A stretch of 64,000 nt of DNA from Elainella saxicola E1. GTDB lineage: Bacteria; Cyanobacteriota; Cyanobacteriia; Elainellales; Elainellaceae. The translations under genes and the position numbers were made by a program. Under the pieces are notes generated by a model. The model was not told the DNA's origin and made no database searches. It saw only the letters and a list, made by a program, of their open reading frames with translations. This document shows, one piece after another, positions 1-64,000 of this stretch. Positions within the stretch are counted from its first letter, which is position 1; every line of letters begins with the position of its first letter. The stretch is taken from assembly GCA_002796835.1 (NCBI GenBank), contig LUGL01000014.1:1-64000 (forward strand). Direction: 5' to 3'.

Positions 1-433
1 AGAGGTAGCCGTACTTTTTTTGCTTCAATATCCGTTCTACTTGCCGACTACTCAATTGAATCTTCGTCACCTTCGCCAAATGCGTTGCTAAACGGGCTGT
101 TGTCCAACGGCCAAACTCATAGCCCAAGTCAGCAGGAGGATGTTCAACCACCTGCAATAATTGCTCAATGTACTCAGGTGTTGCTTTTCGATAATTCCCA
201 TGCCGTCGTTGATCTTTCAAACTCTCCAAATCCTCTGGGTTGCCCTGCACACACCAATGGGCCACACTGCGGTAGGAACATCCGATGAACGCACTGATTT
301 CCTCATAGGTTTTCCCATCATTTCTCAATAGCAACATGAGTGCCCGTTGGCGTTGATGCGGGTCGTTCCCCTCTCGCACGACGGTTTGGAGATTTTCTTT
401 TTGGGTTGGACTCAAATATGGTGAAACAGGCAT
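1..433 (-). mobile_element. IS630-family transposase, N-terminal part (runs off the left edge of the window)
   Basis: Reverse strand from ATG at 433 translates as MPVSPYLSPTQKENLQTVVREGNDPHQRQRALMLLLRNDGKTYEEISAFIGCSYRSVAHWCVQGNPEDLESLKDQRRHGNYRKATPEYIEQLL...ERILKQKKYGYL, an IS630-type helix-turn-helix N-terminus. Not in the ORF track because it is truncated. Confidence 0.85.
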
Positions 434-525
434 CACAAGCTTGGAGATATGGTTCCAATTCTTATTATGCACTCTAGCTGTCGGTCAGCTTACTTATCAC
501 TGACGCTCAGACAATTGGCCTCATT

Positions 526-1608
526 ATGGATATTCAATTTGCCTACTGGGCAACCAATTTAGGTGGATTAGTGTTTAGTCAAGTTCCTCAAAACACCGAT
601 TGGACCTTCCAATACAATGCCTGGTTAGCCCAAACTGCGGAAAATCTGGGCTTTGACTATACGCTAGTTGCCGCGCGGTTTATTCTGTCGTACGGCAAGG
701 GCGATCATCTTGAATCCCTGAGTACAACGGCTGCTTTGGCTGCTGTGACAAGGCGAATCAAGCTGATTTCAGCCATTCATCCCGGCTTATGGCATCCCGG
801 CGCAATTGCTAAGCTCGGCTCAACGATCGATCACATTTCCAATGGCCGATTTGGTGTGAATATTGTCAGTGGCTGGTTTCGCAAGGAATTTTACGCCTAT
901 GGAGAACCCTGGCTCGATCACGATGAACGCTATCGACGATCGGCAGAATTTATCCAGGTGCTCAAAGGACTGTGGACCCAGGAAGAGTTTTCGTTTGAAG
1001 GGGATTTCTACCGGATTCACGAAGCCTGGTTACAGCCCCGTTCTATTGCCCAACCCCATCCTGAAATTTTCCAGGGCGGCAATTCCAAGGCAGCCAGACA
1101 AATGGCGGCTCAATATTCCGACTGGTATTTCATGAATGGCAACACGGTCGAAGGGGCACGATCGCAAATTCAAGAAATCCTTGCCTTAGCTAAAGACTAT
1201 GGACGCCAACCTAAATTTGCAATCAATGCCTTTGTGATTGCACGAGACACAGAAAAGGAAGCAAAAGCCGAACTGGAGCACATTATCGCCAATGCAAATA
1301 CGGATGCCGTCACAGCCTTTGCCGATCAGATCAAAAATGCGGGTGCTTCCACCCAAGAACAAATTGGCATGTGGGCCAATTCAGATTTTGCTAATCTGGT
1401 TCAGCCCAATGATGGCTTCAAAACGGGGTTAATTGGCACAGCAGAACAGATCGCTGAAAAAATTCAGGCCTATTATGACGCGGGCGTCGATCTGATTCTC
1501 TGTGGCTTTTTGAATTACACAGATGAACTGCCAGAATTTGGGCGGCGTGTTATTCCTTTGGTGCGCCAAATTGACTCCCAACGTTTGCTCCTGGAAGAAG
1601 CGATTTAG
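526..1608 (+). CDS. sfnG: Dimethylsulfone monooxygenase SfnG-type LLM flavin-dependent oxidoreductase
   Basis: FAYW...TDW.FQYN..LAQ.AE..GF, VNIVSGWFRKEF...LDHDERYRRS.EFI, EIFQGGNS.AAR.MAA..SDWYFMNGN and NDGFKTGLIGT match SfnG. Confidence 0.88.
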   Translation: MDIQFAYWATNLGGLVFSQVPQNTDWTFQYNAWLAQTAENLGFDYTLVAARFILSYGKGDHLESLSTTAALAAVTRRIKLISAIHPGLWHPGAIAKLGSTIDHISNGRFGVNIVSGWFRKEFYAYGEPWLDHDERYRRSAEFIQVLKGLWTQEEFSFEGDFYRIHEAWLQPRSIAQPHPEIFQGGNSKAARQMAAQYSDWYFMNGNTVEGARSQIQEILALAKDYGRQPKFAINAFVIARDTEKEAKAELEHIIANANTDAVTAFADQIKNAGASTQEQIGMWANSDFANLVQPNDGFKTGLIGTAEQIAEKIQAYYDAGVDLILCGFLNYTDELPEFGRRVIPLVRQIDSQRLLLEEAI

Positions 1609-1693
1609 CGATCGGATGCAATTCTGGAATTCCTACTTTTTCCTTAAGGCTCTTGTCTTGACCGGGGAGCTATGCAATAATTTTTGCAGCTAA

Positions 1694-1716
1694 AATCTAC
1701 GGTAAATTGATCGATT
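1694..1716 (+). promoter_or_regulatory. Operator-like dyad site A (AATCTAC GGTAAATTG ATCGATT)
   Basis: Matches the 7-9-7 consensus; 110 bp upstream of the permease at 1827. Confidence 0.6.
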
Positions 1717-1826
1717 TTTAGGTTTTTAATGCTCGGTTTCGCTGCTTGTGTGAACACTCGCTTCAGGTCTGGTCTACAACGCATCTTCAACAAAATTGAT
1801 TCTTATCCCGCTTCTCCTCAATTCCT

Positions 1827-3272
1827 ATGAGTGTACAAACCCCAAGAAAACGGATTGGTTCCGGTCTACGATCAGAATATTTGTCGTTTCCAGAAGTGTT
1901 AGCACAGTCGATCGCCAATATTGCTCCCACTGCCACCCCTGCATTCGTAATTCCGTTAGTTTATGCTTCTGCGGGAAATGGCACCTGGCTGGCCTATTTA
2001 ATTGCCACCGTTGGTTTGATTCTCATCAGCTTCAGCATCAATGAGTTTGCTCGCCATTCTGCCTCGGTGGGTTCACTTTATGCCTACATTGGCAAGGGTT
2101 TAGGACCGATCGTTGGCGTCATCGCAGGCTGGACCTTAGCAATTGCCTATCTCTTCACGGCAACTGCAGTGCTGCTGGGGTTTGTTAGCTATGGTGATAC
2201 GCTTTTTGGGACTAGTTCGCTGGGATTAACAGTATTTTTGGGGGCAACTGCCGCTGGAATTGCCTGGTGGATCGCTTACAAAGATATTAAGCTCTCAGCC
2301 AAATTGATGTTGGGTATTGAGTTAGTCTCTGCTGGACTGATTGTCTTGCTTGCATTAATTGTCTTAGTGCAAGAAGGATTTCAGATTGATGTCAGCCAAT
2401 TCACACTAGAAGGGGTATCGGCCGAGAACCTGCGGCTTGGCTTGGTGCTGGCTGTCTTTAGCTTTGTTGGGTTTGAAAGTGCCACTGCTCTGGGTGATGA
2501 GGCTAAGCATCCATTGCGATCGATTCCCCGTGCTGTACTGGCGAGCGTAATCATTCCAGGTCTTTTCTTTGTCCTCCTATCCTATACCGAAGTGTTGGGA
2601 TTCCGCAGCACAAACCTGAATTTGGGAGAGAGTGATGCGCCGTTATCCGTGTTGGCTGAGCAGGCTGGAATTGGTGGCTTTGGCATTTTGCTGTCGATTG
2701 GAGCTGCGATTAGCTTTTTTGCCTGTATTTTGGCATCGGTCAACGCGGGTTCCAGAATTTTGTTTGCCCTCAGCCGTCACGGAATATTGCATGCCAGGGT
2801 TGGGGCAGCCCATCAAATTAACGCTACGCCTCATATTGCCGTCACGCTCATTTCGATTTTGACTTTCATTATTCCAGTTGCATTGCTGGTTGCAGGCAAT
2901 GGAATTATGGATTCCTACGCCTATCTGGGCACGATCGCCACATTCGGATTCCTGACCGTCTATATTTTGATTGCGATTGCTGCACCCGTTTATCTCTACC
3001 GTCGCAATCAGCTTCAGGTTAAACATATTGTTGTTTCGGTTGTGGCCATCTTATTTATGTTGATTCCCCTGGTGGGCAGCCTCTATCCGATTCCTGCAGC
3101 TCCATACAATATCCTGCCCTATATCTTCCTAGCGCTGTTGTTGGCTGGGGCTATCTGGTTAGGCTCTGTTTGGCAGCGATCGCCGCAGGTGATTCAGGAC
3201 ATTGAGCAAGATTTAGAAGCGGTTAGCAGCCAATTTAGTGGAGTTTCTGAAGACGGACAGTCCCTTCTCTAA
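1827..3272 (+). CDS. APC-superfamily amino acid permease
   Basis: 481 aa, about 12 hydrophobic segments; VFSFVGFESATALGDEAKHPLRSIPRAV is a typical APC motif. Confidence 0.85.
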   Translation: MSVQTPRKRIGSGLRSEYLSFPEVLAQSIANIAPTATPAFVIPLVYASAGNGTWLAYLIATVGLILISFSINEFARHSASVGSLYAYIGKGLGPIVGVIAGWTLAIAYLFTATAVLLGFVSYGDTLFGTSSLGLTVFLGATAAGIAWWIAYKDIKLSAKLMLGIELVSAGLIVLLALIVLVQEGFQIDVSQFTLEGVSAENLRLGLVLAVFSFVGFESATALGDEAKHPLRSIPRAVLASVIIPGLFFVLLSYTEVLGFRSTNLNLGESDAPLSVLAEQAGIGGFGILLSIGAAISFFACILASVNAGSRILFALSRHGILHARVGAAHQINATPHIAVTLISILTFIIPVALLVAGNGIMDSYAYLGTIATFGFLTVYILIAIAAPVYLYRRNQLQVKHIVVSVVAILFMLIPLVGSLYPIPAAPYNILPYIFLALLLAGAIWLGSVWQRSPQVIQDIEQDLEAVSSQFSGVSEDGQSLL

Positions 3273-3345
3273 CCGAGTTGCATTCTCTCCTATCCAAAGC
3301 TAGTTTTTATCCCGTTAATCATCGATCTGTGCAAGGAGAATTCCA

Positions 3346-4737
3346 GTGGTTGCCATTGATATTCCGATTCACTCAAAATCTAGTCTTTCACCTGCCAGTG
3401 AAATTCATCGGTTAATTGAAAACGGAACGATCGAATTTATTCGGTTTGAACAATCGGATACCCACGGAATTGCGCGATCGAAAACGGTTCCCGTCCGTCA
3501 TTTTGAACGATTTGCGACCAAAGGACTAAATTTCCCGTTGCCCACCTTTGGTCTGGATGTACAGGGTGATACGGCACCCAATACGGGCGTGCTGGAAGAA
3601 ATTGTCTTTGGGGATGCCTATCTTTTCCCAGACATTAGCACGTTTCAAGTTTTGCCTTGGGTTGATAAAACGGCTCGTTTATTAGGTGAGCCCTACCATC
3701 TGGATGGGCGTCCGGTTACAGTTGCACCTCGCTATTTGGCCAAACGTCAATTGGCGGAATTAGAAGCTTTGGGCTATCAGCTACTGAGTGGCTATGAGTA
3801 TGAGTTTTATTTAGTCGATGCGGCGACTAGAAAGGCTTCTTACTCAGGCATTCAGCTCTTTGGCACTCTGCCACCTGCCGATCAGCCAGTCATCTATCAA
3901 ATTTTGCGATCGCTCTCATCCATTGGGGTAGATATCATCACGGCCGATCTGGAATATGCACCGGGACAAATTGAAATTAACTTTGCGCCAGGTTGGGGAA
4001 TCGATGGGGCCGATCGTGCCTTTACCTTCAAAAATACGATCAAGGAAATCGCTCAGCAACATGGCAAAATTGCTTCTTTCATGACGAAGCCGGATATCAA
4101 TCTCAGCGCAAATGGATGCCATTTCAATCAATCCCTTTGGGATGGAGAACGGAATGCTTTATTTGATCCCAGTCGAGAACATGGACTGTCAGAGGTAGGT
4201 GCCCATTATATTGCGGGCCAATTGGCCCATGCCCCCGCTTTAACAGCTTTACTCTCTCCGACCATCAACTGCTGGAAACGATTTAAGCCCAACGCATTTG
4301 CCCCCACGAACATCACCTGGGGCATTGATAACCGGACAACTGCGATCCGATTTAAGGCGTTCCAGGATGAGCGCACCTACATCGAAAATCGCTTAGGCAG
4401 CGGTGCTGCAAATCCTTACCTTGTATTAGCCGCACTGGTTGCAGCAGGCATTGATGGCATCAAACGCCAACTCGAACTTTCTGCTCCCATTCAAGTCGTT
4501 GCTGATGGATTACCCGATGTTCCCCAACTGCCCACTCATTTTGAAGCCGCCTTGCATGCCTTAGAACAAGATACGGTGATTCGGGAAGCGTTGGGAGAAG
4601 AATTTATTCAGCTCTTTACTTCCCTGAAAAAATACGAGATTGAGAAAGCCAGAAAAGCGATTCCCGACTACGGAACTCCTGAGTTCTCCGATCGCATAGA
4701 CGATTGGGAAATCCGCGAATTTTTTGAGCCATTGTAA
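3346..4737 (+). CDS. Glutamine synthetase family protein (possible gamma-glutamyl-amine ligase)
   Basis: FIRFEQSDTHGIARSKTVPV, EYEFYL, GQIEINF, MTKPDINLSANGCHFNQSL, RFKAFQDERTYIENRLGSGAANPYLVLAA; GTG start. Confidence 0.85.
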   Translation: MVAIDIPIHSKSSLSPASEIHRLIENGTIEFIRFEQSDTHGIARSKTVPVRHFERFATKGLNFPLPTFGLDVQGDTAPNTGVLEEIVFGDAYLFPDISTFQVLPWVDKTARLLGEPYHLDGRPVTVAPRYLAKRQLAELEALGYQLLSGYEYEFYLVDAATRKASYSGIQLFGTLPPADQPVIYQILRSLSSIGVDIITADLEYAPGQIEINFAPGWGIDGADRAFTFKNTIKEIAQQHGKIASFMTKPDINLSANGCHFNQSLWDGERNALFDPSREHGLSEVGAHYIAGQLAHAPALTALLSPTINCWKRFKPNAFAPTNITWGIDNRTTAIRFKAFQDERTYIENRLGSGAANPYLVLAALVAAGIDGIKRQLELSAPIQVVADGLPDVPQLPTHFEAALHALEQDTVIREALGEEFIQLFTSLKKYEIEKARKAIPDYGTPEFSDRIDDWEIREFFEPL

Positions 4738-4775
4738 GCCGAGCCACTGTAAGCTGCTTTTGCGATTTAGAATCT

Positions 4776-5978
4776 ATGACTTCGACTCTCCAACATGAAC
4801 GGCAAGCCCATATTATCCGCAGCGATGATGAAGCGATCGCCATTGCTCGCGATTTAGCGATCGAATTTGCCAAAGACGCCTCTGAACGCGATCGGGAACG
4901 ACGACTGCCGATCGAAGAAGTGCAGGCTTTTTCTGCGAGCGGCTTATGGGGAATTACCGTTCCGCAGGAATATGGTGGTGCTTTTGTTTCGCAGGTGACG
5001 CTGGCAGAAGTGATCAAGCTGATTGCTGAAGCCGATTCCAGTATCGGTCAAATTCCACAGAGCCACCTCTATTCCGTGGAAACCATTCGACTGGTTGGGA
5101 ACGAACAGCAGAAGCAGTTTTTCTTTGATCAGGTGCTTCAAGGCAAACGGTTCGGCAATGCTGCCACTGAGTTAGGTAAATCTTCTGTCGATATCCAAAC
5201 TCGGATCGATCGATCGGGCAATGGCTATGTGCTTAACGGTCGCAAGTTCTATTCCACAGGCGCTTTGTTGGCCGACTGGATTCCTGTGATCGCGAAAACA
5301 GAGGACGATCGAAAAGTGGTGGCGTTCGTTCCCAATGGGGCAGAAGGACTGACCTTGATTGACGACTGGTCCAGTTTTGGGCAACGGACTACGGCCAGCG
5401 GCACAACTGTTCTGGAAAATGTCTATGTGCCGGAAGAGCATGTTTTGCCTAACTATTTAGCCTATGAGTCTCCCACCGCATTAGGACCTTTTGCCCAAAT
5501 TATTCAGGCTGCTGTTGATGCAGGCATTGCCCGTGCTGCTCTCAAAGAGACAATTTATTTTGTGCGGAATCATACTCGTCCCTGGAGCGATAGTGGTGTA
5601 GAGCATGCCTATGAAGATCCACTTTTGATTTCCAGTTTTGGTCATCTGCAAATTGCAGTTCATGCCGCAGAAGCGCTTTTGCAGCGGGCTGGAGAAGTAT
5701 TAGATCAGGCCATTGCTAATCCCAATGAAACGACGGTTGCTGCTGCTTCGATCGCCGTTGCGGAAGCTAAGGTCTTAACCACCGAGGCAGCGTTGCAAAC
5801 GACCAATAAATTCTTTGAACTATCCGGCACGAAATCCACCTTACAGCAATTTAATTACGATCGCCATTGGCGGAATGCTCGCGCCCATACCCTGCATGAT
5901 CCGGTGCGCTGGAAATATTACGCGGTGGGGAATTACTACTTGAATCAGGTTTTGCCACCTCGGAATCCCTATCTTTAG
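4776..5978 (+). CDS. SfnB-family sulfur acquisition oxidoreductase (acyl-CoA dehydrogenase fold)
   Basis: GLWGITVPQEYGGAFVS, ADSSIGQIPQSHLY, LNGRKFYSTGAL, FNYDRHWRNARAHTLHDPVRWKYYAVGNYYLN. Confidence 0.87.
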   Translation: MTSTLQHERQAHIIRSDDEAIAIARDLAIEFAKDASERDRERRLPIEEVQAFSASGLWGITVPQEYGGAFVSQVTLAEVIKLIAEADSSIGQIPQSHLYSVETIRLVGNEQQKQFFFDQVLQGKRFGNAATELGKSSVDIQTRIDRSGNGYVLNGRKFYSTGALLADWIPVIAKTEDDRKVVAFVPNGAEGLTLIDDWSSFGQRTTASGTTVLENVYVPEEHVLPNYLAYESPTALGPFAQIIQAAVDAGIARAALKETIYFVRNHTRPWSDSGVEHAYEDPLLISSFGHLQIAVHAAEALLQRAGEVLDQAIANPNETTVAAASIAVAEAKVLTTEAALQTTNKFFELSGTKSTLQQFNYDRHWRNARAHTLHDPVRWKYYAVGNYYLNQVLPPRNPYL

Positions 5979-5989
5979 GAAAGTGACTC

Positions 5990-7189
5990 ATGCTAACGGA
6001 TGCCCAGGGGCTACCAGTATCGACAGACTCGCCTGAAGTCGTCACCTTGATCGATCGATTTACCGATCAGTTGCTGGGCTATGGCAATCAGCCAGAGATT
6101 ATCCTGAACGCGATCGATTTTGATCCGACTTGCGTACTTGCTAATGCTCATGTGGCTGCATTTTACCTGTTCGCTGAGGCGGCTAATTCAGTTGAGTTAG
6201 CAAGACCCTACTTACAAGCTGCTCAGAATCATCTTGCTGCGGCAACGGAAAGAGAACAGTGGTATGTCAAGGCGATTGCTGCTTGGGCTGAGGGTGATAT
6301 TCCAACGGCCTTAAGCTATCACGAAGCCCTGGCCGATCGCTGTCCTCGCGATTTAGTTTCAGCTCATATTGGTCAATATCACTATCTGTTTACGCAAGCC
6401 AGCAGTCAGGGGTTACTGCATCTGATCGAAAAGATCTTTCCAGCCAATCGTGAAAATCACTATGTTTATGGCATGTTGGCCTTTGCTTTAGAGCAAGCTC
6501 ATCGCCTGGAAGAAGCAGAGGCGGTTGGCCGGGAGGCTGTTCAGATCGATCGTCAGGATCCCTGGGCACATCATGCAGTTGCGCATGTCCTGGAAACACA
6601 GGGTAGAGCTGAGGACGGCATTGCCTGGATGGAATCTTTTGCAGAGACCTGGGAGAATTGTGGCTCTTTCTTGTGCCATAACTGGTGGCATCTCGCGCTT
6701 TATTACCTGAGACAAGATGATTTCGCGAAAGTACTGGAACTTTACGATCAAGAAATCTGGGGACGTGCGGTTAAAGATTACTTGCATTGTCAGATTAACG
6801 CGGTTGCGCTTTTAATTAAGCTGGAGCTGAAGGGAGTGGATGTTGGCGATCGGTGGTTGGAGCTTGCCCCCTATTTACTCCAGCAAATTCATCCGCACAT
6901 TCTGCCGCTTGCAGATTTACATATCATTTATGGCTTGGTGCGTTCTGAAAATTTTGAACAGGCCAATCTCATGCTAGAAAGCATTGCCTCCTATGCCACT
7001 CACGCAGCCCAGAAAAAACTGTGGGCAGATACGGTCTTGCCGGTTGCAAAAAGTATGGTTGCCCATGCGAAGGGCGATCGATCGAAAACGGTCGCGGAGA
7101 TAGAACCCGTTTTATCTCAATTACATCAGCTAGGTGGCAGCCATGCCCAGCGAGCCTTATTCAACCAGATTTACGCTGCCAGTCTTTGA
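5990..7189 (+). CDS. Tetratricopeptide-repeat protein (TTC38-like)
   Basis: Helical-repeat pattern with WAHHAVAHVLETQGRAEDGIAWMESFAETWENCGSFLCHNWWHLALYYL, resembling TPR38-type proteins. Confidence 0.75.
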   Translation: MLTDAQGLPVSTDSPEVVTLIDRFTDQLLGYGNQPEIILNAIDFDPTCVLANAHVAAFYLFAEAANSVELARPYLQAAQNHLAAATEREQWYVKAIAAWAEGDIPTALSYHEALADRCPRDLVSAHIGQYHYLFTQASSQGLLHLIEKIFPANRENHYVYGMLAFALEQAHRLEEAEAVGREAVQIDRQDPWAHHAVAHVLETQGRAEDGIAWMESFAETWENCGSFLCHNWWHLALYYLRQDDFAKVLELYDQEIWGRAVKDYLHCQINAVALLIKLELKGVDVGDRWLELAPYLLQQIHPHILPLADLHIIYGLVRSENFEQANLMLESIASYATHAAQKKLWADTVLPVAKSMVAHAKGDRSKTVAEIEPVLSQLHQLGGSHAQRALFNQIYAASL

Positions 7190-7227
7190 TTAGTTCTCAT
7201 TAACCTCACACCCAAGGAGAATTCCCC

Positions 7228-7713
7228 ATGCCCGCTACGATTCAACCCAAAAGCAGCCTTGTCACCTTTCATCTACAATCTATTGGCAGTGGCGTTTCCC
7301 AAACCATTCAGCAGGAGGGATCGGTGCATACGATTCGAGTGGATGCCGCTCCTGTTTTTGGTGGAAAAGATGAGTATCCCAGCCCGATCGCCTATGCGCT
7401 GAGTGCGCTGATCTCTTGCTCTCAAGTCACAGCTCAATTGGTGGCAAAAGATCTGGGTTTAAAGCTCAACCAGTTTGAATTTGACATCAAAGCAACCCTG
7501 GATACCGCTATCCTAGTGAACGGTGCTTTAGAAGGGAATCCCAACTTTCAAACGATCGAACTTAATGCAATCGTTGATACAGACAGCACTGAGGCTCAAT
7601 TTGAACAATTGAGGCAAGAAACAGAACGTCGTTGCCCCATCTATCAGCTATTCCTCAGAAGCGGAGTTGCGATTACCAATCATTGGTCGATTCGTCATTC
7701 TGCACTTGTCTAA
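7228..7713 (+). CDS. OsmC-family protein
   Basis: 161 aa; PSPIAYALSALISCSQVTAQLVAKDLGL, RRCPIYQLF; OsmC-like redox protein pattern. Confidence 0.8.
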   Translation: MPATIQPKSSLVTFHLQSIGSGVSQTIQQEGSVHTIRVDAAPVFGGKDEYPSPIAYALSALISCSQVTAQLVAKDLGLKLNQFEFDIKATLDTAILVNGALEGNPNFQTIELNAIVDTDSTEAQFEQLRQETERRCPIYQLFLRSGVAITNHWSIRHSALV

Positions 7714-7749
7714 AGTTGATTCTGCCTTCTATTCCGATCGCGTTCTATT

Positions 7750-8979
7750 TTGATTCCTATGGTAACTACCAATCTCCCCGGCAAGATTGCGTCTGAACGA
7801 ACAGCCCATGTGATTATCAGCGATCAAGAAGCGATCGCCATCGCCCAGCAGTTAGCCACCGAATTTGCGCAGAACGCAGCAGAACGCGATCGGGACCGCA
7901 GGTTGCCCTATACGGAATTGGATCGGTTCTCTGCTAGCGGACTGTGGGGCATTACGGTTCCTCAGGAATATGGCGGAGCATTTGTGTCGAATGCCACGGT
8001 GGCAGAAGTGATCGCCACGATTGCCGCAGCAGATGGCAGCATTGGTCAAATTCCGCAGAATCACCTGTATATGGTGGAGGCAATCCGACTGAATGGAACC
8101 GAAGAACAGAAACAGCACTGGTTCAAATTGGTGCTGGAGGGAAAACGCTTTGGGAATGCTTTCTGTGAAGTGGGAACGAAAACCCCGGTTGCGTTCAAAA
8201 CTCGCGTGACTCGTCAAGATGATGGCTATATCCTGAATGGCAAAAAGTTCTACTCGACCGGCGCATTCTTTGCCGATGTTGTGCCCGTGGTAGCGCTTGA
8301 TGATGATGACAACGTGGTGGTTGTGTTTGTCGATCGCCATGCTGAAGGGTTAACGGTAATTGATGATTGGTCTGGAATCGGCCAACGCACAACCGCAAGC
8401 GGCACGACGATTCTCGAAAATGTGGTTGTTCAGGAACGTGATATTCTGCGACATTATCTGGCATTTGAACAACAGACAACTATGGGAGCTGTCGCTCAAA
8501 TCATTCATGCTGCCATTGATGTTGGAATTGCTCGTGGTGCTGCGCGAGATACCATCCAATTTGTCCGCAACTATACTCGCCCCTGGATTGAAACGGACTT
8601 TGAGCATGGCTATGAGGAACCCTTGATCATTTATGGGGTGGGTGAAATTCAAATTAAACTCCATGCTGCCGAAGCCTTACTCAAGCGTGCAGGTTTGTTC
8701 ATCGATCGAGCCATGGCTGATCCGACTGAACAACATGGAATGGAAGCGTCGATCGCAGTTGCCGAAGCCAAGGCTCTGGCCGATGAAGCCGCAATTTTCA
8801 TCACGAATAAACTGTTTGAACTGAGCGGCACTAAATCCACCTTGAGTCAATTTAACTACGATCGGCATTGGCGTAATGCTCGAACTCACACGTTGCATGA
8901 TCCCGTGCGCTGGAAGTATTTCAATATTGGCAATTACTTCCTCAATGGCGTGAATCCACCTCGTCATGGTGCTTTTTAA
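7750..8979 (+). CDS. SfnB-family sulfur acquisition oxidoreductase, paralog
   Basis: Close paralog of 4776..5978 (GLWGITVPQEYGGAFVSNATVAEVI, NYDRHWRNARTHTLHDPVRWKYFNIGNYFLNGV). Confidence 0.87.
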   Translation: MIPMVTTNLPGKIASERTAHVIISDQEAIAIAQQLATEFAQNAAERDRDRRLPYTELDRFSASGLWGITVPQEYGGAFVSNATVAEVIATIAAADGSIGQIPQNHLYMVEAIRLNGTEEQKQHWFKLVLEGKRFGNAFCEVGTKTPVAFKTRVTRQDDGYILNGKKFYSTGAFFADVVPVVALDDDDNVVVVFVDRHAEGLTVIDDWSGIGQRTTASGTTILENVVVQERDILRHYLAFEQQTTMGAVAQIIHAAIDVGIARGAARDTIQFVRNYTRPWIETDFEHGYEEPLIIYGVGEIQIKLHAAEALLKRAGLFIDRAMADPTEQHGMEASIAVAEAKALADEAAIFITNKLFELSGTKSTLSQFNYDRHWRNARTHTLHDPVRWKYFNIGNYFLNGVNPPRHGAF

Positions 8980-9045
8980 GCTTGAAATGAGAGCAAACAT
9001 AACCTCTAACATTCAAATTGCAACTATGCCAAGGAGGCGTCAATA

Positions 9046-9909
9046 GTGAGTCAAACTAGCCAAGTCCTAGGTAGAGTGAATTCGATCGATCTACCCTTTG
9101 TTGAAGCCAACCTGACTTATCTGGTTCCACCCAAAGAGAAGCCCGTTAACTATACGTTTGAACCGCCTCCAGGTGTACCTCAGCGCAGTGGTATTCCTGA
9201 AGTCCATACCCTGCCAATTTATGATGCTCGATCGATCGCACCTGGTTTGTCGGTGGATCGGGAAGGATATGCGTTGCCGGATTATCCAACCGCAGTTCGA
9301 GATTTTTATGACGAAGCGGAAATTCGTCAGGTTTACTATTCTGAAGCGGAGCAGTTTTTGCAGGAATACACGGGTGCTGCCAGAGTCATCGTTTTTGATC
9401 ACATTGTTCGCAATGCTCAACGCGCACAGCCCGGTCGGAACACGATCCGAGAACCGGGGAAGATTGTTCACAACGACTTCACTGCCAATTCTGGCTATAC
9501 TCGCGGACAGCTCGTCCTGCAACTTCTGGGTGAATCAGATCCAGATGCATTACTGCAAAGACATTTCAGCATCATCAATATTTGGAGAGCGATCGCTGAT
9601 CCCATCCAAGAATCTCCCCTGGCAGTCTGTGATGCTCGCAGCATTGCGCCAACAGATTGGGTCGCCAGCGATCTGGTTTATCGCGATCGGGTGGGTGAAA
9701 CCTACGGGGTGACTTATAACCCGTCTCATCAATGGTTTTACTTCCCGTTCATGCATCGGGATCAGGCATTGCTGATTAAATGTTTTGATTCGGCAACCGA
9801 TGGCCGCGCCCGATTTTCGGCTCATTCTGCATTCGATGATCCCACCAGTCCTCCGAATGCTCCGCCGCGCGAAAGTATCGAACTCCGTACCTTGGTGTTT
9901 TACGAGTAA
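9046..9909 (+). CDS. CmcJ/NvfI-family oxidoreductase (putative hydroxylase/methyltransferase)
   Basis: RVIVFDHIVRNAQRAQPGRNTIREPGKIVHNDFTANSGYTR, FSIINIWRAIADPIQESPLAVCDARSI, WFYFPFMHRDQALLIKCFDS; GTG start. Confidence 0.75.
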   Translation: MSQTSQVLGRVNSIDLPFVEANLTYLVPPKEKPVNYTFEPPPGVPQRSGIPEVHTLPIYDARSIAPGLSVDREGYALPDYPTAVRDFYDEAEIRQVYYSEAEQFLQEYTGAARVIVFDHIVRNAQRAQPGRNTIREPGKIVHNDFTANSGYTRGQLVLQLLGESDPDALLQRHFSIINIWRAIADPIQESPLAVCDARSIAPTDWVASDLVYRDRVGETYGVTYNPSHQWFYFPFMHRDQALLIKCFDSATDGRARFSAHSAFDDPTSPPNAPPRESIELRTLVFYE

Positions 9910-9920
9910 GGGAATTTTCC

Positions 9921-10592
9921 ATGTCTCAAGATCAATAGGCTGCGATCGACGATTACATTACTGAACTGTTTGTCCCGACGGACTCTGCCCTAGAAGCAAC
10001 GCTACAGTCTACGATCGATGCCGATTTACCTAAAATCAACGTTGCGCCGAACCAGGGAAAATTGCTCCAGATTCTAGCCCTCTCCCATCACGCCACCCGA
10101 ATTTTGGAGATTGGCACATTGGCAGGCTACAGCACAATCTGGTTGGCACGCGCATTACCCCAAAATGGCAAGCTGATCACGTTAGAGGCTAATCCGAAAC
10201 ATGCAGAGGTCGCTCGTGCCAATTTAAATCAGGCTGGACTAGAAGACACTGTGGAAATCCGGGTGGGTGCAGCGCTGGATACCTTACCTCAACTGGCTGC
10301 TGAAGGCCAAGCACCCTTCGATCTGGTTTTTATTGATGCAGATAAGGTGAATACGGCAGGTTATTTTGCCTGGGCGCTCAAGCTGACGCGACGCGGTAGT
10401 TTAATCATCACAGATAATGTTGTTCGCAAAGGAGGGGTGATTGATGCTACGAGTACTGACGAGAACGTTCAGGGAATTCGTCGCTTTAATGCTGCGTTAG
10501 CCTCGGAACCTCGTGTGACTGCAACTGTGGTTCAAACTGTTGGCAGCAAAGGACATGACGGATTAGCGATCGCGCTTGTGATCGCCGATTAA
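9921..10592 (+). pseudogene. SAM-dependent O-methyltransferase (family 3) with in-frame TAG at codon 6
   Basis: ATG TCT CAA GAT CAA TAG GCT GCG ATC GAC GAT TAC ATT... in the same frame as the 10062..10592 ORF. Conserved motifs ILEIGTLAGYSTIWLARALP, LVFIDADKVNTAGYFAWALKL. Confidence 0.75.
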
Positions 10593-10634
10593 TGGAACGT
10601 AGCGTACGAAACCATTTCTGCATTGAGAAAATAT

Positions 10635-11798
10635 ATGAATTCAAGACCATCTTTACGCTTTAAACCACAAAGTACGAATGTTCTGAGAAATTGGCTGTCG
10701 ATTAGCACGATCGCTCTATTAACTGCTTTGGCAGGTTGTGCTGCTTCAAATAATCAAAGTCAAACGGCGAGCAGTCCCGCAGCGAGTGCCAGTCCTGCGG
10801 CGAGCAGTCCCGCAGCCAGCGCCAGTCCGGTCCAGGTAGAACCAACGGGTTTACTGGCGCAGGTGCTCAGTCGCAGCAAAATTATTTGTGGCACAAGCGG
10901 GAAAGTTCCAGGCTTTAGTTTTGTCAACACGCAGGGTGAATACTCTGGATTTGATGTTGATATTTGTCGCGCAGTAGCCGTTGCAGTTTTCAATGATCCC
11001 AGCAAGGTAGAGTTTCGGCAATTGAGTGCGGCTCAGCGATTCACCTCATCACAAACAGGCAGCATTGATATTATTAGCCAAACTGCTACTGTGACAATTA
11101 GCCGTGAATCTACCGTTGGGGTTGCCTTTGGGCCTGTCATTCTCTATGACGGACAGGGATTAATGGTGAAGAAAAATAGTGGAATCACCAAAATTGAGCA
11201 ATTGGCCGGTAAGTCGGTTTGTGTGCAGACGGGTTCAACGACGATCCTCAATCTGACAGACCAGTTTCGTAAGCGAGGCATCGCCTATAAACCTGTTTCG
11301 TTTGATGATAACAACGCGACGTTTGCGGCTTATCAACAAGGTCGCTGTGAAGCGGTGACAGCCGATCGCTCTGGGTTAGTGTCGAATCGATCGAAACTCC
11401 CCAATCCCGATGAGCATACTATCTTAGATATCGTATTGTCTAAAGAGCCGCTCGCTCCTGGCGTGAAGCAAGGAGATCCACAGTGGGCTAATGTGTTGAA
11501 CTGGGTCGTCTATGTCTTGATTCAAGCCGATGAATTTGGGATTACTTCGAAAAATGTCGATCAAATTGCCCAGAGCACAAAAGATCCAGATATTCGACGT
11601 TTTCTAGGCTTGGAAGGAGATTTGGGTAAAGGGCTGGCCCTCAAGAATGATTATGCGCTACAGGTGATCAAACAAATTGGCAACTATAGCGAAGTGTACG
11701 ATCGCAACCTGGGCAAAGATTCTCCCCTCAAATTAGAGCGTGGTCCTAACAAACTCTGGACGGACGGAGGTTTGCTCTACTCTCCACCCTTCCGTTAA
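10635..11798 (+). CDS. aapJ: Amino-acid ABC transporter substrate-binding lipoprotein (AapJ-like)
   Basis: Lipobox LTALAGCAAS; FDVDICRAVAVAVFNDPSKVEFRQLSAAQRF; ATG at 10635 preferred over the TTG at 10623. Confidence 0.85.
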   Translation: MNSRPSLRFKPQSTNVLRNWLSISTIALLTALAGCAASNNQSQTASSPAASASPAASSPAASASPVQVEPTGLLAQVLSRSKIICGTSGKVPGFSFVNTQGEYSGFDVDICRAVAVAVFNDPSKVEFRQLSAAQRFTSSQTGSIDIISQTATVTISRESTVGVAFGPVILYDGQGLMVKKNSGITKIEQLAGKSVCVQTGSTTILNLTDQFRKRGIAYKPVSFDDNNATFAAYQQGRCEAVTADRSGLVSNRSKLPNPDEHTILDIVLSKEPLAPGVKQGDPQWANVLNWVVYVLIQADEFGITSKNVDQIAQSTKDPDIRRFLGLEGDLGKGLALKNDYALQVIKQIGNYSEVYDRNLGKDSPLKLERGPNKLWTDGGLLYSPPFR

Positions 11799-11812
11799 TT
11801 GGGTCAGTTGTC

Positions 11813-12997
11813 ATGGCTATCCAAGTGTTTGGGTTTAAGAATGCCTTAGGACTGCTGCGAGATGTTCGCTTCTGGCGAATTGTGGGACAGCTTTTCTTTG
11901 TGCTTTTCCTGGTCTGGTTAGGCACAACCCTGTGGCATAACCTGACGCTCAATCTACAAAAAGCAGGTATTCAGATTGGACTGAATTTCATTCAATCCCA
12001 GGCCTCATTCGATATTGGCGAACGGATCATCACCTATAGCCCAACTGATAGTTTCGGTCGAGCATTATTTGTTGGATTCGTTAATACGTTGCGTGTGACG
12101 GGAATTGGAATGGTTCTTGCCACACTGTTGGGATTGGTGATCGGATTGGCTCGCTTATCCGACAATTGGTTGATTGAGCAACTTGCCAAGCTTTATGTGG
12201 AAGTCTTTCGCAATACCCCCCTGCTGTTGCAGCTGTTTTTCTGGTATTTTGCCGGATTTGCTAAACTGCCGTCGATTGACAGCAACACACCACCCTCCAG
12301 TTTATTTTACCTCACCAACCGTGGTTTAGCCCTCACCTGGGTTTCTGCCACTGCCGCCACTGGAATTTGGATTGGCCTATTAACTCTCGCTACCCTGATC
12401 GCGATCGGCCTATGGCAATGGCGACGATGGTTGAGAATTGAACGGGGTGTTGCTAGCCGCACCTGGCTCTGGGCTGGAGGGGCGATCGGTCTGGGGATAA
12501 TTCTCGCCTTTGCCATTACTCGCGCCAGTCCGTTTGAATGGAATGTGCCGCGACTCAATGCCACTGAGCTAGAAGGAGGATTACAGATTTCTCCAGAATT
12601 CACTTCCTTACTCCTGGGAGTGACTTTTTTCATTGCTAGCTTCATTGCTGAAATTGTTCGAGCTGGCATTCAATCGGTTCCTAAAGGGCAATGGGAAGCT
12701 GCTAAATCGCTGGGCCTGAAGCCAGGAGTGATGCTTTCCAAAGTGATTCTTCCCCAGGCCTTGCGGGTTATCATTCCGCCATTGACCAGCCAGTATCTTA
12801 ATTTAGCAAAAGGAACAAGCTTGGCGATTGCGATCGGCTATCCCGATATTTACTTTGTTGCAAACACAATTTTCAATCAAACTGGCCGTGTTGTTGAAGT
12901 GATGCTCATCCTGATGGCATCCTATCTCGGCGTCAACCTGATTATTTCTTTGATCATGAACCTGGTCAATTACAGTTTCCAGATTAAGGAACGATAG
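11813..12997 (+). CDS. aapQ: General L-amino acid ABC transporter permease (AapQ-like)
   Basis: Hydrophobic; VEVFRNTPLLLQLFFWYFA, IVRAGIQSVPKGQWEAAKSLGLKPGVMLSKVILPQALRVIIPPLTSQYLNLAKGTSLAIAIGY. Confidence 0.88.
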   Translation: MAIQVFGFKNALGLLRDVRFWRIVGQLFFVLFLVWLGTTLWHNLTLNLQKAGIQIGLNFIQSQASFDIGERIITYSPTDSFGRALFVGFVNTLRVTGIGMVLATLLGLVIGLARLSDNWLIEQLAKLYVEVFRNTPLLLQLFFWYFAGFAKLPSIDSNTPPSSLFYLTNRGLALTWVSATAATGIWIGLLTLATLIAIGLWQWRRWLRIERGVASRTWLWAGGAIGLGIILAFAITRASPFEWNVPRLNATELEGGLQISPEFTSLLLGVTFFIASFIAEIVRAGIQSVPKGQWEAAKSLGLKPGVMLSKVILPQALRVIIPPLTSQYLNLAKGTSLAIAIGYPDIYFVANTIFNQTGRVVEVMLILMASYLGVNLIISLIMNLVNYSFQIKER

Positions 12998-13042
12998 CAT
13001 CATCTTGGTTTGTTCCCCCTCTTCCATCCCCTCTCCCTGCTC

Positions 13043-14251
13043 ATGTCTCTTGATCTTGCTCCTATCACCGACTCGCCGCCCGTTTCTACGTCACTCACCC
13101 CCTGGAATTGGGCTAGGAAACGGCTGTTCAATACCTGGTATAACATTATTCTGACTATTGCTGCACTGTTGGCGATCGGCCTGGGGCTCAAAGGCTTTCT
13201 AGTCTGGGCAACGACGCAAGCACAGTGGGCCGTTGTCAGCAACAATTTGAAGCTATTTGTTGCAGGGCGGTTTCCTGATCCCTTACTTTGGCGGCTCTGG
13301 ATAATTTTGGGCGTGATCATCGGCTTGAGCGGTTTGACTTGGGGGAAACTCCAGGCGAAGGAGCGACTCTGGACTCGCGATCGGTTGCTGATTGCAGCAG
13401 GAATTGCGGTGGCGATCGGTCTGATTCCCATAAGTTTTGCCTCGCGTTTGATTTCTGGCGGTTTGCTGCTGCTGCTCCTAGTTGCTTTCTGGCTGGGACG
13501 GTTGCTGCCCAGTCGGTTTAATCGCTGGCTGGCGGTGGCCTGGGCGCTCTCATTTCCGCTTGTGTTTTGGTTGCTGCGGGGAGGTTTTGGCCTGCAAGAA
13601 GTACAAACAACTGATTGGAGTGGTCTGTTGCTAACGCTTCTGGGAGCAGTGATTGGGATTGCCTTTGCTTTTCCGTTAGGCGTTCTGTTGGCGCTCGGTC
13701 GCCAGAGCACTTTGCCGATCGTTCGGCTTTTCTCTACGCTTTTCATTGAAGTGATGCGGGGGCTACCGTTGATTGGGGTTTTGTTTATTGGCCTGGTGAT
13801 GCTGCCGCTGCTGTTACCGCCAGAGTGGGGACAGCCTGATCAACTCCTGCGGGGACTGGTCGGATTAATCCTATTTAGTGCTGCCTATATTGCAGAAGTT
13901 GTGCGTGGCGGTTTGCAATCTGTTCCCAGAGGACAACTCGAAGCGGCGCGCGCTTTGGGACTGAATCCTCTGCTGGTGATTGGTTTGATTCTGCTACCGC
14001 AAGCCCTCAGAACAGTAATTCCGGCATTGGTGGGAGAATTTGTCAGCCTATTCAAAGAGACAACGCTGCTCTCTGTATTTGGTTTGATTGAGCTATTGGG
14101 CATTTCAGCTTCGATTTTGGCGAATCCAGATTACGTGGGCCGGTATGTTGAAGTGTATTTATTTGCAGGGGGCCTCTACTGGATTTTCTGTTACGTGATG
14201 TCGATCGCCAGCCAGCGTCTTGAAAACAGTTTGGGGGTCGATCAGCGTTAG
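13043..14251 (+). CDS. aapM: General L-amino acid ABC transporter permease (AapM-like)
   Basis: EVMRGLPLIGVLFIGLVMLPLLLP, VVRGGLQSVPRGQLEAARALGLNP; start set at ATG 13043 rather than the upstream TTG at 13010. Confidence 0.85.
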   Translation: MSLDLAPITDSPPVSTSLTPWNWARKRLFNTWYNIILTIAALLAIGLGLKGFLVWATTQAQWAVVSNNLKLFVAGRFPDPLLWRLWIILGVIIGLSGLTWGKLQAKERLWTRDRLLIAAGIAVAIGLIPISFASRLISGGLLLLLLVAFWLGRLLPSRFNRWLAVAWALSFPLVFWLLRGGFGLQEVQTTDWSGLLLTLLGAVIGIAFAFPLGVLLALGRQSTLPIVRLFSTLFIEVMRGLPLIGVLFIGLVMLPLLLPPEWGQPDQLLRGLVGLILFSAAYIAEVVRGGLQSVPRGQLEAARALGLNPLLVIGLILLPQALRTVIPALVGEFVSLFKETTLLSVFGLIELLGISASILANPDYVGRYVEVYLFAGGLYWIFCYVMSIASQRLENSLGVDQR

Positions 14252-14283
14252 ATCAGCCTTGAAGCGAAACCCTCGTTCAGGGT

Positions 14284-14775
14284 TCATGTTTCAATCACAT
14301 TTAAGACCAATTTCAATGCCGCTTGAACAGCAGCTAGTCGAACGGCATCGCGATCCCCCTGAAACTGATATCGCTTCTCCAAGATTGGACCACCGCGTTG
14401 GGCTGCTGCAATAAAAACGGTGCCAACAGGTTTGTCAGGGCTGCCGCCGCCCGGCCCAGCATAGCCCGTGACAGCGATGCTAGCATCCGCATGGCTGTGA
14501 ACAAAAATAGCTTCTGCCAGGGCTTTAGTAATTTCAGCACTGACCGCACCATGAGTTTTTGCAATTTCAGCGGGAATATCCAATCCACCTGACTTCGCTT
14601 CATAACCATACAAAACGAATCCTCGCTCAAAGACTTCTGAGGCTCCAGAGGCTGAGGTGATGGCTGCGGAAACCAGACCGGCTGTTACAGTCTCGGCAGT
14701 GCTGAGATGAAATTTGCGGCTACGGGCTGCGATCAAAACCTGTTCTGCTGCACTGAGGATATCAGGAGAAAACAT
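14284..14775 (-). CDS. CinA C-terminal domain protein (PncC-type NMN amidohydrolase)
   Basis: TAETVTAGLVSAAITSASGASEVFERGFVLYGYEAKSG, IAVTGYAGPGGGSPDKPVGTVFIA. Confidence 0.85.
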   Translation of the reverse strand: MFSPDILSAAEQVLIAARSRKFHLSTAETVTAGLVSAAITSASGASEVFERGFVLYGYEAKSGGLDIPAEIAKTHGAVSAEITKALAEAIFVHSHADASIAVTGYAGPGGGSPDKPVGTVFIAAAQRGGPILEKRYQFQGDRDAVRLAAVQAALKLVLNVIET

Positions 14776-14826
14776 AGGGGATACCTTGGATGAATTGCAG
14801 TTGTTTAGAGAATCAGATTGTCCAAA

Positions 14827-15552
14827 TTACAAGGTTGCGATCGCTTCACCAGACAAGCGTTTTGCGGCTTCGGCTGGATCATCTGCCTCACAAATGGCTC
14901 GCCCAACAATTGCGTAAGCTGACCAGTTGCCGATCGTCGCAAAAGTGTCGTGAATGTTGCCACCCAGCGCCCCAATTCCTGGTAAAAAGAGAGAGGCGTT
15001 CCCAATCTTGTTTCTCAATGTATGAATATGCTGAGCGAGCCGTTCAGGATCATTGGCTGGAAGAACAAAATGTTGCGCACCCAATCCAATGGCAAGATTG
15101 AAAATCCGTTCTAGCACGTCATCAATAACATAACCGCCATGACTCACTCGGTAGTCCGGAAAGGGGAGTTCACCGCCTACGATCGGTAAAATATCCTGTT
15201 CCAAGGCAGCACCAACAAAAGACTTTACCGATTGCTCCCCTGCCAACGGAAACAGAATGACGGCTTGTACACCTGATTCAGTGCATAGGGAGATAAATTT
15301 CTTTGCCATACTGGGAACATCGGGGCCAGCTTTTTGGTGATCATAGATCAGCGGCAAATCAGTCTCCTCACGCAGTGCCTTGACTGCACCCGCTAACCCA
15401 AGGCGGAGTACGCTAGCCAACCCAAGCTTGTAGCCAGCGATGCCAGGAATGTCTGTAGTTGCTGCCACAATCCGGCGGCTTTGATCAAAACTATCGCCAT
15501 CTAGGGCAGGGATAATGCCCCGTGAAACTGGAAACTCTAGGGCTTTAGACAT
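14827..15552 (-). CDS. Orotidine 5'-phosphate decarboxylase-like TIM-barrel protein
   Basis: IIPALDGDSF, YKLGLASVLRLG, PLIYDHQKAGPDVPSMAKKFI (DxKxxD-related), VGRAICEADDPAEAAK. Confidence 0.7.
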   Translation of the reverse strand: MSKALEFPVSRGIIPALDGDSFDQSRRIVAATTDIPGIAGYKLGLASVLRLGLAGAVKALREETDLPLIYDHQKAGPDVPSMAKKFISLCTESGVQAVILFPLAGEQSVKSFVGAALEQDILPIVGGELPFPDYRVSHGGYVIDDVLERIFNLAIGLGAQHFVLPANDPERLAQHIHTLRNKIGNASLFLPGIGALGGNIHDTFATIGNWSAYAIVGRAICEADDPAEAAKRLSGEAIATL

Positions 15553-16115
15553 AATCCAGTATTTCCTATCTATGATGCAAGAGTTCAGCCTGCCATACGC
15601 TCAGTCTACCGTAAATCACAACTACATATACGATTGACATTTTCATATAACGTTTTAGAGAAAACATGTTTCTAGCTCAATCAATTCTGATATTAAAGAA
15701 ATTCATAGTTGCATCCTGTACTTTTTGAGTGACTCATATTTCAACTCAAGCGGAGTTTGTTCTCAAAAAACTTGTGTCTCAAATAGGAATATGATATGTT
15801 CTCGAAAATCCAGTGTAAATCAATCAACGAACTGGATGGATGTCGCAACAAGCTAAACGGCCTGTTTGTTAGATTGCGTTCTGGGCATTTTTTCACTGAT
15901 GTGGTGCTGCATCTCTAAGACCGAGTTTTCAGGCAGAGTTTCTCCTTGCAGAAGCTTTATGGTTGTTTTTTTCTAAACATTCCAGTAGAAAACGTTCCAG
16001 TAGAACCATAGATCTCACACCAAATTTGACGGTGACTACTTGCTACTTGACTGATAAACGTTCACAGATCCGTTGGCATTCCAATAAAAACCCATTGAAC
16101 TAGGAGCGAATTGAC

Positions 16116-17576
16116 ATGGGCACAAGGATCGCAGACTTTGGGAATATTATTCTCAATACGGACAGCTACAAACATTCGCACCATGTGCTCTATCCGCCAG
16201 GAACAGAGTATGTTTCAAGCTACATTGAAGCTCGGGGAGGTCCTTATCCGGCCCATCTGGTGGTTGGGTTGCAAGCATACCTGCGGGAGTATCTCCTGAA
16301 GCCAATTACACTTGAGGATATTGACGAAGCTGAGCGGGTGACTCGTGAGCACCGCATTCCCTTTAATCGTGAGGGATGGCTGGGGATTGTCAATGACTAC
16401 GACGGCTACCTGCCGTTGGAAATCGAAGCTGTTCCTGAAGGGACGGTTCTGCCAATCAATAATGTTTTGGTACAGGTAATCAACACCGATCCTAAATACT
16501 TTTGGGTAACGAGTTTTATTGAGACCTCATTGCTGCGGGGAGTCTGGTATCCAACTTCCGTTGGCACGCTGAGTTGGTATGGCAAACAGATTATCCGTCA
16601 GGCACTGGAGAAGACTTCCGATCATCCTGAAATTATTCGCGATGTGCTGCATGATTATGGAGCTCGCGGCGTGAGTTCTCAACAGTCAGCGGCACTGGGT
16701 GGATTAGCTCACTTAGTCAACTTTGAGCAAACAGATACGATTTCCGGATCCCTTGCTGCATCCCGTTATTATAATGCGATCGCCCCAGGAGCATCCGGAC
16801 CGAACTCTGAGCACTCGACGATGACAGCATGGGGACGCGAAAATGAAGCTGAAGCCTATGCTAACGTAATCAGACAGTACCATAATTGGGACATTAAGGT
16901 CATCGTTGCTGATTCCTATGATCTAAAGCATGCCGTTGATGTTATTTTTGGCAACGAACTTAAGGATCTCGTTGACAATCAGCCAGGTACCGTCTTTGTT
17001 CGCCCAGATTCAGGGGATCCGGTTGAAACAACTGCTGATACCGTCGAAGGGCTGACCAAACATTACGGCTATGAAATTAATAGCAAGGGATACAAGGTGC
17101 TGCCGAATCAGATCCGGGCTTGCCAGGGAGATGGCATTACCCTCGATAGCCTGCGTCGGATCTACGAAGAGCTAGACCGTCGTAAGTTGGCCGCAGACAA
17201 CGTCTACTTTGGGATGGGAGGTGGTTTGCTACAGCAGATTAACCGAGATACCCTCCATTTCGCCATGAAGGCAAATGCTGTGCAAGTGAACGGAGAGTGG
17301 CGGGAGATCTACAAGCGGCCCAGCCTTCAAGCCCTGAAAAATTCAAAACCGGGTCGATTAGCGCTCCGCTACAAAGACGGTGAATATGAAACCGTGCCGA
17401 GGGACTCCATCCCTGCTGATGAAAATCTCCTGGTTCCAGTGTTCCGCAACGGTAAGTTGCTCAAGCGATGGGATTTTAAGGAACTGATCGAGCGTAGCGA
17501 AAGACCTGTACCGTCGCACTATTACAGCGGTATTGTCAAACCACAAATTGAGCGGATCGTGGCGGCTGTTAAATAA
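16116..17576 (+). CDS. nadV: Nicotinamide phosphoribosyltransferase (NAMPT/NadV-like)
   Basis: NTDSYKHSHHVLYPPGTEYVSSYIEARGG, HDYGARGVSSQQSAALGGLAHLVNFEQTDT, SEHSTMTAWG, VRPDSGDPVETT, FGMGGGLLQQINRDTLHFAMK; colinear with NAMPT as remembered. Confidence 0.88.
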   Translation: MGTRIADFGNIILNTDSYKHSHHVLYPPGTEYVSSYIEARGGPYPAHLVVGLQAYLREYLLKPITLEDIDEAERVTREHRIPFNREGWLGIVNDYDGYLPLEIEAVPEGTVLPINNVLVQVINTDPKYFWVTSFIETSLLRGVWYPTSVGTLSWYGKQIIRQALEKTSDHPEIIRDVLHDYGARGVSSQQSAALGGLAHLVNFEQTDTISGSLAASRYYNAIAPGASGPNSEHSTMTAWGRENEAEAYANVIRQYHNWDIKVIVADSYDLKHAVDVIFGNELKDLVDNQPGTVFVRPDSGDPVETTADTVEGLTKHYGYEINSKGYKVLPNQIRACQGDGITLDSLRRIYEELDRRKLAADNVYFGMGGGLLQQINRDTLHFAMKANAVQVNGEWREIYKRPSLQALKNSKPGRLALRYKDGEYETVPRDSIPADENLLVPVFRNGKLLKRWDFKELIERSERPVPSHYYSGIVKPQIERIVAAVK

Positions 17577-17683
17577 GCGAATGGCTGTTGAATAACCGAT
17601 CAATAAAAGCGTTTCTGGATATTGGAAACATGTTCCAGAGATATTACCTTGGCAGCAAAAAAGAATGCATGATTTGAGAACCC

Positions 17684-17718
17684 GGGTTGTGTGGCGCGCT
17701 CCGCGCGCCACACAACCC
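17684..17718. repeat. Perfect 16-bp inverted repeat (GGGTTGTGTGGCGCGC-tcc-GCGCGCCACACAACCC)
   Basis: Arms 17684-17699 and 17703-17718 are exact reverse complements with a 3-nt loop. Confidence 0.95.
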
Positions 17719-17766
17719 AATCTCTTTAATTGCCGAGGCAATAAAGATCTAGTTCTGAGGAATGAG

Positions 17767-18423
17767 ATGAGCAGGGAACCAATACAAGGTCTTGTTGTAT
17801 TTGATCTTGATGGAACCCTGCTTCGTGGTTTGACCGTTTGTGAAGTGGTTGCTGAATCTCTGGGCTACAGTTCTCGGATGCGTGAACTTGAGTCTGTGAT
17901 TGCCAAAGGGGATATTGTGAACGCCCGTTTGGAAATGGTTCATTGGTACGAAGATAAATCAATAGAAGATCTTCTTTGTCTTTTACCTAAAGCAACCTTG
18001 GCTCCTGGAGCTTGTGAAGGCATTGCTTATCTTCAGGAATCTAGGATTGAAGTTGCGATCGCTTCACTCACCTGGGAATGGGCGGTTGAATGGTTTGCGC
18101 AGCAGTTCAATATTCAATATTATTTGGGAACTCAGCTAAAACCGACTGGAGAGATTAGTCACGTCTTTCCTCAGGATAAAGCCCAATGGTTGAGACAATT
18201 GGCAGTTAAACTGAATATTCCTACCCAAAATATTGTGGCGGTGGGAGACTCACAAGGCGATGTTGATCTCTTGCTAGAAGCAACGCACGCCTTCTTTGTG
18301 GGATCTACTGTGCCAGCAAATCTGGAGCATGTGACCCATCTTCCCAACGCTAATATTATGCTCCTTGCAGATCGGATACTCCACAAACTGGGCGTTCAGA
18401 CGTTGAGATCGAGCAGATATTAA
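17767..18423 (+). CDS. HAD-superfamily phosphatase (SerB-like, HAD-IB)
   Basis: VVFDLDGTLLRG, VAIASLTWEWAVEWF, VAVGDSQGDVDLLLEA. Start placed at ATG 17767; the ORF-track start 17665 lies upstream of the hairpin. Confidence 0.82.
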   Translation: MSREPIQGLVVFDLDGTLLRGLTVCEVVAESLGYSSRMRELESVIAKGDIVNARLEMVHWYEDKSIEDLLCLLPKATLAPGACEGIAYLQESRIEVAIASLTWEWAVEWFAQQFNIQYYLGTQLKPTGEISHVFPQDKAQWLRQLAVKLNIPTQNIVAVGDSQGDVDLLLEATHAFFVGSTVPANLEHVTHLPNANIMLLADRILHKLGVQTLRSSRY

Positions 18424-18478
18424 AAAAAGGGTGAGCATGGCATTCACCCTAAAGTCCCTAGAAGTATTGACCGTTCGA

Positions 18479-19516
18479 TTAAGGCGCTGGATTCGGATAT
18501 CGACTATGAACCCGATCGATCTCTGTCAGAATATCCGGGTCAAGCGTCACATCCAGACTGCCTAAATTTTCCTGCAATTGTTCCAACGTGGTTGCTCCAA
18601 TGATGGTGCTGCTGACAAACCACCGGCTGCGAACAAATGCCAGTGCAAGCTGACTGGGTTTGAGATTGTGTGCATGGGCAATTTCTGCATAGGCTGCGAC
18701 TGCTTCAGCCACATTCGGTTTTTGATAGCGTCCGCCAAAGCCCTCAAATTTCGTCAGGCGCGTGTTGGTTGGCGACGCGTTGATATATTTTCCAGAAAGC
18801 AACCCGAACGCTAGTGAACTATAGGCGAGCAGACCGACATTTTCTTTGCGGCTGGCCTCTGCCAGGGCAGAATCGAAAACACGATTAATCAAACTGTAGG
18901 CATTTTGAATTGAGACGACTTTGGGCAGCCCAAGCTGTTTGGCAATCCGACTAAATTCAGCGATGCCCCAGGGCGTTTCATTACTCAGCCCCAGGTAGCG
19001 AATTTTGCCAGCTTCGATCAAATCAGCAAAACTGGTGAGCTGTTCTGCGATCGGGACGGTTTCCCGTTCTTTAGCCAGATCGTAAACGGTTTCGCCAAAT
19101 TGGGGCACATAGCGATCGGGCCAGTGGATTTGATACAGGTCAACATAGTCCGTCTGCAACCGGGTCAAACTGTCATGCAGGGCTTGCTCCACATTTTTGC
19201 GATCGATCGCCTGTTTGCCGCTTCTGAGCCAGTGGAAGTTACGGCCCGGTCCGGCAATTTTCGTTGCAACAATGACCTGGTCGCGCGGTTGTCGAACCAG
19301 CCATTCTCCAATATAGGATTCGGTCAATCCCTGTGTTGCTTCATAGACAGGCACCGGATACATTTCTGCGGCATCAATAAAATTGATACCCCGATCACGC
19401 GCGTAGTCAAGCTGTTGATGGGCTTCTTCGATCGTATTTTGCTGCCCAAAAGTCATGGTGCCGAGGCAAATCTCCGACACATTCAGATCACTTTCACCAA
19501 GCTGGTTATATTTCAT
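18479..19516 (-). CDS. Aldo/keto reductase
   Basis: LGTMTFGQQNTIEEAHQQLDYARDRGINFIDAAEMYP, TDYVDLYQIHWPDR, YLGLSNETPWGIAEF. Confidence 0.9.
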   Translation of the reverse strand: MKYNQLGESDLNVSEICLGTMTFGQQNTIEEAHQQLDYARDRGINFIDAAEMYPVPVYEATQGLTESYIGEWLVRQPRDQVIVATKIAGPGRNFHWLRSGKQAIDRKNVEQALHDSLTRLQTDYVDLYQIHWPDRYVPQFGETVYDLAKERETVPIAEQLTSFADLIEAGKIRYLGLSNETPWGIAEFSRIAKQLGLPKVVSIQNAYSLINRVFDSALAEASRKENVGLLAYSSLAFGLLSGKYINASPTNTRLTKFEGFGGRYQKPNVAEAVAAYAEIAHAHNLKPSQLALAFVRSRWFVSSTIIGATTLEQLQENLGSLDVTLDPDILTEIDRVHSRYPNPAP

Positions 19517-19554
19517 AGAAAGGAAATGGGACGAATGGAATTAGGAAATCGTAT

Positions 19555-20415
19555 TTAGCGTAATTCAAAGCCAAGCTGTTGCAGGATCTCTCGCAAATGT
19601 GCCCGATTTCGCAACGCGTCTCCATTCGCAATTCGATCGCTAGAGTGCTGTGCCCAATCTCCCACAACATTCATTTGCTGTGCTGTATAAAATGCTGCCA
19701 TGATTTCGTTATAGTAATCGATCGCCGCATCCTGAGTTTCTAGCTGATAGGTTTCCCGATGCAACACTGCTGCCTGAGACAGACGAGGCTTTACAGCTGG
19801 AATTTCTGCCGGATCCGCATAGCCGACACATAAGCCAAACACGGCAAAGATGCGCTTGGGCAGTTCTAATTCGGCAGCAACCGCTAGGGGCTGGTTTCGC
19901 AATGCGCCGATGTAAACCGTGCTCAATCCCAACGATTCGGCTGCAATCACTGCATTTTGAGCTGCAAGGCTAGCATCGATCGCCGCCATCAAAAACATTT
20001 CTAGATAGTTCGCTCCGTCATAGGGTAATCCTCGCTGTTGCGCAACATGAGAAAGGCGAGCCAAATCGGCTAACCAGACCAGAAAGAGAGGGGCCTGCTG
20101 GATATGGATTTGATTATTGGCCAGCTTTGAGAGCCGTTCCTTGCGAGCCGCATCTTCGACGGCAACGACACTCCAGGTTTGAAGATTTGAGGAGGTTGCA
20201 GCGGATTGCGCTGCCGCAACTAAAGTCTCCAGCGTTCCGGCTGGCAGCGGGTCAGACCGATATGCCCGAACAGAACGATGAGAGAGTAGGGTTGTTAAGC
20301 TGTCATTCCAGGCAGCATCCAACCCAAATTCAACCGCAGTTCCGTAGCGATCGGCAAGTAGATGAGACGGTGCGGTTTGAAGACTCGCAGGATTCGCAGT
20401 AAAAGTCATAGTCAA
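19555..20415 (-). CDS. Nitroreductase-family FMN oxidoreductase
   Basis: LLSHRSVRAYRSDPLPAGTLETLVAAAQSAATSSNLQTWSVVAV, LSTVYIGALRNQP, FAVFGLCVGY. Confidence 0.85.
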   Translation of the reverse strand: MTMTFTANPASLQTAPSHLLADRYGTAVEFGLDAAWNDSLTTLLSHRSVRAYRSDPLPAGTLETLVAAAQSAATSSNLQTWSVVAVEDAARKERLSKLANNQIHIQQAPLFLVWLADLARLSHVAQQRGLPYDGANYLEMFLMAAIDASLAAQNAVIAAESLGLSTVYIGALRNQPLAVAAELELPKRIFAVFGLCVGYADPAEIPAVKPRLSQAAVLHRETYQLETQDAAIDYYNEIMAAFYTAQQMNVVGDWAQHSSDRIANGDALRNRAHLREILQQLGFELR

Positions 20416-20501
20416 TTTTGATTAGGTTGTGAGGGGTGAATCAGTGCTTGATCACAGTAACCTCATAGCACCTCAACATCGCATTTTAGTATAATACTGT
20501 T

Positions 20502-20524
20502 TGTCTATCGATTTAGCGTATTTA
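20502..20524 (-). promoter_or_regulatory. Operator-like dyad site F (minus strand TAAATAC GCTAAATCG ATAGACA)
   Basis: Degenerate match to the consensus; about 87 bp upstream of the nitroreductase start at 20415. Confidence 0.45.
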
Positions 20525-21058
20525 TTTTTTCAAATCTGCCAGCTGCCAGAAGCGTTTTAACTGAACTCGCAGATGAATTCTCAAAAAGCGAAGCCAACGC
20601 AGCCAAAGAATGGCGGGTTGCTCAAAAAAGGTAAAAATATCGCCATAGCCTACATGGGTATTCCGATGATGCAACCAGTGGCGTTCAGGCGTCGTAATCC
20701 ACAATACTTGACAAATGAGATCGATCGGCTGAGGAGTTTGCCAGCCTAGAGCACTGACATGTCGCCACCATACATGAAATTGTCCCAATAGTAGTCCAAC
20801 AATAACCCCTGTCGGTGAGTAAGGCCACAACAGTGTGGATACCGCAAAATAAGGGAGTGCGCCCAGAAGCCCATCCATCAGAACCCAAAAATCGGGTATC
20901 AAGATTGCATAATAGCGGAATGTTTTTCGGGGGGAATGATGAGTTGTGAGATGCAGGCGACCAAAGACATGTTCTGGGATGTGATAGATAAAGGTAGATA
21001 GAAAATCGCCTAAGAAAAGTAAAGCCCAGGCAACTAGAGCTATTTCAAATACTTCCAT
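20522..21058 (-). CDS. Membrane sterol desaturase/fatty acid hydroxylase-like protein
   Basis: Histidine motifs HxxxHH-like (HLTTHHS), FHVWWRHVS, HWLHHRNTHVGYG in a hydrophobic protein. Confidence 0.72.
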   Translation of the reverse strand: MEVFEIALVAWALLFLGDFLSTFIYHIPEHVFGRLHLTTHHSPRKTFRYYAILIPDFWVLMDGLLGALPYFAVSTLLWPYSPTGVIVGLLLGQFHVWWRHVSALGWQTPQPIDLICQVLWITTPERHWLHHRNTHVGYGDIFTFFEQPAILWLRWLRFLRIHLRVQLKRFWQLADLKK

Positions 21059-21364
21059 GTATTTTGACGCATATGTAAAGAGAATAAAATAAAACCTAAA
21101 ATGAATTTAAGTCGTTTCATCAAAAGCAGAAAAAGAGAATGAAAATTTAAATAAAATAAAATAAGGCTTTAAAGACCACCTTCAAACATCCGAATCGATC
21201 GTTTGGTCGATCAAATTGTTGAATTCCAAATGATTGAATTTAGGTTGTCATAAGCCGCTGCAAAGTGTCGGTCGTCCAGAATACACTCTTAGATGACTCG
21301 ATAGTCAGCTAGGAGTGGAGGCTTGCTTTCTCCAGCCAAGTATGCGATACTCCTTTTCAACCTA

Positions 21365-21396
21365 AAATACGGTAACTTTATCGATGAACCGTATTT
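21365..21396. promoter_or_regulatory. Inverted repeat AAATACGGT-N14-ACCGTATTT
   Basis: Perfect 9-bp arms in the long leader of the amidohydrolase gene; shares TACGGTAA with the dyad family. Confidence 0.55.
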
Positions 21397-21794
21397 AGAG
21401 GCAGGCACGGATCTGGTACATCAACCCAGTGGAGTCGGACTCTAGCGCCAGTAACTGTTTTATTCCCGTCTAAATCTCAGAATCAACATGATGATTTTTG
21501 ACGATCCCCTTAGTTAGGATTTCGAGGGATAAGGTTACTGGTTTGCTAGTTTCTATTGACTGGGCATATCTATTAAGTGCACTGATTACCTGACTGGAAT
21601 GGTCATCGAATTCGAGTCATTCAAGCGTTTGTGATGGCTAGAAGTTAACTGTGGCGTATATTTATCGAGTTCACATTTGTTGGCCAGTTTCACGAAGCAT
21701 AACTTTGCCACAGAGAAGTTGTGGTGGCTAGGAAGCAGGAATTAAGGGATTTCAAGATTTAGGGAAAATCTTAACTTTGTAGAGGAACCGAATT

Positions 21795-23333
21795 ATGGTG
21801 GAATTCAGCCGTTTGAAAACTTCTCGCTCTGCAGCAATTCGAGCTAAGCTCGATTACCCGGTGATTGATACTGATGTTCACACCAATGATTTCACACCCG
21901 TCTTTGAGGATTACATTGCCAATTATGGGGGTGCAAAATTAGTTGATGAATTGCGCAAATCGGAGAATTCTCGACTCAATTCTAAGAGCCAGGGTAAAGA
22001 CTGGTATCAACAGACCCCAGAAGAGCGGCAATATTACCGCACGATTCGATCGCCCTGGTGGGCCAGAGTGACTCGCAACACGCTCGAACTGGCAACCTAT
22101 ACCCTGCCCGAACTGCTCTATGAGCGTCAAGCAGAACAGGGATCAGACTATTCCGTACTCTTCCCGAATAATGCGCTGGCAGCAGCCGGAGCCCATCCAG
22201 AACACCGTCAGGCATTGCAGCGAGCGATCAACCACTACCACGCCGATCTCTATCGCAAATATAGCGATCGACTGACTCCTGTGGCAGGTATTACGCTGAC
22301 CACACCGCAAGAGGGTATTGAGGAACTAGAGTTTGCTGTCAATGTCTTAGGATTAAAAGTTATCAACATTCCAGGTGGCGTTAAGCGTCCGGTTCGAGCG
22401 ATCGCTGATAAGTATCCACCCGATCAGTATCCAGAAATCGCGAAGTACGCATCTTATATTGATTTCTACGGTATTGATAGCGAATATGATTACGATCCCT
22501 TCTGGGCCAAGGTGGTCGAATTGGGCGTGCCGATTACCACGCACTATGGCAGCCAAGGCTGGACGGGCCGGTCTTCCATCACCAGCTACATGAATAACCA
22601 TATTGGTCACTTTGCGGATGGCTCACAAGCCTTTGCCAAAGCGCTGTTCTTTGGAGGGGTAACGCGACGCTTCCCGAAATTACGGGCGGCTTTTCTGGAA
22701 GGAGGCGCAGATTGGGGGTCTCATGTCTATATTCATCTGGTCGATCGCTTCCTGAAGCGAAATCCCGAAGGGCTGCAAAACTACAATCCCGCCTTGACTG
22801 ATGCGGATGAACTTTATGAGCTATTCGAACGCTATGGTCGTGAGATCACAAAAGGATACGCGCTCAGTAAGGAAGAATTGGTGACGACTGTTCTGGGCTC
22901 ATCGTTCACTCGCTTTAGTCGCGATCCAGCTGAAGATGAGCTGAATGATTTTGCAGCAGCCGGAATTGAGGCCGTTGAAGATATTCGCGATCGCTGGGTC
23001 AATCCTTTCTTCTTTGGCTCGGAATCGGACGATCGGACCATTGCCGCCGCATTTAACGATAAGGCGAATCCACTGAATGTCAAGATCAATGCTATCTACT
23101 CTTCGGATGTGGGTCACTGGGATGTGCCCGATCTGACTTCTCCTTTAGCAGAAAGTTGGGAACTGGTGGAAGAAGGCGTGATTTCGGAAGCGGACTTCAA
23201 AGCCTATGTCTTCTCGAATCCTTATAAGCTTTACACCGAAGCCAATCCTGATTTCTTTAAGGGCACTGCGATCGAGTCGAAGCTCGGCAATTCCGCTACT
23301 CCAGTCAAGGATAAAAGCCTTGTGACGGCTTAA
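21795..23333 (+). CDS. Amidohydrolase-family metal-dependent hydrolase (ACMSD-like)
   Basis: VIDTDVHTNDFTPVFEDYI; VPITTHYGSQGW; GGVTRRFPKLRAAFLEGGADW; IYSSDVGHWD. Confidence 0.8.
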   Translation: MVEFSRLKTSRSAAIRAKLDYPVIDTDVHTNDFTPVFEDYIANYGGAKLVDELRKSENSRLNSKSQGKDWYQQTPEERQYYRTIRSPWWARVTRNTLELATYTLPELLYERQAEQGSDYSVLFPNNALAAAGAHPEHRQALQRAINHYHADLYRKYSDRLTPVAGITLTTPQEGIEELEFAVNVLGLKVINIPGGVKRPVRAIADKYPPDQYPEIAKYASYIDFYGIDSEYDYDPFWAKVVELGVPITTHYGSQGWTGRSSITSYMNNHIGHFADGSQAFAKALFFGGVTRRFPKLRAAFLEGGADWGSHVYIHLVDRFLKRNPEGLQNYNPALTDADELYELFERYGREITKGYALSKEELVTTVLGSSFTRFSRDPAEDELNDFAAAGIEAVEDIRDRWVNPFFFGSESDDRTIAAAFNDKANPLNVKINAIYSSDVGHWDVPDLTSPLAESWELVEEGVISEADFKAYVFSNPYKLYTEANPDFFKGTAIESKLGNSATPVKDKSLVTA

Positions 23334-23347
23334 AAAAGAGGAAATCT

Positions 23348-24790
23348 ATGACAACAGCAATTGATCCCGATATCGGGGCGCGCGAAGCTTTGCGTCTATT
23401 GGGACCCGATCCGGATAACTGGGTACCCGATCGTCTCGACATTGATCATAATGTCACCATAATTGGGGGCAGCGGTACAGGTAGTGTCTTTGCCTTTGCC
23501 CTGCGACGAGCAGGAATTGGGCACGTGACGGTGATTGATGCCGCCGAGGATGAAGTGCATGCTGGATTATGGTTGAACCGTGCCCGCATGAATAAGCTTC
23601 GCACCCCTAAGAATTTGCCCGGTCCCGAATTGGGGATTCCTGCTCTATCGTTTCAAGCCTGGTATGAGGCTCGGCATGGGATTGAGGCCTACGAAGCGAT
23701 CGATCGGATTCCCCGCGTGCTTTGGGCAGAATATCTTAGCTGGTATCGCCAATTTCTGGGGATCCAGGTGCGGTATGGCACAAGATTGGTGCGGATTGAG
23801 CCAGCCGATGGCTTCCTGCGTCTGCATCTAGAAGTCAATGGCGAACCCAAAGTAGAAACCAGCCGCAAAGTCATTTTGGGCAATGGCGTGGGCGGCGGCG
23901 GTGGCCCTTATATTCCGACCGTATTAAGCAAGAACTTACCTCGTCATTTATATGCCCATACAGCTGATGCAATTGATTTTGCCGCATTGCAGGGCAAGAC
24001 CGTAGCGGTTTTGGGAGGAGCTGCCTCCGCGTTCGATGCCGCCGGGGTCGCCTTAGAAGCAGGGGCAAAGGCGGTGCATTTATTTGCGCGTCGATCGGCC
24101 ATTGCGTCTGTCCCGGTGATACGAGTTCGGGGCTATCCAGGGGCTTATGACAATTACCCCTCGGTTTCTGATGAGGCTCGCTGGTTTCAGGCTTGGCGGT
24201 TCCGTCAGGCTGGTTCAACACCACCGCCGGATGCGATCGAGCGTGTCATCAAATTTCCGAATTTCCATCTGCATCTGGCTGCTCCCTGGACTTCAGTGGA
24301 AGAACGGCATGGGCAAATTATTAGCTATGTCAATGGCGAGACATTCGAGTTTGATTTTGCGATCGCAGGTACGGGCTATTTTGTCGATCCAGTTGCACGG
24401 CCTGAATTAGCTGATTTCTCTCAGCATATTCTCCGTTGGCGCGATCGATATCAGCCCCCCGCAGACCTGCGCGACGATGAACTGGGTGCCTATCCCTATT
24501 TGGGTCGTGGACATGAATATCAGGAGAAAGAGCCAGGAACGGCTCCCTATCTGAAAAATATTCATGTCTACAATCCAACGGGCTTCGTCAGCTTCGGCTT
24601 ACCGATTGGCGATATTCCCAGCATTAAGCGCGATGTTCCTGCTGTCGTCTCCCGCATTAGCCATGATCTCTTCTTTGAAGATTGGGATCACCATCAAACT
24701 CGGATCACCGGGGATATTGCCCCCGACTTTGAAGATTCGCTTTATGCGGCGGCTGTGTGGAAACAGAATGTCGGAGCTTTAGTGAGCTAA
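23348..24790 (+). CDS. FAD/NAD(P)-binding flavin monooxygenase-like protein
   Basis: VTIIGGSGTGSVFAFALRRAGIGHVTVIDAAEDE, VAVLGGAASAFDAAGVALEAGAKAVHLFARR, FAIAGTGYFVDP. Confidence 0.8.
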   Translation: MTTAIDPDIGAREALRLLGPDPDNWVPDRLDIDHNVTIIGGSGTGSVFAFALRRAGIGHVTVIDAAEDEVHAGLWLNRARMNKLRTPKNLPGPELGIPALSFQAWYEARHGIEAYEAIDRIPRVLWAEYLSWYRQFLGIQVRYGTRLVRIEPADGFLRLHLEVNGEPKVETSRKVILGNGVGGGGGPYIPTVLSKNLPRHLYAHTADAIDFAALQGKTVAVLGGAASAFDAAGVALEAGAKAVHLFARRSAIASVPVIRVRGYPGAYDNYPSVSDEARWFQAWRFRQAGSTPPPDAIERVIKFPNFHLHLAAPWTSVEERHGQIISYVNGETFEFDFAIAGTGYFVDPVARPELADFSQHILRWRDRYQPPADLRDDELGAYPYLGRGHEYQEKEPGTAPYLKNIHVYNPTGFVSFGLPIGDIPSIKRDVPAVVSRISHDLFFEDWDHHQTRITGDIAPDFEDSLYAAAVWKQNVGALVS

Positions 24791-24946
24791 AGAGTGGGCT
24801 AAAGTCTGTAGAGTGTAAGCAGAATACTAAAATTCAGCCATGCCCGATCGCCTGTATGCCATTGCCAAAATTTACCAAATTATTGAAAGCAACGCCCCTT
24901 CAACAGGACTGGACGTAACATAACAATGGTTACAATCTAAATTGCT

Positions 24947-25567
24947 ATGTCAGACGTTCGTCAAGAGATTCGGGTTTGTTTTATTGGTGAATCATTTGTC
25001 AACGGCACGGGCGATCCAGAGTTTCTGGGTTGGACGGGTCGGGTTTGTCGCCATATTGCGTCAAAAGGCTATGAAATTACCTACTACAACCTAGGGGTGC
25101 GGGCTGAAACCAGTCGATATCTCAAACAGCGTTGGCGATCGGAAGTTTCCTATCGGCTCGCATCAGAGTATGACGGTCGAGTAGTCTTTTCCTTTGGAGT
25201 CAACGATTCAGGTTGTGCCGGGAAACAGCAGGGCATTGATCTCGCAGAATCAATTGCAAATACGTGCAGCTTCCTGGCTGAAGCTCAGGAGCTTTATCCA
25301 GTTTTGATGGTTGGTCCACCCCCTTGTGGTGATGCTGATCAAGAACAAAGGAATCAAACGATCGCCAATTTATCACAGGAGTTTGCATCCGTTTGCATTC
25401 AACTGAATGTTCCGTATCTTGATGTGTTTTCCAGTTTAGTGCAGTCACCAATCTGGCTCTCAGAAGCGAAAGCCAATGATGGTGCACATCCTAGAGCGGC
25501 TGGTTATGCAGAATTTGCAGCACTTGTGCAAACTTGGGACGGTTGGTTGAATTGGTTTCCGTCTTAG
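24947..25567 (+). CDS. SGNH/GDSL hydrolase
   Basis: FIGESFVNGTGDPEFLGWTGRV, FSFGVNDSG, VGPPPCGD, DGAHPRAAGY. Confidence 0.85.
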   Translation: MSDVRQEIRVCFIGESFVNGTGDPEFLGWTGRVCRHIASKGYEITYYNLGVRAETSRYLKQRWRSEVSYRLASEYDGRVVFSFGVNDSGCAGKQQGIDLAESIANTCSFLAEAQELYPVLMVGPPPCGDADQEQRNQTIANLSQEFASVCIQLNVPYLDVFSSLVQSPIWLSEAKANDGAHPRAAGYAEFAALVQTWDGWLNWFPS

Positions 25568-25644
25568 TGGGACTGAAACAAAGTTGCCAAAATCCATTTG
25601 CAATCTACTGATAAGTAGGTCGGTCAAATGAATTTTCAGATAGA

Positions 25645-25680
25645 GTGCGAGCGTCCCGCTCGCGGGCAAGATGCCCGCAC
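25645..25680. repeat. REP-like double hairpin (GTGCGAGCGTCCCGCTCGCGGGCAAGATGCCCGCAC)
   Basis: Two small stem-loops (GCGAGCGtccCGCTCGC and GGGCAagaTGCCC) with GTGCG/CGCAC outer arms; a near-copy lies on the opposite strand at 52539-52570. Confidence 0.88.
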
Positions 25681-25715
25681 TATTGTCATCTACAACTTAA
25701 TCATACCTACTTGCT

Positions 25716-26714
25716 ATGACCTTACCTACGACTTCGCTTGGCACAACTGGGCTTACAGTTTCACGCTTTTGCCTGGGCACGATGACCTTTGGCTTACAGT
25801 CTGATGAAACAACCTCAAGAGCGATCCTGGATACTGCTGCCGCTGCCGGAATCAACTTTCTGGATACTGCCGATGTCTATCCTTTGGGTGGCACGCTGGA
25901 GACCGTTGGATGTACGGAAGAGATTATTGGGCGTTGGCTAAAAGGTAAACGCAGTCAGTTTATTCTGGCGACTAAATGTGTTGGTCAAGTTGGGCCTGCT
26001 CCATGGGATCAGGGATCGTCGCGCAAACATATTCTGGATGCGATCGATGCTTCCCTGCGGCGACTCGACACGGATTATGTTGATCTGTATCAGTTACATG
26101 CTGACGATCCTGCTACCCCATTGGATGAAACCTTAGAGGCGCTGGATACGATCGTGCGAGCAGGCAAGGTGCGCTACATTGGTGTTTCTAACTTTCTGGC
26201 CTATCGTCTCAGCCGCGCTCTAGGTCGGGCCGATGTCCGCAATTTGACTCGCTTTGTTTCAGTGCAGCCCCGCTACAATTTGCTATTCCGTGAAATTGAA
26301 CGAGAATTGCTGCCGCTGGCTCAGGAAGAAGGATTAGCGGTGATTCCCTATAATCCCCTGGCAGGCGGATTGCTGACGGGCAAACACAATCTTGAGCAAG
26401 GTCCGACGGCAGAGACGCGGTTCACGCTGGGTACCACTGCTGAACGGTATCAAGATCGGTACTGGCACGATCGCGAATTTAAGACGGTTGAAGAACTCCG
26501 CACAGTTGCCGATGCGGCTGGACTGTCGCTAACCACTTTGGCGATCGCCTGGGTATTGGCGAACCCGATCATTACCGCGCCAATTATTGGGGCCAGTCGT
26601 CCAGAGCAATTAGTGGATGTGTTAAAGGCGATCGAGATTAACCTGGATAATGGCTTGAAGCAGAAACTCGATGATCTGACGGCGGAATATCGCAAAGGAG
26701 ATGCGGTGCGTTAG
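25716..26714 (+). CDS. Aldo/keto reductase
   Basis: SRFCLGTMTFGLQSDE, FLDTADVYPLGG, DTDYVDLYQLHADDP, VRYIGVSNFLAYRL, PIIGASRPEQL. Confidence 0.9.
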   Translation: MTLPTTSLGTTGLTVSRFCLGTMTFGLQSDETTSRAILDTAAAAGINFLDTADVYPLGGTLETVGCTEEIIGRWLKGKRSQFILATKCVGQVGPAPWDQGSSRKHILDAIDASLRRLDTDYVDLYQLHADDPATPLDETLEALDTIVRAGKVRYIGVSNFLAYRLSRALGRADVRNLTRFVSVQPRYNLLFREIERELLPLAQEEGLAVIPYNPLAGGLLTGKHNLEQGPTAETRFTLGTTAERYQDRYWHDREFKTVEELRTVADAAGLSLTTLAIAWVLANPIITAPIIGASRPEQLVDVLKAIEINLDNGLKQKLDDLTAEYRKGDAVR

Positions 26715-26743
26715 AAATAGAGAGTCCTGGCCCTATCACCGTT

Positions 26744-27910
26744 ATGAACGTCACCCATCTCTATTGTTCAGCCTGCAACCAATCCTATCCGCCGCGTCGC
26801 CTTTACAACCTGTGCGATTGTGGTAAGCCGTTACTGGTCGCTTACGATCTCGATCGGGCTGCCAGCACCCTGACTCAGTCTGCATTATCGACTCGTCCTC
26901 CGACGCTGTGGCGCTATGCGGAAGTTTTGCCGGTGGATGATCGGGTGAATCGGGTCAGTTTGGGAGAAGGGATGACTCCGTTACTCCGGGCTGAACGGCT
27001 GGGGCAAGCGCTAGGGCTGAAAAATCTCTATATCAAAGATGAATCGCAGAATCCTACTGGATCTTTTAAGGCACGTGGCATGACTGCGGCAGTCTCCATG
27101 GCCAAGGAATTAGGGGTGAAAAAAATTGCTGTTCCTTCTGCTGGAAATGCTGCCGGAGCATTAGCGGCCTATGCGGCCAGAGCTGGACTGGAAGCATTTA
27201 TTTTCATGCCCAAGGATACGCCTCTCGCCAATATCATTGAATGTCAGCAGAATGGTGCCCATGTCACCTTAATCGATGGATTCATTACTGACTGCGGACG
27301 GATTGTGGCAGAACGAAAAGCCGCAGAAGGGTGGTTTGATGTTTCTACCCTAAAAGAACCCTATCGGGTTGAAGGGAAGAAAACCATGGGCTATGAGCTG
27401 GCGGAACAATTAGACTGGCAGCTACCCGACGTGATTCTCTATCCAACCGGAGGCGGCACCGGGTTAATTGGCATGTGGAAGGCATTTGACGAAATGGAAC
27501 GTATGGGTTGGATTGGGTCCCATCGGCCTCGCATGGTTAGCGTTCAGGCTGCTGGTTGTGCTCCGATCGCTCAAGCGTTTGCATCTGGCTTATCCGCAGG
27601 CGCAGACATTGCTAACCCTCATACGATCGCCTCTGGATTGCGTGTGCCTAGAGCGATCGGCGATTTTATCATGCTCGATATTCTCCGTCAGAGTCATGGA
27701 ACTGCTATTGCTGTGACTGATGAACAATTGCTGGCTGGGGTGAAGCAACTGGGAATTGCTGAGGGAATTTTTGCTGCGCCTGAAGGGGGAGCCTGTGTGC
27801 CTGCGCTTCAGCAGTTGATCGATCAGGGTAAGGTCGATCGATCGGAGCGCATTGTTTTGTTTAACACCGGCTCTGGGTTGAAATATCTGGAAGCATTTCA
27901 CAGCAAATAA
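26744..27910 (+). CDS. thrC: Threonine synthase / PLP fold-type II enzyme with N-terminal zinc ribbon
   Basis: YCSACNQSYPPRRLYNLCDCGKPL; LYIKDESQNPTGSFKARGMTAAVS; VPSAGNAAGALAAYAARAGL; YPTGGGTGLIGMWKAF. Confidence 0.82.
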   Translation: MNVTHLYCSACNQSYPPRRLYNLCDCGKPLLVAYDLDRAASTLTQSALSTRPPTLWRYAEVLPVDDRVNRVSLGEGMTPLLRAERLGQALGLKNLYIKDESQNPTGSFKARGMTAAVSMAKELGVKKIAVPSAGNAAGALAAYAARAGLEAFIFMPKDTPLANIIECQQNGAHVTLIDGFITDCGRIVAERKAAEGWFDVSTLKEPYRVEGKKTMGYELAEQLDWQLPDVILYPTGGGTGLIGMWKAFDEMERMGWIGSHRPRMVSVQAAGCAPIAQAFASGLSAGADIANPHTIASGLRVPRAIGDFIMLDILRQSHGTAIAVTDEQLLAGVKQLGIAEGIFAAPEGGACVPALQQLIDQGKVDRSERIVLFNTGSGLKYLEAFHSK

Positions 27911-27934
27911 CTGATCCATGGCGGCTCAAATGCT

Positions 27935-28144
27935 TCAGCCTTGAAAAGCACGAATCAAGACTCTGAACAGGAAATGAGGAGCTTTACGCTGCCGTGCCCC
28001 AGGTTCAGGCTTGAAAGGCGGCTTTGTCGGCTCAGGCGGATTTTCATCCTTGTCTTGCTGTAAATCGATCGCAGATGGATCGATCGACGCTTGAAGTGGC
28101 AGATCTTCGAACCAGAGACGTTCAATTTGTCCAAATTGCATCAC
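27935..28144 (-). CDS. Small hypothetical protein
   Basis: 69-aa ORF in a gap; proline-rich; no family recognised. Confidence 0.35.
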   Translation of the reverse strand: MMQFGQIERLWFEDLPLQASIDPSAIDLQQDKDENPPEPTKPPFKPEPGARQRKAPHFLFRVLIRAFQG

Positions 28145-28181
28145 TTAACCTCGCAGTTTGCCACTTTACAAGCCACAGAAA

Positions 28182-28889
28182 TTAGCGAACCGGCTGGATC
28201 TGGTATTTATCGGGTTTTCCAATGAATTCAAAAAGTTGTTCCTCATTCGGGACAGGTGTATTCTCACCCAAGTGTCGGTGAATACCAACACCCATATCGC
28301 CAGTTTGGGTCAAGCGAAAGTCAACTTCTTCAAATCCAGCTTCCTGAAACAATCGACGAACGGTTTCGGAATGGGTAACACCATCTAAATGTCCGCGTGT
28401 CCAGAGAACGAACGCACCCGATTTGCTCAGATAGCTCAGGTTGCGGATCAATCGCTGTAGCTCCGCCTCATTGGCTAAGTTGCCAAAGATACCACAAACA
28501 ATCACGATATCTGCCGGAACAGCACCGCTGTATGCTGCGGCCAGGGTTGCATCGCCATTGATAAATTCGATTTGCTTGGTTAGACCGATCGCCTCAAGCG
28601 TTGCTCTCCCTCGTTCTACTAGCTGCGGATTCAGCTCCACCAAACGAGCCTGAACGTCTTGAGCACGGGGATGATTCGCGAGAGCCCCCAATAAGTCTCG
28701 ACCATCGCCTGCACAGGCACTCACGACCTGAATTTGTCCGGATGGTGCAGCATCCAGGCTACGGGTAATATATTCTCGAACAATCTCTAATCGCTGTTGT
28801 AACCTGGCATCAGTTTGGTATAAATCATGCCACTCGAACCAGTCTTTCGCCATAGAAAAGCATTCCTTGATCAATTCCTTAATTTGCAC
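28182..28889 (-). CDS. Class I SAM-dependent methyltransferase
   Basis: IQVVSACAGDGRDLLGAL, ARLVELNPQLVERGRATLEAIGL, PADIVIVCGIFGNL. Confidence 0.78.
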   Translation of the reverse strand: MQIKELIKECFSMAKDWFEWHDLYQTDARLQQRLEIVREYITRSLDAAPSGQIQVVSACAGDGRDLLGALANHPRAQDVQARLVELNPQLVERGRATLEAIGLTKQIEFINGDATLAAAYSGAVPADIVIVCGIFGNLANEAELQRLIRNLSYLSKSGAFVLWTRGHLDGVTHSETVRRLFQEAGFEEVDFRLTQTGDMGVGIHRHLGENTPVPNEEQLFEFIGKPDKYQIQPVR

Positions 28890-29056
28890 TTGCTAGCTGT
28901 AATTTCTGGTGTCTTTAATTTGCACTTGCTAGCTGTAGTTTATGATGTAATTCATTGATGCAATGATTAACATCCTATTCCTGATTGCGAGTTGCAAAAT
29001 ACAACAAATATTTTTGCTTGTTTTTTACAGGCAATTATGTAATACTCGCTATTGTT

Positions 29057-29079
29057 AATCTACGGTAAATCGGTAGATT
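29057..29079 (+). promoter_or_regulatory. Operator-like dyad site B (AATCTAC GGTAAATCG GTAGATT, perfect 7-bp arms)
   Basis: Exact 7-9-7 dyad, 122 bp upstream of the LLM ATG at 29202. Confidence 0.7.
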
Positions 29080-29201
29080 TAAAGTATTTTTTAACAAAAG
29101 TTAGTGATACCCTGATTCAATGCGACGTTCTATCTCTGCAATTGGTTAGTCACCTCTATTCATCTTGGACTGAACTCATCTTGAACTTAACAAGGTCGCT
29201 T

Positions 29202-30251
29202 ATGTCCGAACCACGCTATGGGATCTGGATTCCGGTCTACGGCAATTGCGGGGCAATGAATCATCCCAACGAACCTCGTGATGCGAGCTATGCCCGCGCC
29301 AAGTCGTTAATTCAACTCGCAGAAGCTTATGGTTTCACCACAACTTTGATCGCTGAACATATCATTAATCCCCGAAATGCTGAACTCGATCAGCTAGAAA
29401 CCTGGACGGCAGCAGCAGCCTTAGCAGAAGCTACCAATTCGATCGAAATTATTGCGGCAGTGAAGCCCCTTTTGTTTCATCCTGTGGTGCTGGCTAAGAT
29501 GGCGTTGGGGATTGATGCAATTAGCAACGGACGGTTTGCGATCAATTTGGTGAGCGCCTGGTTTAAACCAGAGATCGAAAAATCCGGCATTCCTTTTTTG
29601 CCACATGACGATCGCTATCAATATTCCAGAGAATGGATTTCGATTGTGAAACGCCTCTGGCGAGGAGAGCGCATTAATTTTGAAGGTGAATATTTTCACA
29701 TTACTGATCTAAATTTATCTCCTCCTGCGATCGCCCAACCATACCCAAGAGTTTATTTGGGTGGTGAATCGGATCCGGCCAAACAATTAGCCGCAGAGAT
29801 TGCTGATGTATTTTTTCTCAACGGTCGTCCGATCGATGTGATTCGAGAAACGATCGCTGAAGTGAGCCGTTTACCTCGTCCCCTGGCAAGACCCATTCGC
29901 TTTGCCATGTCAGCATTTGTGATTGCCCGATCAACGGATGAAGAGGCCCAAGCAGAATTTCAATATTTGACGACTTTAGCAGCCCAGGACGATCGTTCCG
30001 AGCTGATGAAAGGGGTCGATGCAGAGGTGGTGATGTTTAAAAATCTGGTGAAATATCCAGCAGTTGGCAGTAATGGCGGCACGGCAGCCGGACTCGTCGG
30101 AAGTTATGACACAGTTGCCACCCGGATTGCAGACTTTGTTGCAGCCGGGATCGACACATTTATGCTGCAATTTCAGCCCTTTACTCCCGAGATGCAACGG
30201 TTCGCAACTGAGGTGATGCCTCGTGTTCGATCCGTTGCTCTCGTTTCCTAA
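29202..30251 (+). CDS. LLM-class flavin-dependent monooxygenase (SfnG/SsuD-like)
   Basis: MSEPRYGIWIPVYGNCGAM...; INLVSAWFKPE...FLPHDDRYQYSREW; GGTAAGLVGSYDTVATRI. ATG 29202 aligns with the paralog at 31170; the ORF-track TTG at 29052 is probably spurious. Confidence 0.87.
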   Translation: MSEPRYGIWIPVYGNCGAMNHPNEPRDASYARAKSLIQLAEAYGFTTTLIAEHIINPRNAELDQLETWTAAAALAEATNSIEIIAAVKPLLFHPVVLAKMALGIDAISNGRFAINLVSAWFKPEIEKSGIPFLPHDDRYQYSREWISIVKRLWRGERINFEGEYFHITDLNLSPPAIAQPYPRVYLGGESDPAKQLAAEIADVFFLNGRPIDVIRETIAEVSRLPRPLARPIRFAMSAFVIARSTDEEAQAEFQYLTTLAAQDDRSELMKGVDAEVVMFKNLVKYPAVGSNGGTAAGLVGSYDTVATRIADFVAAGIDTFMLQFQPFTPEMQRFATEVMPRVRSVALVS

Positions 30252-30292
30252 TCTGTTTAACTTGATTTCCATTCACTTCAAAGGATTCCATC

Positions 30293-31114
30293 ATGACTGC
30301 AACTTTAGTGCGTCCAGCCTGGACAACCGACTACGAAGTTGAAACATTCAACCGTTTAATCGCCCAATATGCGCCGCATCTACCCACGCAAAAACTGCAT
30401 GATCCGCGACCGATCGCCAGTGCAGCGGAACTAGAAAACTTCTATCCCTATCGGGTTTCTGGTGCTGCGCATGATCTGTTTATTGTTCAACTTTGTGCGA
30501 AGGCGATCGATCGGCTGTTTCTCCAGGATGCAGAAGTGCAGCTGTTTCTGAGTCGCCAAATTGGAGATGATGGTGCCCATGCGCTGGATACCTATCAGCG
30601 AGTGCAAGAATTATCGGGCCAGGATCCGATCGAACAGATCAATCAGCAAGTGCAATATCACTGGGATTATCTGGGGGATGCCCCAACGCGTAATTGGATA
30701 GGTTTTCTGGCATGGCAATTACATTACGAGCTGCATATCGTCTCGACTTTACTGTTAACTAGCCGCCTGACTCGCATCAATGATCCTGGCTCAGCGAGTT
30801 TTGCTGCGGAGCGTATTCTTCCCGATGAATTTGTGCATCGTCAAGCCGTTGTGCAGTGGTGGCAGCGCAAATATGATCAGGCTTCTTTGGCTGAGCGATC
30901 GGAGTGGTCGGCTCAACTGCTGGCGCTCGATGAAGAAATTCAAAAGCGGCGCAATCCTTACTTGAAAGACTTCTGGCAGCGCGCCCAACGTGCACTGGGT
31001 TTTGAGGTTGAGGGATTTGAAGTGATTTATGATGCTTGGCGACGGGAGGTGCTGGCCTACTTCCTGAATATTCCAACCGAGCAACTGCCAAAACTGGTTA
31101 GCCTAAACGATTAA
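30293..31114 (+). CDS. Uncharacterised protein with ferritin-like (di-metal) motifs
   Basis: AAHDLFIVQ, SRQIGDDGAHALD, LHYELH, DEFVHRQAVVQWW, YDAWRREVLAYFLNIP; paralog at 61632..62468 conserves the same motifs. Confidence 0.8.
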   Translation: MTATLVRPAWTTDYEVETFNRLIAQYAPHLPTQKLHDPRPIASAAELENFYPYRVSGAAHDLFIVQLCAKAIDRLFLQDAEVQLFLSRQIGDDGAHALDTYQRVQELSGQDPIEQINQQVQYHWDYLGDAPTRNWIGFLAWQLHYELHIVSTLLLTSRLTRINDPGSASFAAERILPDEFVHRQAVVQWWQRKYDQASLAERSEWSAQLLALDEEIQKRRNPYLKDFWQRAQRALGFEVEGFEVIYDAWRREVLAYFLNIPTEQLPKLVSLND

Positions 31115-31125
31115 GTTGATTGTTC

Positions 31126-31168
31126 TTTGAATATGGAGTAGGGCACTTTTGAATATGGGGCAGGGCAC
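31126..31168 (+). repeat. Imperfect 21-bp direct repeat (TTTGAATATGGRGYAGGGCAC x2)
   Basis: 31126-31146 and 31148-31168 differ at two positions; they lie just before the ATG at 31170. Confidence 0.9.
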
Positions 31169-31169
31169 T

Positions 31170-32225
31170 ATGGTTGAACCCCGCTATGGCATTTGGGCTC
31201 CGGTGGGTGGTAATTTTGGGCCACTGGATACACTTGAAGAACCGATCGATGCTAGCTATCAACGAACGCAACGGCTGGTTCTTCAGGCGGAGCAACTGGG
31301 ATTTACCACGACATTGGTGGCGCAACACATCGCCAATCCACGCGGTCTGGAGCTAGATCAGCTCGAAACCTGGACTACCTCCGCTGCATTGGCCGCAGTC
31401 ACCCACCGGATTGAAATCATCGCGGCAATCAAGCCCTTGCTGTTTCATCCAGCCGTGTTAGCAAAAATGGCCTTGGGCATTGATGAGATTAGTCAGGGCC
31501 GCTTTGCCATTAACTTAATTAGCGCTTGGTTTCGTCCAGAGCTAGAGCGGATTAATGTGCCATTTCTGCCCCATGACGATCGCTATCGCTATTCAGGAGA
31601 ATGGTTACAGGTGGTGAGGGCGCTCTGGAGTGGCGATCGCGTTAACTTTGAAGGCGATCATTTCAAAATTCAAAATTTACAGCTGCGTCCCACTCCGGTT
31701 TCTCAACCGTATCCCCGCATTTATCTGGGAGGAGCCTCTGATCCTGCCCAAATTCTGGCCGCAGAACAGTCCGATGTTTATTTCATCAATGGTCAACCGA
31801 TCGAAGATGTGCGGCAGGTAATTCAGCAGGTGTTAGGTCGATCGCGTCCTCTGCCTCTGCCAGTTCGGTTTGGTTTGGCTGCTTTTGTGATTGCGCGTGC
31901 TACAGATGCCGAAGCCCAGCAGGAATTGGAGCGTCTGCAAGTTTTGCAAGATCGGGAAGAACAATGGCAACTCAGCATTGGCAAAGGGGTTGATCCCGAT
32001 GCAGTGATGTTTCGTCTGTTCGCCAAAAATAAAGCGGTAGGTGGCAATGGCGGCACGGCTGCGGGGCTGGTGGGCAGTTACGATACGGTTGCCTCACGAA
32101 TTGCAGCGTTTCGGGAGATTGGCATCGAAACCTTCATGCTGCAATTCAATCCGTTTGAAATCGAAATGCAGCGCTTTGCGGATGAGGTGATGCCGCGTGT
32201 TAAACGCCTGCAAACTGTCGCTTAG
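31170..32225 (+). CDS. LLM-class flavin-dependent monooxygenase (SfnG/SsuD-like), paralog of 29202..30251
   Basis: MVEPRYGIWAPVGGNFG...; FAINLISAWFRPELERINVPFLPHDDRYRYSGEW; GGTAAGLVGSYDTVASRI. Confidence 0.88.
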   Translation: MVEPRYGIWAPVGGNFGPLDTLEEPIDASYQRTQRLVLQAEQLGFTTTLVAQHIANPRGLELDQLETWTTSAALAAVTHRIEIIAAIKPLLFHPAVLAKMALGIDEISQGRFAINLISAWFRPELERINVPFLPHDDRYRYSGEWLQVVRALWSGDRVNFEGDHFKIQNLQLRPTPVSQPYPRIYLGGASDPAQILAAEQSDVYFINGQPIEDVRQVIQQVLGRSRPLPLPVRFGLAAFVIARATDAEAQQELERLQVLQDREEQWQLSIGKGVDPDAVMFRLFAKNKAVGGNGGTAAGLVGSYDTVASRIAAFREIGIETFMLQFNPFEIEMQRFADEVMPRVKRLQTVA

Positions 32226-32252
32226 GAAACCCATATTACCGGAATTGTCGCT

Positions 32253-33563
32253 ATGAAGCAGATGCATTTAGCTGGGTTTATGATTGCCTCGCAGGTGATT
32301 CATTCCCATGCCGTTTGGCGACATCCTCAGACTGAATTTGGGTTTCTCGACGCTGAATTCTATCAAAAGATTGCGCAAGTTCTGGAGCGGGGCAAGTTTG
32401 ATCTACTGTTCTTTGCGGATGTGCTGTCCTTGCCCGATCGCTATAGCGGACATTTTGAACCCAGTGTTAAATATGGTGCACAGGGAGCGATAATGCTGGA
32501 TGCGCTGGTGGTAGCGACGGCGATCGCAGTAGCCACGAAACACATTGGCATTGGCATCACCCGTTCCACAACCTATTTTCAGCCTTACGATCTGGCGCGC
32601 AGTTTTGCCACATTAGACCATCTGAGTCGGGGAAGAGTGGCATGGAATGTGGTGACATCCGGAAAAGATAGTGAAGCGCAAAACTTTGGGCTAGATCAGC
32701 ACCTGGATCATGAATTGCGCTATGAACGGGCGGATGAATTTATTCAGGTAGCTGCGAAGCTTTGGGACAGTTGGCAAGACGATGCGTTGATTTTAGATAA
32801 AGAAACGGGAATCTTTGCCGATCCCGAAAAAGTCGACTATGTTCATCATGCTGGGGATTGGTTTAAAGTGCGGGGACCGTTGACTGTGCCGCGATCGCCC
32901 CAAGGTCGTCCGGTGATTATTCAGGCCGGATCCTCTACCCAGGGCCGCGAATTTGCTGCGAAATGGGCAGAAGTGATCTTTGAGATTAGCCCCCTGCCTG
33001 AACTGATGAAGGCTTATTATCAAGATGTGAAATCGCGGATGGCTCGGTATGGTCGCGATCCCAATACCTGCAAAATTCTGCCTGCGATCATGCCGTTTGT
33101 GGGAGAAACCGAGGCGATCGCCCAGGAAAAACAGGCATTGCACAATGAGTTGGTGCATCCGCTCACGGGCCTACTAATGTTCTCGAATAGTTCGGGTGTG
33201 GATTTATCGGACTATGATCTGGATGCGCCACTGGAGAAAGTTGAGGTGCAGGGATCGCGAGGACAGTTTAACATGATTCAAAAACTTAGTCAGGAACAAG
33301 GATTAACCCTGCGAGATATCGGCAAAGCATACGGTCAGAGTGTTTTAGTGCCCCAAATTGCCGGAACGCCAGCACAAATTGCTGATTATCTGGAAGACTT
33401 GTTCCGCCAGGAAGCCGGAGATGGATTCATTATTTCACCGGCCTATCTTCCAGGCTCATTTGAGGATTTTGTCGATGGAGTTGTCCCAGAATTACAGCAA
33501 CGGGGTCTATTCCGTCGAGATTATCCGGGGACAACGCTGAGAGAAACATTGATATTGAATTGA
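32253..33563 (+). CDS. NtaA/SnaA/DszA-family FMNH2-dependent monooxygenase
   Basis: MKQMHLAGFMIASQVIHSHAVWRHP; ARSFATLDHLSRGRVAWNVVTS..SEAQNFG; HHAGDWFKVRGPLTVPRSPQGRPVIIQAGSS. Confidence 0.9.
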   Translation: MKQMHLAGFMIASQVIHSHAVWRHPQTEFGFLDAEFYQKIAQVLERGKFDLLFFADVLSLPDRYSGHFEPSVKYGAQGAIMLDALVVATAIAVATKHIGIGITRSTTYFQPYDLARSFATLDHLSRGRVAWNVVTSGKDSEAQNFGLDQHLDHELRYERADEFIQVAAKLWDSWQDDALILDKETGIFADPEKVDYVHHAGDWFKVRGPLTVPRSPQGRPVIIQAGSSTQGREFAAKWAEVIFEISPLPELMKAYYQDVKSRMARYGRDPNTCKILPAIMPFVGETEAIAQEKQALHNELVHPLTGLLMFSNSSGVDLSDYDLDAPLEKVEVQGSRGQFNMIQKLSQEQGLTLRDIGKAYGQSVLVPQIAGTPAQIADYLEDLFRQEAGDGFIISPAYLPGSFEDFVDGVVPELQQRGLFRRDYPGTTLRETLILN

Positions 33564-33583
33564 TTTTTGGATAATTTGCTGCT

Positions 33584-34909
33584 TCAACCTGCTTCTGCTT
33601 CAGACGATATGGGAATCCGGAATGTCGTAACATCCACCGTCTGAACCGCCTGTTCCGATCGCGCGGTATCTGCTGGAACCCAATCATAGGGAACGGGCTG
33701 AGCACGGTATACCCAGTTTGAGGAGAGCACTTTGCCAGCCCGCAGTGGCACCTGTCCAAAGTAAGGGCTAACATATTCCCAGACAATATCGCCCTCTGGC
33801 GTAATCTGGAAGATGCGGCCATACATGCCTTCGTCGATTAGAGTATTGCCATTCGGTAAGCGTCTGGCACTGCTGATGAACGAACTGTGGAATGACCAGA
33901 CTGGCTGACCGGAACTTTCGCCCGTATATTGCCAGAGAATGGTCCGATCGATCGGATCAATTTCCAGCACCCGCGATCCGGTGAACATACCCAGGTAAGC
34001 AGGTGGAAATCCGGCGCTGCCCTGATTATCAAAAACCAGCAGGTTTCCTGCTCCAGGCAGTCCCTCTGGAATAATATGGGCATCATGCTGCCCAATGATT
34101 TGATCGACCGATCGCGGCACCTGCGGATTTTGCAAGCGGCTGTGGGGCGAGTTTTTACTATCGGGAAAGTCGGGGCCGAGTCGCCAAACAATTTTTCCAG
34201 TTGCTTTTTCAATAATGGCGATAAAGTTACCTTCGCGAGAATCGATCACAAGATTGTCGGGGTGAAAGCGTTGATCTCCGGCAGCAAACCAGCGATTAGG
34301 GCCAATCACCTCCATGTTATTAATCGTGATAAATCCGCCGTTATGGGCGTCCAGCTGTTTGACGAATCGGCTCAGATACTCAAATCCTTCCTGAGAAATT
34401 CCAAATTCATCAATATGGTCTCCCACCGTCCATTTCCAAACGATTTCTCCAACAGGTGTGATCTCATAAATCACCTGATCGGTGATCGCTTCGTTCGTAA
34501 TGGCCGGAATCGTTTGCTCTAAAGAACTGACAATTAATGTATTGCCATTGGCTAGACGATGCCAATCGTGATTTTGACGGGCTGCACCTCCGGGAGCCTG
34601 TTCGCCCCAGGACCACACGACATTGCCATCCCAATCCAGTTCCCCAAAGGTCTTGTTATTAAAAATGCCGCTCCAGGGACCTGGCTCTGTGCTGGAAAGC
34701 TGCACCAAAATATGTCCCTTTTCTCCATGGGCGCGATCGGGCGCGAGCAACTCACTGGGAAAGCCCAGGAATGGCCAAGCATGAACTTCATTGCCGTTCA
34801 TATCAATCAAGTGACTGGTGCCATCCGGCGAGCCAAACAACACATAGCCATTCCAGGCGCGGGACGGATCATAGAGAGTAACGCCAGTTGGAAAAACACT
34901 ATAGGGCAT
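33584..34909 (-). CDS. Arylsulfotransferase (ASST)-family protein
   Basis: SHLIDMNGNEVHAWPF, LDWDGNVVWSW, QNHDWHRLANGNTLIVS, GEIVWKW, QHDAHIIPEG, RRLPNGNTLIDEG: repeated ASST/beta-propeller motifs. Confidence 0.82.
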   Translation of the reverse strand: MPYSVFPTGVTLYDPSRAWNGYVLFGSPDGTSHLIDMNGNEVHAWPFLGFPSELLAPDRAHGEKGHILVQLSSTEPGPWSGIFNNKTFGELDWDGNVVWSWGEQAPGGAARQNHDWHRLANGNTLIVSSLEQTIPAITNEAITDQVIYEITPVGEIVWKWTVGDHIDEFGISQEGFEYLSRFVKQLDAHNGGFITINNMEVIGPNRWFAAGDQRFHPDNLVIDSREGNFIAIIEKATGKIVWRLGPDFPDSKNSPHSRLQNPQVPRSVDQIIGQHDAHIIPEGLPGAGNLLVFDNQGSAGFPPAYLGMFTGSRVLEIDPIDRTILWQYTGESSGQPVWSFHSSFISSARRLPNGNTLIDEGMYGRIFQITPEGDIVWEYVSPYFGQVPLRAGKVLSSNWVYRAQPVPYDWVPADTARSEQAVQTVDVTTFRIPISSEAEAG

Positions 34910-34975
34910 ATTCTTGATCTGCTTGTTTCGCTGCTGCCAGCGACTGAAGGGGACAAGCTGAAATTATATCCGGTA

Positions 34976-34998
34976 AATTGACCGATTTACCGTAGTAT
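34976..34998. promoter_or_regulatory. Operator-like dyad site D between divergent arylsulfotransferase and MFS genes
   Basis: AATTGAC CGATTTACC GTAGTAT, plus an overlapping perfect palindrome CGGTAAAT-N6-ATTTACCG at 34971-34992. Confidence 0.7.
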
Positions 34999-35033
34999 TA
35001 TGAATATGGCTCAGGTAGCATAGGAGGCCACGG

Positions 35034-36467
35034 TTGTCACATCCACAGGCACAACCCCATGTTCGATCGGTCAGGCAGAAGACATGGGTGTTGTTGGGCA
35101 TCGGCCTGGGTGCATTCATGTCTACGCTCGATGTTGGCATCATCAACGTGGCGCTACCAACATTGGTGCAATCCTTACAAACCAACTTTCCCACCGCTCA
35201 GTGGACGGTTTTAAGCTATTCCCTGATTAGCTCCAGTTTTGTGTTAGGGGCAACCCGTTTAGGAGATATTGCTAGCAAAAAGCCACTGTACTTAGGGGGG
35301 CTGATCCTGTTTACTGTCAGTTCGCTGCTTTGCGGACTTGCACCCGGAATTAATTGGCTGATTGCTTTTCGCGTTTTACAAGGGCTGGGAGCGGTCTGCA
35401 TTTCTGGCCTTGGGTTAGCCATCATCACCGAAGTGTTTCCCAATTCAGAACGGGGTCGGGCCGTGGGCATGATTGGCGGCGTTGTGTCGATGGGCATTGC
35501 GTTGGGACCGTCGATCGGCGGACTGTTGCTCGACTGGGTTGGCTGGCGCAGCATTTTCTTAGTCAACGTGCCGCTCGGTCTGCTGGCCAGTATTTTGATT
35601 GCTCGCTTAGTGCCCGCTTCAATTAAGGCAAAAACTCGGCAGAAATTTGATCTGGCCGGGGCCTTACTGGCATTGATCACCCTGAGTAGCTTTGCATTGG
35701 GGATGACGCAGGGCCAGCGGCAGGGCTTTACCAGTTTTGCCTCGATCGCCCTATTGGGAGTTGCAGCAGTCACCCTCGTCAGTTTTCTGGTATTGGAAAC
35801 TCGCCTCAAGTATCCCTTAGTCGAACTCCAGTTGTTCCAGAATCAGCAACTAAGCCTTAATCTCTTGTGTAACTGGCTGGTGTTTATGGTGTTGTCGGGT
35901 TCGCTGCTCGTCACGCCGTTTTTCCTGGAGCAGGTAATGCATTATCCCACTACGAAAGTCGGATTATTGCTGGCGGTTTCTCCCGTGATGAGTGCCTTGA
36001 TCGCTCCATTATCAGGCGCTTTGTCCGATCGCATCGGCTCCCACTGGATTAGCTTGATGGGACTCAGTCTAATGATTAGCGGCTGTTTGGCGATCGGTAC
36101 GCTTAGTCCTCAAATGACTGATTGGGATTGTCTCTGGCGCTATGGGCTGTTTGGGACAGGATTAGGACTCTTTCGATCACCTACCGATAGTGCGGTGATG
36201 GGATCAGTCCCTAGAGAGCGGTTGGGCATTGCCTCTGGCTTACTCTCACTGTCGCGCACCTCTGGCGTAACGGTCGGGGTTTCGATCCTGGGGGCAGTCT
36301 TTGGAGCAATCAGTATGCAGGCAGCCCAAGGCTCAGATGTGGCAGTGGCCCCCATTACAGCGGTTGTCGCAGGATTTCAGGCCAGCTTTCACGTGGCGGC
36401 TGTCATTCTCATGGGAGCGGTGATCGCATCTCTCGCTCAGCTTCGCAGCATGAAGCCCGTTCGCTAG
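35034..36467 (+). CDS. MFS transporter, DHA2/EmrB-QacA-like (about 14 TM)
   Basis: LGAFMSTLDVGIINVALPTLVQSLQTNFPTAQWTVLSYSL; RVLQGLGAVCISGL; TTG start. Confidence 0.88.
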   Translation: MSHPQAQPHVRSVRQKTWVLLGIGLGAFMSTLDVGIINVALPTLVQSLQTNFPTAQWTVLSYSLISSSFVLGATRLGDIASKKPLYLGGLILFTVSSLLCGLAPGINWLIAFRVLQGLGAVCISGLGLAIITEVFPNSERGRAVGMIGGVVSMGIALGPSIGGLLLDWVGWRSIFLVNVPLGLLASILIARLVPASIKAKTRQKFDLAGALLALITLSSFALGMTQGQRQGFTSFASIALLGVAAVTLVSFLVLETRLKYPLVELQLFQNQQLSLNLLCNWLVFMVLSGSLLVTPFFLEQVMHYPTTKVGLLLAVSPVMSALIAPLSGALSDRIGSHWISLMGLSLMISGCLAIGTLSPQMTDWDCLWRYGLFGTGLGLFRSPTDSAVMGSVPRERLGIASGLLSLSRTSGVTVGVSILGAVFGAISMQAAQGSDVAVAPITAVVAGFQASFHVAAVILMGAVIASLAQLRSMKPVR

Positions 36468-36523
36468 GCATCCCTCATTTCTGCTGATTCAATAAACCTT
36501 TCGTTATTGCAACTAAAACTATT

Positions 36524-37477
36524 GTGCTTGGCATTCTCACTGTTTTATTTGGCGCTTTGACGCTCGGGCTCCACAACATCATCGTTCGAATTCTCTTTTC
36601 AGAGCAGACGGTTTTCGGGCTACTGTCAGTAGGCGGATATGTTACGCCTACTCTGCAAAATTCATTTCTGCTGATGTTCATGCGAATGCTGACGGCAGTT
36701 CCACTGATGGCATTGCTGTCAGCCAAGCTCTATCCAAATGCCTCGAAGGAGCTGAGGCAACTCCTCCAGCCTGAATCCAAATCTGTGCTGAGGCAAGCCC
36801 TGATTTGTGGGGTGCTGATGTTTGTGAATATTGCCGGATTGTATATTGCGATCGGTTCGATTCCGACCGGCATTGCCTTGACCCTATTTGGCACCTATCC
36901 GGTTATGACTGCATTGCTCTCCTGGCGATTTTTTGGCGATCGACCGACGCTGTTCCGCTGGGGCGTGATTCTGGTGATCCTCCTGGGCACATTCCTCACG
37001 ATTCCCCAATCTTCTCCCACCAGCGATAGCCGCATGATTGCGATCGGAGTATTTGCAAGTGTGGGATCGGGTGTCATTTATGCTTTTTATTCAATCATTG
37101 CCCAAAAATCCTTTGAAAAACTCCATCCCGTTCCCTTTACCTGGATCAGTTTTGCCATGACCCTCCTGCTTTCAGGGATTAGTTTATTGTTTTCTCCGAT
37201 CGCCGATTTGCAGCTTGACTGGACACCTTTATGGTTAGGCGGTTTATTTTCGGGTTTATTCAGCTTTGTAGGTCACTCGATGAATAACTTGGGAATTCGC
37301 TTTGTGGGAGCCACTGCTGCTGCAATCATTGGGTCTAGCGGTCCAGCCATTACTGCCCTGATCGCCTGGATCATTATCCATGAAACCCTGGATCTGGTTC
37401 AAGTCATCGGCATTGTCATTGTCACTCTAGGAATCGCCCTTTTGAGTGGAGAGCGGAGATTCATGCGGCGATCCTGA
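36524..37477 (+). CDS. EamA/DMT-superfamily transporter
   Basis: About 10 hydrophobic segments; IAIGSIPTGIALTLFGTYPVMTALLSWRFFGDRPT; GATAAAIIGSSGPAITALIAWIIIHETL. Confidence 0.83.
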   Translation: MLGILTVLFGALTLGLHNIIVRILFSEQTVFGLLSVGGYVTPTLQNSFLLMFMRMLTAVPLMALLSAKLYPNASKELRQLLQPESKSVLRQALICGVLMFVNIAGLYIAIGSIPTGIALTLFGTYPVMTALLSWRFFGDRPTLFRWGVILVILLGTFLTIPQSSPTSDSRMIAIGVFASVGSGVIYAFYSIIAQKSFEKLHPVPFTWISFAMTLLLSGISLLFSPIADLQLDWTPLWLGGLFSGLFSFVGHSMNNLGIRFVGATAAAIIGSSGPAITALIAWIIIHETLDLVQVIGIVIVTLGIALLSGERRFMRRS

Positions 37478-37935
37478 ACCGTCAGGACAGGACAGGGAGC
37501 ATGATGCAGCACATAGTTACTGACGCTACCAACGAGCATTTCGGCAACTCCCCGCAGCCCGCGTCGCCCAACCACAATTAAGTCGGCTCCCCATTGTTGT
37601 GCCACACGGCAAATGGAAGCTTCTGGCACACCCACGCTGCAATTCAGTTCGACCGTAACCCCTTGAGCAGTGGCCTGCTGTTGATAGGTGGATAGCCACT
37701 GTTGCGCTGCTTCTAACTCTGCCTGAACTTCCTGCTCCTGAACCTGCCACAGAACCGAAATTGCGCTAGGATCGACTGCCATTGCAGTTCCCCAAGCAAT
37801 AATTGGAGAAATCGGCAAAGTGTGCAGGAGGAGCAACTGACCCTTCACAGGGTGGGTTTGCGCTAGCGCTTGCTCGAAAACTGCTGAAGTTTGGGCCGAT
37901 CGATCGAGTGCAACCAGAACCTTTTGAAAAGCCAT
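37399..37935 (-). CDS. Universal stress protein (UspA family)
   Basis: KVLVALDRSAQTSAVFEQAL, GADLIVVGRRGLRGVAEMLVGSVSNYVLHHAPCPVLTV. Confidence 0.9.
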   Translation of the reverse strand: MAFQKVLVALDRSAQTSAVFEQALAQTHPVKGQLLLLHTLPISPIIAWGTAMAVDPSAISVLWQVQEQEVQAELEAAQQWLSTYQQQATAQGVTVELNCSVGVPEASICRVAQQWGADLIVVGRRGLRGVAEMLVGSVSNYVLHHAPCPVLTVQDRRMNLRSPLKRAIPRVTMTMPMT

Positions 37936-38283
37936 TAGTCATCCCTCCTGGCGAGGTACAGCGATTTAATATTGGGTGTGAAAGTAAAGTGTGCTAATGA
38001 GAATATGCTCAATTATGACCCCGAATACTGAAAGAGAAAGTATTCTCAACAACTTTGGCAATGATTGTAAAGGAAAAGTTAAGAAATAACATAGAAGGCT
38101 GAGCAAGCAGACTGGTGCGGAGCGGATTGACCGACAAAAGTACCAAAAAAACGCATTCTACTGTAGGTATCGGTTTTACAGAAAGTGATTTGGGCAACAA
38201 AAAAGCAGTTCGCAGCGATTTTTTTATCCATTTTTGTTAGAAATTCCTTGATTTCTACAGAGGTTCATGAGATTATTTTGCTT

Positions 38284-38306
38284 AATCTACGGTAAATCGG
38301 TCGATA
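38284..38306 (+). promoter_or_regulatory. Operator-like dyad site C (AATCTAC GGTAAATCG GTCGATA)
   Basis: Matches the consensus; about 190 bp upstream of metQ. Confidence 0.65.
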
Positions 38307-38498
38307 TACAGATATTAACTATTTAGGTTTGTTGATTCATCTTTCTGGACTGTAAAAAGGTATAGCTTTTCTCAATGAATTGAATAGGTTTTGGTTGGAT
38401 GAACAGAAGTATTTGAGATTACAAAAAGACCGCCATCAATTTTTAACTCATTAATTCGAGCGTATTTTGCAAACAGCAGGTTTCTTGGGTCAAATTTT

Positions 38499-39392
38499 AT
38501 GCAGTATCAACATCGATCGAACAAATTCGGCTCTGGAAAATTGAATCGCCGCTTTTTTATCCTGGCTGCCGCCTCTTTGAGTGCCTCCTTAATCTTTTCT
38601 AGCTGTGCAGCACCTCAAGCTCCAACTGCATCCAGTTCTCCATCAGCAGCTTCCCCTTCTCCTGTAGCCCAGAAAATCAAGGTCGGTGTTTCGCCTGTTC
38701 CGGCTGGGGAAATTATGGAGTTTGTGAAAAAGGATCTGGCTCCTGCCGCAGGATTAGAAATCGAGATTGTCACCTTTAATGACCCAGTGCAGAATAATAC
38801 AGCTCTAAAAGATGGGGCGATCGATGCCAACTATTTCCAACATATTCCGTTCATGGAGGACTATGGCAAGCGCAAAGGGGTAGAGATGTACGCTTTTACA
38901 CCTCAAGTCCATCTCAATCCAGTTGGCCTGTTCTCCAAGAAACATAAGTCGATCGCTGACATCCCGCAGAATGCGCTTGTCTCTATTCCTGATGATGTGA
39001 GCAATGCCCATCGCGCTTTAAAAGTGCTGGAATCGACGGGACTGATTAAGCTCAAGCCTGATGCTAAGCCCGCCAGCCCCAAAGATATTATCGAAAATCC
39101 GAAGAATATCACGATCAAGGAAATTCCTGGTGCACAATCGATTCCAACCTTGCCTGATGTCGATCTGGCTGGTATTACAGGCAATTGGGTCGTGCAGTCG
39201 GGCATGAAGACGGACAAAGATGCTCTGGCTTTAGAGACGGCCCAAGATCCAATCTATGCAGTCACCCTGACCACCTTGAAGGGGAAAGAAAACGAGCCAA
39301 ATATTCAGCAACTCTACCAGTTACTCCGAGACGATCGCGTCAAAGAATTCATTCGTGAAAAATATCAAGGTGCAGTCCTCCCGATCCCCTAA
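38499..39392 (+). CDS. metQ: MetQ/NlpA-family substrate-binding lipoprotein
   Basis: Lipobox LIFSSCAA; KVGVSPVPAGEIMEFVKKDLAPAAGLEIEIVTFNDPVQNNTALKDGAIDANYFQHIPFMEDY. Confidence 0.88.
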   Translation: MQYQHRSNKFGSGKLNRRFFILAAASLSASLIFSSCAAPQAPTASSSPSAASPSPVAQKIKVGVSPVPAGEIMEFVKKDLAPAAGLEIEIVTFNDPVQNNTALKDGAIDANYFQHIPFMEDYGKRKGVEMYAFTPQVHLNPVGLFSKKHKSIADIPQNALVSIPDDVSNAHRALKVLESTGLIKLKPDAKPASPKDIIENPKNITIKEIPGAQSIPTLPDVDLAGITGNWVVQSGMKTDKDALALETAQDPIYAVTLTTLKGKENEPNIQQLYQLLRDDRVKEFIREKYQGAVLPIP

Positions 39393-39432
39393 ATCTTATG
39401 AATGGCAAAGCATATTGCTGGAGAGTGACCCG

Positions 39433-40473
39433 ATGATTACATTTACCCAAGACTCTGTGTCCAGTTTCTTTCAAACTGAGAATGAGACAGAGAATGCCAT
39501 TACCTTTACAGATGTTCGTAAAGTCTATCAGCAAGGAGATCATGCGATTGCGGCGTTGGATGGTGTGACTTTACAGGTCAAGCCGGGTGAAATCTATGGT
39601 GTATTGGGGCAAAGTGGAGCTGGAAAAAGCACCCTGATTCGCTGTGTAAATCAACTCGAAAAGCCCACCTCTGGCTCCGTTCAAGTGAATGGACAGGAAA
39701 TGACTCGGTTATCTGGCAAAGAGCTGCGTCAGTCGCGACAGCACATCGGCATGATTTTTCAGCACTTTAATTTGTTGAGCTGCCGCACAGTCGCACAAGA
39801 TGTAGCATTCCCTCTGGAAATTATCGGATATAGTAAACTTCAGCGTAAGGCAAAAGTTGAGGAATTGCTGGCTCTGGTTGGATTAGAAGGGAAAGCGAAT
39901 GCCTATCCTGCTCAATTGTCGGGGGGGCAAAAGCAGCGAGTTGGCATTGCAAGGGCATTGGCTGGAGAACCCAAAGTGTTGTTGTCAGATGAAGCGACCT
40001 CGGCGCTCGATCCTCAAACTACCCGATCGATCCTGGATCTGCTGCGTGATTTGAATCGGCGGATGGGATTAACGATTTTGCTGATTACCCATGAGATGGG
40101 AGTGGTCAAATATATTTGCGACAGCGTGGCAATTTTAAATGCGGGGCGAATTGTGGAACAAGGACCTGTTTCTGATTTGATTACGAAGCCGGAATCATTG
40201 CTCTCTCAGGAATTCTTTCCGCGTCGAGTGCAGCGTCAGCCTCGTGCGGGTGCAGTGATTGCAACGATCGCTTTTGATGAAGCACTGGCCGATGAGCCCA
40301 TTTTTTCTGCTCTGACTCGTCATTTTGATGTGAATGTTAGTATTCTCAGCGGTAGCGTCGAGCCTGTGGGCGATCGGCGAGTCGGACAATTTCAGATCGA
40401 ATTAGTGGGTGAAAGAGCTGCGGATGCCCTGAAATATTTACATGAGCTGAACTATGCCGTGGAGGTTCACTAA
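39433..40473 (+). CDS. metN: Methionine-type ABC transporter ATP-binding protein
   Basis: Walker A GQSGAGKST, signature LSGGQKQRVGIARAL, Walker B VLLSDEATSALDP, C-terminal NIL-type domain; ATG 39433 avoids overlap with the upstream metQ. Confidence 0.92.
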   Translation: MITFTQDSVSSFFQTENETENAITFTDVRKVYQQGDHAIAALDGVTLQVKPGEIYGVLGQSGAGKSTLIRCVNQLEKPTSGSVQVNGQEMTRLSGKELRQSRQHIGMIFQHFNLLSCRTVAQDVAFPLEIIGYSKLQRKAKVEELLALVGLEGKANAYPAQLSGGQKQRVGIARALAGEPKVLLSDEATSALDPQTTRSILDLLRDLNRRMGLTILLITHEMGVVKYICDSVAILNAGRIVEQGPVSDLITKPESLLSQEFFPRRVQRQPRAGAVIATIAFDEALADEPIFSALTRHFDVNVSILSGSVEPVGDRRVGQFQIELVGERAADALKYLHELNYAVEVH

Positions 40474-41129
40474 TGCAGGGACAAGAACTGATTGATGGTT
40501 TGTGGGTTGCAACGGTCGAAACCTTTTACATGGTGGGTATCTCGGTTCTGATCGCGGTTATCCTGGGTTTGCCGCTGGGTTTATTACTCGTGATGCTGAG
40601 TCCCGGTAATATTCTGGATAATCCTAAGCTGCATAAGCCGCTAAGTGCGATCGTCAATACGGGACGTTCTTTCCCGTTTATCATTCTTCTGGTCGTCCTC
40701 ACGCCTTTCACCCGACTGGTGGTAGGTACATCGATCGGCAGTACGGCAGCGTTAGTTCCTCTTACTCTCGCTGCTATTCCTTTTTTTGCTCGCCTAGCGG
40801 AAACTAGCATTCTTGAAGTCGATAAAGGTCTGATTGAGGCCGCAGAAGCCATGGGTTGCAACTATTGGCAGATCGTTCTCAAGGTGCTGGTTCCGGAGGC
40901 GTTGCCGTCGATTGTTCTAGGTGTCACCATTTTGATCGTCAATTTGCTGAGTGCATCAGCAATGGCAGGGGCGGTTGGCGGGGGTGGATTAGGCAATCTG
41001 GCCATCCAATATGGCTATCAGCGCTTTGATGTGGCGGTGATGTTTGCCACGATTATTGTGTTGATCATTTTGGTGCAATTAATTCAGCTATTTGGCGATC
41101 GAATCTCGCAAAGCTTGAGAAAGAAATAG
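40473..41129 (+). CDS. metI: Methionine-type ABC transporter permease
   Basis: 218 aa; EAAEAMGCNYWQIVLKVLVPEALPSIVLGVTILIVNLLSASAMAGAVGGGGLGNLAIQYGYQRF. Confidence 0.93.
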   Translation: MQGQELIDGLWVATVETFYMVGISVLIAVILGLPLGLLLVMLSPGNILDNPKLHKPLSAIVNTGRSFPFIILLVVLTPFTRLVVGTSIGSTAALVPLTLAAIPFFARLAETSILEVDKGLIEAAEAMGCNYWQIVLKVLVPEALPSIVLGVTILIVNLLSASAMAGAVGGGGLGNLAIQYGYQRFDVAVMFATIIVLIILVQLIQLFGDRISQSLRKK

Positions 41130-41165
41130 TGGTTGCAGTTTTTGAGGTGTGAGACTGGTTCAGGT

Positions 41166-42056
41166 ATGAAAAACAATCAATCCTTCAATTTAACTGGTGT
41201 TCATCGTCGATTTGTTCTAACTGCGATCAGCTCGTTTGCAGCATCCTTGATGGTTGCCAGCTGCACGACGAGCAATCCCTCTGCTGGATCCCAAGCGTCA
41301 AACCCAGCCGCTAACACCTCTGCACCAGCGAAAGAAGAGATCAAAGTCGGGGTTTGGTTCTTTGTCGCCGATGACATCTTGAAGTTTCTTGGGGATAGCG
41401 GCTTGGCAGCTCAGGAAGGTTTGGAGATTAAGGTTGTCCAGTTCAATGACTGGGTGCAGCCTAATCAGGCCCTTAAGAATGGAGATATTGATGCCAATCT
41501 CTTCCAGAACAGGCCCTTCTTGGAAGACTCTTCGAAAAAGCTGAATGTTAACCTCAAGTTGCTGAATCTCTCCTATCTCACCCCAATGGGAATTTATTCT
41601 AAAAGATACAAAACGTTGGATATTATCCCAGATGGTGGAACGATCGCAATTCCTAGCGATGCCACCAATGGCGATCGGGCATTGAGGTTACTTCAAGCAA
41701 ATAATGTGATCAAGTTGAAAGCTGGATTAGATGATAAGCTAGCTACAGTAAAAGATATCGATGAGAATCCTAAAAAATTGCAGGTTAAAGAAGTGGAAGG
41801 TCCAAACTTGGCGCGTGCCGTAGATGATTTGGATTTATCTGTCTTTGCCACTAGTGTCCGCCTGCAGGCCAAACTCGATCTGGAACCGATCGTGCAGGAA
41901 ACAGGAACAGCTAGCAAGTATGCAGTTGGACTAGCGACGGTTGAAGGGAAAGAGAATGATCCCCGCATTCAAAAACTGAATCGGTTGATCAACGATTCCA
42001 AGGTCAAAAAATTTATTGAAGAGAAGTACAAAGGCGCAGTGCTAGCCGTTTTTTAG
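41166..42056 (+). CDS. metQ: MetQ/NlpA-family substrate-binding lipoprotein
   Basis: Lipobox LMVASCTTS; VVQFNDWVQPNQALKNGDIDANLFQNRPFLEDS; directly downstream of metI. Confidence 0.87.
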   Translation: MKNNQSFNLTGVHRRFVLTAISSFAASLMVASCTTSNPSAGSQASNPAANTSAPAKEEIKVGVWFFVADDILKFLGDSGLAAQEGLEIKVVQFNDWVQPNQALKNGDIDANLFQNRPFLEDSSKKLNVNLKLLNLSYLTPMGIYSKRYKTLDIIPDGGTIAIPSDATNGDRALRLLQANNVIKLKAGLDDKLATVKDIDENPKKLQVKEVEGPNLARAVDDLDLSVFATSVRLQAKLDLEPIVQETGTASKYAVGLATVEGKENDPRIQKLNRLINDSKVKKFIEEKYKGAVLAVF

Positions 42057-42102
42057 GCGAGTGACTGATTGAATGTGACGCTGCCCAATTTCCTGATACC
42101 GA

Positions 42103-43320
42103 ATGAATTCCGAAAAACAAGTCGTTTCCCTATCTGCCAGTTCGCTGTTCAACAAACGGGGAACTGTTTTTCTTTTATCAGTGGCCTGTGGCCTTGCTGT
42201 TGCCAACCTGTATTACAACCAACCCCTGCTCGCAGATATGGGGCGAAACTTTCAGGTTTCGGTGCGAGAAATTGGCTTTGTCCCGATGCTGGCGCAAATT
42301 GGTTATGCATTGGGTTTGCTATTTCTGGTGCCGCTGGGCGACATGGTGGAGCGACGTAGACTGATTGTGTTGTTGTTGCTGGCTTCTGCAGTCGCGTTGG
42401 CTGCCGCTGCGCTATCGCCTCATCTGATCGGATTAGCTGTCTTCAGTTTGATATTAGGTCTGGTGAATGTCTCAGCTCAGGTAATTATCCCTTTTGTCGC
42501 CCAACTAACTCCCACCGCAGAAAGGGGAAAAGTGATCGGTGTGCTGATCAGTGGGGCCTTGATGGGTGTTCTGCTGGCTCGTACGATCAGCGGCATTATT
42601 GGTGGCTATTGGGGTTGGCGATCGATGTACTGGATTGCTGCCGTTCTGATGGTTGGTTTAGCGCTCATCCTGCATTATTGGCTGCCTCGTTATCCACCTC
42701 ACTTAAAACTCTCCTACGGCCAGTTGATGCGCAGTCTGGGGCAACTTTTCCAGAAAGAACCGGAATTGCGGGCTGCCAGTCTGAATGCGGCCTTCTTGTT
42801 TGGCACCTATAGCGCTTTCTGGTCTACGCTGATCTTTTTTGTGGAAGGTCCGCCCTACTTCTATGGCAGTCAAGCTGCTGGACTGTTTGGATTATTGGGA
42901 ATTGCCTCTGCGATCTATTCTCCCTGGGTAGGACAACTGGCCGATCGCCATAATCCCAGAACGGTTGTTACGGCTGGCGTGCTGAATATGCTATTGGCCT
43001 TTCTGATTTACTGGATTGCGGGCCACCATTTAGCCGGTCTGATCATTGGCATTTTGATCATGGATGTCGGGAAAGTTTTTACCTTTGTGTCTAACCAGAT
43101 TCGAATTTACCGTTTAGTACCTGATGCAGCCAGCCGCGTGAATACGGTATTTATGGTCTCAACTTTTGTGGGTGGTGCGATCGGATCATTCTCGGGTGCA
43201 TATTGCTGGGAAAATTGGCAGTGGAATGGCGTCTGTGCCTTGGCTGTCATCTCATTGACGATCGCACTCATTGCCCATCTCACGGCTAATAAAATGGCTG
43301 CGATCGCGAAATTAATGTAA
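42103..43320 (+). CDS. MFS transporter
   Basis: ANLYYNQPLLADMGRNFQVSVREIGFVPMLAQIGYALGLLFLVPLGD; paralog of 52593..53840. Confidence 0.87.
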   Translation: MNSEKQVVSLSASSLFNKRGTVFLLSVACGLAVANLYYNQPLLADMGRNFQVSVREIGFVPMLAQIGYALGLLFLVPLGDMVERRRLIVLLLLASAVALAAAALSPHLIGLAVFSLILGLVNVSAQVIIPFVAQLTPTAERGKVIGVLISGALMGVLLARTISGIIGGYWGWRSMYWIAAVLMVGLALILHYWLPRYPPHLKLSYGQLMRSLGQLFQKEPELRAASLNAAFLFGTYSAFWSTLIFFVEGPPYFYGSQAAGLFGLLGIASAIYSPWVGQLADRHNPRTVVTAGVLNMLLAFLIYWIAGHHLAGLIIGILIMDVGKVFTFVSNQIRIYRLVPDAASRVNTVFMVSTFVGGAIGSFSGAYCWENWQWNGVCALAVISLTIALIAHLTANKMAAIAKLM

Positions 43321-43346
43321 CCACCAATGTACTCATCTCAAAGGGC

Positions 43347-43985
43347 TTACAGTAATTCCAGCAGGTCCGACATTTGATCGAAAATAAGATGTGCCCCAGC
43401 CGCCGCCAAGGCATCGCGATCGCTTTGTTGCGCATAGCCAAACACCTTCATTCCAGCCGCAGATCCGGCTTGCACACCGGGTACAGAATCTTCAATCACC
43501 ACACACCGATCGGGACTGGTTCCCATTTGTTCTGCTGCATAGAGATAGACATCAGGGAATGGCTTGGGTCGTGCGACTTGAGCGGCGCTAAATAATTGAT
43601 CTTTAAAGTGATGGAGCAGGCTCGTGATCCGCAGGACCAGATGAACATGGCGCAGGCTGCTATTGGATGCGACGCATTTGGGGTAGGGGAGATTTTCTAA
43701 TACCGATTCAATGCCCAAAACAGGCTTGAGTTCTCGATTTAAGGCATCTACCTCGCGTTCTCGACAGCGATCCAAAAAATCTGCGGGAACGGGTCTGCCG
43801 AGTTTCTGTTCAACGATCGCCACACAGCTTGCCGATGATTTACCCACAAAGATTTGGGCTGCTTCTTCGTAGGTTAGATTCCAGCCAATCTCGCTCAGCA
43901 GCTCGACAAATACCCGGTTCACGATCGGTTCGCTGTCTACCAACACACCATCGCAATCAAAAATGACAAGTTTGTCGTCTGCCAT
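43347..43985 (-). CDS. HAD-IA family hydrolase (beta-phosphoglucomutase/phosphatase-like)
   Basis: VIFDCDGVLVDSEPIVNRVF, CVASNSSLRHV, PDRCVVIEDSVPGVQAGSAAGMKVFGY. Confidence 0.9.
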   Translation of the reverse strand: MADDKLVIFDCDGVLVDSEPIVNRVFVELLSEIGWNLTYEEAAQIFVGKSSASCVAIVEQKLGRPVPADFLDRCREREVDALNRELKPVLGIESVLENLPYPKCVASNSSLRHVHLVLRITSLLHHFKDQLFSAAQVARPKPFPDVYLYAAEQMGTSPDRCVVIEDSVPGVQAGSAAGMKVFGYAQQSDRDALAAAGAHLIFDQMSDLLELL

Positions 43986-44023
43986 ACTGCTTCCAACCCA
44001 CTATCCGATCAGCCTATACCCGA

Positions 44024-45358
44024 TCAGCCTACCTCAGCGAGGGACTTGGTCGTCAATCCCAGATGATCTTTTAAGGTAGACCCGGTATATTCGGTGCGGA
44101 ACAGTCCTCGCTTCTGAAGTTCTGGCACCACTGTATCTACAAATTCGGTGAAGGTTCCCGGCAAATGAGCTGGAGAAATCACAAAACCATCGCAGGTGCC
44201 ATCCCGGAATAGGGCTTCCAGATAGTCAGCAATCTGTTTCGGTGTTCCAACGACATGAGGCGTCAACACGCCCTGGCCATACAGTTTGCCAATGTCTCGT
44301 AGCGTCAAACCATCAGACTGGCTCAACTCCCTGGCCGCTTGCAAAATACTTTGGCTGCCATTCACATGAATATCAGCGATCGGCGCATCCAGATCATGCT
44401 GAGAAAAGTCATAATCCATGTGACTGGACAAGGTGAAAAGGCCGACTTCTGGATGAATCAACTCATTGTGTAATGCCTGTTTCTCCCTGGCGATCGCCTC
44501 TGTTTCTCCAATAAACGGCGTGATCGCAGGCAGAATTTTACAGTCATCGGGATGCCGTCCAAACTTGCTTAAGCGGGACTTTAAGTCCTGATAAAATGCC
44601 TTCATTTGAGCAGGCGTGTGTTTAATCTCAAAAATCACCTCGCCCCACTGCGCCGCAAAATCTTTGCCCCGTTCAGAGCCGCCTGCCTGGACCAACACCG
44701 GACGACCCTGGGGCGATCGCGGCACAGTCAGTGGTCCCCGTACCTTAAACCACTCGCCAACATGGTGGATATAATCCACTTTTTCAGGATCGGCAAATAT
44801 CCCGGTTGATTTGTCTAAAATCAGCGCATTCTCCTGCCAGCTATTCCAGAGCTTGTCGGCAACCTCTACAAATTCAGCTGCTCGTTCATAACGACGATCA
44901 TGTTCAAGATGCTGTTCCAACCCAAAATTCTGGGCTTCTGAGTTGCGGCTAGAGGTGACGATGTTCCAGGCGGCTCGCCCTTTTGAAAGATGATCGAGTG
45001 TCGCGAAAGTACGAGCAACATCATAGGGTTGGTAGTAAGTTGTAGAGCGCGTGATGCCCACTCCGATCGATCGCGTTGCAACAGCCATTGCGGTTGCAGT
45101 CAACATGGGATCGAGTCGAACGACTCCTTGGGCTCCATACTTGAGTCCCAGATCAAACCGATTGTCATGGCGATCGGGAAAGGCCAGCGCATCGGCAAAA
45201 AAGACCATGTCAAATTTGCCACGCTCCAAGGTTTGAGCAATGGTCTGGTAAAACTCAGGCGTTAAAAAATCCAGTACAGTTTGAGGATGCCGCCAGATTG
45301 CATGGCTAAGAACGACATGGGACGAGTGCATGAAGCCAACCAGATGCATTTGTTTCAT
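44024..45358 (-). CDS. NtaA/SnaA/DszA-family FMNH2-dependent monooxygenase
   Basis: MKQMHLVGFMHSSHVVLSHAIWRHP; close paralog of 32253..33563. Confidence 0.9.
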   Translation of the reverse strand: MKQMHLVGFMHSSHVVLSHAIWRHPQTVLDFLTPEFYQTIAQTLERGKFDMVFFADALAFPDRHDNRFDLGLKYGAQGVVRLDPMLTATAMAVATRSIGVGITRSTTYYQPYDVARTFATLDHLSKGRAAWNIVTSSRNSEAQNFGLEQHLEHDRRYERAAEFVEVADKLWNSWQENALILDKSTGIFADPEKVDYIHHVGEWFKVRGPLTVPRSPQGRPVLVQAGGSERGKDFAAQWGEVIFEIKHTPAQMKAFYQDLKSRLSKFGRHPDDCKILPAITPFIGETEAIAREKQALHNELIHPEVGLFTLSSHMDYDFSQHDLDAPIADIHVNGSQSILQAARELSQSDGLTLRDIGKLYGQGVLTPHVVGTPKQIADYLEALFRDGTCDGFVISPAHLPGTFTEFVDTVVPELQKRGLFRTEYTGSTLKDHLGLTTKSLAEVG

Positions 45359-45372
45359 CGTATCGTTGGCCC

Positions 45373-46272
45373 CTAAAATACAGGAACTACCGTGCCGCTA
45401 AATGTGGTTTGAATAAACTCCTTGACTTTTGGCTGAACGACAAGTTGATTCAGTTTTTGGATGTTTGGATCGTTCTGCTTGGATCGCACTGTGACTAAAC
45501 CAGTTGCGTAGAATCTATCATCTGTAGGGGCTTGTAGAATCGGGGTGAGATCAAGTTTTGCCAATTTTAGGAGCGTTGCATAAGTTACTCCGATATCAAC
45601 ATCATCCAGCGCTCTTGCTAGAGCAGGACCTTCGACTTCTTTAACATCGAGTTTTTTAGGATGATCGGTAATGTCTTTGAGCGTGAATAATCCGTCTGGA
45701 TTATCCTTTAAATTGATCAAGCCATTATCTCTCAGCAACTTCAACCCTCGATCGCGATTAATTGGATCGCTATGCACGGCGACTGTTGCCCCGTCAGGAA
45801 TTTCATCAACGGATTTGAGATTGAGCTGCTTTGAATAAATACCAAACACACTAATGTAAATCCGGTTGAGCAGCACCAAATCTAGATTCTGTCGCTTAGC
45901 GGCATCCTCCATATAGGCTTGATGTTGGAAGAAATTGACGTCAATTTCTCCGCTCTGCAATGCATTGTTAATTTGCACCCAATCGCTGATTTTGACAATC
46001 TCAACTTCTAGATTTTGACTGGGTGCAATCTCTTTCTGAACAAATTTCAGAATATCTTCAGGAACGACAACTGCAACCCCAACTTTGACTTTACTTACTG
46101 GCTGAGGAGAAGTCGTTGTGCTGGCTGAATTCTGGTTTCTTGTACAGCTTGAAAATAGAATTGAGGCGATCGAAGCAGCTCCACCCAACAGGACAGAACG
46201 ACGACTGCTTGACCTGAGAAGAGCGTGATGATTTTGATGAGCCGATCGATTGAGGGGATGTGGAATGGTCAT
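45373..46272 (-). CDS. MetQ/NlpA-family substrate-binding lipoprotein
   Basis: Lipobox ILFSSCTR; VEIVKISDWVQINNALQSGEIDVNFFQHQAYMEDAAKRQNLDLVLLNR. Confidence 0.87.
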   Translation of the reverse strand: MTIPHPLNRSAHQNHHALLRSSSRRSVLLGGAASIASILFSSCTRNQNSASTTTSPQPVSKVKVGVAVVVPEDILKFVQKEIAPSQNLEVEIVKISDWVQINNALQSGEIDVNFFQHQAYMEDAAKRQNLDLVLLNRIYISVFGIYSKQLNLKSVDEIPDGATVAVHSDPINRDRGLKLLRDNGLINLKDNPDGLFTLKDITDHPKKLDVKEVEGPALARALDDVDIGVTYATLLKLAKLDLTPILQAPTDDRFYATGLVTVRSKQNDPNIQKLNQLVVQPKVKEFIQTTFSGTVVPVF

Positions 46273-46295
46273 TTTGATGTTCTTTGCGGATACTT

Positions 46296-47537
46296 TTAGA
46301 AAAAGCCTTTTGTGGGTAAAGCGATATCATTCAGTTCGTAATTACCGATCGCCCTTGCCTTCAAAGGATTAGGATTGTGGGAGGACAGCGTACGTGCATT
46401 ACGCCAATGTCGATCGAGGTTATAGCTTTTCTTGGTGGTAGAAGCGCCGCCCACATCAAACAGCAGGGTCGCTGAACGCAGAGTCAGCTCATCCACAATC
46501 AATTTTGCTTTCGCGGCACTCAGAGAGGCTTCCAGAGCAGCTTTCTCCTCTGCGACTTCCCCTTCCTGTTCTCGAATGGTATCCAGTCGTCCAAAGGCAG
46601 CAGCAGCGGCCAGAACGATCGATTCAGCGGCAAAAGCATTCGCAGAAATTTGGCCGATCGTTTGCTGCAACAGCGGATCTTCTGTAGCTTGTTCAGACAC
46701 TGCATGGTAGAAGGTGCGAGGACGTTTGTGAACAAGATTGATCGCGTCATGCAGAACACTACGAATAATTCCCGCATTGACTGCCGTTAAGAACAGTTGC
46801 GGCACAATGTTGTAGGGCAAATAATCTTTGTCTGAATCGCTGTCCAGGATGACCTCGTCTGCCTCTACATGCACATCTGTAAAGGTGGTAGTGCCTGTTC
46901 CAGTTAATCGTTGGCCAAAACCATCCCAATCATCGACCAATTCAATACCTTCGCGATGAGAAGGGAGAATCACAAACGCAGTCTCATCATTTGGAGTTAA
47001 TACACTGACAAAGATCAGGTCCGAGAACAAACTGCCGGTACTGTAATACTTCGTCCCGTTTAACCGATAGCCATTCTGGTCAGGCGTTAATTTCGTATTC
47101 ACAACCTGTCCACCGCCTGCTCGCTTCACTTCCAACTCAGTAAAGGCGAGTCCAATAATTGCACCCTCGGCGACTGCTTTCAGCCATCGACGATTACGTT
47201 CACTCCGCTGCGATCGCAAAATTCGTTCGGTGACAGAGAAATGATTCCGTACAATATGGGCAACATTCGGATCTGCCTCTCCCAGGCGAATCACAAGCTC
47301 AAACAGCTCACGGGCCGTGCTGCCACCTCCCCCTTCAGCCAGTGGAATGCGTAGGGCACCTAACTTTGACTGCCGAATTAGATTGATCGCGTCATAGGGA
47401 AGAATTCGATCGCGATCGCGTTCAGCAGCACCCAGAGCAATATAGTCAAACAGCTTTTGCAGTTCGGGAGAGCTAGCCGTGACAGGCGTTGGGAAGTGAA
47501 ATGTGGCGTCTAAAACTTTTTCGGCGGTCTGAGTCAT
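46296..47537 (-). CDS. SfnB/DszC-like acyl-CoA dehydrogenase-family monooxygenase
   Basis: MTQTAEKVLDATFHFPTP...; LRIPLAEGGGGSTARELFELVIRLGEADPNVAHIVRNHF; KSYNLDRHWRNARTLSSHNPNPLKARAIGNYELN. Confidence 0.86.
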   Translation of the reverse strand: MTQTAEKVLDATFHFPTPVTASSPELQKLFDYIALGAAERDRDRILPYDAINLIRQSKLGALRIPLAEGGGGSTARELFELVIRLGEADPNVAHIVRNHFSVTERILRSQRSERNRRWLKAVAEGAIIGLAFTELEVKRAGGGQVVNTKLTPDQNGYRLNGTKYYSTGSLFSDLIFVSVLTPNDETAFVILPSHREGIELVDDWDGFGQRLTGTGTTTFTDVHVEADEVILDSDSDKDYLPYNIVPQLFLTAVNAGIIRSVLHDAINLVHKRPRTFYHAVSEQATEDPLLQQTIGQISANAFAAESIVLAAAAAFGRLDTIREQEGEVAEEKAALEASLSAAKAKLIVDELTLRSATLLFDVGGASTTKKSYNLDRHWRNARTLSSHNPNPLKARAIGNYELNDIALPTKGFF

Positions 47538-47902
47538 GGTACTTCTCACTAGAATGGTTGGGCCTGTTGCCCCAATTTCATGCATCTGAAGCACAAGTGA
47601 ATGTTCCTGTAAGGACAGGTTGCAAGACATCCCTACAAAAGTGCTTTTACTGATCAGAACTGATGGTTACTTGAGGATGTCAACAGGACCGATCGACTTG
47701 TGCACATGAAAAAATCAAGGCAGATGCCGACATCTATAAAAATAAATGCAGCTACCTATTTTAAGATGTTCAATTGGTGGGAGCAACGAGAGAGATCAGC
47801 AATTAAAATTGATGCTGTATTAGAATAAGTTGCTCTAAACTATTAGCATAGTTCAGCCAAAAAAGCAGGTATATCGAGTCACAAATTTCTGAATTGGCTA
47901 AT

Positions 47903-49240
47903 TTATCCAACTTCAGGCTTAAAGAAACGATTAACTGGCCGCGCTAGCCCCAGGTTTTCGCGCAGTGTCTTGCCTTCATATTCTTTGCGGAAGATGCCCC
48001 GTCGCTGAAGTTCTGGAATCACCTGATCGACAAAATCATTCAGTCCTTCAGGCAGGAAGGGAAACATAATATTGAAACCATCAGATCCTTCTTCCGTCAG
48101 CCATTGCTCCATCTCATCTGCAATTGTTTGAGGAGTACCCACAAAGGCAAGCCCCCCGTAACTGCCAATCCGTTGAGCCAACTGGCGAATTGTCAAATTC
48201 TCCCGTTCTGCCAGCGCCAAAACCCGATCGCGCGCACTGTGACTGGCGTTAGTGGGTGGAATTTCCGGTAAAGGTCCATCCGGATCAAACTTTGACACAT
48301 CATAGCCAAGGGCACTATTCAGGCTGCCAATCCCGCTATCGTAGTGCACCAGACTATCTAAATGATTTCGCTTGGCCTGAGCGGCTTCTACCGTTTGCCC
48401 CACCACCACCAGTGCACCCGGCAGAATTTTAATCGTGTCTGGATCCCGTCCGATCGCTTTTGCCCGTCCCTTAACATCTGCAAAGAATAACTTGCCTGCT
48501 TCCAGCGTGCTGACTCCGGCAAACACAACCTCGGCGGTTTCTGCGGCAAGCTGTCGTCCTGCTTCAGACGCACCAGCCTGAACGATCACGGGCCAGCCTT
48601 GAACAGGGCGGGCAATGTGCAAGGGACCACGCACCGAGAAATATTTGCCTTTGTGATCGAGCACATGAATTTTGGTTGGATCAAAATAGATGCCAGCTTC
48701 CACGTCTCGGATGAACGCATCGTCAGCAAAGGAATCCCAGAGTCCAGTGACGACATCATAGAATTCACGTGCCCGACCATAGCGTTCGTCATGTTCAATC
48801 TCTTCTTCCAGACCAAAATTGCGAGCTGCATCTGGATTTGAGGTGGTGACAATATTCCAGCCTGCCCGACCGCCACTGATATGATCCAGAGATGCAAAAC
48901 GACGAGCAATATGGAACGGTTGGTCGTAAGTAGTTGAGGCGGTTGCCACTAATCCGATGTGTTCGGTGACACTGGCCAAGGCAGAGAGCAGGGTAAATGG
49001 TTCAAATGAGGTAACGGTATGGCTGCGTTTCAAAGCATCGATCGGCATATTCAGCAATGCCAGATGATCGGCCATGAAGAATGCATCGAATTTTCCCTGC
49101 TCTAATTTTTGGATAAATTGTTTGAGCGCAGGAAAATTGAAATTAGCATCCGGTAAAGCTCCAGGATAGCGCCATGCTCCCGTGTGGATACTGACCGGAC
49201 GCATAAATGCACCCAACTTCAATTGCTTTAATTTACTCAT
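47903..49240 (-). CDS. NtaA/SnaA/DszA-family FMNH2-dependent monooxygenase
   Basis: LKLGAFMRPVSIHTGAWRYPGALPDANFNF; ARRFASLDHISGGRAGWNIVTTSNPDAARNFGLEEEIEHDERYGRAREF; VRGPLHIARPVQGWPVIVQAGASEAGR. Confidence 0.9.
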   Translation of the reverse strand: MSKLKQLKLGAFMRPVSIHTGAWRYPGALPDANFNFPALKQFIQKLEQGKFDAFFMADHLALLNMPIDALKRSHTVTSFEPFTLLSALASVTEHIGLVATASTTYDQPFHIARRFASLDHISGGRAGWNIVTTSNPDAARNFGLEEEIEHDERYGRAREFYDVVTGLWDSFADDAFIRDVEAGIYFDPTKIHVLDHKGKYFSVRGPLHIARPVQGWPVIVQAGASEAGRQLAAETAEVVFAGVSTLEAGKLFFADVKGRAKAIGRDPDTIKILPGALVVVGQTVEAAQAKRNHLDSLVHYDSGIGSLNSALGYDVSKFDPDGPLPEIPPTNASHSARDRVLALAERENLTIRQLAQRIGSYGGLAFVGTPQTIADEMEQWLTEEGSDGFNIMFPFLPEGLNDFVDQVIPELQRRGIFRKEYEGKTLRENLGLARPVNRFFKPEVG

Positions 49241-49398
49241 GAGTGTAGTTTAATTCATTGGCGCTTGATTAATCAGCACTGTCCTGATTATGTCATAACT
49301 CACTGACAAAGCCAGAAAGGGGCATTGATTCTGCCCCATCGTTCCTACCCCTGGTTAATCAATCGGTTGCTGCTTGCAGTTAAAACGCTGCGATCGTT

Positions 49399-50514
49399 CT
49401 AATTCCACCCTTTAGAAGCAAACCAATTGTAATTTTTGTCTTTGACATCGATCTTTTTCGGAATGACTTTAAGGTCTGTGAATGTATCCGCCATGTTTTG
49501 TAGTGCTGTGAGCACCTCATCTGTCAGTGGTTCGATGCGGCGATCGCCCTGGCGATTCTGAACGGTATCCATAATGTCTTTGGGCAGCTTATAGCGATCG
49601 GCCAATAGCGTCACCACATCACTGGGATTATTCTTCGCCCAGGCACCGGCTTTATTCACCTCATCCAGCAGCGCATCGAGCAGCTCTGGCTGATCGCGCA
49701 CAAAATCAGGCGCGGCATAATAAAAGGCTGGACTTTCGATCGTAATTTTGTTGCCAAATATGGTCCCTGCATCGGCAATTCGCCGTACCTTCAGACTCTT
49801 TTCAGCTTCGGCAGTGTAGGGATCCCAGATCACCCAGGCATCAAAGTCACCCCGTTCAAAGGCAGGACGAGCATCCTGAGGCGACAAGTAAACAGGCTCA
49901 ATGTCACTGAAACTCAGCCCTGCTTGCTTTAGCGCCCGTACGATCAGGTATTGGGAACTCGCACCTTTGGCAAATCCCACTTTCTTGCCCTTCAGATCGG
50001 CCAGGGTTTTGATGGGCGAACTATCCAGCACTAAAATCGGCTGGCCCTTTGGACTGGAGGTAATTTCCTTGGCAACTCGGACAAACGGTTTGTCTCCCGC
50101 TTGCGCAAACACGCTCCCCGTTGCGCCACCGCCACCAAATACGATCGAACCGACGCCCATTGCTTCCAATAAGGGAGCCGTAGAGGGAAATTCAGACCAC
50201 TCTACAGAAATTCCCTGGGGTTCAAATCGTTTCTCCAGACTCCCTCTCGCTTTCAGGATTTCCAGATTTGCCATTCCCTTCTGGTGTGCGACCTTGAGCA
50301 CCTTCACCTGTGGGGCGGCAGGAGAGGATGGGGAGGCTGGACTATTTGAACTTGCGGTTGGTGAGGCATTGGTGCAAGCTGTAATCACGAGACTGAGGAT
50401 TAAACCCACTGCAAACAATAGTCCAAAGGATTTTGCGTGGGAAGGCTGCAGTCGGAAAGGGAATTTTTTGCTATGTGCCCAAACCCGAAATCGATTCACC
50501 AGCTGAGATAGCAT
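49399..50514 (-). CDS. Aliphatic sulfonate-type ABC transporter substrate-binding protein (SsuA-like)
   Basis: VLKVAHQKGMANLEILKARGSLEKRFEPQGISVEWSEFPSTAPLLEAMGVGSIVFGGGGATGSVFAQ; DLKGKKVGFAKGASSQYLIVRAL; FDAWVIWDPYTAEAE. Confidence 0.87.
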   Translation of the reverse strand: MLSQLVNRFRVWAHSKKFPFRLQPSHAKSFGLLFAVGLILSLVITACTNASPTASSNSPASPSSPAAPQVKVLKVAHQKGMANLEILKARGSLEKRFEPQGISVEWSEFPSTAPLLEAMGVGSIVFGGGGATGSVFAQAGDKPFVRVAKEITSSPKGQPILVLDSSPIKTLADLKGKKVGFAKGASSQYLIVRALKQAGLSFSDIEPVYLSPQDARPAFERGDFDAWVIWDPYTAEAEKSLKVRRIADAGTIFGNKITIESPAFYYAAPDFVRDQPELLDALLDEVNKAGAWAKNNPSDVVTLLADRYKLPKDIMDTVQNRQGDRRIEPLTDEVLTALQNMADTFTDLKVIPKKIDVKDKNYNWFASKGWN

Positions 50515-50736
50515 AGTTACTCCTGAAAGTAGAAAACTGAGTACGAAAAATTGAGTGAAGAATAGACAGCAGGATCAATTCCTTAAAAGAAAATTTTGAG
50601 GAGTGCAAAAGCACTGGAACTCAAGCAGTATCCAGGGAAATGCTGTGGCTCTAACTTTTCTGGATAGGCAAGATAATGTAATGCAAGTACCTCACTCACA
50701 TTTGATTGTGGGCAAGATACTTGCGAAGTGGTTGAA

Positions 50737-50759
50737 AGGCTACGGTAAATCTATGACAT
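50737..50759. promoter_or_regulatory. Operator-like half-site G (AGGCTAC GGTAAATCT ATGACAT)
   Basis: CTACGGTAAATC core, about 220 bp upstream of the SsuA-like gene (minus strand); right arm poorly conserved. Confidence 0.4.
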
Positions 50760-50859
50760 GCGAGCATAGATCTATAACGAGAACTATCGCACAGGTAAAG
50801 CGGGAAGTAAGGTATTTTGAGTAACAATCCTAAAATAGATTTAATCCAATTTGTGAAAG

Positions 50860-51192
50860 TTATACTTCGTGTTGACTGAACACTTCTTTTGCTAATTTTG
50901 CGGCAGATACCGCAGTTGGCCAGCCCGAATAGAATGCCAGGTGAGTGATCAACTCAATTAGTTCATCCTGCGTGACACCATTGCCGATCGCTCGCTTCAA
51001 ATGTCCCGGCAATTGCTCCGTGCGATTAAGGGCAACTAAGGCTGCAACAGTGATCAGACTGCGATCGCGTTTCGAAAGTCCGGGGCGTTCCCAAATGTCC
51101 CCGAACAAGACCTGTTCTGTTAATTCAACAAATTTTGGGGCAACATCCCCTAACGTATCTCGCAATGGTGATTTGGGCTGTTGTGAAACCAT
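50860..51192 (-). CDS. Carboxymuconolactone decarboxylase-family protein
   Basis: LFGDIWERPGLSKRDRSLITVAALVALNRTEQLPGHLKRAIGNGVTQDELIELITHLAFYSGWPTA. Confidence 0.9.
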   Translation of the reverse strand: MVSQQPKSPLRDTLGDVAPKFVELTEQVLFGDIWERPGLSKRDRSLITVAALVALNRTEQLPGHLKRAIGNGVTQDELIELITHLAFYSGWPTAVSAAKLAKEVFSQHEV

Positions 51193-51239
51193 TTTTTCTC
51201 TCCTATATACAATATTGCTGATGCTGACTTGGTCAGGTG

Positions 51240-52424
51240 TTAGAGCCGTAATCCTGCCTGCTTCATCAAGGGAAGAATGCGATCGCCAAAAAATTCCAGA
51301 TCCGGCTGAAAGTCGTAAAAACTGAGCTGCAACCCATCAATTCCAGCTTTATGCAGTTGCACAAACTGTTCCACCACCTGTTCTGGAGTGCCAATCACTT
51401 CAATGTTGCCGCCGATCGCCGTTCGTTTCGGCGCATCCTTGCCCACGCGCCCTTTCCAGGCATGAGCATCGCTATCAAATCGGCTAAATCCTTTGCGAGA
51501 GGAGGAGTCAGCATGAGCCACGATCGCGTCATGATAGGCCCAGGTTTCCTGTTCGGTCTCCCGACTGATTACCATGGGATTAAGCAACGTTCGCACCTGA
51601 CGACCGATTTTCTGCGCTTCTCCTTTCACACGAGCCGTATGGTCTGGCAGAAGGGCGATCGTGCTCTCAAAATCAGAAGCCCCCGGACTGGTGACAAACA
51701 CAATATCTGAATAGCGGGCAGCAAAGGAAATCCCTGCATCGGATCCGGTGGCATTCACCAGCACAGGCCGACCGTATTTGGGTTTGGGCGTGACAAAGGC
51801 CTCTTTTAATTTCCAGGAAGACTGACCTGAAAACGAAAAATTTTCGTTCTCTGACCACAACCGCTGAACGACCTCAATGAATTCAGCCGCCAATTCATAG
51901 CGCCGATCATGCTCAATTCGTTCCCAACCAAACATTTCATGCTCGATCGCCCGATGACCCGTGACGATATTAATCCCCCAACGTCCGTTAGAAATGTGAT
52001 CCAGCGTCGCACCATACTTAGCGAGATGCAGCGGATGAATCGGACCATACAGCACATGGATCGTGGAAATTAGCAGAATGGATTTTGTCAGACTGGTCAA
52101 TGCGGCGGTCGTGATAAAAGAATCAAGAGCCTGTCCGTTAAATACACCGCCATAGCCCCCCTTGGGCAACCATTGAGATAGGGCAAAAATCAGATCAAAT
52201 CCCAAAGTTTCACAGCGGAGGACCAGCTCCTTATTGTATTCAAACTGCCAATCGGTTGTGCGGGGTAAGGTGGAAGAACTCCATCCGCCGGCCTGGATGG
52301 GCAGAAATAAGCCGAGCAGAATCGGCTGCTGGAGGGCAAGCGAGAGAGGACTGTCGGGAAAGTCGGTGGGGGCGGGAAAGCGATCGCTGCCAACAATGGA
52401 ACCGGGGTAATGAAGAAGAGCCAT
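51240..52424 (-). CDS. LLM-class flavin-dependent monooxygenase (SsuD/RutA-like)
   Basis: ILLGLFLPIQAGGWSSSTLPRTTDWQFEYN; LDHISNGRWGINIVTGHRAIEHEMFGWERIEHDRRYELAAEF; VLVNATGSDAGISFAARYSD. Confidence 0.88.
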   Translation of the reverse strand: MALLHYPGSIVGSDRFPAPTDFPDSPLSLALQQPILLGLFLPIQAGGWSSSTLPRTTDWQFEYNKELVLRCETLGFDLIFALSQWLPKGGYGGVFNGQALDSFITTAALTSLTKSILLISTIHVLYGPIHPLHLAKYGATLDHISNGRWGINIVTGHRAIEHEMFGWERIEHDRRYELAAEFIEVVQRLWSENENFSFSGQSSWKLKEAFVTPKPKYGRPVLVNATGSDAGISFAARYSDIVFVTSPGASDFESTIALLPDHTARVKGEAQKIGRQVRTLLNPMVISRETEQETWAYHDAIVAHADSSSRKGFSRFDSDAHAWKGRVGKDAPKRTAIGGNIEVIGTPEQVVEQFVQLHKAGIDGLQLSFYDFQPDLEFFGDRILPLMKQAGLRL

Positions 52425-52502
52425 GGCTGATGGTGAATATGGATATGAATGACCTGAGTGAAGTGGGGTGCTACTTACAGCAATCCTATTTGAATTTTAA
52501 AG

Positions 52503-52570
52503 ATGGAGTATGGGCATTTTGCCTTAAAAATGGAGTATGGGCATTTTGCCCGCGAGCGAGACGCTCGCAC
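52503..52570. repeat. REP-like repeat copy plus a 21-bp local direct duplication
   Basis: ATGGAGTATGGGCATTTTGCC at 52503-52523 and 52530-52550; 52539-52570 is the reverse complement of the 25645-25676 repeat with two mismatches. Confidence 0.88.
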
Positions 52571-52592
52571 TATAAGAAAGAAATTTCATATA

Positions 52593-53840
52593 TTATTTGG
52601 GACTGTTATATTTCTTCCGAAATAGGGTGAGCCAACCATTTTTTCTGTGGCTGAAATGGGTGATCACAGCCAAACTGAGCAGCAAGCATCCCAAGCCACA
52701 AACGCCATTCCATTGCCAATGCGCCCAAAAGTAAGCCCCTAACAGAGATCCTGTTGCACCACCGCTGTAGTTGATCACCATGAAGACTGTGTTGACTCGA
52801 CTTTCCGCATTGGGAATTAAACTGTAAACGCGGACTTGGTTTGAAAGATAACCAATATGCATTGCCAGATCGAGAACGGCAACGCCCAGCAGTAATCCAG
52901 ACAGATGGTTGCCTGCAATCCACAAAAAGACGTAGGAAGATAATGCTAAGGTCGTTGCGATCCCCACCAATGTGCTTGAACCATGGCGATCGATTAATCG
53001 GCCCACGACTGGACTGGCAAACGCGCCAAGAATGCCAATTAGCCCAAACAGTCCGGCGACATTGCTGCCATAGTCATAGGCTGGCGATTCCAGAAAAAAG
53101 ATCAGCGTAGACCAGAATACATTAAACGAACCAAAGACTAACGCATTATTCAAGGCTGCTTCTCGCAGAACTGGCTGCTCTCGCGTAAACTTGACCAGCG
53201 TCGCCATCAGTTTTTGATAGCTGAGTTTGGAGGCCGGGGGACAGACTGGAAGACACTTCCAGAGGATGAATGCGCCGATTAAAAACAGGACTGACACACC
53301 CCAGTACATGACTCGCCAATTCCACAGATTGCCTACTACGCCGCTCACTGCACGGGCCATCAGCAAACTGGTGACGACCCCACCCATCAACATCCCAATC
53401 ACCTTGCCCCGTTCCGTAGGGCTAGTAATCTGTGCGACCAGTGGAATGATCAGATGGGAGGACATTGTGGTGAATCCCAGCAGCAAACTGGCTACACATA
53501 GCCAGATCAACGTTGGCGAGATAGCGACTGCCGCAAGTGCACAGGCAATCAGTATCATCATCGTCACGATCAATTTGCGCCGTTCCAGCCGATCGCCTAA
53601 AGGAGCCAACAGCAGCAATCCTGTTGCATAACCAATTTGCGTCGAGGTGGGAATAAACCCAATCCGTGCCACCGGAATATTAAAGGTTCGCCCCATATCC
53701 GCCAGAAGGGGCTGGTTGAAATACACGTTCCCCACTGATAAGCCACAAATAATCGCCAGAATTAAAACCATGCCTCCATTCAAAAAGTTGGGCTGACTGA
53801 CGGAAGGTGAAGGCAATGCAGCAGTCTCGTGGGAATCCAT
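52593..53840 (-). CDS. MFS transporter
   Basis: GNVYFNQPLLADMGRTFNIPVARIGFIPTSTQIGYATGLLLLAPLGDRLERRKLIV; paralog of 42103..43320. Confidence 0.87.
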   Translation of the reverse strand: MDSHETAALPSPSVSQPNFLNGGMVLILAIICGLSVGNVYFNQPLLADMGRTFNIPVARIGFIPTSTQIGYATGLLLLAPLGDRLERRKLIVTMMILIACALAAVAISPTLIWLCVASLLLGFTTMSSHLIIPLVAQITSPTERGKVIGMLMGGVVTSLLMARAVSGVVGNLWNWRVMYWGVSVLFLIGAFILWKCLPVCPPASKLSYQKLMATLVKFTREQPVLREAALNNALVFGSFNVFWSTLIFFLESPAYDYGSNVAGLFGLIGILGAFASPVVGRLIDRHGSSTLVGIATTLALSSYVFLWIAGNHLSGLLLGVAVLDLAMHIGYLSNQVRVYSLIPNAESRVNTVFMVINYSGGATGSLLGAYFWAHWQWNGVCGLGCLLLSLAVITHFSHRKNGWLTLFRKKYNSPK

Positions 53841-53939
53841 GCAGCGTAATGAAGAGGGAATGGGTGGTCTATTGCCTGAGAGAATGGGTGATCAGCCGAT
53901 CGCGCAACGATATTCTAGATTCTAGCGTTCTGAATTTAC

Positions 53940-54648
53940 CTAATTGCCTGGACTGGACTGTTTCAGCCAGAGCTGAACTGAGGGATGCTGCCATTGTTCA
54001 TTGGCGTAGGTAACTAAATGGTTCGGTACGGGATCCCCATTGAAAATCAGGCGATTCAGCGTCACTGCCAGATCGACATCTGCGATCGACCATTGTTCAA
54101 ACAGAGTTTTGGCATTGTCAGGCAGCAAGAACTCGGCAGCAGAAATCAGCTTCTCTGCGGCTCGTTGCGCCTCTGGAGAGAGGGGTGGCCAGGTTTCTCC
54201 CGCAAATACCACTTCAGTGGGGCGTTCCTGTTTTAAGGGCGTCAGATCACTGCGGATCCAGGCCTGAATCTGACGAGCTCTGGCTCGATTCTGAGTATCG
54301 GCTGGATATAAGGCAGTGCCTGGAAATACTTCATCGACATATTCTGCGATCGCTGAAGATTCAGATAGCGCAAATCCATCGTGAATCAAAGTTGGAACGC
54401 GATGGGTGAGCGACTTGGCGGCATAGTCAGGGTCATGCTGGGCTTTGGCTCCTAGATCGACCGGTTGAATGTCGAATGGTAATGCTTTTTCATGCAGAGC
54501 CACAAAGGCAGACAGCGCATATGGCTCCTAGATCGACCGGTTGAATGTCGAATGGTAATGCTTTTTCATGCAGAGCCACAAAGGCAGACAGCGCATAGGG
54601 GCTGAAGTATTCGGAATCGACATAAAGAATCAGCGATGGAGATGACAT
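53940..54648 (-). pseudogene. Glutathione S-transferase-like gene frameshifted by a 76-bp tandem duplication
   Basis: N-terminus MSSPSLILYVDSEYFSPYALSAFVALHEKALPFDIQPVDLGA (start 54648) and body ...ALPFDIQPVDLGAKAQHDPDYAAKSLTHRVPTLIHDGFALSESSAIAEYVDEVFPG are in different frames. Removing 76 bp leaves 633 nt, a continuous 210-aa frame. Confidence 0.85.
54446..54597. repeat. 76-bp perfect tandem duplication (54446-54521 and 54522-54597)
   Basis: TGGCTCCTAGATCGACCGGTTGAATGTCGAATGGTAATGCTTTTTCATGCAGAGCCACAAAGGCAGACAGCGCATA occurs twice head-to-tail. Confidence 0.95.
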
Positions 54649-54785
54649 AGAGACTCTGGTAATACTCCGGTGCAACAAAGCGGGGCCGTTCGATCGTCCA
54701 AATCTGTTAGAAAACAAAAAAGGGGCAGTTCTGGAGACTGACCGAAAAACCCCACGGAAATATTAATTGATGTGCGATCGATTGA

Positions 54786-55859
54786 TCAAGCGGTTGGCTT
54801 TGCCGCTGGTTTTGCTGGAGATGGATCGCTTCCTACCCCATTCAAAGCCTTCTCGATGCGGCTGAAATCAAATCCTAATGCCCGCAGTGCATGCCAAAGA
54901 TGCCCTTGCAGGAAGAAGAACGCCAGGAAGAAGTGAGCATTGGCCAGCCAGGCACGAGATGTATGAGCTCCCAGAGGTAGCTTGATTGTATCTGCGAAAT
55001 AAGGGGTAATTCCAAATTTGATATCTAAAGGAGGACCATAAAACTCAACAGGGTACGCCAGCGTATTTACTGCCGAGAAATAAGCTGCTACGAATCCAGC
55101 TAGGGCGATGCCTCCCAATGAATAGGATAAAATAGCTTCTCCTGAGAAAATCAAAGCTTTTTTAGCCCAGTCCAAGGGTGGAACCAGGATATGCCAGATG
55201 CCTCCAGCAATTAATACAATCCCGACGTAAATGTGGCCGCCGACCAAGTCTTCCAAGCTGCTAATGCTGGCGAAGTGAGTTTGATAACCATAAATCACCC
55301 ATGGATTCAAGGTTGGGTTACTGACCAGACGCACCGTTTGGGTTGTTGCATCATACAGACCGCCAAAATACACCGCTTTTGCAGCCAGTAATAACGCCCC
55401 TGCGCCTAAAAACAGCAGGTGATGCCCTAGAATCAGACCCAACTTAGCAGGATCATTCCATTCAAAATGAAAATTGCGAGCTGCACCAGAAGCATCCTTG
55501 AGGCTTGGGGGCACTCTCAAGGTATGGAACAAGGCTCCTGCTCCCAACACAGCTGAAGATATTAAATGGATAACGCCAATGACAAAGTATGGATAAGTAT
55601 CGATGACCTGACCGCCATCCCCAATCCCCAACCCTAAGGTTGCCAGGTGAGGTAACAGGATGAGCCCTTGTTCTCCTAATGGCAGATCGGGTGAAAATTG
55701 AGAAATTTCAAACAGCGTAAATGAACCGGCCCAAAAGGCAATCAGTGCAGCTTGGGCGACATGTGCTGCGATGAATAATCCTGAAGAATCTGCAAAGCGG
55801 GCATTACCAGCCCACCATTCATACTTGATGTCGGGATCACCGTAGTTTTGCAAAGACAT
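54786..55859 (-). CDS. isiA: IsiA-type chlorophyll a-binding protein (CP43')
   Basis: [126 protein letters not shown] 55859 gives MSLQNYG. Confidence 0.92.
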
Positions 55860-56205
55860 GAATTTTTCTCCTTCATTGTTGACCAGCATAATCTTGTGCA
55901 GACTATTTGACGGTTCAATCCTCCTCTACTAGTTGGAAAACAGTAGAGCAACCCAAACTCAAACAGCGAGACATATTATACTGATGCGTGCAGTGTAATC
56001 TTGCAAGCCACGAAGCATCAAGATCTGGAGATACAAAATTATGATTACTATTTTTTATAATTAGTTGAATAATTAGCGGTATTGCCTGTTTTGGCAAGGA
56101 TGTTATTGGATATACAATTTCAGTGAGTATTTAGGCTGTGAAATCGATCGCCTCAATTGGCAGAGAACCCCCCTTATTTTGCGATCGATCTTGAATTTCT
56201 GATTA

Positions 56206-56535
56206 CTACGGCTCGTAGTTAAAGAATTTGGCAGATTCTTCTCTTTGGGCAGCAGGAGTACGTCCTTTTCCCCAGCCGAGATGTTGACGATATGAACCCA
56301 TCAATCCGGTTTGGACCAATGTTGCTTCATCGACCTCAATAGACTGATCGGCATAGGGCGCAACAAACAGCGCATCAACCGGACAGTAGACTTCGCAAAG
56401 ATAGCAGGTCTGGCAATCGCTTTGACGGGCAATTTGTGGTGCTGCGTCAGGCACTGGATCAAATACGTTAGTTGGACAAACGCTCACGCAAAGATTACAG
56501 GCAATGCAGCGTGACTCGCTCACTAATTCAATCAC
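56206..56535 (-). CDS. 2x[4Fe-4S] ferredoxin-family protein
   Basis: CIACNLCVSVCPTNVFDP and CQTCYLCEVYCPVDALFV. Confidence 0.9.
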   Translation of the reverse strand: MIELVSESRCIACNLCVSVCPTNVFDPVPDAAPQIARQSDCQTCYLCEVYCPVDALFVAPYADQSIEVDEATLVQTGLMGSYRQHLGWGKGRTPAAQREESAKFFNYEP

Positions 56536-58172
56536 AGCTTCACAAACTCCCGATTTGAAACAGCCTGTTCAGGTTGGACCCAAACGCGATCGAGCCCACC
56601 GCTCAGCAACCGATATTGATAGTTATCATCTAAATCGGGATAATCTTCATGCTGGTGCATTCCCCGCGACTCTTTGCGTTCCAGTGCCGTAGCATACATC
56701 CAGCGTGCGGTTGCCACCATCGCCGCCACCTCCCTCGCTTGAACGGCCCGATCGAAAGAAGCAACCGTTTGATGGCGCAGGTAATCCCATAGGGTATGCA
56801 GTCGCTCCAGCGAAGCCGATAAGCCCTGCTCTGTGCGGAACAGATTGCGATCGTAAGGCAAGACTTCGTCCTGTACCGCCTGAATCATTTCTGCTGGGTT
56901 GATCGGATTTTGATTTCCCACTCGCAGAGCTGTTTGACCGGCGGGTTGGAGCGATCGATGATGGATTCCGGCCCCCAACTGACGAGCAAACGTTGCTGCC
57001 GCTGCCCCTGACCAACAGCCCGATGCGCTAGCCCAGGCTGCGTTTGGACTCCCTCCGCCCGATGCACCGCCGCAAATCAACTCTCGTGAGGCTGCATCCC
57101 CAGCGGCATAGAGTCCAGGAACGCTCGTCGCGCAGGTTTGATCGATAACGCGCAGTCCGCCCGAACCTCGCACTGTGCCCTCCAGCCGTAACGTAACTGG
57201 AAACCGTTGTGTGAATGGATCAAGTCCCAATCGCTCGAACGGTAAGAAGAAGTTATGTTGAATGGTGCGCATCCACTGCTGTTCTTCCGGCGAGGCTTTG
57301 TCGATGCGGGCATAAACAGGCTGCTGCTTGACTAATATCCGGGCAATGGTGCGGCGATCGCCCGGTTCAACCACAGACCCATCTTCGGTTGTAAAGGTGG
57401 CATAGCGATAATATGCGCCTTTTGTGACTGTGGCAAAGGCAGGAGATAAGCCGTATACGTTAGAGAACTCCATTCCCGATAGATGTGCCCCAGCTTCAGC
57501 CGCCATTAGGTAGCCATCGCCCGTCAGCACATTGCAGCCCAGCGTTTTACTGAGAAAGGCGCAGCCCCCGCTTGCCAAAATGACAGCTCCGGCCCGAATG
57601 GTCCAACGTCTTCCTAACTGGCGTGAAACCCCATTGGCTCCGGCCACTCTTCCCTCTGAATCGAGCAGTAATTCTAGGGCCGGACTATGGTCCAAAATAG
57701 TGACGCCTGCTTTCTTTACCTGCTTGCGCATCAGCCGCATATATTCTGGGCCTTGATGGAGAGAAGGAAGATAAGGTGCACCCGTCGCATCTCGTGAAAA
57801 GGGATAACCCCAGTCTGCTAAACGATGCAAGTTGATCCGGGTTTGATCTAAAACGCGCTCCATCCAGCCCCGATCGGAGAGATACCCGCCCTTAAGCTCT
57901 CGTTGGTGCAACTCTGCCTCGCGATCGTCTGGATCAGCGACATACCAAACGGTTGTTCCGGCAGCGGCGGTAGCTCCACTCGTCCCGCAATAGCCTTTAT
58001 CGACCAGAATCACTTTGGCTCCCTGCTGCGCGGCGCTCCAGGCAGCCCAGGTCCCTGCCGGACCACCCCCAATCACGAGCACCTCTGTTTCAAGGGTCAA
58101 ACCCGGCTCACCCGTCGATGTGGTTTTTGTAGCGGTATGGATGCTCACAAGGATGAATCTCCTCAGCGTCAA
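56532..58172 (-). CDS. FAD-dependent oxidoreductase of the fumarate reductase/AprA flavoprotein family
   Basis: VLVIGGGPAGTWAAWSAAQQGAKVILVDKGYCGTSGATAAAG; AVILASGGCAFLSKTLGCNVLTGDGYLMAAEAGA; GLYAAGDAASRELICGGASGGGSPNAAWASA. Overlaps the ferredoxin ORF by 4 bp. The start could be GTG 58145. Confidence 0.87.
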   Translation of the reverse strand: MTLRRFILVSIHTATKTTSTGEPGLTLETEVLVIGGGPAGTWAAWSAAQQGAKVILVDKGYCGTSGATAAAGTTVWYVADPDDREAELHQRELKGGYLSDRGWMERVLDQTRINLHRLADWGYPFSRDATGAPYLPSLHQGPEYMRLMRKQVKKAGVTILDHSPALELLLDSEGRVAGANGVSRQLGRRWTIRAGAVILASGGCAFLSKTLGCNVLTGDGYLMAAEAGAHLSGMEFSNVYGLSPAFATVTKGAYYRYATFTTEDGSVVEPGDRRTIARILVKQQPVYARIDKASPEEQQWMRTIQHNFFLPFERLGLDPFTQRFPVTLRLEGTVRGSGGLRVIDQTCATSVPGLYAAGDAASRELICGGASGGGSPNAAWASASGCWSGAAAATFARQLGAGIHHRSLQPAGQTALRVGNQNPINPAEMIQAVQDEVLPYDRNLFRTEQGLSASLERLHTLWDYLRHQTVASFDRAVQAREVAAMVATARWMYATALERKESRGMHQHEDYPDLDDNYQYRLLSGGLDRVWVQPEQAVSNREFVKL

Positions 58173-58265
58173 GGGATCGGAAACTGGGCGATCGCCAAAT
58201 TCAAACCGAACGGCTACCCAACTGCAACGATGTCATATCAAAAACTTGCCGTAGACAGCGATCGG

Positions 58266-58288
58266 AAACTACGGCATGTCGGTAGATT
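58266..58288. promoter_or_regulatory. Operator-like dyad site E (AAACTAC GGCATGTCG GTAGATT)
   Basis: About 95 bp upstream of the FAD oxidoreductase; also part of the inverted repeat GCCGTAG-N14-CTACGGC (58248-58275). Confidence 0.6.
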
Positions 58289-58381
58289 ATAAGGATTTTA
58301 ACCTTTGAACTCTATCATGCCCCTTTTTGAAACACAAGCGATTGCCAGCACAATGCTTCAACTGAAGGCTTGCAGGGGATT

Positions 58382-59176
58382 TCAGGGATCGATGAATGCT
58401 AAAACAGCCTGATTAAACGCGGCAGGTGTTTCCCAGAGAAAATTATGTCCGGCTTGAGCAACCCATTGTAGTTGAGCGTTGGGAATGTCTGTGGCGAGTT
58501 TGTGCGCCTGTGCGGTTGGGATGAGACGATCTGCTGCTGCTGCCAGGACTAGCGTGGGTGCTGAAATCTGCTGGAGTTGATTTCGCGTATCGTGAGTCAG
58601 ACAGGCGGCAAGTTGCCCCGCAAAACCCGCAGTTGTTTGAGGATAGGGATACTGTAACGAGTCCTGAATGAGTTGATCAACCTGCTGGGGATCCCCAAAG
58701 AATCGATCGGTGAATAGCCAGGGAAGTTGCGATCGCATCCGCGTGGCAGGTCTAACTTTGTCTTGCATCATCTGCAACCAATTCTGAAGAATATGTTGAG
58801 TGACTGGCGGCAGATAAGCTGCTGTATTTACCAATAGCAATCGGTTTACTCGCTCAGGATGGTGCAATGCCAAAATTTGAGCGATCAGTCCACCCATGGA
58901 AAATCCCAAAACATCAGCCTGATCGATTTCTAGAGCATCGAGTAGCGCGATCGCATCTTCAGCCATCTCCTCAGTGGTATAGCTCGCTGCAGGCTGATCC
59001 GTTCTCCCAACGCCGCGATGATCTGGCAAGATCAGCTGGTGCTGCTGCGATAAAGCCGGAATCTGATAAACCCAGGCTGCACTGTCTAACCCCAATCCCT
59101 GAAGCAGCAGAATTGGATTGCCTGTTCCCTGGATTTCGTAGTACAGGTTGATTCCGCGCAGGTGAATGGTGGGCAT
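58382..59176 (-). CDS. Alpha/beta-fold hydrolase
   Basis: ILLLQGLGLDSAAWVYQIPAL, LPDHRGVGRTDQP, VLGFSMGGLIAQILALHHPERVNRLLLVNTA, AGHNFLWETP. Confidence 0.92.
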   Translation of the reverse strand: MPTIHLRGINLYYEIQGTGNPILLLQGLGLDSAAWVYQIPALSQQHQLILPDHRGVGRTDQPAASYTTEEMAEDAIALLDALEIDQADVLGFSMGGLIAQILALHHPERVNRLLLVNTAAYLPPVTQHILQNWLQMMQDKVRPATRMRSQLPWLFTDRFFGDPQQVDQLIQDSLQYPYPQTTAGFAGQLAACLTHDTRNQLQQISAPTLVLAAAADRLIPTAQAHKLATDIPNAQLQWVAQAGHNFLWETPAAFNQAVLAFIDP

Positions 59177-59351
59177 GGGCTGGAGCGGGCTTTAGCTGGG
59201 TAAGGCGACAATGGGGGCGATCGCTCCCTCAAAGTGATATTTTCTCACCTAATCCAGGATTTGCTCAAGATAATGGGCATCGACGTCTGAAAAGTCATTC
59301 AAGACATCGCTATCAATATCCAATACCAGCCGAACTTCAGCTTCAAACCTA

Positions 59352-60236
59352 TTAGAACGGGCGACTTCCCTGGATGCTAACCCGCTTCAAAATCCGGGTG
59401 GCGTTGGACGCAAACGCAGGCCGATAATGTGCCGTTGCCTGATTGTCCCAATAGAGCAGATCGCCTTCGCTCCAATGGTGGCTATAGGCCAGATGAGGCT
59501 GCGTGATATGTTCCCGCAGACGTGCGATCAGTTTTTCGCCTGCTGCATGGTCATAATCCACAATGTCAACATCACCTGCTGCATTCAGGTAGAGAATTTT
59601 CTTACCCGTATCTGGGTGAGTCCGTACAAGAGGATGAATCGCCACTCGTTCACCCGGCTCAAGGGTGCGACCTGCCGCATAGTTCGGTGTAGCATATTCA
59701 TCTCGATGCTTGCCGTAAAAGTTGATATGGCGAAGCTGCAAGTCTGCAATTTGCTGTTTTGTGGCCTCATCCAGCTCATCGTAAGCCTGAATCAAATTGA
59801 ACCAGGTCGTGTCAGGGCCACCATCTTCTGGTAATTTGATTGCTTGCAGCAAAGAACCGCTGGACGGCACGGGTAGCCAATCGTGATCAATATGGGGCAA
59901 TAAGGCTCGGTGGTTAGGAATGGTATTCACCGAACTCTCTTCTGTGGCCGCATTCGCCAACGTTAAAACCAGGGGCGGCAAATAAGGTTCGGTTTCGCCT
60001 TTGCGAACGTAGGCTGGCTGCTGGAGGATATCGCCAAAATAGCTGGCAAAAGCGATCTGCTGCTCATCGGTTAGTTTTTGATTCTTAAAGATCAGGAGGG
60101 AATGATCGCGCCATGCCTGTTTGAGTTGCAGAACTACTTCAGGTGCAAGCGGACGGCTGACATCTAGGCCTGTGACGATCGCACCCAGCGCTTTGCCAGT
60201 TGGCGTAATTTCAATTTGGGTTGCAGTAAAGGTCAT
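59352..60236 (-). CDS. TauD/TfdA-family 2-oxoglutarate-dependent dioxygenase
   Basis: ITPTGKALGAIVTGLDVSRPL, LLIFKNQKLTDEQQIAFASYFGD, LLPHIDHDWLPVPSSGSLLQAIKLPEDGGPDTTWFN, YSHHWSEGDLLYWDNQATAHYR. Confidence 0.92.
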   Translation of the reverse strand: MTFTATQIEITPTGKALGAIVTGLDVSRPLAPEVVLQLKQAWRDHSLLIFKNQKLTDEQQIAFASYFGDILQQPAYVRKGETEPYLPPLVLTLANAATEESSVNTIPNHRALLPHIDHDWLPVPSSGSLLQAIKLPEDGGPDTTWFNLIQAYDELDEATKQQIADLQLRHINFYGKHRDEYATPNYAAGRTLEPGERVAIHPLVRTHPDTGKKILYLNAAGDVDIVDYDHAAGEKLIARLREHITQPHLAYSHHWSEGDLLYWDNQATAHYRPAFASNATRILKRVSIQGSRPF

Positions 60237-60340
60237 TGGAACATCTCCTTTCGTATGAATTTCAGTAAGTAAATTTCAGTCAATCCAGCTTGTACATGCC
60301 ATACAACCAGAAATCTATTCTTCAAGGAGCGATCGCCCGC

Positions 60341-61609
60341 TCAAAGTCTCAGACCTGCTTGTTTCAGCAAGGGCAAAACCCGCCGACCAAATAATTCCAG
60401 ATCGGGTTCAAAATCATAGAAGGCGATTTGAAACCCATCCACTCCAGCCTGACGCAGCTGTACAAATTGTTCGGCAATCTGTTCTGGGGAACCAATCAAC
60501 TGAACATTGCCGCCGATCGCGCTGCCGACGCCGTGCCGCAAGTTGCCGCGCTGGTGACCTCTCCAGGCATGGGCATCGCCATAGGACCGGGAACGAGCAG
60601 CGATCGATTCATGATCGGCGTGATCGATAATGTCCTGGGCATATTGTTGTGCTTCCCGTTCCGTTTCGCGAACGATAATTAGCGGATTCAGCAATGTTCG
60701 CACCTGTCTCCCTTGCGCGATCGCCGACTGTTTCACCCGTTCGGTATGAGCTGGCAAAGAGGACAGCGCACTGTCAATATCACTGCCGCCGGGACTGGTG
60801 ATGAACACAATGTCAGAATGACGGCCCGCATAGTCGATGCCCGCATCCGAACCCGTCGCATTCACCAGAATTGGGCGACCGTAGAGCGATCGAGGACTAA
60901 TATAGGCATCTTTGAACTGCCAGGAAGACAGTTGACTTTGATAAGAAAAGCTCTCTGTTTCAGCCCATAATCGCTTCAGCACCGTCACGAACTCATCGGC
61001 CATGGCATAGCGGCGATCGTGCTCGATCTGATTCCAGCCAAACAGCTCATGCTCATAGGCCCGGAATCCCGTCACCACATTAATGCCCCAGCGACCTTTG
61101 GAAATGTGATCGAGCGTTGCTCCAAATTTCGCCAGATGAATCGGATGCCAGGGGCCGTACAGGACATGAAGGGTCGAGATCAGCAGAATTCGTGATGTGA
61201 TGCTGGCTAAGGAGGCGATCGCGATGAAGGCATCTAATCCTGCTTCGGTGCGGGTGGGTCCCTGTCCTCCTTTGGGCTGCCAGTGAGCATAGCCAAACAC
61301 CAGATCAAAACCCAGTGCTTCTGCGGTTTGGGTTAATTTGGCGTTATAGTCAAACGACCAGTCCGTCCCGCGTGGCAAAGTGGAGGAACTCCAGCCGCCA
61401 TGATGAATTGGCAGAAACAATCCCAGCAGGATGGGTTGACGCAGCGCCTGTGAGAGTGGACTATCAGGATAATCGGCGGGACCCAATGCAACACTACTAC
61501 CTGCGGCATGATTTACTTTGAAAGCAGCCGTATCTGCCGTATCTATTGCTGTCATCGCCAAGTCTCCTTTCTGTGACTCATTTTGTATTGAAATCGATGA
61601 AGTTACCAC
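60341..61609 (-). CDS. LLM-class flavin-dependent monooxygenase (SsuD/RutA-like), paralog of 51240..52424
   Basis: LSQALRQPILLGLFLPIHHGGWSSSTLPRGTDWSFDYNAKL; LDHISKGRWGINVVTGFRAYEHELFGWNQIEHDRRYAMADEF. Confidence 0.88.
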   Translation of the reverse strand: MVTSSISIQNESQKGDLAMTAIDTADTAAFKVNHAAGSSVALGPADYPDSPLSQALRQPILLGLFLPIHHGGWSSSTLPRGTDWSFDYNAKLTQTAEALGFDLVFGYAHWQPKGGQGPTRTEAGLDAFIAIASLASITSRILLISTLHVLYGPWHPIHLAKFGATLDHISKGRWGINVVTGFRAYEHELFGWNQIEHDRRYAMADEFVTVLKRLWAETESFSYQSQLSSWQFKDAYISPRSLYGRPILVNATGSDAGIDYAGRHSDIVFITSPGGSDIDSALSSLPAHTERVKQSAIAQGRQVRTLLNPLIIVRETEREAQQYAQDIIDHADHESIAARSRSYGDAHAWRGHQRGNLRHGVGSAIGGNVQLIGSPEQIAEQFVQLRQAGVDGFQIAFYDFEPDLELFGRRVLPLLKQAGLRL

Positions 61610-61631
61610 CGCTCAGTCATGAGCTTGCTGT

Positions 61632-62468
61632 TCAGGCGTCATCATGCACACTCACCAATGGAGGCAACTGATCGATCGGAATATCCAGCAGATAGGACAG
61701 ATCTTCCCTACGCCAAGCGTCGTAAATATCCCCAATTTCCTCAATATCATCAATTCCGGCAGCTAAGTAGCCCTTATGCCAATAGTTGTTTTTAAGGTTG
61801 GCACTGCGTCTCCGCTGAAATTCATTGTCAACCTCTAGTAGCTTGGCCGCCAATTCAGCTTTTTCATCTACTGAGGCCGCATCGTACCGTTCTTTCCACC
61901 AGTCAATCACCGCATAGCGATGCACTGCCTCATCGGGTATGACTTTGTCAGCAAAGTAGCTTGATGTTTCTGGATCCTTGATGCGGCCAACTTTGCCATT
62001 CAGCAGAAATGGAGCCACATTGTGAAGTTCGTAATGCAGCTGGAATGCAGCAAATCCAAACCAGTCCCGAATCGGTAAATCGCCCAAGTCGTCCCACTGA
62101 GCCTGGATGAGCTGATTCACTTCATCGATCGGATCGTAGCCCAATAATTCTCGCGCTCGCAGCACGCTATCGAGGGCATGCACCCCATCATCTCCAAGTT
62201 GTCGGCTGAGGATGAGTTGCCAATGCGGGTCATCAATAATCGGACCGATGGCTTTAGCAATGGCCTGGACAATAAACAAGTCATGGGCCGCAGCAAAGAC
62301 TCGATATTGGCCGATGTTTTTGATTTCTTCTGGTGTCTCTGGTGGACGAGTCTCGGAGCGATCGACAACGGGTAAATTGGGAGCATGTTGTGCAACTAGG
62401 CGATCGAGCAGCTGGGTTTCATATTCAAAGTCCCAGGCAGGTTTGGTTAAGGTTGCAGTCATAGTCAA
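61632..62468 (-). CDS. Uncharacterised protein with ferritin-like (di-metal) motifs, paralog of 30293..31114
   Basis: AAHDLFIVQ, SRQLGDDGVHALD, LHYELH, DEAVHRYAVIDWW, YDAWRREDLSYLLDIPIDQLPPLVS. Confidence 0.82.
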   Translation of the reverse strand: MTMTATLTKPAWDFEYETQLLDRLVAQHAPNLPVVDRSETRPPETPEEIKNIGQYRVFAAAHDLFIVQAIAKAIGPIIDDPHWQLILSRQLGDDGVHALDSVLRARELLGYDPIDEVNQLIQAQWDDLGDLPIRDWFGFAAFQLHYELHNVAPFLLNGKVGRIKDPETSSYFADKVIPDEAVHRYAVIDWWKERYDAASVDEKAELAAKLLEVDNEFQRRRSANLKNNYWHKGYLAAGIDDIEEIGDIYDAWRREDLSYLLDIPIDQLPPLVSVHDDA

Positions 62469-62549
62469 TCTCCTATCCTAATTTCCAATCGAGTCCGTTA
62501 ATTGGGCAGCATCGCCTTTCAGCTCCTTGTGGATCCGAAGGACAGCCCC

Positions 62550-63467
62550 CTAGAAAGCAGAAGGCAAAATCGTTCCCTTAAAATTGGTGGCGATGAAGTC
62601 CTTTAACTTTTGATCGGTCAGCAATTGATTTAATTTCTGAATGTCCGGATCATTTTCTTTTTCCTTGACAGTTGCTAACCCGATCGCATATTTTTTCTCT
62701 GCAATGCCTGCCTCATCCAATAAGATCGGATCCAATTGCAACTTAGCTTGAGCCAGAATCAGCGCATAGCTGACGCCATAGTCCAGGTCATCTAAACCTC
62801 TGGCGATCGCATAGTTATCCAATTCCTGGAGCTTAATTTTCTTAGGATGATCGACGACGTCCTTAACGGTGAAGAAACCATCTGCCTTGTCCTTCAAATT
62901 GATCAGCCCGATCGTTTTCAGGAATTTCAAAGATCGATCCTGGTTGCTGTCGTCATTGGAGATGCCGATCGTGGAACCTTCTGTCACTTCATCTGCTGAT
63001 TTAATGGCATGTTTCTTGGAATAGAGGCCAAAGATCGGCGTATAGGCTCGATTCAGCATCACGAAGTCTGCGCTGAGCCGCTTGGCTGCCTGATTCATAA
63101 ACAGCTGATGTTGGAAAAGGTTCGCATCCACTTCTCCATTCTTCAAGGCATCATTGATCTTGACTGAATCCCCAATCGTCACGATGTCGAACTTCACGCC
63201 CTGGCTGGGTGCAAGCTCAGTTTGAATAAATTTCAAAATATCGTCACTGGTGCTGTTACGGGAACCTATTTTCAGCGTTTTGGCAGGTGCAGCAGCACTT
63301 GGACTTGCAGCCACACTTGGACTGGCCGTTGAACTTTGGCTAGCGGACTGATTCTGAGAATTGGTGCAGCTTGCAAACAGGACAGAAGCGATCGCTGACC
63401 CTGCTCCCATAAGAAAGTAGCGCCGCTGTATTCCAACTGAATAGATGTTGTTGCGTTTTGCGCTCAT
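62550..63467 (-). CDS. MetQ/NlpA-family substrate-binding lipoprotein
   Basis: Lipobox VLFASCTN; FDIVTIGDSVKINDALKNGEVDANLFQHQLFMNQAAKRL; ATG 63467 (MSAKRNN). Confidence 0.86.
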   Translation of the reverse strand: MSAKRNNIYSVGIQRRYFLMGAGSAIASVLFASCTNSQNQSASQSSTASPSVAASPSAAAPAKTLKIGSRNSTSDDILKFIQTELAPSQGVKFDIVTIGDSVKINDALKNGEVDANLFQHQLFMNQAAKRLSADFVMLNRAYTPIFGLYSKKHAIKSADEVTEGSTIGISNDDSNQDRSLKFLKTIGLINLKDKADGFFTVKDVVDHPKKIKLQELDNYAIARGLDDLDYGVSYALILAQAKLQLDPILLDEAGIAEKKYAIGLATVKEKENDPDIQKLNQLLTDQKLKDFIATNFKGTILPSAF

Positions 63468-63560
63468 ATCATCGGTTTCTCCAAAACACAAATTTGAGGT
63501 TGATTGTATTGGTGACGCTAAGACGAAAATTGGTGCATCATCAAGCTGACAGCATGACGA

Positions 63561-64000
63561 TTAGAAAAATCCACCCTGGGGTAAAAGAGTGCCATTGATT
63601 TCGTAGTCACCGATCGCCTTTGCTTTGAAGGAGGGCGGATTATGAGAAGACAGGGTGCGGGCGTTGCGCCAATGGCGATCGAGGTTATAGGTAGTCTTTG
63701 TGGTGGAAGCTCCACCCACATCGAACAAGAGTGTGGCAGAACGGAGCGTCAGGTCATCTACCACCAATTTGGCTTTTGCAGCCTGTAAAGATGCTTCTAG
63801 AGAGGCTGCCAACTTCGCATCTTCATCCGTTAGTGTCACCGCAAACCGATCGAGCGCATCTGCTGCGGCCAACACAATGGCTTCTGCCGCAAAGGCATTC
63901 GCGGCAATTTGGCCCACAGTTTGCTGCAGCAAGGGATCTGCGGACGCTTGTTCAGAAACCGCATGGTAGAACGTCCGAGGACGGGTGTGCACCAGATTTT
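63561..64000 (-). CDS. SfnB/DszC-like acyl-CoA dehydrogenase-family monooxygenase (5' part beyond the right edge)
   Basis: Open to the window end; NLVHTRPRTFYHAVSEQ...KTTYNLDRHWRNARTLSSHNPPSFKAKAIGDYEIN; paralog of 46296..47537. Confidence 0.85.
   Translation of the reverse strand, partial: NLVHTRPRTFYHAVSEQASADPLLQQTVGQIAANAFAAEAIVLAAADALDRFAVTLTDEDAKLAASLEASLQAAKAKLVVDDLTLRSATLLFDVGGASTTKTTYNLDRHWRNARTLSSHNPPSFKAKAIGDYEINGTLLPQGGFF

Follow-up and report, generated by a model that had tools for sequence, protein, structure and literature searches.

Gene organization of the locus

What does a small ferritin-like protein contribute when its gene lies directly beside that of a flavin monooxygenase, and is such a pairing more than an accident of position? 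The question is raised by Elainella saxicola E1, in which the window analysed here, that is, the whole stretch of 64,000 nucleotides (positions 1-64000), comes from a draft assembly of 8.7 Mb, on a contig that extends 2975 bases past the window end. The window is an organosulfur island: 8 of the 15 LLM (bacterial luciferase-like) flavin monooxygenase genes of the genome fall inside it, and it is also rich in MetQ, SfnB-like and ABC transporter genes, with several of each.

The gene in question (61632..62468), encoding a ferritin-like, probably diiron protein of 278 amino acids that represents the family studied here, lies in a long run of minus-strand genes. Upstream of it are the genes of an SfnB/DszC-like flavin monooxygenase with the acyl-CoA dehydrogenase fold (63561..64000 in the window and on to contig base 64649; Acyl-CoA_dh_2, 2e-10) and of a MetQ/NlpA-like substrate-binding lipoprotein (62550..63491; Pfam NlpA lipoprotein, 2e-48). 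Beginning 22 nt downstream of it is the gene of an SfnG-like LLM flavin monooxygenase (60341..61609; Bac_luciferase, 4e-52), followed by those of a TauD/TfdA-like Fe(II)/2-oxoglutarate dioxygenase (59352..60236; Pfam TauD, 1e-50), an alpha/beta hydrolase (58382..59176), an AsfA-like flavoprotein reductase (56532..58172) and an AsfB-like 2x[4Fe-4S] ferredoxin (56206..56535), the last two overlapping by 4 nt. With first-start gene calls, the intergenic gaps from the SfnB-like gene through MetQ, the family gene and LLM to TauD are 69, 81, 22 and 104 nt, and co-transcription of these five genes is plausible. A scan for sigma-70 promoters and terminators gave site counts no higher than those in shuffled sequences; therefore, no transcript boundaries are claimed. 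Neither metN nor metI was found beside the MetQ-like gene, and no FMN reductase gene was recognised in the vicinity. The same-strand organosulfur run also contains a CP43/IsiA-like chlorophyll-binding protein gene (54786..55889; PF00421), which marks the genome as cyanobacterial and is absent from every other family neighbourhood examined, and a glutathione-S-transferase-like gene (53940..54503), similar genes of which occur near 8 other family loci.

A first family copy of 273 amino acids is encoded on the plus strand at 30293..31114 and is flanked on either side by an SfnG-like LLM gene of the same orientation (29052..30251 and 31149..32225), the two LLM products being 61% identical. In other cyanobacteria, LLM genes of the 29052 type stand immediately before the family gene. 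In addition, the window contains a paralogous minus-strand unit of SfnB-like, MetQ and NtaA/DmoA-type LLM genes without a family gene (44024..47630).

Sequence and predicted fold of the family protein

The 61632 and 30293 proteins are 51% identical, and all columns that are invariant across 12 relatives are common to both, in agreement with the preliminary description, which held that the paralog at 61632 keeps every motif of the 30293 protein. No credible match to the family protein was obtained in Pfam, NCBIfam and PHROG scans. Among 39 members scanned, only weak matches (E 0.003 or worse) were returned, none of them over the cut-off for a named Pfam or NCBIfam ferritin-like family; the NrdF model was matched by 5 of the 39 members, with E of 0.003 at best. 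Isolated weak Pfam matches to DUF6800 and PolyA_pol_arg_C were judged to be due to chance. A PDB sequence search with 12 sequences returned nothing, and the same search with 39 members gave a weak match to E. coli NrdF (3n37; E 1.3), in which the ExxH motif on helix 4 of the family (pDEavH) was aligned to IIRDEAVH. In NrdF, the Glu and His of the RDEAVH motif are ligands of the diiron centre.

The AlphaFold model, built from 8 sequences, is confident and consists of long helices (pLDDT 91.4, pTM 0.89). When it was compared with the PDB using Foldseek, the best matches were PaaA/PaaC-type proteins, ribonucleotide reductase R2 and CmlI, with a probability of ~1.00, TM of about 0.5 and E of at least 0.02. 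The model shows the four-helix bundle of the ferritin-like superfamily, matched at TM of only about 0.5, and on this predicted structure the superfamily assignment is clear enough, while a close structural relative was not found by Foldseek. Like the family as predicted here, PaaA/PaaC (phenylacetyl-CoA monooxygenase), R2/NrdF and CmlI/AurF are all-helical, with His/carboxylate candidates on four helices. The haem-oxygenase-like diiron oxidases UndA, SznF and BesC are likewise small, all-helical and O2-activating at a dimetal site with His/carboxylate ligands. However, such an identity was rejected because the Foldseek search returned ferritin-like structures instead; moreover, the candidate residues of the family are spread over four helices, and ferritin-like enzymes carry their ligands on four helices (PMC13108848).

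The putative site comprises H62-D63, D93-D94-xx-H97, H145-Y-E147-x-H149 and E180-xx-H183, distributed in the AlphaFold model over four helices with one set per helix, and is kept in nearly all 83 sequences. Q68, D214, Q218, Y249, D250 and R253 are likewise nearly invariant, and W125 and Y146 are conserved too. Of the diiron ligand pattern, ExxH is present on helix 4. Unlike ferritin-like diiron oxygenases, with their E, ExxH, E arrangement, the family carries His-Asp on helix 1, where Glu/Asp is usual, DDxxH (DxxH in its spacing) on helix 2 and HYExH on helix 3. The residues on helices 1-3 are, by analogy, candidate metal ligands. The family differs from those oxygenases also in having no Pfam or NCBIfam match and in operons that point to organosulfur use. 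Taken together, sequence and model suggest that the family protein is probably diiron (or Fe/Mn), and by analogy with its fold relatives it may be an O2-activating enzyme.

In one tandem copy (L096, 15433-16248), H62, H97, E147, H149 and E180 are all changed together, and no other observation on the sequences speaks more strongly for a single cofactor served by the five residues. In the tree, the same copy sits at the base of a distinct clade made up of second copies, of which the other 11 members retain most putative ligands.

Linkage to LLM genes in other genomes

The preliminary description argued that two pairings with different LLM subfamilies in the window reflect functional coupling rather than chance. 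Because the window holds so large a share of the genomic LLM genes, two pairings within it alone would be weak evidence. The linkage was examined in a census of 66 loci from cyanobacteria and betaproteobacteria, with the window and duplicates set aside. An LLM gene lay within 5 kb of the family gene at 57 of the 66 loci, and at 32 of them an LLM gene was the immediate same-strand neighbour (<350 nt), counts that overstate independence, as the locus copies are related by descent. Furthermore, 9 of 24 family copies in 12 other genomes lay <500 nt from an LLM domain, whereas random placement expects 0.09. The adjacency of family gene and LLM gene exceeds chance. An absence of conserved linkage elsewhere had been named beforehand as the finding that would speak against the coupling; it was looked for, and linkage was found instead.

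The commonest pairing, with 29 copies, has the 29052-type LLM gene directly upstream of the family gene, usually a few tens of bases off. In f2, a family within the window's phylum, both genes were present in 34 and neither in 142 of 193 genomes, while 11 had only the family gene, and in 6 the 29052-type LLM was present but no family gene was detected (Fisher 3e-22, kinship uncorrected). The LLM at 60341 belongs to another subfamily than the 29052/31149 pair (27% identity to 29052), so the abutting of a different LLM subfamily on the 61632 gene was correctly described; this type is also paired with the family gene in Janthinobacterium, where the gap is 3 nt. An NtaA/DmoA-type LLM is the partner in genome G1182 and in Ralstonia, where 5 nt separate the two genes. 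Inheritance of the family gene and LLM 60341 as one unit with Janthinobacterium is not supported, since LLM 60341 shares more with its own paralog 51240 (62% identity) than with the LLM paired in Janthinobacterium (57%).

Some family copies stand alone, with no LLM gene within about 10 kb (L016, L017, L018, L132 and L136), in genomes that have 1-4 LLM genes each where these were counted; therefore, a neighbouring LLM gene is not obligatory. L016 and L017 have in common a neighbourhood containing an XPB-like helicase and DUF790, so that some family copies may have another role.

Companion genes and operon orders

Among 69 loci, the neighbours counted were MetQ (44), SfnB (37), SsuA-like (37), AsfA-like (18) and TauD (7), and LLM, SfnB and MetQ genes were found together on one strand within 10 kb at 26 of 66 loci. 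The alpha/beta hydrolase is rare in other family neighbourhoods. Of the catabolic unit of five genes that had been proposed, the SfnB and MetQ members are regular companions elsewhere, whereas TauD is not. In the Burkholderia-type genomes the companions form one operon, with the order metQ, NtaA/DmoA-type LLM, metN, metI, family gene and sfnB-like, where the family gene and the sfnB-like gene share 4 nt. The expected recurrence of the order SfnB-MetQ-family-LLM-TauD was not borne out: among the 66 loci it was not found, and it is seen only in this window. In the tree, 61632 groups (100/99) with the copies of G1182 (L103) and G1033 (L105), and its closest relatives, at 58-59% identity, are likewise beside SfnB and MetQ genes: the order is metQ-metQ-LLM-family-sfnB-sfnB in L103, and the family gene is between metQ and sfnB in L105. 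As judged from this placement, 61632 is a sulfur-operon subtype and not a recent duplicate of the 30293 copy. In G1274, a genome of the same family as E1, the 29052-type LLM, the family gene, MetQ, SsuA-like, the 60341-type LLM and SfnB are all on one strand.

LLM 60341 is a member of the LLM superfamily (PF00296, 177.9 bits against a cut-off of 27.9) and is only SfnG-like, as its score for the SfnG dimethylsulfone monooxygenase model TIGR04021 (210.9 bits) is under the cut-off of 382.95. Similarly, MetQ-like 62550 scored 106.9 bits with TIGR00363 (cut-off 228.85) and is well above the cut-off of PF03180, and TauD-like 59352 scored 157.7 bits with PRK09553 (cut-off 313) and is above that of PF02668. 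Against TIGR04022 (cut-off 430.9), both the truncated SfnB-like 63561 gene (280 bits) and its intact paralog (298 bits) fell below. The SfnB-like companions also match the DszC model, with up to 350 bits in Burkholderia. DszC is a sulfur-oxygenating flavin enzyme. The preliminary description gave the work of the unit as uptake, oxidation and desulfonation; of these, desulfonation is a candidate step, as LLM, MetQ and TauD score well below the cut-offs for SfnG, MetQ and taurine dioxygenase, and companions of the MetQ and DszC/SfnB types would fit thioethers or sulfoxides no worse than sulfonates. The AsfA-like (56532) and AsfB-like (56206) proteins are 57% and 62% identical, respectively, to an adjacent pair in Cupriavidus metallidurans CH34 (L156, 5945-7863).

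Distribution of the family

Of 341 genomes sampled from the window's phylum, 5 carried the family, as did 45 of 193 genomes of f2 and 2 of 196 genomes among the near relatives of E1, E1 counted. In the betaproteobacteria, 58 of 68 genomes of one genus carried it, and plasmid-collection records of the same gene were from Burkholderia; Janthinobacterium and Ralstonia have it too, and only 2 of 399 sampled genomes of the betaproteobacterial phylum at large do. An initial scan of public genomes, which returned Janthinobacterium only, was superseded by these whole-genome searches. The Burkholderia and Ralstonia regions in PLSDB were unannotated, and their genes were called from ORFs and profiles; gene calls in the high-GC loci are mechanical. 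The patchy occurrence in two phyla suggests horizontal transfer.

Proposed function and alternative explanations

We favour, with moderate confidence, the reading that the family consists of ferritin-like, probably diiron, O2-activating enzymes that work in organosulfur scavenging alongside flavin monooxygenases. In the route that we infer, a MetQ-type transporter would take up a small organosulfur compound, SfnB/DszC-like and LLM-type reduced-flavin monooxygenases would then oxidise its sulfur and cleave the C-S bond, and the ferritin-like enzyme would further oxidise the same substrate or a product of the cleavage; sulfite or cysteine sulfur could then be assimilated. Group D monooxygenases of the SfnB/DszC kind oxidise dimethyl sulfide and sulfoxide, taking sulfide to sulfone (PMC13352529), and LLM-type enzymes act on sulfonates, sulfones and sulfoxides by breaking the C-S bond (PMC10863075). 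Because a ferritin-like O2-activating enzyme needs electrons, transfer from the downstream AsfA/AsfB-like reductase-ferredoxin to the putative metal site is proposed; AsfA/AsfB are such a pair in arylsulfonate use (PMC4267179, PMC2864759).

The proposed route can be set beside several known systems. In the SfnB/SfnG, MsuD/SsuD and DmoA systems, the LLM and SfnB-like companions belong to the same flavoenzyme superfamilies, but the window proteins score under the curated SfnG and SfnB cut-offs, and no ferritin-like component of these sulfur operons was found in the open-licence literature. The CmoO/CmoJ salvage of S-alkylcysteine, in which thioether sulfoxidation is followed by flavin-dependent C-S cleavage (PMC10863075), resembles the proposed route, and uptake of an amino-acid type would match MetQ, but no ferritin-like enzyme is described there. 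With the asfRABC arylsulfonate system (PMC2864759), the window shares the AsfA/AsfB-like pair downstream on the same strand, whereas the tie between this pair and the family protein is one that we infer.

Several other explanations have to be weighed against an O2-activating enzyme. The family protein might support the LLM enzyme in a non-catalytic or structural role, as subunit or scaffold within a two-component monooxygenase, comparable to PaaC beside PaaA. Its close pairing with LLMs from several subfamilies would agree with this, as would the presence of PaaC, itself ferritin-like and non-catalytic, among the best fold matches and the existence of tandem pairs with one copy lacking the putative site. 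Nevertheless, we regard it as unlikely, because, with one exception, the 83 sequences keep the putative metal site almost unchanged, stand-alone copies without LLM occur, and the adjoining LLM type changes freely, which a dedicated interface would resist. Reduced-flavin monooxygenases leak H2O2, and the family could instead protect against uncoupled reduced-flavin chemistry of LLM and SfnB enzymes, as an iron store, a peroxidase or a scavenger of O2 or H2O2. Its predicted ferritin-like fold is consistent with such a role, for which many different LLM types as partners would be expected; however, the family is low-copy and operon-embedded, is present in a minority of lineages and lies mostly at organosulfur loci, and the eight residues conserved beyond the putative ligands suggest a specific pocket, making protection quite improbable.

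Mere co-residence, in which organosulfur islands collect unrelated scavenging genes and the family acts independently there, receives some support from the window, itself such an island, and from tandem and scattered family copies without an adjacent LLM. It is nonetheless very unlikely: when placement was confined to 20 kb around LLM genes, adjacency was still ~8x the expectation (9 of 21 against 1.1; p about 4e-7, for copies that are not phylogenetically independent), and the pairing recurs with different flanks in Janthinobacterium, Ralstonia and Burkholderia-type genomes.

To our knowledge, bacterial organosulfur scavenging has been described almost entirely as flavin (SsuD, SfnG, MsuD and DszC) or 2-oxoglutarate (TauD) chemistry. 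If the O2-activating enzyme is real, a non-haem metal step would be added to these pathways, and many proteins without any family model could be annotated by function. The family is probably an overlooked part of bacterial organosulfur scavenging, and its conservation in organosulfur operons of two phyla provides a defined gene set to test. More tentatively, it may represent a new class of histidine-rich dimetal ferritin-like oxygenases in flavin-dependent C-S cleavage, within a sulfur-assimilation route that mixes non-haem iron and reduced flavin and is common to cyanobacteria and betaproteobacteria.

Truncation of the SfnB-like gene by an insertion sequence

The SfnB-like gene that was described at the head of the proposed unit is present, but its 5' end has been lost to an insertion sequence beyond the window. 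For comparison, the intact SfnB-like gene at 46296, from the 44024-47630 unit, was used. Homology of 63561 to this paralog ends at L013:9770, and a 905-bp insertion sequence (contig 64774-65678) starts at about L013:9775; six further copies of the element have the same edge within a few bases. The start codon and the first ~10 codons have been replaced by the insertion sequence, and in the remaining frame the first possible ATG, GTG or TTG start does not come before L013:9650, ~40 codons inside the homologous part. Therefore, in the E1 genome, the SfnB-like gene heading the proposed unit is without its start and its former promoter. The 905-bp element abuts an apparent IS256-type transposase gene near the contig end (contig C74:64774-66975, corresponding to L013 9775-11976).
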